Both the position numbers and the translations under genes were made by a program. Positions 1 to 33,279 of a stretch of 33,279 bases of DNA are shown piece by piece; the stretch's first letter is position 1, and each line of letters begins with the position of its first letter. This DNA is from an uncultured Candidatus Melainabacteria bacterium. GTDB taxonomy: Bacteria; Cyanobacteriota; Vampirovibrionia; Gastranaerophilales; Gastranaerophilaceae. Location of the stretch: the NCBI GenBank assembly GCA_946186335.1, contig CAMHMW010000002.1:1-33279 (forward strand). The letters run 5' to 3'. The notes under the pieces were generated by a model, which saw only the letters and a program-made list of their open reading frames with translations, made no database searches and was not told where the DNA came from.

Positions 1-159
1 TATTAAAGTAGTATTTATATTTGAAAGCGCTTTATCATAATTTTCAAAATCATTTTTTGCCTGTTTTTCTGATTTAGAAACAAAAGAGTAACTTCTGTTT
101 TGATTTTTATAAGCAAAACAGCCATTACTCTTAATATTGTTTATCGCATTTACAATCAT
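1..159 (-). CDS. Partial hypothetical protein (C-terminus off the left edge)
   Basis: Minus-strand ATG at 159; open reading frame MIVNAINNIKSNGCFAYKNQNRSYSFVSKSEKQAKNDFENYDKALSNINTTLI runs off the window; not in the ORF track because it is short and truncated. Confidence 0.5.
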   Translation of the reverse strand, partial: MIVNAINNIKSNGCFAYKNQNRSYSFVSKSEKQAKNDFENYDKALSNINTTLI

Positions 160-193
160 ACTGAACTAGAAACACATATATAAAATTTTGCTG

Positions 194-586
194 CTATTTA
201 GAATACTTACTGTACTCTTTTGCAACCTCCCGCCAATCTTTTTCCGAAACGCTGTATGCATGGCTCCAAAACTTTTCAATAGCGTAGGTTTCACGTTCTT
301 CTTTATGCAGAATATGAACAACTACATCACCGTAGTCAATTAAATTCCAACGATTTTTGGCATCATTTTCCTGCTTTAAAGGAAGCCTTGAAAATGATGT
401 TTTAACCCTGTCTTTTACATGCTCCATCAAAGACTTAACATGCGGAGTTGAATCCCCTGTTACAATTACAAAATAATCTGCAAGCGAAGATACATTACTG
501 ATATTCAGAATTGTAATATTTTTTCCAAGTTTATCATCCAAGAATTGTGCAATAACACACGCAAATTTATTTGAATCAAGTTCCAT
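194..586 (-). CDS. rsfS: Ribosomal silencing factor RsfS (Iojap/DUF143 family)
   Basis: Family pattern 'ADYFVIVTGDSTPHVKSLMEHV...RWNLIDYGDVVVHIL...REFYxLE-like' (here RETYAIEKFW); typical length. Confidence 0.93.
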   Translation of the reverse strand: MELDSNKFACVIAQFLDDKLGKNITILNISNVSSLADYFVIVTGDSTPHVKSLMEHVKDRVKTSFSRLPLKQENDAKNRWNLIDYGDVVVHILHKEERETYAIEKFWSHAYSVSEKDWREVAKEYSKYSK

Positions 587-600
587 AAAATATATTTTCC

Positions 601-1035
601 TTATTCAATCATATCTACACGGCGTTTATGACGACCGCCTTCAAAACCTGTTTTAAGCCAAATATCAACAATATCGAGCGCCAAATGCTCGCCTATGACT
701 CTTTCCCCAAGGCAAAGGATATTTGCGTTGTTATGAGCTCTTGAAACTCTTGCCGAATAAGTATCGGAACACAAAGCCGCACGAATACCATGAACCTTAT
801 TTGCTGTTATTGACATACCGATACCTGTTCCGCAAACCAAAATTCCGCGGTCAGCATCACCAGAAATAACTTTTTCCGCAACCTTACGGGCAATAATCGG
901 ATAATCACAAGATTCGGGAGTATAAGTTCCAACATCAACAAACTCTATATTTCTCGCTTTCAGATAATCCATAATACTTTCTTTATATCTAAAACCACCA
1001 TGGTCTGAACCGATAGCAACTTTTAAATGTTCCAT
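601..1035 (-). CDS. rpiB: Ribose-5-phosphate isomerase B
   Basis: MEHLKVAIGSDHGGFRYKE..., 'DYP', 'GILVCGTGIGMSITANK', 'NNANILCLGERVIG'. Start moved from 1089 to ATG at 1035, which has an AAAGGAG Shine-Dalgarno. Confidence 0.95.
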   Translation of the reverse strand: MEHLKVAIGSDHGGFRYKESIMDYLKARNIEFVDVGTYTPESCDYPIIARKVAEKVISGDADRGILVCGTGIGMSITANKVHGIRAALCSDTYSARVSRAHNNANILCLGERVIGEHLALDIVDIWLKTGFEGGRHKRRVDMIE

Positions 1036-1141
1036 AAATAACTCCTTTTCAAACTGTAAACAATTATTCTCTACACATATATTGTACAATTTTCATCAAT
1101 AAATGTAAATAAGAAAACACATAAATGATACTATTTGCAAC

Positions 1142-1163
1142 AAAAAAGAGGCATAAAGCCTCT
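1142..1163 (-). terminator. Rho-independent terminator after the flagellar genes
   Basis: AGAGGC-ATAAA-GCCTCT hairpin; A6 on + strand gives a U-run when read on the minus strand. Confidence 0.7.
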
Positions 1164-1200
1164 AATATAAAATGGAGTTTAATATTTAATAATAACTTAA

Positions 1201-2040
1201 CTATGAAGAACTTACCATTTGCATTGCCTGCTGCAACAGGTCTTTGTTTGAGGAAATCAGTTTATTTACGACTTCCATCTGCATTTTAGCCATTTGATAA
1301 TATGAAATATTACCTTTAAAATCAGCATTTGACAATTCTAACAGACCTGAACGAATCTCACCGCAGCCCAAAACCGGCTTTCCTGATTCTTCCGTTTCAA
1401 GGTACAAACCTTCTTTATATTCATAAAGACCTGCCGAATTGTGAAAATTTCTTGTTGTGATTCTGTACAGAGGTACAACTTTTTTGCCGCTTTCGGCTTT
1501 TCCGACAATTGTACCGTCTTTTTGAATTTCATATTCATCATATTTTCCGAGATATTTACCATTGTTCGGGTCAATCCACATTTTTATACTTGTTGTCGGA
1601 ATATCAAGCGCACCGCCTTTAAGGGCAGTTTCCTGATACAAATCCGCACTTATGGGTTTTGTACCCTGCATAATTTCGCCTTTATCATTCAGAATGTAGC
1701 CCTGAACGGTATTTCCGTTTTTCGCACGATAAACACCTTCACCGTCAAACGTAAATTCTCCTAATCGGGTATAGACACTTTTACCTTCCGATGTTTTTGT
1801 CAGGAAAAAGCCTTTACCTTCCAAAAACAGGTTATCATTAGAAGTACCGGGAGTTGATTTACCCTGACTGATTTTTTTGTCATAATCATCGTTTATAGCG
1901 CCACCGAGGAAGGTTTTGAAGGTAACCTGCTTTTCTCTGAACCCCGGAGTGTAAACATTTGTCATGTTATCTGCGATAACATCCATCCAGTTTATGGTTG
2001 CGTATTGAGTGTTGATAGCTGTGATAAATGCGTCATTCAT
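1201..2040 (-). CDS. Flagellar hook/basal-body rod family protein (FlgE/FlgF/FlgG-like)
   Basis: N-term 'INWMDVIADNMTNVYTPGFREKQVTF' resembles the flg_bb_rod motif; 'LFLEGKGFFLT...YTRLGEFTFDGEGVYRAKNGNTVQGY' is the canonical FlgE/F/G motif. Confidence 0.9.
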   Translation of the reverse strand: MNDAFITAINTQYATINWMDVIADNMTNVYTPGFREKQVTFKTFLGGAINDDYDKKISQGKSTPGTSNDNLFLEGKGFFLTKTSEGKSVYTRLGEFTFDGEGVYRAKNGNTVQGYILNDKGEIMQGTKPISADLYQETALKGGALDIPTTSIKMWIDPNNGKYLGKYDEYEIQKDGTIVGKAESGKKVVPLYRITTRNFHNSAGLYEYKEGLYLETEESGKPVLGCGEIRSGLLELSNADFKGNISYYQMAKMQMEVVNKLISSNKDLLQQAMQMVSSS

Positions 2041-2055
2041 AATGGCTTTTACTCC

Positions 2056-2931
2056 TTATTGCTGCTGACTTCTTTGTTGTTCTTTCTGTTGTTTTGAACC
2101 GCGGTTTGAATAAGACAAATCGCTATATGGCAATTCTTTTTCATCAAAAGTTGACTTTAATGAGTCGAGATTATTTTTTAAATACTGTTCAACAACTTTA
2201 TCTCCGGGGATAAAATTAGCCGCAAAAGAACCATCTCTGCCAAAACGCATAATAACAGAAATATTTTGGTCAAAATCAATTCTTAACGGCTGATTTTTCT
2301 CTCTTGCAATATTTATCGCATTCAAAAGTGTTTCGGAAATTTTTACATTTTGCTGAATCTGTGAAAGTTCTGCGCCGTTATCAAGTGCCGCTTGTGCCTG
2401 TGCGACAACAGCCTGAGTGGTCACAGTACCATTTTGAGCAAGGTTTATAAAAAACTGAGCATCAGATTCTGTCATAGACAAAGAATTTGTATAGTCAAGT
2501 GAAAACATTGCACCGAAAGTCTTGTCATTCACCGAAGATAACAGTGAATTTGTGAAATCCCCTGCGCTAACCCCGTTCGTATTCATCATCATCTGAATAT
2601 CATTTGAAAGATTATTATTAACATTATCTATCATTGAAAGAGAAGCAAACTTTAAATTTTCCATGGAATTTTCTGCAGTTTCCTGACTTAATTTGTCAAT
2701 ACTGCCTTTTTCTTCTTTAATTGCCGCTTTATCTGATTTTAATGTATCATCCGTTTTTTTGTTTTCAGCCTCTTTCGGCTCTTTTGTTTCATTTTTTGTT
2801 TCAACTTTTTTCATTTCGTCTTTGAAATCAGACTCTGTTGATGTTTTAGCGGAAGTTTCCGATGCCTGAGAATTTGTAACCTGTCCTGCTGAGGATGCAC
2901 CTGAAACTGTTGATGTAACATTTAAACTCAT
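2056..2931 (-). CDS. Putative flagellar hook-length control (FliK-like) protein
   Basis: Low-complexity Ser/Thr/Lys/Glu N-terminus, C-terminal 'QPLRIDFDQNISVIMRFGRDGSFAANFIPGDKVVEQYLKNNLDSLKSTFDEKELPYSDLSYSN' resembling a FliK C-domain; sits between fliJ and a hook/rod gene. Confidence 0.6.
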   Translation of the reverse strand: MSLNVTSTVSGASSAGQVTNSQASETSAKTSTESDFKDEMKKVETKNETKEPKEAENKKTDDTLKSDKAAIKEEKGSIDKLSQETAENSMENLKFASLSMIDNVNNNLSNDIQMMMNTNGVSAGDFTNSLLSSVNDKTFGAMFSLDYTNSLSMTESDAQFFINLAQNGTVTTQAVVAQAQAALDNGAELSQIQQNVKISETLLNAINIAREKNQPLRIDFDQNISVIMRFGRDGSFAANFIPGDKVVEQYLKNNLDSLKSTFDEKELPYSDLSYSNRGSKQQKEQQRSQQQ

Positions 2932-2936
2932 ATCAT

Positions 2937-3446
2937 TTACCTTCTATCTAATTCTTCTAACTGTTTTAATATCGCTTTTTCTTCTTCCTCTCTGGCTTCC
3001 ATCGTTCGCTTATAGTGTCTTGTTACGCCCAGTTCGGAGAATTGTTTTAATTCTGCTGCTTTTTCTTCTGCAAGATAAGCCTCTTTGCTTTTTTCTTTGT
3101 GTTTTTCAAGAACCTTTACTGCCTGCTCACACTTGACAAGTTTTGCTATTTCTATATCAAGTAATCGTTGTTTTTCCTGACGTATCAGCTCCAATTCTTC
3201 TGCTTTTTCCCACAGGTGTTCAAGGTATTTGTCGTACACATCGAACATCATAGGGTCAGCGTGTCTCATGCCATTTTTAGTATCTACAATGTCCTGTTCG
3301 TTCTTTTTAATGTCCTGTTCTGCCTTATAGACTGCTGCCTGAGCTTTTTGAACCCGTATCAGTTGTTCCTGTTTTTGGTTTATTCTAAAGTCTAAAACTT
3401 TCTGCAATCTATACCTGAATGGCATGCTACTACTCTTTCCTGTCAT
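2937..3446 (-). CDS. fliJ: Flagellar export protein FliJ-like
   Basis: 'PFRYRLQKVLDFRINQKQEQLIRVQKAQAAVYKAE...' long coiled coil with FliJ-type N-terminus; flagellar neighbours. Confidence 0.82.
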   Translation of the reverse strand: MTGKSSSMPFRYRLQKVLDFRINQKQEQLIRVQKAQAAVYKAEQDIKKNEQDIVDTKNGMRHADPMMFDVYDKYLEHLWEKAEELELIRQEKQRLLDIEIAKLVKCEQAVKVLEKHKEKSKEAYLAEEKAAELKQFSELGVTRHYKRTMEAREEEEKAILKQLEELDRR

Positions 3447-3495
3447 TATTATGTATTACTTTTCAAGAGTAATAAACATCTAAACGTATGATATT

Positions 3496-3523
3496 GTTAT
3501 AATAATTATTTTTATAAAGTCAA
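3496..3523 (-). promoter_or_regulatory. Candidate sigma70-type promoter for the fliJ operon
   Basis: Minus strand TTGACT - 16 nt - TATAAC upstream of fliJ. Confidence 0.35.
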
Positions 3524-3530
3524 TATAATA

Positions 3531-3568
3531 AAAACGGCAGACTTCATATTTTGAAATCTGCCGTTTTT
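3531..3568 (-). terminator. Rho-independent terminator downstream of rpsA
   Basis: AAAACGGCAGACTTCA-TATT-TTGAAATCTGCCGTTTTT; near-perfect stem with flanking A/T runs. Confidence 0.85.
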
Positions 3569-3584
3569 ACAATTATTTATTTTA

Positions 3585-4664
3585 TTACTCTGCTGATTCA
3601 ACCTCTGTTGTTGATTGCTCATGAACAGATAATGCAATACGTTTATCTGACGGGTTAAATTTCAGGATGTAAGTACTGATTTTATCCCCGACTTTAACGA
3701 TAGTTTTTGATTCGTTCTGAAATTCAACAACTTCGTTATGAGGGAGTAATGCTTCAACACCGGGGAACACTTCTATAAACGCGCCAAAGTGTTTTAAACG
3801 TGTAACTGTGCCTTCAATTTTGTCACCCTCTTTAATTTTGTCAGCGGCTTCAATCCACGGATCAGGCTCCAGATTTTTCAGACTGAGAGAAACTCTCTGT
3901 TTGTCATGATCAACTGCAATAACTTCAACATCCAGTTTGTCACCGACATTAAGAATATCTGTCGGATGGTCAATCCATCTCCAAGAAAGCTGAGATAACG
4001 GCAACAGGCCGTCAATTCCGCCCAAATCAACAAACGCACCAAAATCGGTAATTCTGACGACTTCGCCTTTAACTACCTGACCGGGTTCAATTTGAGAGAA
4101 GATATTTTTACGTGCTTCTTCAACAGTGTCTTCATAAACCTTCTTATTAGAAAGAATAAAGTTGTTTTGCTGAACATCAAGTGTTAAAATCTTCAATTCA
4201 AGTTTTGAACCGACTTCAATATCGGTTTCTCTTGTTCTCAATTGAGAAGAAGGAATAAATCCGCGTACTCCGGAAACTTCAACAAGGACACCGCCCTTAA
4301 CCGTATTAACAACAGTGCCGAGGATAGTTTCATCAGCGGCTTTTGCTTTTTCAAGTTCTTTCCAGGCATAAGCAAAATCAACTTTTTTCTTGGAGAGAAG
4401 AAGTTTTCCGTCCTCATCTTCCTCTCTTATAATAAGGAATTCACCTTCATCACCTTTTTTGAATTTTTCTTCAATATTTTCGCCCTTGTCAACGGCTTCA
4501 TAAGTCGGAATAACGGCATAATTTTTTGCACCGATATCAACCATAACACCCTGACTTTCAAATCCGCAGACTACACCTTTTACAAGATCACCTTTTTGAA
4601 AATTGTAATCATACTTTTCCAAAAGGGCTTCAAAGTCTTGTTCTGCACTTTTTTTAGTTGCCAT
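3585..4664 (-). CDS. rpsA: 30S ribosomal protein S1-like (four S1 RNA-binding domains)
   Basis: Four S1 repeats: 'GDLVKGVVCGFESQGVMVDIGAK', 'ILGTVVNTVKGGVLVEVSGVRGFIPSSQL', 'GQVVKGEVVRITDFGAFVDLGGIDGLLPLSQLSW', 'GDKIEGTVTRLKHFGAFIEVFPGVEALLPHNEV'. Start set to MATKKS (SD GGAG). Confidence 0.92.
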   Translation of the reverse strand: MATKKSAEQDFEALLEKYDYNFQKGDLVKGVVCGFESQGVMVDIGAKNYAVIPTYEAVDKGENIEEKFKKGDEGEFLIIREEDEDGKLLLSKKKVDFAYAWKELEKAKAADETILGTVVNTVKGGVLVEVSGVRGFIPSSQLRTRETDIEVGSKLELKILTLDVQQNNFILSNKKVYEDTVEEARKNIFSQIEPGQVVKGEVVRITDFGAFVDLGGIDGLLPLSQLSWRWIDHPTDILNVGDKLDVEVIAVDHDKQRVSLSLKNLEPDPWIEAADKIKEGDKIEGTVTRLKHFGAFIEVFPGVEALLPHNEVVEFQNESKTIVKVGDKISTYILKFNPSDKRIALSVHEQSTTEVESAE

Positions 4665-4789
4665 AATTAACTCCATTATCTACACACTATATCTTTGAGT
4701 AAATACTACCAAATATTTGAAAATTTGTAAAGGTTTGTAAATTTATATTAAATATATAATAAGATAAAAGTTAAAAATTATACAAAATC

Positions 4790-4819
4790 TTGACAATATC
4801 CGCACTAAACCATTAATAT
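4790..4819 (+). promoter_or_regulatory. Candidate sigma70-type promoter
   Basis: TTGACA (4790-4795) - 18 nt - TAATAT (4814-4819), 20 nt upstream of the ATG at 4840. Confidence 0.5.
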
Positions 4820-4839
4820 TAATTAAAAGGGGGCTAATT

Positions 4840-5208
4840 ATGAAAGAAGAATATTCAAACCACTACAGACGCTGGTACGATAAAGATCCGGTACTGTCGG
4901 AAGCTGTCAGAACGTTAGAAGAAACAGATGACCAGACACAAATAAGAGTTGCTCTTAACCTTATTAAAATCATTATTGAACACAATATTGAAGATGAACA
5001 GTTTGAAGCGGTTGACGATATTATAAGTGCTGTCGGTTCAGGTCTGGACGACAACCGCCGCGGCAGATGGTATGATATTGATGCGACATTAAGAACCGCA
5101 ATGAATATGCTTCAGAATTGTCCGGCGGATACACAGAAAATTATTGCAAAAGAGATGGCAAAACTTGTCGTTGACCAAATAAAAAAAGACGACGAGGAAG
5201 AAGAATAG
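4840..5208 (+). CDS. Hypothetical acidic protein with a two-copy internal repeat
   Basis: SD AAAAGGGGGC; RRWYDKDPVLSEAVRTLEETDDQTQIRVALNLIKIIIEHNI versus RGRWYDIDATLRTAMNMLQNCPADTQKIIAKEMAKLVVDQI. Confidence 0.85.
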   Translation: MKEEYSNHYRRWYDKDPVLSEAVRTLEETDDQTQIRVALNLIKIIIEHNIEDEQFEAVDDIISAVGSGLDDNRRGRWYDIDATLRTAMNMLQNCPADTQKIIAKEMAKLVVDQIKKDDEEEE

Positions 5209-5227
5209 AATCGGTAACAACATTAGA

Positions 5228-5265
5228 AAAGAGGGGTAACAGAGTTTGTTATCCCTCTTTTTCAG
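5228..5265 (+). terminator. Rho-independent terminator
   Basis: AAAAGAGGGGTAAC-AGAGTTT-GTTATCCCTCTTTTT following the stop at 5208. Confidence 0.85.
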
Positions 5266-5357
5266 TTCTTTGTAAACTTACGTAAAGTTTTAGCAAAATA
5301 TTATTGCCTTTTGTTTTAATATGATAGAAAATACAAAAAGTGGATAGTGTGAGGAAC

Positions 5358-7883
5358 ATGATAACAGATAGTGTAACAAAACTACGAATAGACAGGAAAC
5401 GATACCCGCAGGAATACATGTCCCCCAATTCAGTTTCCAATTTTTATCCACAATATAAGAGTCGAAATTTTTATTCACAATATAACTATCAAGATATTAA
5501 GAGACCTTTAAAAACTAATCATCAGGATTTAAGTTTTAAAGGTCTTTCTTTTATGTATAAAGAATTAGATAAAAAATACAGCGTAAAGGAATTTCTTGAA
5601 TTTTCGGACAGACACTTTGGCAAAATGGGTCGTGAACTTTATGACGATATGGTAACAAAAAGAGCCGATATGACATCCGACTGGATTTCCGTTAAAGGGG
5701 ATGAGATTACTCTGAGAAAGAAAACAATTCCTCATCTCGCATTAGACGGTATTCTTTATCCTTTTAAAATTCTGCCTTTTGATATCTTAAACGGCATCGT
5801 TGAACTTTTGGGTAAAATTCCCGGACTCAAAAAATGGTCAAATAATGCTCTTGATAGCAAAATGTTTCAAAATATCAGACAGCGCTCTAAAATTGATGCC
5901 AAAATGAATTCGTTAAGAGGACTGATAACCTTCCATGATATGAAGATAAATCAGGCTGCGGAAAAAGAAGCAAAAAGATTAGGTAAAAACGTAAAAGACC
6001 TCACCCCCGAAGAAATGGCAAAAGTTAAAGCAGACGTTGACAAGAATATGGATTCTGACATTTTTAAAGCAGAATTAAAAATGTTTGACCCAAAATCCGG
6101 TAATTACGATACAAAACACGAAAGAGCATTAAACAGACTGGTTTCCGGTCTGCCTCCGGCAATATTTCTTGCAAATGATGCTTATAACCTCTCTCGTATG
6201 ATGGATGATGACGGTATAGCAGCAGAACACGAAAGAAAAGTACGTTTCAGACAGGAAGTCAGCAGAATTTTGGCAAGCGGTTACCTGACACTAATTACAA
6301 TGGGGGCTTTCCAAAAATTCATAAACAAATCCAAATTCGGTATTGTTTTAACAACAGGTGTTACGGTACTTGTAACAGAAATGTTCTCCCGTCTGACCAA
6401 CGGAAAACATATTACAAGATTAACCCCCGAACAGGCAAGAGCCGAAAACGAAAGAATGAATGCTCCCGAAGCAAAAATCAAAGTTGAAAAAGATACCGGA
6501 GTTTCCGCAAAAGGACTTAAAAAGCCAAAAGAAAAGGAACAACACAAACCGCTTTTATCATTTGATACATTATTAAAAGCATCAGGTATAATCTTAGGCT
6601 TAGGTTACGGAATTAAAGGAATAAAACATCTCCCGTCCGTTAAAAAAGCCGCATTAAATTACTTTGAAAATCTAAAGAAAAATAACAGTAAATTATATGA
6701 AGAACTCGGAATAGATAAGGCTTTTGCAGACTTTGACAAAGCATTAAAAAATGCAAACCCGAAAAAATACGAAAGATTAAACGAAACCGAAAGAAAACTT
6801 GAATACGCAGTAAAACTTTTTGAAGAAAAGGTTATATACAAACCGTTCACAAAACTCTACAAAGGTATGACAACAGAAGAATTTCTGGTAAAACCGAACG
6901 ACCTTGAAAAAGTCTTAAAGGCAATGAGAGATAACGGTTTTGAGAAATTAGCCGACAAATATGAAAGTATCGGCAAAGGTGCAGCAAGAGTAACCAAAAA
7001 CGGTCAGGAATTTTACGATTTCGGAAAGAAAGACAAAAAAGTCAAACCGCTTGTAAACTTTGTAATCGCACCGTTCAAATTCATCTGGAACACCATCACT
7101 CTGCCATACTGGATGATTGATGAAAAACTGTTAAACGTATTCAGAAAAACTCCGAAGATTTCAAAAGCAACATCAGAAATTGATGCTCTTGCTCACAGTT
7201 TTAACAAAATCTACAAACAGGCAACCAAAAAGAACTTTAACGAAAAAGAATTTAAAGATTATATTCAGGACAATCTGTTAAAAGCATTCAACGAAGATTC
7301 ATTATCAAGCGTATCAAATGCTGAATTGTCAAACCTCGCAAAAACAGCAGCATCAGTTGCTACAATATGGTTCCTGATGACTGATAACTACAATATGGTT
7401 ATGCTGAAATCAAACGGAAACGACAAAGAAGGCGCTAATACGAAATTCAAAGAAAGATTTGTTCAGGAAGGTTCAAGATTATTCTATCAGACATTATTGA
7501 TTGACCTGTTCAATTCAACCTTCAGAAACCAATACAACGCATCTTTACTTGGAATGAGTTGGGTAACCTTAGTTGATACGACATTAGGCGAAATGCTGAC
7601 ACGTTCATCTGTCGGAGTTCCGTTACAGACACATACAAGAGATGAACTGATTGATTTGGAAACCAAACAAAACAATTCAACAGGATTTAAGAAAAAATAT
7701 TATGACTTTATGCAGCGTCTGACAGGAAAACGCGCAATCAAGACCTATGAAGTTGCACCAAGACATCATCAAAACTCTGATGCTTCAATAATTCCTAGTC
7801 TTGATGCCAACAAACAGGTTATCTTCAAACAGAACAACGAAACTCTGGAAAAAATGAGAGCAGGGATAAGTGTTAATTACTAG
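5358..7883 (+). CDS. Large orphan protein with several hydrophobic segments; N-proximal LSFKG motif
   Basis: Long single ORF; Tyr/Asn-rich N-terminus then 'HQDLSFKGLSF'; hydrophobic stretches 'FGIVLTTGVTVLVTEMF', 'LLKASGIILGLGYGI', 'VIAPFKFIWNTITLPYWMI'. Alternative GTG start at 5340. Confidence 0.85.
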   Translation: MITDSVTKLRIDRKRYPQEYMSPNSVSNFYPQYKSRNFYSQYNYQDIKRPLKTNHQDLSFKGLSFMYKELDKKYSVKEFLEFSDRHFGKMGRELYDDMVTKRADMTSDWISVKGDEITLRKKTIPHLALDGILYPFKILPFDILNGIVELLGKIPGLKKWSNNALDSKMFQNIRQRSKIDAKMNSLRGLITFHDMKINQAAEKEAKRLGKNVKDLTPEEMAKVKADVDKNMDSDIFKAELKMFDPKSGNYDTKHERALNRLVSGLPPAIFLANDAYNLSRMMDDDGIAAEHERKVRFRQEVSRILASGYLTLITMGAFQKFINKSKFGIVLTTGVTVLVTEMFSRLTNGKHITRLTPEQARAENERMNAPEAKIKVEKDTGVSAKGLKKPKEKEQHKPLLSFDTLLKASGIILGLGYGIKGIKHLPSVKKAALNYFENLKKNNSKLYEELGIDKAFADFDKALKNANPKKYERLNETERKLEYAVKLFEEKVIYKPFTKLYKGMTTEEFLVKPNDLEKVLKAMRDNGFEKLADKYESIGKGAARVTKNGQEFYDFGKKDKKVKPLVNFVIAPFKFIWNTITLPYWMIDEKLLNVFRKTPKISKATSEIDALAHSFNKIYKQATKKNFNEKEFKDYIQDNLLKAFNEDSLSSVSNAELSNLAKTAASVATIWFLMTDNYNMVMLKSNGNDKEGANTKFKERFVQEGSRLFYQTLLIDLFNSTFRNQYNASLLGMSWVTLVDTTLGEMLTRSSVGVPLQTHTRDELIDLETKQNNSTGFKKKYYDFMQRLTGKRAIKTYEVAPRHHQNSDASIIPSLDANKQVIFKQNNETLEKMRAGISVNY

Positions 7884-7921
7884 GCTTTGACTTTTTATTT
7901 AGGCGGTGAGATAATTTATTT

Positions 7922-8794
7922 ATGTTAAAGTATTATGGTAAAACTGCACCATATTTGTTTTTACTGCCGGCCGCGGTAATTCTTGTGATATTCTTTTTTA
8001 TACCGTTTTTTCAGACTTTTTATTTGAGTTTTTTTGACTATTCAAACGATATTTATAATGCTGGTTTTACGGGGTTAAAAAACTATATCTCAATTCTGCA
8101 TAATCCCGTATTTTATAAGGTTTTATGGAACACAATTTTATATCTGGTTGTTGCAGTTCCGATTCTTGCAATTTTCCCGCTGCTGGTTGCGATTTTAATA
8201 AACCAGAAAATCAGAGGAATTACACTATACAAAATTCTTATATATTTGCCCGTAATTGTATCTATTGTTGTTGCGGCGATTGCGTTTAAGTGGCTTTACG
8301 CACAGGACGGAATACTGAATTATTTTATGCAGGTATTACACCTTCCTGCAATCGGCTGGCTTACAGACCCAAAATATGCCATATATTCGGTTATTATACT
8401 GACAATTTGGAAAGGTATCGGGTATTATATGATGATATATCTTGCCGCACTGATGAGTGTTCCGAAAGAACTCTATGAAGCATGCGAAATTGACGGGGCA
8501 GGATTTTGGAAAAAGCATTTGACAGTCACCGTTCCCCACATTATGCCGACAATAGCACTTGTCACAACAATAAGTTCAATTTCCGCAATGAAAATATTTG
8601 CAGAGATTTACGTTATGACAAAAGGCGGACCTTTAAACTCCACAAAAACAATAGTTTACTACATATACGAAAAAGCCTTTGAAAATCTTGATTTGGGTAT
8701 AGCATCGGCTATGGCTGTCATTTTGCTGGTTATCGTAATGGCATTTTCTCTTGTTAACATCCTGTGCTTTGAACGGAGGAAATATGACATTTAA
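7922..8794 (+). CDS. Carbohydrate ABC transporter permease (MalF/UgpA family)
   Basis: 'APYLFLLPAAVILVIFFFIPFFQTFYLSF' and EAA-loop 'MSVPKELYEACEIDGAGFWKKHLTVTVPHIMPT'. Confidence 0.94.
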   Translation: MLKYYGKTAPYLFLLPAAVILVIFFFIPFFQTFYLSFFDYSNDIYNAGFTGLKNYISILHNPVFYKVLWNTILYLVVAVPILAIFPLLVAILINQKIRGITLYKILIYLPVIVSIVVAAIAFKWLYAQDGILNYFMQVLHLPAIGWLTDPKYAIYSVIILTIWKGIGYYMMIYLAALMSVPKELYEACEIDGAGFWKKHLTVTVPHIMPTIALVTTISSISAMKIFAEIYVMTKGGPLNSTKTIVYYIYEKAFENLDLGIASAMAVILLVIVMAFSLVNILCFERRKYDI

Positions 8795-9632
8795 AATAAA
8801 TTTCAAAAACATTCCGACACATATTGTTTTAATATTGGTATCAATTATTTCAATATTCCCGTTCGTTTGGCTTTTATCAACATCCTTAAAAGGAAGCGGG
8901 GAGAATATTTTTGCATATCCGCCGACACTTATACCAAAAGATTTTACTTTTGCAAACTATACGGGGGTATGGCACAGAGTTGATTTGATGCGATATTTCA
9001 TAAACAGTATGATAGTTGCCGGAGGTACAGTTCTGTTAAACCTCATACTGTCCTCTCTTGCAGGCTACCCTCTTGCAAGAATGGAATTTAAGGGAAAGAA
9101 AATAACATTTTTTGCAATTCTTGCGACTATAATGATACCGTTTCAGGCAATAATGCTTCCTGTATATCTTATTACATTAAAACTGCATCTGGTGGACAGC
9201 GTATCGGATACAATGGGGTTTATCGGTTTAATTATGCCGTTTGCGGTTAGCGCATTCGGAATATTTTTGATGCGGCAGGCGTTTTTAACCATCCCCAGAG
9301 AAATGGAAGAAGCCGCAATAGTTGACGGGTGCAACGTTTTTCAGGTTTTTTGGAAAGTAATATTACCAATGGTAAAACCGTCACTTGCAGTACTTGCAAT
9401 ATTCACATTCATCGGGTCATGGGGAGAATTTCTCTGGCCAAGTATCGTATTAACAAAAGAAAGTATGTTCACTCTCCCTGTCGGGGTAAACAATTTACAG
9501 GGAATGTTTTCATCTAACTGGCGCTTTATTGCGGCAGGCTCAATTATCGCAACAATTCCGATTATAATATTTTTCCTTGCTATGCAAAAATATTTTATCT
9601 CGGGAGAAAATGAAGGTGCTGTAAAGGGGTAA
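8784..9632 (+). CDS. Carbohydrate ABC transporter permease (MalG/UgpE family)
   Basis: EAA-loop 'IPREMEEAAIVDGCNVFQVFWKVILPMVKPSLAVLAIF'; ATG at 8784 with SD GGAGG, overlapping the previous gene by 11 nt. Confidence 0.94.
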   Translation: MTFKINFKNIPTHIVLILVSIISIFPFVWLLSTSLKGSGENIFAYPPTLIPKDFTFANYTGVWHRVDLMRYFINSMIVAGGTVLLNLILSSLAGYPLARMEFKGKKITFFAILATIMIPFQAIMLPVYLITLKLHLVDSVSDTMGFIGLIMPFAVSAFGIFLMRQAFLTIPREMEEAAIVDGCNVFQVFWKVILPMVKPSLAVLAIFTFIGSWGEFLWPSIVLTKESMFTLPVGVNNLQGMFSSNWRFIAAGSIIATIPIIIFFLAMQKYFISGENEGAVKG

Positions 9633-9672
9633 CATTAATAGCAAAATTATTTTTTAGGGGTTTTAATCAGGT

Positions 9673-11028
9673 ATGAGAATTTTACCGGTATCATACAACA
9701 CATATAACAGAGCGAGGAGTAAAAACCCGAATGTTTCGGGGCAGCAGAAAATCGCAATTAACCCAACGGCAAAACCTGACATGGTATCGTTTGGCAGTTC
9801 ACTTCCTAATGCTGACGGGCTAAGGTCTTTACTATCCCACAGCATACCTGATTTATATTCAAAAATAATTCTTCTGGACCCCGCAAAGTATGACATGCTC
9901 TTTGAAAAACAGGTATTTAACGGTTCATTAAGACAAATTTCATGGGATGTTTCTCCTCTTTCAAGTTCTCTTTTTAAAATTGAATATGACTTTTTTCATC
10001 TGTTGAGAAAAGAAGCAAAAATCAACCCTGATAAAGATTTACAGACTTTCGTACAGGAGCTTGTACCCGCACACAGCGAGCGGCTCAGAACCATTCAAAT
10101 TCCGAAATTAAAAAGAATTGAAGACTATTCACACAATTTCCCCGCTGATTTATTAAAACAATTTAACCATTTTATGTATACATCATATCAAAAATTGTAT
10201 GATGAAGAAGTTTTTGTCCCGTTCAGTGTGAAAGAATTTCATTACAAACTAAACAACGTAAAAAAACGTATTTTGAAAAACGCACAATCAGATGAAGAAA
10301 TTGCCGCAATAAGGCGATTGCAAAATATAGCCGGAAGTATTACTGATGTTCCGGAAGAAAGAAGAATGGCTCCCGGTTTTAATCTCACAAAATATGAAGA
10401 CCAGCAAAAAGCAATGATTAAAAAGTTTGCAGACTACCTTGAACGCTCAATTCTCGCTTACGACAAAGACCTTATTGAATTAACCGACAATTCCGAAAAA
10501 CGAATACACAAAGAAAAAACTCATTTAAAATTTAACAGAAAATCATTTATATACGAATTGCAGGAAATAACTTCCCTTCTGCCCGACAGAAGACTGGCTC
10601 ATTTAGTTGAAAAAGAAGCTATTGCACTTCCGACATCAAAAGAAAACCTGTCGGCATTTATAATGAAAGCGGAAAACCGTTCAAACGATCAAATAGGGTT
10701 CGACCTGTTAGCAGGCTCATTAGGAACTATAGACCATCTTGTTGCATCCCACAACGGCGGACTTGACAGACTTTCAAACTACGCACTTTCTTCTGCCTAT
10801 ATGAATTCTAAAAAGGCACACAAAAGTTTTGCCGAATGTTACAGGCATGACCCCAAAATCGCAGAATATGCGGAAAGACAAATTGAGAGATTTATATACC
10901 TTTATCATACCCAACGCAATATATTCAAAGATGCAAATCTTGATAAAGGGTATATTATTGGTCTTGCAAGAACATTAGAAAGACTTTCCAAAGACCCCAC
11001 TTTAATATTTGACACACGTAGGTTATAA
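9673..11028 (+). CDS. Hypothetical protein with HNH-like C-terminal motif; N-proximal VSFGS motif
   Basis: 'GTIDHLVASHNGGLDRLSNYALSSAYMNSKKAHKSF' matches the HNH spacing (D/E)H-x8-GG-x-D-x-L-x-N-x9-N-x2-K; paralogous to the next gene. Confidence 0.7.
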   Translation: MRILPVSYNTYNRARSKNPNVSGQQKIAINPTAKPDMVSFGSSLPNADGLRSLLSHSIPDLYSKIILLDPAKYDMLFEKQVFNGSLRQISWDVSPLSSSLFKIEYDFFHLLRKEAKINPDKDLQTFVQELVPAHSERLRTIQIPKLKRIEDYSHNFPADLLKQFNHFMYTSYQKLYDEEVFVPFSVKEFHYKLNNVKKRILKNAQSDEEIAAIRRLQNIAGSITDVPEERRMAPGFNLTKYEDQQKAMIKKFADYLERSILAYDKDLIELTDNSEKRIHKEKTHLKFNRKSFIYELQEITSLLPDRRLAHLVEKEAIALPTSKENLSAFIMKAENRSNDQIGFDLLAGSLGTIDHLVASHNGGLDRLSNYALSSAYMNSKKAHKSFAECYRHDPKIAEYAERQIERFIYLYHTQRNIFKDANLDKGYIIGLARTLERLSKDPTLIFDTRRL

Positions 11029-11044
11029 TATTAATAGATAAAGT

Positions 11045-12352
11045 ATGAAAAAAGCAATCCGAACGGTCAAAGAAGAAAAAAATATAACGCAGGATACCTG
11101 CGAAAATTCTGATGTGCAAATTAAACAAATTCAATATTATTATCCGGGGGAACACAGCGGAAACAACATTTCAAAAGTCCGACAACTTTTTCAGTACGGT
11201 ATCCCCGATATGTATAGCAGAAGAATAACCATTGACCCAAAAACAATAAGCAAATGGCTCAGAAACGGGATGTTTTCACGCCCCGCTACTGAAATTATGA
11301 AAGTTTTTGACAATTACCCCGAAAGTTTTATTGATTACGAATACGAGATAATAAAAATTATAAAAGAACGCAGCAAATACCATTCAAATATGACATTAAA
11401 AGAGATATTGCAGGAAGTCAGACCCGTTTACAGCAGAAAATTAAGAAAATTTCAGACGCCGATATTACACCAACTTTGGGAAGAATTTGAAAAACTGCCC
11501 GAGCCTTACAATTCAAAATTTATGACACTTTTACACAACTCCGACAAAATGCTCAGCGACAAACCCGTTGTCATTCCGTTTTCATCATATGAATTTAAGT
11601 ATAATCTTGCAAAAATCAAAACCTACATAGATGCAGGCTCAAACCTCAAAGCCAAAAAAGTTATGAAAAAACTAATCAAAGAATCATTGAGATTTTCCAA
11701 TTCCACCCACACAAACAATCTTAGTTATCAAAAAAGTGTTTTTATGTTTCTGAACCACATCAGAAAACGCTCAATTCTGAAAAATCACGAACAACTGTCC
11801 GAACTTTTTAAAGAAACTAAATCAAGAATTGACAGAAAAGAAATATTTATACCGTTCAGAAGGAAGTCGTTTATATACGATTTGGCAAAAATAATCGAAG
11901 ATTTACCCGATGAAGAATTAAAAGAAAAATTGATGTGTATCGCACAGAAACTGCCTACATCACGTCAGAATTTAGCCGCATACATTTTGAAATGTTCCAC
12001 AGACACGAACGATAAAATCGGCTACAGGCTGGTTTGGGCTTCAATGGCAACAATAGAACATTTAAAACCGCGTTCAACGGGCGGCACTGACGATTTGGCA
12101 AATTTGGGGATAGCATCCGCTATTGAAAATTCCGACAGAAAAAGTACTGATTTTACAATTCAACTGCAACTCCGTCCAAACACTCCAAAATATACCCAGC
12201 GGGTAATTGACCGACTTATTGAATTATATAATAACGGTATTTTTGAAAAAATTAACCTGTCACCCCAATACATCACAGGCTACGTCAATACGATTTATGA
12301 AGAATCAAAACATCAACTGAAACTTAATACGGATAATTTTGTAATAAATTAA
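11045..12352 (+). CDS. Hypothetical protein with HNH-like C-terminal motif (tandem paralogue)
   Basis: 'ATIEHLKPRSTGGTDDLANLGIASAIENSDRKSTDF'; shares 'GIPDMYSRRITIDPK', 'RPVYSRKLRKFQTP' and 'IPF...FIYDLAKI' with the preceding gene. Confidence 0.72.
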   Translation: MKKAIRTVKEEKNITQDTCENSDVQIKQIQYYYPGEHSGNNISKVRQLFQYGIPDMYSRRITIDPKTISKWLRNGMFSRPATEIMKVFDNYPESFIDYEYEIIKIIKERSKYHSNMTLKEILQEVRPVYSRKLRKFQTPILHQLWEEFEKLPEPYNSKFMTLLHNSDKMLSDKPVVIPFSSYEFKYNLAKIKTYIDAGSNLKAKKVMKKLIKESLRFSNSTHTNNLSYQKSVFMFLNHIRKRSILKNHEQLSELFKETKSRIDRKEIFIPFRRKSFIYDLAKIIEDLPDEELKEKLMCIAQKLPTSRQNLAAYILKCSTDTNDKIGYRLVWASMATIEHLKPRSTGGTDDLANLGIASAIENSDRKSTDFTIQLQLRPNTPKYTQRVIDRLIELYNNGIFEKINLSPQYITGYVNTIYEESKHQLKLNTDNFVIN

Positions 12353-13884
12353 CGACCTCTGCGCCCCTGTTCTTCGAGACGTTTTTGGTTATATCCGTAG
12401 AACATATAAATAAGCAGACCCACAACAAGCCATAATACAAAATATATTGAAGATGTTTTAAGAGTTTTGAGAGAATAAGCGATTAATACAGTACAAATAA
12501 AAATTCCTGCAAGCGGGAACCACGGACATAGCGGAACTTTGAACGGTCTTGACCTGTCGGGTTCTGTTTTCCTCAGAATTAATACTGCAATACAAATTAT
12601 TACAAAAGAGGTGAATGTACCAAAATTACAAAGTGCAGCAGAGATATGCAAGTCCATAAATAAACCGCAAACGATTACGACAACACCTGAAATCCATGTC
12701 ATTACATGCGGGGTTCTGTATTTTTTATGAATTAATCTCCACGATTTTGGCAGAAATCTGTCACGGCTTATAGCATATAAAATTCTTGTAGTACCGAGTT
12801 GATAAACTAGAAGAACTGTTGTTAAGGCGCACAACGCACCCAGCGAAATAAATCCCGCAAACCAGTCTTTTCCGACATAACTCATTGCATGAGCAATAGG
12901 TGCTTTTATATCTATTAAGTCAACGGGAACAATACCTGTCAAAACAAGCGCAACACTTACATATAAAATTGTGCAGATAATAAGAGTACCCAAAATTGCT
13001 ATCGGCAAATCTCTCTGTGGTTTTTCGGTTTCTTCCGCCGTTGTTGAAATTGCATCAAATCCGATATATGCGAAAAATATCAGAAATGTTCCCATCAATA
13101 CACCCTGAAAAGGGTGTGCAACAGGCAGAAACGGAGTCCAGTTTTCGGGTTTAACATAATGTGAGCCTATCAGAATAAATGATAAAATCATAAACATATT
13201 TACCCCGACCATAATACTTGCCACTCTTGTCGATTCTTTTACCCCTCTGACAAGAAGAATTGTCAGAAGTAAAACGATTACAACTGCGGGAATATTTACT
13301 GCGACGGGAATATGTCCGAAAATATAAGGAATTTTATCGTGAATATTCCAGTTATTAGCATCACATAATGCTGTCATTGTCCTATAATCATTTCTGAGCC
13401 ATATCGGAAAATTAACAACAAAATCGGGCAAATATTGTCTGAAACCTTTTAAGAACTGAACAAAATATCCGGTCCATGCACTTGCGACAGTGATATTTCC
13501 GATAGCATATTCAAGCATTAAAATCCAGCCGACCATCCACGCCATAAATTCGCCCATTGTTGCATAAGTGTAAGTATATGCACTACCCGCAACTGGTATC
13601 ATAGCAGCAATTTCTGAATAACACAACGCTGAAAATACACACGCAATAGCAGCTAATATCATAGAAATTACGATAGCGGGACCTGCGCCAGCACTTTCTG
13701 CACTTCCTGTAATTGCGGTTCCGATAATTGTAAATATACCCGTTCCGACAACCGCGCCTATACCGATTACTATGAGGTCAAACACATTCAAAGTCTTTTT
13801 CAGTTCAGACTTTTTACTTGTGTTCAGCAAATCATCAATGCTTCTTTTTGTCGCTATTTTTCGGCATATTTCGTGTAAATTCAT
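12349..13884 (-). CDS. APC superfamily amino acid permease
   Basis: 'FDLIVIGIGAVVGTGIFTIIG', 'CYSEIAAMIPVAGSAYTYTYATMGEFMAWMVGWILMLEY', 'FFAYIGFDAISTTAEETEKPQRDLPIAI'. Confidence 0.95.
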   Translation of the reverse strand: MNLHEICRKIATKRSIDDLLNTSKKSELKKTLNVFDLIVIGIGAVVGTGIFTIIGTAITGSAESAGAGPAIVISMILAAIACVFSALCYSEIAAMIPVAGSAYTYTYATMGEFMAWMVGWILMLEYAIGNITVASAWTGYFVQFLKGFRQYLPDFVVNFPIWLRNDYRTMTALCDANNWNIHDKIPYIFGHIPVAVNIPAVVIVLLLTILLVRGVKESTRVASIMVGVNMFMILSFILIGSHYVKPENWTPFLPVAHPFQGVLMGTFLIFFAYIGFDAISTTAEETEKPQRDLPIAILGTLIICTILYVSVALVLTGIVPVDLIDIKAPIAHAMSYVGKDWFAGFISLGALCALTTVLLVYQLGTTRILYAISRDRFLPKSWRLIHKKYRTPHVMTWISGVVVIVCGLFMDLHISAALCNFGTFTSFVIICIAVLILRKTEPDRSRPFKVPLCPWFPLAGIFICTVLIAYSLKTLKTSSIYFVLWLVVGLLIYMFYGYNQKRLEEQGRRGR

Positions 13885-13899
13885 TAATTATATTTCTTT

Positions 13900-15492
13900 C
13901 TATTCTTCGTTTCCGTGTACTAATTCTCTGTGAATTTTGTTTTCGTTATTTCTGTTTTTAATAAATCCGTATAACAGATATATTATAGCACCAACACCCA
14001 GCCATACGGGGAATAATAATGCTGAACTTCCTGCCTCTAACGATTTATAAACCATCAAACCGCCGCAGCAAAAAACACCCAGCAAAGGTACCCATGGTGA
14101 GAACGGCACCTTAAATGGTCTTGGTCTTTCCGGATCTGTTTTTCTGAGTATCAATACCGCAACACAAACAATAATAAATGATGTGAATGTACCGTAATTA
14201 CAAAGTTCCGCCGCAACATTGAGATTTAATGTCAAAATACCGATAACAGCCAAAATGCCGACAGTCCAGGTCAAAAATGCAGGAGTTTTGAATTTCGGGT
14301 GTAATCTCTGAAATCTTTGAGATATAAAGTGGTCACGGCTCATTGCATATAAAATTCTTGTCGCAGCCATTTCCAGTACCAAAAGAACTGATGTCAGACC
14401 TGCCAGCGAACCCAAAGAAATCAAACATGCAAGTTTATCGTGATTTATAATTTTCATACAATAAACCATCGGAGCATCCAAAAATTCAGACGGTACATGA
14501 CCTGCCGTATTTACCATGCCCGTCAATACAAGTGCAACAAGCACATAAACAACTGTCGTTAAAACAAGCGAACCTATAATACCTATCGGTAAATCTTTCT
14601 GCGGATTTTTACATTCCTCAGCCGCTGTTGCCAAAGCGTCAAATCCGATATATGCAAAAAATATCAGAAATGCGGCAGAGAAAATTCCCGCCATTCCGTT
14701 TGGCGCAAACGGTGTCCAGTTAGGAGGTGTATGTGCAAATGATAATGCTCCAAACACAACAAACAAAGCGATTACCGCAAGTTTTATAAATACCATAACC
14801 CCTGCCATTTTAGCAGAGTCTTTTGTACCTTTTACCAAAATAGCGGTCATCAAAAGAACTATTAAAATTGCAGGTAAATTTATACAAATCGGGACACCCA
14901 AAAATCTGGGAACATATAAATCAGGGTTTGAGGACAACATCTTGCCGACAGAAAATACGTCATTTGTCAGCCACGCATTCACATTCGGGTCAATAAGCCA
15001 ATTCGGTAACTTATCCGAAAACAGTTGTAAAAACTGCATAAAATAATTTGACCAAGCACATGCTACCGCAATAAAACCGATTGCATATTCAAGCATCAGA
15101 ACCCAGCCGACCATCCAAGCCGCAAATTCACCCAAAGTTGCGAAGGTATATGTATAAGCACCGCCCGCAACAGGAATCATTGTTGCGAATTCGGAATAAC
15201 ATAACGCTGAAAATATGCAGGCAATCGCAGCAACTATCATTGAGATAACAAGTGCAGGACCTGCTCCAAGGCTTGCACCATCGGCACTTCCCGCAGCAGC
15301 AATACCTACAACCGCAAAAATACCTGAGCCGATAATTGCACCGACACCCAAAATGATTAAATCCCAAACACCAAGAGTTTTATCAAGTCCGCCTTCTTTT
15401 GCTTCCGCAAGCATTTCGTCAGGGGCTTTAATTCTTGTTAAGTGTCTTAAGAAACTGCGAGTAAATGTCGCTCTGTTAAATTTTTCAGCCAT
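13900..15492 (-). CDS. APC superfamily amino acid permease (paralogue)
   Basis: 'WDLIILGVGAIIGSGIFAVVG', 'CYSEFATMIPVAGGAYTYTFATLGEFAAWMVGWVLMLEYAIGF', 'FFAYIGFDALATAAEECKNPQKDLPIGI'. Confidence 0.95.
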   Translation of the reverse strand: MAEKFNRATFTRSFLRHLTRIKAPDEMLAEAKEGGLDKTLGVWDLIILGVGAIIGSGIFAVVGIAAAGSADGASLGAGPALVISMIVAAIACIFSALCYSEFATMIPVAGGAYTYTFATLGEFAAWMVGWVLMLEYAIGFIAVACAWSNYFMQFLQLFSDKLPNWLIDPNVNAWLTNDVFSVGKMLSSNPDLYVPRFLGVPICINLPAILIVLLMTAILVKGTKDSAKMAGVMVFIKLAVIALFVVFGALSFAHTPPNWTPFAPNGMAGIFSAAFLIFFAYIGFDALATAAEECKNPQKDLPIGIIGSLVLTTVVYVLVALVLTGMVNTAGHVPSEFLDAPMVYCMKIINHDKLACLISLGSLAGLTSVLLVLEMAATRILYAMSRDHFISQRFQRLHPKFKTPAFLTWTVGILAVIGILTLNLNVAAELCNYGTFTSFIIVCVAVLILRKTDPERPRPFKVPFSPWVPLLGVFCCGGLMVYKSLEAGSSALLFPVWLGVGAIIYLLYGFIKNRNNENKIHRELVHGNEE

Positions 15493-15517
15493 TTATTTTT
15501 CCTTATATTTTTAGGGT

Positions 15518-16411
15518 TTATTTACAAATTAATTCTTTATCTTTACATAACGGGAAACCCATTGCTTCTCGTTGTTCAACATACAATTTTGCAACAGCGG
15601 ATGCCATTGTCCTTACTCTGCCGATAAAATTATTACGTTCATCTTTACTTATTACACCGTGTGCATCAAGCAAATTGAATGTATGAGAGCATTTTAGAAC
15701 GTAATCATAAGCCGGTAAAACCAGTTTTGCATTCACGCAGTTTTCCACTTCTTTCTGATAAAGGTCAAACATAGTAAATAACGCATCAGTATTTGAGTAT
15801 TCAAAATTATATTTTGATTGTTCTATTTCGTTTTGTAAATATATATCGCCGTATTTCAAGGTGTCGTTCCACATAATATCATATACAGATTCTTTGTTTT
15901 GAAGATACATTGCAATACGTTCCAAGCCGTATGTTAATTCCAATGCAACCGGTTTAATTTCCAAGCCGCCTACCTGCTGAAAATAAGTAAACTGAGTTAT
16001 TTCCATACCGTCAAGCCATACTTCCCAGCCTACACCTGCCGCACCTAATGTCGGAGATTCCCAGTTATCTTCAACAAAACGAACATCGTGTTTTGATAAA
16101 TCTATCCCCATTGCTTCAAGACTTTGCAAATACAATTCCTGTGCATTATCGGGTGACGGCTTTAAGATAACCTGAAACTGGAAATAATGTCCCAAACGAT
16201 TCGGGTTTTCACCATATCTTGCATCGGTCGGTCTTCTGCACGGTTCTATCATTGCGGTATTCCACGGTTCAGGTCCCAAAGAACGCAAAAACGTTGCAGG
16301 GTTCATCGTAGATGCACCTTTTTCTATATCATAAGGCTGTTGAATTATACAGCCGTAATCCGACCAAAATTTTTGTAAATTAAAAACTAATTCCTGAAAG
16401 TTTAAAGCCAT
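15518..16411 (-). CDS. glyQ: Glycine--tRNA ligase alpha subunit
   Basis: '[78 protein letters not shown]' is diagnostic. Confidence 0.98.
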
Positions 16412-16502
16412 AACATAAGTCCAATATTGTACTGCCTACACTTGTAATAGTGTATTACGAAAACTGTAACATTTCAACTTTATTGTAAATATATTTAACA
16501 AT

Positions 16503-16540
16503 TAAAAGCCCCGTTGAACATTCATTCTTCGGGACTTTCT
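16503..16540 (-). terminator. Probable terminator of the GH13 operon
   Basis: Minus strand AGTCCCGAAGAATGAATGTTCAACGGGGCTTTTAATT: 7-bp stem with one G-T pair, then a short T-rich tract. Confidence 0.45.
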
Positions 16541-16543
16541 CTC

Positions 16544-18256
16544 TTAATGCTGTTTATATACTTTTTTCGTATAGGTTTCTATATATGGGGTGTCAATTTC
16601 AAATACGTGTATTCTGCCGGGGGCAATATCAACGGAAATCTCACCCTTATTAACCTGGAATGTGCTTTCCTTACCATAAGACGGAAGCAGATTTTCAAGT
16701 TTCTGAGTTTCTTTTAATGTCGGCACAACAACTTTACATACATTATTTCTGTTTACGTTTTTATTTGCAATTACAAGTATTGTTCTGCCTTTTCTGTGTC
16801 TTGCAAAAGCAATAACCTGATCTAACTTGTCGCCTTTCTTATCAAGAACTATATATGAACCTCTTTTCATAACATCATCATACTTATCTCTGAATTTAAA
16901 CGCTGCGGTCATAAATTCACCGATTTGAGGGTCATCACCACCTGGACGTCTTGAAAGGTTAAATATGTCCAGTTTATTTCTGTGAACAGTCATTTCATGG
17001 TTGTCTGTCGAAGTTATATCATTATATTTATCTGCATATTGATAATCATATTTATCACCTGACTGGAAACCGTCAACGAAGTACGGATTCAGCATCGGTA
17101 AAGTAACTTCCAGACCTGACATCAGGTTACAGAACACTTCACCGCCGTGACACATCGGAGAGATGTCATCGTGAGTTGCAAATGAACCGATTAAGGATTT
17201 TCCTCTTTCTACTCTGTATGACATATTAAGGTTATCAATTACATAATCATGAAGTTCTTTTGCTGTATTCCATTCGTGGAAAATATGATACTGTCCGTAA
17301 TAGGCATCAAAACCTGCACGAAGCAAGTCTTCAGGTCTATCATAAGGCATATTCGCCTGCGGAGATGCATCTTCATAGGTATAAGATTCGGCAAGCCAAG
17401 CAAATTCAGGATCTCGTTTGTGAGAATATGGAATTATAATATCCCAAAATTCAACCGGTTTTGCTCTTGCAACATCGGCTCTTATACCGTCAACTCCCGC
17501 ATCTATCATCATATCAACGAACTTTCTGTGATATTCAAGCAATTTCGGGTTTAAAGTTCTTTTGCCTTCATCCTCCCATGGCTGAAACATTCTGATATCA
17601 TACCAGCCCTGAGGAGTTTTTGCCAAACCGTTTCTTTCATAAGCCATTAATTCCGGTCTTTCGTTATACAGGTCATAGGATGCGCAACTGGGCATATCAA
17701 CCATTACACGAATGCCTCTTTTGTGACATTCATCAACAAAAGCCTTAAACTGTTCTTTATCAGAACGGGAATCGTTTTTATCAATCAAAACAGGGTCAAT
17801 TTTTAACAAATCTTCCGGTGCATAAACAGAACCGGCAGTTCCCATTGCGTTACTTTTTCCGGGCGGATTTATCGGAAGCACATGCAAGGTATTAAAGCCT
17901 TGGGCTTTCACCTCATCCAGCCGGTCTATCGCATTAAGAAATGTTCCGTGAGTTTCATTCGGTTCAATAAATTCATCACCGTTTGTATCTTTTGCGTTAA
18001 ATGTTCTGGGTATCATTGCAAGAATAACCGCACTGTTTGTCAAAAACAGCGTTCTCAAATCGTTTTTATAAGGTTTATCCTCAACCTTTTGAGCATTTTG
18101 AACGACAGGGGCATTAGCAGCGGCAACCCCGTCAAGATAACTGGTAAGTAAATTACTTTCAAAACTCGGCTGAGCAGAAGGTTTATTCGCTCTGTTAAAA
18201 GAGTTATGCGGATAAACCGTATTATTTATGTATGGATTAAAAGATACGGTAAGCAT
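16544..18256 (-). CDS. GH13 (alpha-amylase superfamily) glycoside hydrolase/transferase
   Basis: Region II 'GIRADVARA', region III 'FAWLAES', region IV 'FATHDD'; 'ARAKPVEFWDIIIP...FAWLAESYT...GFDAYYGQYHIFHEWNTAKEL' resembles the GlgE/GH13_3 neighbourhood. SD GGAGG. Confidence 0.88.
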   Translation of the reverse strand: MLTVSFNPYINNTVYPHNSFNRANKPSAQPSFESNLLTSYLDGVAAANAPVVQNAQKVEDKPYKNDLRTLFLTNSAVILAMIPRTFNAKDTNGDEFIEPNETHGTFLNAIDRLDEVKAQGFNTLHVLPINPPGKSNAMGTAGSVYAPEDLLKIDPVLIDKNDSRSDKEQFKAFVDECHKRGIRVMVDMPSCASYDLYNERPELMAYERNGLAKTPQGWYDIRMFQPWEDEGKRTLNPKLLEYHRKFVDMMIDAGVDGIRADVARAKPVEFWDIIIPYSHKRDPEFAWLAESYTYEDASPQANMPYDRPEDLLRAGFDAYYGQYHIFHEWNTAKELHDYVIDNLNMSYRVERGKSLIGSFATHDDISPMCHGGEVFCNLMSGLEVTLPMLNPYFVDGFQSGDKYDYQYADKYNDITSTDNHEMTVHRNKLDIFNLSRRPGGDDPQIGEFMTAAFKFRDKYDDVMKRGSYIVLDKKGDKLDQVIAFARHRKGRTILVIANKNVNRNNVCKVVVPTLKETQKLENLLPSYGKESTFQVNKGEISVDIAPGRIHVFEIDTPYIETYTKKVYKQH

Positions 18257-18257
18257 A

Positions 18258-20801
18258 TTATTTTACCTCCTGAGTGTGATTTTTGGGCAATTTCATTCTG
18301 CCAAAGAAGAACTGCGCTCCGACCGTAACAGCAACAAGTGCAGCGCCGAGTTTTCCGAACATCGAGAACCATTTTTTACTGTTGAACACGTTATTAAAAT
18401 GTTTGTATGCCATTTCATCAGATGCGGCACCCATCAGCAAAAATCTGAACAACGACGTACTCTTGTTTGGTGCAAACCCGACAAGATGATGAGATTTTGC
18501 GAAATATTCATCCCCGCCGAGAACTTCAAATGCCTGAGTTCTGTAATTTCTGAAATCATCAAGCAAGCCTGAATTTGTGAGTCTTACAACGGTATCAGGA
18601 TGAATATCTTCTTTATACATTAATTTCATAACAGATTTAAAGTATTCTCTGTCATTTGCAAGTTCAACTTTATGTTCGGGAACATTTCCGTAATATTTAT
18701 TCTTAACTTTTCCATCTGCCCCGACTTCTATATCTGAGAAATCATCTCTGTTAGGTTCGGGATTACGTCTTTGCCAGAACTTGACAGCAAAATCAGATGT
18801 GTGACCTTCGAGCATTAGCGATTTTGCAAGTTCAACACATTCTTCTTTAATTTCTCTCGGCATTTTAGAGTGCAAGGTTTCGCTTATATTTGTTCCTGTT
18901 GCAACTCTGTGATAAAGGTCTGCCAAACTCAACAAGCGGTAGAAAGAACTTTTTACCCCGAGTTTTCTGTCTTCAATAAATTCAAACATCAGAGCCTTAG
19001 CGGATGTCGCATTCTTATCTCCGAAACCTATCAAAGAATCAACGGCATTTTCCATACCCAGAGATTTGAACACCTCAGCCGCTGCCTTAAAGGATTCATC
19101 AACGTGAGATTTATAACTGTTTTTGGTTGCATCCTGAGTCATATCAATTCTTGACATACCATCATGCATTGAAGAAAGTCCCTTTTGAACGACTTCAACA
19201 AACTCGGCGTATGCTGTTTTATCCGCCGCAATTGCTTCAAGTTTGCTTCTTAGAATTTCACCTGCGAGTTCTCTGTCTAAGCGGCCTTTTTTAATTTCCT
19301 CAGGTGTAAATTTCATAGCCTTAAATATATCTTTTTCAACTTCATTCCACGAATCTGCCAGCCCTGTTTCCGGAGCCTGTGCGGCTTTCAGGAATGAATA
19401 TTCTTCAAGAACCGTTGTCTCAGCCTTCAATTTATTAACCGCCTCAGAAATCTTAATCAGCATTCTTGCCATATCATCGGTTAAAACGCTTGACGATATA
19501 TGTTTAAAAGACTGGAATAATTCTGAATCTGCACCAAATTCTTTTGAGTGAATCAACTGTTTCAAATTAAATTTCAATTTTTTAATTACGGGATTATCGG
19601 GATTTTCTTTGCTTAATTCTTCGATTCTGTTTTCAAGTAAGTTCTGAATAACCTTTGAATGTTCGGAAAAATCAGAAAAATCACCATTGAACAAACCTCT
19701 GGAATTCAGAGCATCTATTATTGCCTGATTATCAGGAACAAGTTTTGTAAGTTCTTCCTCCGAAAGATTAATACCTGAATATGCTTTTCTGACTGCATCC
19801 GAAATATCCGACAAATTAGTTTCCGAAAGATTATATTTGCCGTCAAGCGGAATTTTATTTCTTAAATCTTTCAAAATTCCGTTGGAAATCATATAATCAA
19901 GTTCGTCAGTTAAATTCATTGTAATGGTTTCATAGAGTTCGGGAGTTATCGGTTTACCGGCATTTTCATTTAATATTTGCTGCAAGGCTCTTTTGTTTTC
20001 TTCAAACTTGTATTTTTTAACCTCATCGGGGAAACCGCTCATCAATTTATCTGCCTTTTGGCTTTTTACTTTTGACAGGTATTTTGAAACAGGTTCTTCA
20101 AGAATATTACACATTAAAGCACTCATCACGGGGGTTGCAAAACCTGCCGTAAGCATCCAAAGAGTATTATTTTGAAGTGCGATTTTGCGCATTTTCTCTT
20201 GTATAAATTCCCGCCTGTTAGGGATATCTTTAGGAACATGAAGCCTGTCACCGATTTTGTTTATTTCTTTATCAGAATACAAATCCCACGGAATAAACTG
20301 GTGGTCCTGATAAAACATTTTCTTTCTTCCGAAACTGTCTTCATACTGTTGTCTGACATTAACCCCATGTATCAAATATGCGGGAAGCTGAATAAATAAT
20401 TTCGGCCACAAATCCATCGCTGCGAAAAATGTACCGAACCCGATAAATTCAAATAACTTTGTCATCGGTGTCTGCTTTTTGGTAAACAGATAAGAGGCAA
20501 TCGCCAGACTGCCGAGTTTCATTCCGACATCGTTCAGTCTGCCGAGTTCATGGTCGTTTGCTTCCCCTTTTGCGGCATGACGAAAAGCGTCACAATCATA
20601 CAAGATATCCTTTCTGATTTGCGAGGGAATGTCAAATATACTGTTTCGTATCAGTTTTCCGTTGCTTGGCAGCGGTTTTATAAAGGTTCTGTTTGCCAGT
20701 TCTTTATTTACATCAAAATCTTTAACGGCTTTATCTGCGTTATACCTGTCCGATGAGGGGTAGCCCTGAATATATGATTGTATTAAATTCGAAGTTCTCA
20801 T
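18258..20801 (-). CDS. Large orphan protein with hydrophobic segments
   Basis: Single 847-aa ORF whose ATG directly follows the upstream stop (TAGATG); hydrophobic stretches near residues 90-140 and at the C-terminus ('KLGAALVAVTVGAQFFFGRMKLPK'). Confidence 0.85.
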   Translation of the reverse strand: MRTSNLIQSYIQGYPSSDRYNADKAVKDFDVNKELANRTFIKPLPSNGKLIRNSIFDIPSQIRKDILYDCDAFRHAAKGEANDHELGRLNDVGMKLGSLAIASYLFTKKQTPMTKLFEFIGFGTFFAAMDLWPKLFIQLPAYLIHGVNVRQQYEDSFGRKKMFYQDHQFIPWDLYSDKEINKIGDRLHVPKDIPNRREFIQEKMRKIALQNNTLWMLTAGFATPVMSALMCNILEEPVSKYLSKVKSQKADKLMSGFPDEVKKYKFEENKRALQQILNENAGKPITPELYETITMNLTDELDYMISNGILKDLRNKIPLDGKYNLSETNLSDISDAVRKAYSGINLSEEELTKLVPDNQAIIDALNSRGLFNGDFSDFSEHSKVIQNLLENRIEELSKENPDNPVIKKLKFNLKQLIHSKEFGADSELFQSFKHISSSVLTDDMARMLIKISEAVNKLKAETTVLEEYSFLKAAQAPETGLADSWNEVEKDIFKAMKFTPEEIKKGRLDRELAGEILRSKLEAIAADKTAYAEFVEVVQKGLSSMHDGMSRIDMTQDATKNSYKSHVDESFKAAAEVFKSLGMENAVDSLIGFGDKNATSAKALMFEFIEDRKLGVKSSFYRLLSLADLYHRVATGTNISETLHSKMPREIKEECVELAKSLMLEGHTSDFAVKFWQRRNPEPNRDDFSDIEVGADGKVKNKYYGNVPEHKVELANDREYFKSVMKLMYKEDIHPDTVVRLTNSGLLDDFRNYRTQAFEVLGGDEYFAKSHHLVGFAPNKSTSLFRFLLMGAASDEMAYKHFNNVFNSKKWFSMFGKLGAALVAVTVGAQFFFGRMKLPKNHTQEVK

Positions 20802-21842
20802 CTAACACACCACACTTTCTTTTTTTGGACTGATAACTTTTTTCGGATTTTGTTTATTCGGCTTTTTGGTAAGGTGGACAGTATTTATAACACCGATAAC
20901 AGTAGATGCCAACGCTGTACCTGCAAGTATTTTACCCGAATGTCTTTCAAGTTTTGACAGAGATTTTTTATCACCATTTATTAATTCGTATGCGCTTTTT
21001 ACAAAACTTTCACCAAAAATTTTCAGAGAATGCAGAAATTCTTTACCTTTCCAGAATTTAAAAGTTGCAACCTTAAAATAATCCTCCCACGGTTTCTGGA
21101 ATGCGAGAGCAACGCCTGTTGCCGCCCACAAGAATGATGAGAAACTCTTTGCCAGATTTGATTTAACCAAAACTTCTTTGTATATCGGCTTAACTTCCTG
21201 ATCCGAATCATTAAGATTCTGTCCCAGACCATTCTTTTGGGCAATTTTGTCATATCTCCAGTTTACGCTTTCACCTTTTTGCGGATTTCCATACAACTGG
21301 TCCCAACGGGGAAAATCAACACTTTCACCAACTTTATGATATTCAATACTTGTCAGATTATTATAATCCTCAGGATTTTCCTGAAGTAAATAGTTAACCT
21401 TAGCGTACGGGAGTTCTGTATCAATACCGGTCAGCCATTTTACGGGCAGATTAACAAACGATTTTGAAACCGATTTAAACACCCCGTATAAAATAACGCC
21501 GAGAGCCATTTTGTTACCGATTTTTGCGGCATTAACTCTTGAAAACGGAGAGAAATGTTTGTTTGCGGAATTAAATACTGACATAAGAGTTAAACTTCCG
21601 ATAATGTACGGAACATTACCCATTGTCAGAAATTCATAGAAATTAGAGTTTTTATTACCGGCAAGCCCTTTTGCGGGATATAAAGTGAAGGCTTTTGTAA
21701 GTTTATCAAGCCCTATTCTTGTTCGGGTAACAAAATTGTTTTTCAGCAAAGTATCACGGGTATAACTGACGTTCTTCTCCTCTTTTTTGTCAGACCCAAA
21801 AGATAAAGTTTTCCCATTATAGTTGCTGATTGGTGATATCAT
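20802..21842 (-). CDS. Orphan membrane-like protein; N-proximal LSFGS motif
   Basis: SD GGAG; 'MISPISNYNGKTLSFGSDKKEEKN'; hydrophobic 'PYIIGSLTLMSVF', 'MALGVILYGVF', 'FLWAATGVALAF', 'ILAGTALASTVIGVINTVHLTKK'. Confidence 0.85.
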   Translation of the reverse strand: MISPISNYNGKTLSFGSDKKEEKNVSYTRDTLLKNNFVTRTRIGLDKLTKAFTLYPAKGLAGNKNSNFYEFLTMGNVPYIIGSLTLMSVFNSANKHFSPFSRVNAAKIGNKMALGVILYGVFKSVSKSFVNLPVKWLTGIDTELPYAKVNYLLQENPEDYNNLTSIEYHKVGESVDFPRWDQLYGNPQKGESVNWRYDKIAQKNGLGQNLNDSDQEVKPIYKEVLVKSNLAKSFSSFLWAATGVALAFQKPWEDYFKVATFKFWKGKEFLHSLKIFGESFVKSAYELINGDKKSLSKLERHSGKILAGTALASTVIGVINTVHLTKKPNKQNPKKVISPKKESVVC

Positions 21843-21957
21843 GATAACTCCGCATTTCCATAGATAGAATACTCGTGAAGATTAAATTTTGTTATTTAAT
21901 TTTATTTATTTTTACAAATTTTTACAAATGTAACTTTGACTTAACTCTATATTATTT

Positions 21958-22800
21958 TTATCCGTAAATATTGAAGAAAACAAAGGCAAAAAGCCCCATA
22001 ATGACGCAATACCATCCGAATACATTTAAAGAAAATTTTGCAATAAATTTCATAAAATATTTAATACAAAGATAACCGACAATACCTGATACAAGCGTTC
22101 CCGTAATTATCGCCGTCCAGTTATAGGTCAGTGCCTGTGCAACGTCAATTTTAATAAGCGGATAGACCATAGAAGCCCCGAGAATTATCGGAATACTCAA
22201 AAGAAAAGAATATCTTGCGGCTTTTTCTCTGCTTAACCCCGAAAATAATCCTGTTGCAATTGTCCACCCCGAACGTGAAAAACCTGGGAGAACTGCAATT
22301 CCCTGAGCCAGACCGATTAATACAGACTCTTTTAAACCGACCTCATCCTTTTTAACCTGCTTTTTAGACAGATATTCACTCAAAAACAAGGTTCCGCCAG
22401 TTATAACAAGCAAGCCGCCTACCAGTGCAGGATGAAATACCAGATGATTTGCGACTTTTTCAAGCGGCAGAGCAAGAACTATTGTAACAACAGTTCCAAG
22501 TATTATATAAAGCCCGAGTTTTGCGTTATATTCGGATAAACTCCTTGTCTTTACGGCTTTAAATAACGCCTTGCAGATTTCAATAACATCTCTGCGGAAG
22601 AATATCAGAACAGCAATCAGTGTCCCCAAATGAAGCATGATATCCAAAAATACTTCTTCCGTTGACTGCTCCGCAATAGGAATATTTTTAAACACTTTAT
22701 AAAAATTTGAAGTAAACACAAGATGCGCAGAACTTGATATGGGCAAGAACTCACTCAAGCCCTGTACCACTCCCATTAATACTGTCTGAATTAAATTCAT
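21958..22800 (-). CDS. uppP: Undecaprenyl-diphosphatase
   Basis: 'VQGLSEFLPISSSAHLVF' and 'LPGFSRSGWTIATGLFSGLSREKAARYSFLLSIPIILGA' (BacA/UppP signatures). Confidence 0.97.
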   Translation of the reverse strand: MNLIQTVLMGVVQGLSEFLPISSSAHLVFTSNFYKVFKNIPIAEQSTEEVFLDIMLHLGTLIAVLIFFRRDVIEICKALFKAVKTRSLSEYNAKLGLYIILGTVVTIVLALPLEKVANHLVFHPALVGGLLVITGGTLFLSEYLSKKQVKKDEVGLKESVLIGLAQGIAVLPGFSRSGWTIATGLFSGLSREKAARYSFLLSIPIILGASMVYPLIKIDVAQALTYNWTAIITGTLVSGIVGYLCIKYFMKFIAKFSLNVFGWYCVIMGLFAFVFFNIYG

Positions 22801-22805
22801 TTCGC

Positions 22806-23168
22806 CTAATTTTCCTCAAAATATGAACAGCACGATGTCTGAGTTTCCCAGACGGTAATTTTGTTTAACTGAACGATTTTCTCTTTCAATTTTGTATAAA
22901 TATATGCCGCAATCATTTCACTTGACGGACTTTCTCCTTTAAATTCAGGAAGTTCATTAATATCTTTATGATCAAGAGTATCCAAAACCGCATTAAGTTC
23001 ACGTTTGAGGACTTTGTAATCGATAAGAATATTACTCTGATTTAAAACTTCACCCTGAACAAATGCCTCTACCATCCAGTTGTGACCATGTTGATTTTCG
23101 CATTCACCCTCATAGTTTAAAAGGTGATGTGCAGCTGAAAAAAACGCTTGTGTTTTAATTTCGTACAT
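22806..23168 (-). CDS. queD: 6-carboxytetrahydropterin synthase-like (QueD/PTPS family)
   Basis: 'FFSAAHHLLNYEGECENQHGHNWMVEAFVQG', 'ILIDYKVLKRELNAVLDTLDHKDIN', 'ESPSSEMIAAYIY'. Confidence 0.9.
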   Translation of the reverse strand: MYEIKTQAFFSAAHHLLNYEGECENQHGHNWMVEAFVQGEVLNQSNILIDYKVLKRELNAVLDTLDHKDINELPEFKGESPSSEMIAAYIYTKLKEKIVQLNKITVWETQTSCCSYFEEN

Positions 23169-23181
23169 CTTTTATCCCTTC

Positions 23182-23682
23182 TTATTGTTCTGAATCTTTT
23201 ACCGAATCAAATACCAAATCGCATAACTCTCTGACTGCCCCGCGACCTCCGTCATTTTCCGATACAAAATTGCATACATTTTTTACTCTGTTTACCGCAT
23301 CGGCAGGACAAGCCGCAATTGCGACTTTTTCAAGTATTGCTATATCGGGTTCATCATCTCCCATATACGCAACTTGTGAAAAATCAAGTTCATATTTTTG
23401 CATAATCGCCTCAAGTATAGGCAGTTTATTTTTTACGCCCTGATAAACCTCCGTTACCCTTAAATCAGTAGCTCGTCTGTCAACAGTACCGTTATTTCTG
23501 CCTGTTATTATAGCAGTTATAAAGCCGTATTTTGCCATTTTTGCAAGTCCATGACCGTCTTTTGCGTTAAAGGTTTTGTATTCAACACCGTTTTCGTCAT
23601 AAGTAATGCTGCCGTCAGTCATCACGCCATCGACATCAAATGCCAGCAATTTAATTTTAGCGGCTTTTTCTTTTAAATCCAT
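23182..23682 (-). CDS. kdsC: 3-deoxy-D-manno-octulosonate 8-phosphate phosphatase (HAD, KdsC type)
   Basis: 'KLLAFDVDGVMTDGSITYDENGVEYKTFNAKDGHGLAKMAKYGFITAIITGR', 'YMGDDEPDIAILEKV'. Confidence 0.94.
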   Translation of the reverse strand: MDLKEKAAKIKLLAFDVDGVMTDGSITYDENGVEYKTFNAKDGHGLAKMAKYGFITAIITGRNNGTVDRRATDLRVTEVYQGVKNKLPILEAIMQKYELDFSQVAYMGDDEPDIAILEKVAIAACPADAVNRVKNVCNFVSENDGGRGAVRELCDLVFDSVKDSEQ

Positions 23683-24671
23683 TACGCAACCCCTGCTCTT
23701 AACAAGTCATGAACATGAATTACACCAACCGGGACATTTCTTTCATCAACAACAGCAAGAGCCGTAATTGAATATTTTTCCATCAAATTCAAAGCTGATG
23801 CGGCATAAGCATCTTCTGTTATTCTTTTCGGATTACTTGTCATAACATCTTTAACCATCAAATCTGATATATTGTTTTCATATTTTATAACGGTTCTTCT
23901 GATGTCACCATCTGTTAATACGCCCGACAAAATACCGTCTGAGCCGACAATCATCGCCATGCCGAGTTTGTATTCTGAAATTATATTAATAACACCCGTA
24001 AAACTTTCATTATCGCTGACAACAGGCATTCTGTCACCCGTTATCATCAAATCCTTAACCTTGTATGTTAACCCTTTACCGAGTTTTCCGGAGGGATGGA
24101 ACATCAAAAAGTCCTCTTTTGTAAAGCCTTTTTTCTCCATAAGACATACAGCCAGAGCATCACCCATCGCAAGAGTAGCCGTTGTACTTGCTGTTGGGGC
24201 TTTTCCAAGAGTATCAGCTTCCCTTTCAACGGAAATATCAAGAATTACATCACTGGTTTTGGCAAGTGTGGAATTAACATTACCCGTCATTCCTATCATC
24301 GGGCACCCAAAACGCTTGATTAACGGCAGTAAATTCATCAGCTCCTGAGTCTCTCCGCTGTTTGAAATCGCAATAATGACATCATTTCTTGTGATTACAC
24401 CGGAATCCCCGTGTGTGCTTTCCGCGGGATGAAGAAAATATGTCGGAGTTCCCGTTGAGGACATCGTTGCGGCAATTTTTTTGCCGATTATACCCGATTT
24501 TCCCATACCCGTAACAATAACTCTGCCTTTGCAGTTGTATAAAATTTCTATTGCTCTGTCAAAGTCTTCTCCTATATTATCTTTTAAACGTAAAATAGAC
24601 TTTGCTTCAATATCCAAAACTTCTTTTGCCGATTCAATAATTCTGCTTAATGTCATAGCTACCATATCCAC
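23682..24671 (-). CDS. kdsD: Arabinose-5-phosphate isomerase (KdsD/KpsF/GutQ), SIS plus CBS domains
   Basis: 'GRVIVTGMGKSGIIGKKIAATMSSTGTPTYFLHPAESTHGDSGVI', 'FHPSGKLGKGL', C-terminal CBS pair. Confidence 0.95.
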   Translation of the reverse strand: MDMVAMTLSRIIESAKEVLDIEAKSILRLKDNIGEDFDRAIEILYNCKGRVIVTGMGKSGIIGKKIAATMSSTGTPTYFLHPAESTHGDSGVITRNDVIIAISNSGETQELMNLLPLIKRFGCPMIGMTGNVNSTLAKTSDVILDISVEREADTLGKAPTASTTATLAMGDALAVCLMEKKGFTKEDFLMFHPSGKLGKGLTYKVKDLMITGDRMPVVSDNESFTGVINIISEYKLGMAMIVGSDGILSGVLTDGDIRRTVIKYENNISDLMVKDVMTSNPKRITEDAYAASALNLMEKYSITALAVVDERNVPVGVIHVHDLLRAGVA

Positions 24672-24786
24672 CTCACTTACCCTCTTAATTATACAATAAA
24701 TATCCTATAAATACAGTATCTTTACAAAACTTTTATGAATTATTTTCGGATTTTGCCGATTGTTGTATATATAGTGAGGTAAAAAA

Positions 24787-25014
24787 ATGAATTATACATC
24801 AGATATGTTTAACAAAATCAGTAATTTAAAAAACGAAACTCTGGATTTATCATCCATGAACTTTATTAATGCGGCAAAGACAGTTATGATGGTTTCTGCG
24901 TATAATTCATGCTCAAACAATAAAGAAAGCATAAAATGTAAAGTTGCCTCAGAATCAATGGAAAGATTTATATCAGATTTGCCGACCTCAAAACCTGTTG
25001 AATTTATTAAATAA
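24787..25014 (+). CDS. Small hypothetical protein (75 aa)
   Basis: ATG preceded by GTGAGGT SD; no recognised domain. Confidence 0.6.
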   Translation: MNYTSDMFNKISNLKNETLDLSSMNFINAAKTVMMVSAYNSCSNNKESIKCKVASESMERFISDLPTSKPVEFIK

Positions 25015-25090
25015 CAATACTTTCAGGAATTTATTATAATCTTCATATTGTTACATTATGTAACGAATATATATTTCTTCGACAAAAAAG

Positions 25091-25120
25091 GCAATTTTTA
25101 AAAAGAGAAATACTTTATAT
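25091..25120 (+). promoter_or_regulatory. Shared upstream element, copy 1
   Basis: gcaatttttaaaaagagaaatactttatat; same spacing as copies at 27094 and 31824. Confidence 0.5.
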
Positions 25121-25164
25121 AAATGTAAGGGGATACATAAGGGAAAAAATAAAGGAGAATAACC

Positions 25165-25353
25165 ATGGCAAGAGTACTAATATCAATGCCCGAAAAATTT
25201 TTAGACGAAATTGACAATGTAGCAAATCAGGAAAATCGTACACGTTCAGAATTGATTCGTGAAGCATTGAGAACTTACATGTATAGAAGTCAGGTAAGAA
25301 ACAGCCAAAGAGCATCTTCCAATGCCGAAATATTAGATGCGTTGCTGGGCTAA
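25165..25353 (+). CDS. Ribbon-helix-helix (CopG/Arc-type) DNA-binding protein
   Basis: 'MARVLISMPEKFLDEIDNVANQENRTRSELIREALRTYM' is a canonical RHH; SD AAAGGAG. Confidence 0.9.
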   Translation: MARVLISMPEKFLDEIDNVANQENRTRSELIREALRTYMYRSQVRNSQRASSNAEILDALLG

Positions 25354-25385
25354 ATAATAACTATTTAACAAAAGGAATGGGGAAA

Positions 25386-25559
25386 ATGAAAAAAGGTTAC
25401 CAAATGATTTCGGTAAAGGAATATGTTGACATGTTGGACAATGAAGTCACATATTTGAACACCGAAGCAAAAGAATTACGTGCATCACTTGAAAAACATC
25501 TGCTTGCATCCCGCAGAGCAGCAACAAATGCCAAAATTTTAGAAACAATGCTGGCATAA
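25386..25559 (+). CDS. Small protein sharing its C-terminal tail with the upstream RHH protein
   Basis: MKKGYQMISVKEYVDMLDNEV...SRRAATNAKILETMLA; start at 25386 fits the upstream GGAATGGGG better than 25377. Confidence 0.72.
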   Translation: MKKGYQMISVKEYVDMLDNEVTYLNTEAKELRASLEKHLLASRRAATNAKILETMLA

Positions 25560-25670
25560 GTCGTTGCACCGTTAAAAGATTTGTTCATACAAATACGGCT
25601 GTCTTTTAAATAAGCAGAAAGCTTCTGAGTTTTGTTATACGATATTACTCGTTATAGATTAGATTAGGTA

Positions 25671-25706
25671 AAAAAAGACTTGATGAAATTCATCAAGTCT
25701 TTTTTA
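25671..25706. terminator. Bidirectional Rho-independent terminator
   Basis: AAAAAAGACTTGATGAA-A-TTCATCAAGTCTTTTTT between convergent transcription units (small-protein gene and tuf). Confidence 0.9.
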
Positions 25707-25723
25707 TATGATGTTATAAATAA

Positions 25724-26932
25724 CTATTCAATAATAGCGTCAACAACACCTGCACCAACTGTTCTGCCGCCTTCACGGATAGCGAATCTCATACCTTGTT
25801 CAATAGCAACAGGAGCAATCAATTCAACTTCCATTACAACGTTATCGCCGGGCATTACCATTTGACCGTCAAATTTAATTGAACCGGTAACGTCAGTTGT
25901 TCTGATGTAGAACTGAGGTCTGTATCCGGGGAAGAACGGAGTATGACGTCCGCCTTCTTCTTTTGTCAATACGTAAACGTTCGCAGTGAATTTGGTGTGC
26001 GGATGAATTGAACCCGGTTTAGCAAGAACCTGACCACGTTCAATTTCAGTTTTATCAATACCACGAAGTAATGCACCAATGTTGTCACCTGCTTGACCTT
26101 GATCAAGAGATTTTCTGAACATTTCAACACCGGTAACTGTGGTTTTCTTAGTTTCGCCTAAACCAACCAACTCAACTTCGTCACCAACTTTAACAACACC
26201 ACGTTCTACACGGCCTGTTGCAACAGTACCACGACCTGTGATTGAGAAAATATCTTCAATCGGCATTAAGAACGGTTTGTCTAATTCACGAACAGGTTCA
26301 GGGAAGTATGAATCCAAAGCATCCATCAATTCCCAAATTTTATCTGTCCATTCATTTTCACCGCGTTGAATTTTCGGATTAGCTTGAACTGCTTCTAATG
26401 CTTTCAAAGCTGAACCGTGAATAAACGGAATGTTGTCACCATCGAATTCGTATGAAGAAAGAAGTTCTCTAACTTCCATTTCAACCAATTCCAATAATTC
26501 AGGATCGTCAACCATATCGCATTTGTTCAAGAATACAACCAAGTTAGGTACACCAACCTGTCTTGCAAGCAAGATGTGTTCACGAGTCTGAGGCATAGCA
26601 CCATCGGTAGCCGCAACAACGAGGATTGCACCGTCCATTTGAGCTGCACCTGTAATCATGTTTTTAACATAGTCAGCGTGGCCCGGGCAGTCAACGTGAG
26701 CATAGTGTCTTGTTGCTGTTTCATATTCTACGTGAGCTGTAGAAATGGTAATACCTCTTGCTTTTTCTTCCGGAGCTGCATCAATTTCATCAAATTTCTT
26801 AGCAGCTGCTTGACCTGCTGCAGCTAATGTACCGGTAATAGCTGCTGTCAATGTTGTTTTACCGTGGTCAACGTGGCCGATTGTACCTACGTTAACGTGC
26901 GGTTTCGTACGTTCATACTTTTCACGTGCCAT
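25724..26932 (-). CDS. tuf: Elongation factor Tu
   Basis: '[22 protein letters not shown]', '[14 protein letters not shown]', '[26 protein letters not shown]', 'NKCDMVDD'. Confidence 0.99.
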
Positions 26933-27093
26933 GAGATTAATCTCCTTCTTTTTACTCTACTATATACTATTTTCAATTTAGTATTTCTACGTTACTTAAA
27001 TTCTATTTGCTCATAAAATTTTGTCAAGTTTTAGTAAATTTTACTTCATTAAAACATTTCATGTTAAGAAATGTAACAAAATTATGGCATACT

Positions 27094-27123
27094 GAAATTC
27101 TGTCATTAAGAAATACTTTATAT
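27094..27123 (+). promoter_or_regulatory. Shared upstream element, copy 2
   Basis: gaaattctgtcattaagaaatactttatat upstream of the 64-aa ORF. Confidence 0.5.
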
Positions 27124-27156
27124 ATATAAGAGATTAATTTTGATGGAGGTCATACT

Positions 27157-27351
27157 ATGGCTAATAATATGGATATTAACACAAGTTACCGCTCAGCAAC
27201 GGATTATAATTCAAACAATAACGCTGGTGTGACCAGACAAAAAAAATCATTTAAACAATTATTATTTGGTGACAATAGTTTTGTTGCACCCAATATCACT
27301 ATCGGTGATGCATTAAAAACATGGCACACGGCAGCAGGTAAAGCTGAATAA
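27157..27351 (+). CDS. Small hypothetical protein (64 aa)
   Basis: SD TGGAGGT 5-10 nt before ATG; followed by a strong terminator-like hairpin. Confidence 0.72.
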   Translation: MANNMDINTSYRSATDYNSNNNAGVTRQKKSFKQLLFGDNSFVAPNITIGDALKTWHTAAGKAE

Positions 27352-27384
27352 TTGCGCTATTGTAAAAAACTATATTTGTAATAG

Positions 27385-27417
27385 AATAGTCCTTGTAATA
27401 TACAGGGACTATTTTTT
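27385..27417 (+). terminator. Terminator-like hairpin directly abutting coaX
   Basis: AATAGTCCTTGTA-ATA-TACAGGGACTATTTTTT; T-run ends at 27417, coaX ATG begins at 27418. Confidence 0.82.
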
Positions 27418-28185
27418 ATGTTACTCACAGCAGATATCGGAAATACAAACATTACTCTCGGAATCTTTGACGGCGAAAAATATGTAAACGAATTGCGCCT
27501 TGCCTCGGATAAGGATTTATCAAAAGAAGAATATGAGGTTCTTTTAAAATCCCTGTTAAAAGATTATAAAATTGACAGCTGTGTTATTGCCTCCGTTGTT
27601 GAAGAACTTAGCATTAAATTTAAAAAAGCGGTTGATAAAGTTCTGAATCTGGATTCATTGTTTGTTGACAATGAACTAAATCTTAATGTAAGAATCAAAA
27701 CCGATAACCCGAAAGAAGTCGGAGCGGACAGAATTGCAAATGCTGTTGCAGCATCAAAAAACTACAAAGGGGCTGTCATCGTAATTGATTTTGGGACGGC
27801 AACATCATTTGATATAATAAATTCAAACAGGGAATTTTTGGGCGGAGTTATTGCTCCCGGTATAAACACACAGATTAAATGTTTAAAAAATTCAACCTCA
27901 AAATTACCCAAAATAGATGTATCTATATCCCCCAGAGCAATCGGGCATAATACTAATGAGGCAATTTTATCGGGGGTAATCAGAGGAACTGCCTGTATGG
28001 TTGACGGTCTTATCGCACAATGCGAAGAAGAACTCGGAGAAAAAGCAACCATAGTTGCAACGGGCGGATACTGCGGACTTATTGCAAACTATTTAAAAAG
28101 ACCGTTTGACGATGTTAATCCTATTTTGACATTAGAGGGCTTAAAAGAAATTTATATACTCAACAAAACAGGGGTAAGAGTATGA
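27418..28185 (+). CDS. coaX: Type III pantothenate kinase
   Basis: 'MLLTADIGNTNITLGIFDG', 'GADRIANAVAASKNYKGAVIVIDFGTATSFDIIN', 'FLGGVIAPGI', 'VATGGYCGLIA'. Confidence 0.96.
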   Translation: MLLTADIGNTNITLGIFDGEKYVNELRLASDKDLSKEEYEVLLKSLLKDYKIDSCVIASVVEELSIKFKKAVDKVLNLDSLFVDNELNLNVRIKTDNPKEVGADRIANAVAASKNYKGAVIVIDFGTATSFDIINSNREFLGGVIAPGINTQIKCLKNSTSKLPKIDVSISPRAIGHNTNEAILSGVIRGTACMVDGLIAQCEEELGEKATIVATGGYCGLIANYLKRPFDDVNPILTLEGLKEIYILNKTGVRV

Positions 28186-28589
28186 TAGTAAAAAAAGTCA
28201 GTATGGTTGATTCAAATATCAAAGACGTAAGAAAAGCCGTAAACCGTTTTGCCTGCAACAACAAAAGTTTTGCGGAACGTCTTGTATTTCATAACGGAAT
28301 AAAGGGTGATATAACAATAAAATCCGTTGTTGAAGAGTTAGGGTGTGACATCTTTGACAGAGAAGGGAAAATGACAAAGGACGGATTTGAATCGGTTAAG
28401 GAAATTCTGAGGGTCAATGATTTGCCGTCAGATGCCACATGGTACGATGCCTTAAAAAAATCTCACAAAAACTGGCTTGCATCCCCGTATTGGACATCAA
28501 AAAACGAATATACGGTTTTTGACTATATGGAAAATCCTGATTATGTTGAATTTAGCCACAGAGTTGTTATTCACAGAAATAAAAAGTAA
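28182..28589 (+). CDS. Hypothetical protein (135 aa), ATGA-coupled to coaX
   Basis: Start codon overlaps coaX stop by 4 nt; no recognised domain. Confidence 0.75.
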   Translation: MIVKKVSMVDSNIKDVRKAVNRFACNNKSFAERLVFHNGIKGDITIKSVVEELGCDIFDREGKMTKDGFESVKEILRVNDLPSDATWYDALKKSHKNWLASPYWTSKNEYTVFDYMENPDYVEFSHRVVIHRNKK

Positions 28590-28591
28590 AA

Positions 28592-29224
28592 CTACTTAAT
28601 ATCATAAGTGAATTGCAGAAAATTTCCCATAAGATTTTCATTCCAAACCTGAACATCATCAGGAACTTTCAAAACTGTCGGAGTAAAATTCCAAATATAC
28701 TTTATTCCCATATTAACAAGATAATCAGCAAGATTCTGTGCATAACATGCCGGAACCGTCAAGATGGCTATATCAACGTAATGTTTCCAGACTAATACGG
28801 GAAGATCTTTTATATCCAAAATCTTTTTGTTATTTACTTCTTTACCGATTTTTTCGGGATCGTTATCAAACAGACTTATAATATTTAAACCATAATTTGA
28901 GAAGTTGTCATATTTTGCAAGTGCCATCCCTAAATTTCCTGCTCCGATTATAAAGGCTTTTTTGTTTTTTGAAAATCCAAGAGTTGTTTCTATAGATTTT
29001 TTAAGTTCTTTTACGGGATAACCGACTCTTGTCTTACCCGAATTGCTGAGCAAATTCAAATCCTTTCTCACCTGAGAATCGTCTATTCTCAGAAGGGCTG
29101 CCATTTGTTTGCTTGAAATATACTCGCTGCCGCTTTTTATAAAATCCTGCAAAATACAATGGTAAAGCGTTAATCTGTTTATAACTTTATCGGAAATCTT
29201 TTTATCCATAGAATTATTATACAT
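28592..29224 (-). CDS. rex: Redox-sensing transcriptional repressor Rex
   Basis: 'VINRLTLYHCILQDFI...ISSKQMAALLRIDDSQVRKDL', 'AFIIGAGNLGMALAKYDNF...GLNIISLFDNDPEKIGKEV', 'DIAILTVPACYAQNLADYLVNMGIKYIWNFTP'. Confidence 0.94.
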   Translation of the reverse strand: MYNNSMDKKISDKVINRLTLYHCILQDFIKSGSEYISSKQMAALLRIDDSQVRKDLNLLSNSGKTRVGYPVKELKKSIETTLGFSKNKKAFIIGAGNLGMALAKYDNFSNYGLNIISLFDNDPEKIGKEVNNKKILDIKDLPVLVWKHYVDIAILTVPACYAQNLADYLVNMGIKYIWNFTPTVLKVPDDVQVWNENLMGNFLQFTYDIK

Positions 29225-29255
29225 AAAACAATATTAATGCTATAATAGATTTATT

Positions 29256-29681
29256 ATGAAACACATATTTGAACAAAGAGTTTTTTACGCTGACACCGAT
29301 TCGTACGGTGTTGTGTGGCACGGGTCTTATCTTCGCTGGATGGAGATGGGACGGGTTTACTGGACGGAAATGGTCGGATGGAACCTTGTTGATTTAAAAG
29401 AAAATCACGATATTGTTATCCCTGTTGCAGGAGTAAATATTAAATACAAACTGTCCGCAAAAGTTGATGATACAGCGGTTATAGAAACAGAATTGTTATC
29501 CTTTAACGGATTAACCGCAGTATTTAAACAAGTTATCCGAAACAAAGAAACTCAAAAAATTTATACCGAGGCTGAGGTTACAATAGTTGCGGTAAATCGT
29601 GAGGGCAAGTTATACAGAAGGATGCCGGAAATATTGGCAAACGTATTTGAGAGGGAATTAAAATGCCCGGCACTCGCTTAA
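29256..29681 (+). CDS. Acyl-CoA thioesterase, 4HBT/YbgC-like hotdog family
   Basis: 'FEQRVFYADTDSYGVVWHGSYLRWMEMGRVYWTE'. Confidence 0.9.
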   Translation: MKHIFEQRVFYADTDSYGVVWHGSYLRWMEMGRVYWTEMVGWNLVDLKENHDIVIPVAGVNIKYKLSAKVDDTAVIETELLSFNGLTAVFKQVIRNKETQKIYTEAEVTIVAVNREGKLYRRMPEILANVFERELKCPALA

Positions 29682-30400
29682 ACAAATACATAGCATCCTC
29701 AGGTTTATGTTCAAGACGAGGAGCGGACGAACTTATTGAATCCGGTGCTGTTATGGTTAACGGGAAAAAGATAACCGAACTTGGCTATTCCGTTCAGCCC
29801 AAAGACAAAGTTTTTGTTAACGGAAAAATGATTCATCCTGTTAAACATGAGTATTACAGATTTTACAAACCCGCAGGATATATTACAACATCAGATGATG
29901 AAAAGGGCAGAAAAACCATTTATGATTTACTGCCGGAAAATTTACATCACCTGAAACCTGTCGGGCGGCTGGACAGAGAATCAACAGGACTCATAATTCT
30001 GACAAATGACGGAGATTTAATAAACAGTCTGACTCACCCGTCTGCTAAGGTGCCAAAACTGTACAGAGTTTCAATCAACGGTAAAATTACCCAAAAAGAC
30101 ATTGATACAATGTATAAAGGTATTGAAATTGAAAAAGGCAAAACTGCTTATGCACAGGTGGATGTTCTTGAATGTGATAATAATTCAACCGTTATGGAAA
30201 TTCTTTTATATCAGGGGCTAAACCGTCAAATAAGAAAAATGTTTGAACATCTGGGTTATGAAGTTGTTACCTTAAAAAGAATCCAACACGCAATCTTTAC
30301 GCTTGACGGTTTGAAACGAGGAGAATTTAAACCGATAAAACCTGGACAGATAAAAGATTTAAGAAACTTTTTAAACAGAATAGAGAGCCAAAATGCTTAG
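29663..30400 (+). CDS. Pseudouridine synthase, RsuA/RluB/E/F family
   Basis: S4 domain 'RLNKYIASSGLCSRRGADELIESGAVMVNGKKI'; 'VGRLDRESTGLIILTNDGDLINSLTHPSAKVPKLYRV'; 'LYQGLNRQIRKMFEHLGYEVVTLKR'. Confidence 0.95.
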   Translation: MPGTRLNKYIASSGLCSRRGADELIESGAVMVNGKKITELGYSVQPKDKVFVNGKMIHPVKHEYYRFYKPAGYITTSDDEKGRKTIYDLLPENLHHLKPVGRLDRESTGLIILTNDGDLINSLTHPSAKVPKLYRVSINGKITQKDIDTMYKGIEIEKGKTAYAQVDVLECDNNSTVMEILLYQGLNRQIRKMFEHLGYEVVTLKRIQHAIFTLDGLKRGEFKPIKPGQIKDLRNFLNRIESQNA

Positions 30401-30956
30401 AGTTGCGATTGTCGGAAATATTGCAAGCGGGAAAACTACCGTTGAGGACTATTTGAAAAAGAAAAAATATCCCGTACTTGATACGGATGAAGCTTGTCAC
30501 AAATGGCTTGTTAAAGCGGACGAAATTAAAGAGGCGTTTAAAGATTATGATGTTTTTGAAAATGATGAGATTTCAAGAGATAAACTCGGAAAACTTGTGT
30601 TTTCAAATTCTGAATTAAAAAAGACCCTCGAGGATATTTTATACCCCTACGTAAGAGTTGAGATTGCAAGATTTATTGCAAAAAACAAAGACTGCAAATA
30701 TGTATTTGTTTCCATTCCGCTTTTATACGAAGCAAAAATGGAAGATTTATTTGATAAAGTATTATTTGTATATTGCAATGATGAGATACGTCTGAAACGA
30801 CTAATCTCACGAAATCACTATGACGAGGAATACGCAAAAATAAGAATGAATGCTCAGGGCTCTCAAGATGAGAAAGCCCTTAAAGCCGATTGGGTTGTTT
30901 ATAACAACTCCGTTGTTGAGGAATTATATTTACAAATTTCTAAACTAATTGGATAA
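30393..30956 (+). CDS. coaE: Dephospho-CoA kinase
   Basis: 'VAIVGNIASGKTTVEDYL', 'VLDTDEACHKWL', 'FVSIPLLYEAKMEDLFDKVLFVYCNDEIRLKRLISRN'. Confidence 0.93.
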   Translation: MLRVAIVGNIASGKTTVEDYLKKKKYPVLDTDEACHKWLVKADEIKEAFKDYDVFENDEISRDKLGKLVFSNSELKKTLEDILYPYVRVEIARFIAKNKDCKYVFVSIPLLYEAKMEDLFDKVLFVYCNDEIRLKRLISRNHYDEEYAKIRMNAQGSQDEKALKADWVVYNNSVVEELYLQISKLIG

Positions 30957-31794
30957 ATCCGCTGACATCCGTTTCAAAAGGTGAGTGATTTACCGGAACA
31001 ACAGCATCAATATTTTTTGGCGTTCTTACATTACCCTCTATCGTAACGTATTCCCCTGTTTTGCGGTCAACACTTTTTACAATACCGGTATGGGATGCTC
31101 CGTTTTCCCGCATAATAACTATATCTCCGGGTTTAACATTATTTTTTATTATATCCTGCTTATTTGTCTGCCCCGCAGTATATAAGAATTTATTATTCTT
31201 TATTGCCCAGCGTTTAAGATTTTCACAACGCCAGCTTCCAAAACCTGCGGGCGGGGTTTTGCCCTGCTGCAAATATGTTTCTTTAACAACATAGGTTACA
31301 AAATCAGCACACCATTCCTTATCGTTTGAAAATCTGCGGAATGACCCGTCAAGTTCATTATATCCGACATATTTTTCTGCATTTGAGGCAATTTTTTGGG
31401 CGAACACTTTTGCCGAATTATCAGCAGGTGTTCGTGACGGAGTATTAGATCTTGTCGGAGAAGAAACGGTCGATGTTCGTGAGGTGCGTGATACGCCGTT
31501 ACCTCCGCCTCTGCCGGTAAAATTATATATCTGTCCGAGCGGGGAATATGCTGAATTATTCTGTCCTCCTAATGTCAGATTTCCGAAAATTGAGGCGGAA
31601 GCATCGTAAGGATTTACATTATATGCATAATTCATAAAGGAATTATTGGTATTCTGACCTTTTGAAAAATTATACACAGGACCGCCAAAACTCATTGACG
31701 CACAATTATACTGATAATTGTCGTAAGCCATCAATGTTCCCGTAATATCTGTCCGCTCGGTTATCGGCGAATACATGTTAACAAACCAGTTCAT
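30940..31794 (-). CDS. CHAP-domain protein (putative peptidoglycan amidase/endopeptidase); N-proximal MSFGG motif
   Basis: 'EWCADFVTYVVKET' (Cys), 'GASHTGIVKSVDRKTGEYVTIEGNV' (His/Glu-Asn) CHAP signatures; Ser/Thr/Gly-rich linker; no classical signal peptide seen. Confidence 0.88.
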   Translation of the reverse strand: MNWFVNMYSPITERTDITGTLMAYDNYQYNCASMSFGGPVYNFSKGQNTNNSFMNYAYNVNPYDASASIFGNLTLGGQNNSAYSPLGQIYNFTGRGGGNGVSRTSRTSTVSSPTRSNTPSRTPADNSAKVFAQKIASNAEKYVGYNELDGSFRRFSNDKEWCADFVTYVVKETYLQQGKTPPAGFGSWRCENLKRWAIKNNKFLYTAGQTNKQDIIKNNVKPGDIVIMRENGASHTGIVKSVDRKTGEYVTIEGNVRTPKNIDAVVPVNHSPFETDVSGFIQLV

Positions 31795-31823
31795 ATTTCC
31801 CCGTTCTATTTTCTACTGTATTA

Positions 31824-31853
31824 ATATAAAGTATTTTTCTTGGGAGAAATTGA
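31824..31853 (-). promoter_or_regulatory. Shared upstream element, copy 3
   Basis: Minus strand tcaatttctcccaagaaaaatactttatat, 29 nt before the CHAP gene ATG. Confidence 0.5.
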
Positions 31854-31870
31854 CTTTTTGTTACAAAAAT

Positions 31871-33279
31871 TTAAACGGCAGCCCCTTCCTGAATTTTAAA
31901 CTGCATTTCGTAAAGATGTTTATAGTTTCCGTCAGGAATTTCCATAAGTTGCTCATGAGTGCCCAGTTCAACCAGTTCACCCTCGTTTATTACGGCAATT
32001 CTGTCGGCATTATTTATGGTTGATAATCTGTGAGCGATAACAAATACCGTTTTATTCTGCATAAGGTTGTCTAATGCTTTTTGAACAATTGCTTCAGATT
32101 CGTTATCGAGTGCTGAGGTAGCCTCATCAAGAATGACTATCGGCGCATTTTTAATCATTGCCCTTGCAATTGCAACACGCTGTCTTTGTCCGCCAGATAA
32201 GGATGCCCCGCGCTCTCCGACATAAGTATCTATACCATATTCAAGAGTCGGTAAAAATTCGTCAATATGCGCAAGTTTAACAACATTTTCGATATCTTCT
32301 TCCGTGGCATTAGGTTTACCCATTACAATATTTTCACGAATTGTACCCGTAAAGAGGAAATTATCTTGAAAAACGAAGGATATATTATTTCTCAGTGATT
32401 CAATCTCGTAATCTCTTACATCGATTCCGTCATATTTTATAGAACCAGCGTTAATATCATAAAATCTTGGTAACAAATTAACAATTGTACTTTTGCCGCC
32501 GCCTGAATTTCCGACAAGAGCAATGGTTTCACCTTTGCTGATATTCAGATTAAAGTCTTTTAAAACAGGTATTCCTTCTTCATATTCAAAACATACATGT
32601 TCAAACGTAATAGACGAATTAAGCCCGTTCATTTTTACGGCATTTTCTCTGTTTTTGATATGCGGGACAAGGTCAAACAATTCAAACACCCTGCCCAACG
32701 CAACAAATGTAGCCTGTAAATCGGTCAGGGTTTTACCCAAATCCTTAACGGGTTTATACAGTAATAACAATGAGGTTACGAAAGATGCAAAACTTCCGGC
32801 ACTCATTTGCCCGCTTATAATCAGACTGTTTCCGTATGCCATAACTATTGCTATACCGATGGAGCAAACAAAATACATAATCGGGGACATCCAGCCGACA
32901 CGTTTTGTCAGAGAGATTACCAAATCAAACTGCTCTTTGATTTTTTCTTCAAACTTTTGATTTTGCTGGGACTGAAGATTATATGCAGTCATTATTTTGT
33001 TGCCGATATAAGTTTCGTTAAAATTGGTTGTCATATCACCGCCGACAACCATTGTCGCATTAGAAACTTTTTTTACTTTTTTACGGATAAGGGTAACGGG
33101 AGTAATTGCAATAGCCATAATACCGACACCGATTATTGCGAGTTTCCATGAGTTGTACAGCAAAACCGCAACCAGTCCCAAAATACCAAAGCCTGTCATA
33201 ACAAAACTTTTCAGAGTTTCAATAATATTCTTAGAAGCGGTTTCCGGATCGGTAAAAAATCTTGTAAGAACGATACCTG
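31871..33279 (-). CDS. ABC exporter, fused TMD-NBD (MsbA/multidrug type), 5' truncated by window edge
   Basis: Walker A 'GNSGGGKST', signature 'LSGGQRQR', Walker B 'IVILDEATSALD', H-loop 'VIAHRLST'. Frame stays open past the listed ATG to the edge (GIVLTRFFTDPETASKNIIETLKSFVMTG...). Confidence 0.95.
   Translation of the reverse strand, partial: GIVLTRFFTDPETASKNIIETLKSFVMTGFGILGLVAVLLYNSWKLAIIGVGIMAIAITPVTLIRKKVKKVSNATMVVGGDMTTNFNETYIGNKIMTAYNLQSQQNQKFEEKIKEQFDLVISLTKRVGWMSPIMYFVCSIGIAIVMAYGNSLIISGQMSAGSFASFVTSLLLLYKPVKDLGKTLTDLQATFVALGRVFELFDLVPHIKNRENAVKMNGLNSSITFEHVCFEYEEGIPVLKDFNLNISKGETIALVGNSGGGKSTIVNLLPRFYDINAGSIKYDGIDVRDYEIESLRNNISFVFQDNFLFTGTIRENIVMGKPNATEEDIENVVKLAHIDEFLPTLEYGIDTYVGERGASLSGGQRQRVAIARAMIKNAPIVILDEATSALDNESEAIVQKALDNLMQNKTVFVIAHRLSTINNADRIAVINEGELVELGTHEQLMEIPDGNYKHLYEMQFKIQEGAAV

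Follow-up and report, generated by a model that had tools for sequence, protein, structure and literature searches.

Three genes lie end to end on the minus strand of the window, by which we mean the whole 33,279-nucleotide stretch of DNA that was analyzed, from a genome of Candidatus Gastranaerophilales, gut relatives of cyanobacteria in a class once called Melainabacteria. The first, ORF1 (20802..21842; 346 aa), encodes a putative membrane protein with four predicted hydrophobic helices and a variable N-terminus, and has no match in Pfam or NCBIfam. The second, ORF2 (18258..20801; 847 aa), encodes a predicted membrane domain, a long helical insert, and a C-terminal hydrophobic helix with a basic tail. 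The third, ORF3 (16544..18256; 570 aa), encodes a GH13 enzyme without a signal peptide. The ORF1 stop codon (TAG) directly abuts the ORF2 start codon (ATG; 20804-20799), and a single T separates the ORF2 stop codon (TAA; 18260-18258) from the ORF3 start codon (ATG; 18256). These are the coordinates and the spacing described in an earlier note on this DNA. The candidate terminator in that note also holds up: a stable, intrinsic-terminator-like hairpin with a U-tract follows the GH13 gene on the minus strand (16504..16539; dG −18.5, z −4.46). By contrast, the claim that Shine-Dalgarno (SD) sequences occur only at the ends of the operon is wrong. On the minus strand, an AGGAGG (18266..18271) lies within the coding end of ORF2, 9 nt ahead of the GH13 start. 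Because a strong SD of its own precedes the GH13 gene, the earlier argument from translational coupling was partly overstated.

Conservation and distribution of the trio

Using tblastn with the three proteins, we found that 74 of 80 named relatives keep the whole ORF1-ORF2-GH13 order; contig ends cut the remaining six. ORF2 lies directly before the GH13 gene in all 80 named loci. The spacing is similarly constrained: when starts are assigned by a mechanical rule, ORF1 and ORF2 are separated by −4 to +2 nt in 99/99 loci, and ORF2 and ORF3 by −17 to +11 nt in 76/78. The trio order is also kept in the loci read from other families of the order (f3-f7) and from two families outside it (f9 and f15), with one rearrangement; the exception, locus L219 (genome G054), has the order ORF3-ORF1-ORF2.

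Across a class-wide sample (146 genomes), the profiles of ORF2 and ORF3 match exactly the same 65 genomes, which fall in three families. The ORF1 profile finds 61, and the four that it misses have ORF1-like genes upstream in the fetched loci. Among 23 further genomes (22 from other families of the order and one of the host's own genus), ORF2 was found in 16 and ORF3 in 17; in G051, which accounts for the difference, the locus runs into a contig edge. Neither gene was found in the other six genomes of this set (G036, G042, G044, G047, G052, and G053); the trio is therefore not essential to the order. In a phylum-level sample, 131 of 292 genomes, all of them Gastranaerophilales, carry the ORF2 membrane domain, which is absent from the other 161 at E ≤0.001; no genome of f9 or f15 appears in this sample, though f9 and f15 genomes in the class-wide sample have the domain. 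The trio is a highly conserved orphan gene set of the Gastranaerophilales. The earlier note would have abandoned its proposal had the gene order been unique to this genome, or had the two orphans been soluble and unrelated; the order recurs across relatives, and the orphans are homologous, with four predicted hydrophobic helices each.

The membrane proteins and the ORF2-GH13 fusions

Family-averaged hydropathy has four peaks in each of ORF1 and ORF2, and each protein closes with a hydrophobic stretch and then a basic tail, as had been noticed by eye. In ORF1, the predicted helices span aa 71-89, 112-130, 230-248, and 305-323. The layout is alike in ORF2: two helices close together, a third ~80–120 residues further on, and a fourth near the C-terminus, with helix 1 of ORF2 being marginal by hydropathy. 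The conserved membrane domain of ORF2 (aa 75-265; 20007..20579) has no Pfam match of note and is the main part of the protein that can be recognized class-wide. Between helices 3 and 4 lies a variable segment of ~530 residues (aa 266-793; 18423..20006), mostly helical in the AlphaFold2 model and poorly conserved in other families. The C-terminal helix follows (aa 794-832, with the hydrophobic stretch at 815-833; 18306..18422). The ORF2 model has a pLDDT of 80.2 and a pTM of 0.67, with the helical segment locally confident.

The earlier note had pointed to a vaguely similar pattern in the two orphans (LPxxLxG...PxWDxLY). This pattern reflects real homology. A deep ORF1 profile (A5) and a deep profile of the ORF2 domain (A4), both including order- and class-level members, align by hhalign with a probability of 98.9 and E 1.3e-17 over 134 columns, and the pattern falls inside this match. 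The homologous domain of ORF1 covers about aa 68-250 (21093..21641). Moreover, in distant relatives the ORF2 profile also picks up ORF1 genes, with E values as low as 4e-8, and whole-genome searches with the ORF2 domain return ORF1 genes as weaker second matches. Profiles built from shallow alignments gave a probability of 10.7 for ORF1 versus ORF2, and a two-sequence BLASTP aligned ORF1 aa 49-109 with ORF2 aa 755-824, another register, at no better than E 0.001. Judged by the deep alignments, ORF1 and ORF2 are paralogous, predicted membrane proteins with one common domain. No relative of this domain was found in sequence searches of Pfam, NCBIfam, or the PDB, no transporter family in Pfam or NCBIfam matched either protein, and a fold search with the full ORF2 model returned nothing at E ≤0.001. 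Matches of ORF2 to DUF7229, PRK01151, and designed helical repeats were weak, and we rejected them as due to chance or composition.

Several orphans in the window, including ORF1, carry an N-terminal motif of the LSFGS/VSFGS/MSFGG type (20802-21842, 9673-11028, 30940-31794, and others). The frequency of the general form, xSFG(S/G), at first appeared to be 16% against about 1%, an excess that comes mostly from the trio; once the trio is left out, the motif occurs in 9 of 246 families against about 1.4% per later block (~2.6-fold). Another 847-aa orphan (5340-9632), with hydrophobic stretches and LSFKG near its N-terminus, sits directly before two sugar-ABC-type permease genes. Two adjacent, related-looking orphans of 451 and 435 aa (9673-12352) have in common an IDHL/IEHL...GGxDxLxN stretch reminiscent, by eye, of HNH nucleases.

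In three genomes of family f9 (loci L193, L194, and L195), ORF2 and ORF3 form one open frame, encoding proteins of 1030, 1082, and 986 aa, respectively. These fusions consist of the membrane domain, a shortened helical part, the last hydrophobic helix, equivalent to that of ORF2, and then GH13. An AlphaFold2 model of a fusion has a helical N-terminal half and a C-terminal half with the GH13 fold; with a pTM of 0.55, the arrangement of the domains in this model is not reliable. Natural fusion is strong evidence that the ORF2 and ORF3 products work as one unit. A genome with a fusion also has an unfused second copy of the trio (L196; G083:C12), whose GH13 gene has lost the HDD motif (TPYDY) and may encode an inactive protein.

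The GH13 enzyme and its genomic setting

The identification of the third gene as GH13 was correct. ORF3 matches the alpha-amylase family PF00128 (E 4.7e-6; 26.5 bits, cut-off 22), and its closest PDB profile matches are 1gju (3.2e-18), 4gkl (4.9e-17), and 3dhu (6.7e-16), with the GlgE group also near. The catalytic region covers aa ~75-566 (16559..18034), as supported by PF00128, the PDB profile matches, and the fold of the modeled fusion homologue. Both the profile match and the Asp, Glu, and Asp of regions II, III, and IV place it in GH13. On the minus strand, the corresponding codons are Asp261 at the nucleophile position (GIRADVA; 17474..17476), Glu290 at the acid/base position (AWLAES; 17387..17389), and Asp363 at the position of the transition-state stabilizer (ATHDD; 17168..17170). 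All three residues are invariant in an alignment of 28 ORF3 family members (A3); Asp261 and Glu290 are also invariant in the distant homologues, where Asp363 is lost only in L196. In region I, D187 is present and the typical, though not universal, NH is replaced by PSCAS; we read this as a subfamily trait because the aligned segment of 1gju also lacks NH. On these sequence features, ORF3 is a predicted alpha-retaining GH13 enzyme in the maltosyltransferase/maltogenic-amylase neighborhood, and its conserved triad suggests that it is catalytically active.

Instead of a signal peptide, ORF3 has a variable, hydrophilic N-terminal extension. The family-f1 genomes searched have a second ORF3 homologue, and those homologues that were read have a signal-peptide-like start. 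Because ORF3 differs from this paralogue in lacking such a start, it is probably cytoplasmic. The paralogue lies at G000:C52:9-1058 (L235) in the host genome (G000) and at L237:6396-7943, and in the genus loci read it has a common neighborhood of its own, with an HU-like gene and others.

The host genome also encodes a GT5 glycogen synthase (G000:C144; E 5e-70), located away from the trio, and a GT35 phosphorylase-like protein (G000:C55). In many order-level and f9 loci, the trio is adjoined by a gene for a giant GH13 protein of 1000–1400 aa that is related to neopullulanase and cyclomaltodextrinase; in L260 it lies 37 bp downstream on the same strand. The host's own giant GH13 (G000:C22:4159-8277; L234), of 1372 aa, is encoded away from the trio and has a long insertion inside the barrel; it has no Pfam match at E 0.01, whereas its order-level homologues do. 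In other relatives, the neighbors of the trio include a starch-synthase-like gene (L198), a partial GT gene (L206), and a GlgC-like gene (L223).

Upstream of the trio (21958-24671) lie four genes that, from reading their sequences, we take to be kdsD, kdsC, queD (or queD-like), and uppP. Among 49 family-f1 loci, uppP, queD, and kdsC are upstream in 45, and the kdsD-kdsC-queD-uppP synteny is kept in 37 to 45. The loci read from f3-f7, f9, and f15 did not show it. A gap of about 115 bp separates uppP from the ORF1 start. These bacteria have been described as starch and glycogen fermenters with an LPS envelope (PMC3787301, PMC4040986).

Function of the trio and comparison with known systems

We think it probable that the trio makes a GH13 enzyme that is tethered to the inner membrane on its cytoplasmic side and acts on cytoplasmic alpha-glucan. 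The tethering is well supported: the fusion of ORF2 with the enzyme in distant relatives makes it probable that the membrane holds the enzyme at its inner face, and the position of the fused enzyme, after the last ORF2 helix, makes a cytoplasmic ORF2 C-terminus likely. The other elements, namely an alpha-glucan substrate, transfer as opposed to hydrolysis, membrane insertion and orientation, and a complex in this species, we infer from hydropathy, models, family resemblance, and genome context. ORF1 and ORF2 would sit in the membrane as anchor or scaffold, as hydropathy and the ORF2 model suggest, and ORF2 would hold ORF3 at the cytoplasmic face, for which the fusions argue strongly. ORF3, presumably active given its triad, may act on the cell's own cytoplasmic alpha-1,4-glucan, as the genome context suggests; from family resemblance, it would most likely transfer or release maltosyl or maltodextrin units. 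It may work alongside the giant second GH13 protein, whose gene adjoins the trio in many relatives. The membrane-anchored complex proposed in the earlier note is favored by the conserved trio, the homologous membrane proteins, and the fusions, and loses part of its argument from coupling. The proposed handling of alpha-glucan, a plausible substrate, is favored by the glycogen synthase in the genome and by the starch-synthase-like, GlgC-like, and giant GH13 neighbors in some relatives. Against our reading, the host's own glycogen synthase and giant GH13 are encoded elsewhere, and the upstream neighbors are envelope genes.

Because kdsD, kdsC, queD, and uppP lie directly upstream in most family-f1 loci, we keep open a role in the envelope, in which the complex would act on an envelope glycan or lipid-linked acceptor and not on storage glucan, for example by adding alpha-glucosyl or maltosyl units to a lipid or lipopolysaccharide precursor. 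Placement at the membrane would suit a membrane-borne acceptor, and the related GlgE makes an alpha-glucan that mycobacteria export. An LPS outer membrane has been inferred for these bacteria (PMC3787301). However, the upstream synteny was seen only in f1, neighbors in f3-f7, f9, and f15 include the giant GH13, GlgC-like, and starch-synthase-like genes, and about 115 bp separate uppP from ORF1; overall, we consider an envelope role unlikely. Less likely still is an ordinary metabolic operon with no standing complex, in which a soluble GH13 enzyme would just be expressed together with two membrane proteins whose role is unrelated. Closely packed genes are frequent in compact genomes, and the GH13 gene has its own SD, but the co-occurrence of ORF2 and GH13 in 65/65 genomes, the conservation of spacing and order beyond the order, and the ORF2-enzyme fusion in three genomes all argue against this. 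It is very improbable that GH13 is a non-catalytic subunit, one that, in the manner of 4F2hc/rBAT, would chaperone or gate a transporter made up of ORF1 and ORF2 in the membrane: GH13 domains that serve membrane transporters are known (PMC8537225), and the usual NH is missing from region I of ORF3, yet the Asp, Glu, and Asp are invariant in the family alignment and in all but one distant homologue examined, the best profile match is the active enzyme MTase, and neither membrane protein matches a transporter family.

A variation on tethering, about which we are doubtful, is an undescribed, lineage-specific membrane machine that would assemble or prime alpha-glucan in these non-photosynthetic relatives of cyanobacteria. 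Two paralogous four-helix scaffolds from a new domain family would hold one or two GH13 transferases at the inner membrane, and these would build or remodel glucan on a primer or lipid borne by the membrane. The alpha-glucan enzymes of bacteria are usually regarded as soluble or secreted. In the open-access literature, we found no paper on the trio operon or on membrane-tethered bacterial GH13 enzymes, and the accessible part of a large 2024 review of prokaryotic alpha-glucan enzymes mentions neither “transmembrane” nor “membrane-bound.” If the tethered enzyme is real, a new family of paired membrane scaffolds dedicated to GH13 would give bacterial glycogen biology a site at the membrane, along with a functional handle on an orphan gene set of the Gastranaerophilales, gut bacteria known mostly from metagenomes.

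Among known systems, the Thermotoga maltosyltransferase MTase (1gju), the best PDB profile match, has in common with ORF3 a PRTxxA N-terminal stretch as well as a region I without NH; only parts of the two align, the region of the catalytic triad weakly, and we know of no link between MTase and membrane proteins. By Foldseek, the GH13 half of the fusion best matches the fold of Thermotoga neapolitana AmyB (4gkl; TM-score by target 0.79), with the Lactobacillus plantarum amylase 3dhu close to it (0.76). Both share a GTxGSxY motif with the GH13 proteins described here; they differ in having about 20% identity and in not being tied to such membrane proteins. The maltosyltransferase GlgE (GH13_3) has a barrel similar in sequence and fold, but its PDB alignments span only aa ~97-295 of ORF3, within the barrel, its accessory domains are unmatched, and no GlgE model is among the NCBIfam matches of ORF3. 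The heavy chains of heteromeric amino acid transporters, 4F2hc and rBAT, resemble the trio in that a GH13 domain is tied to membrane proteins. They are single-pass, extracellular proteins that serve animal transporters, and a non-catalytic GH13 of their kind would be expected to have lost catalytic residues, whereas ORF3 is probably cytoplasmic and keeps its triad.
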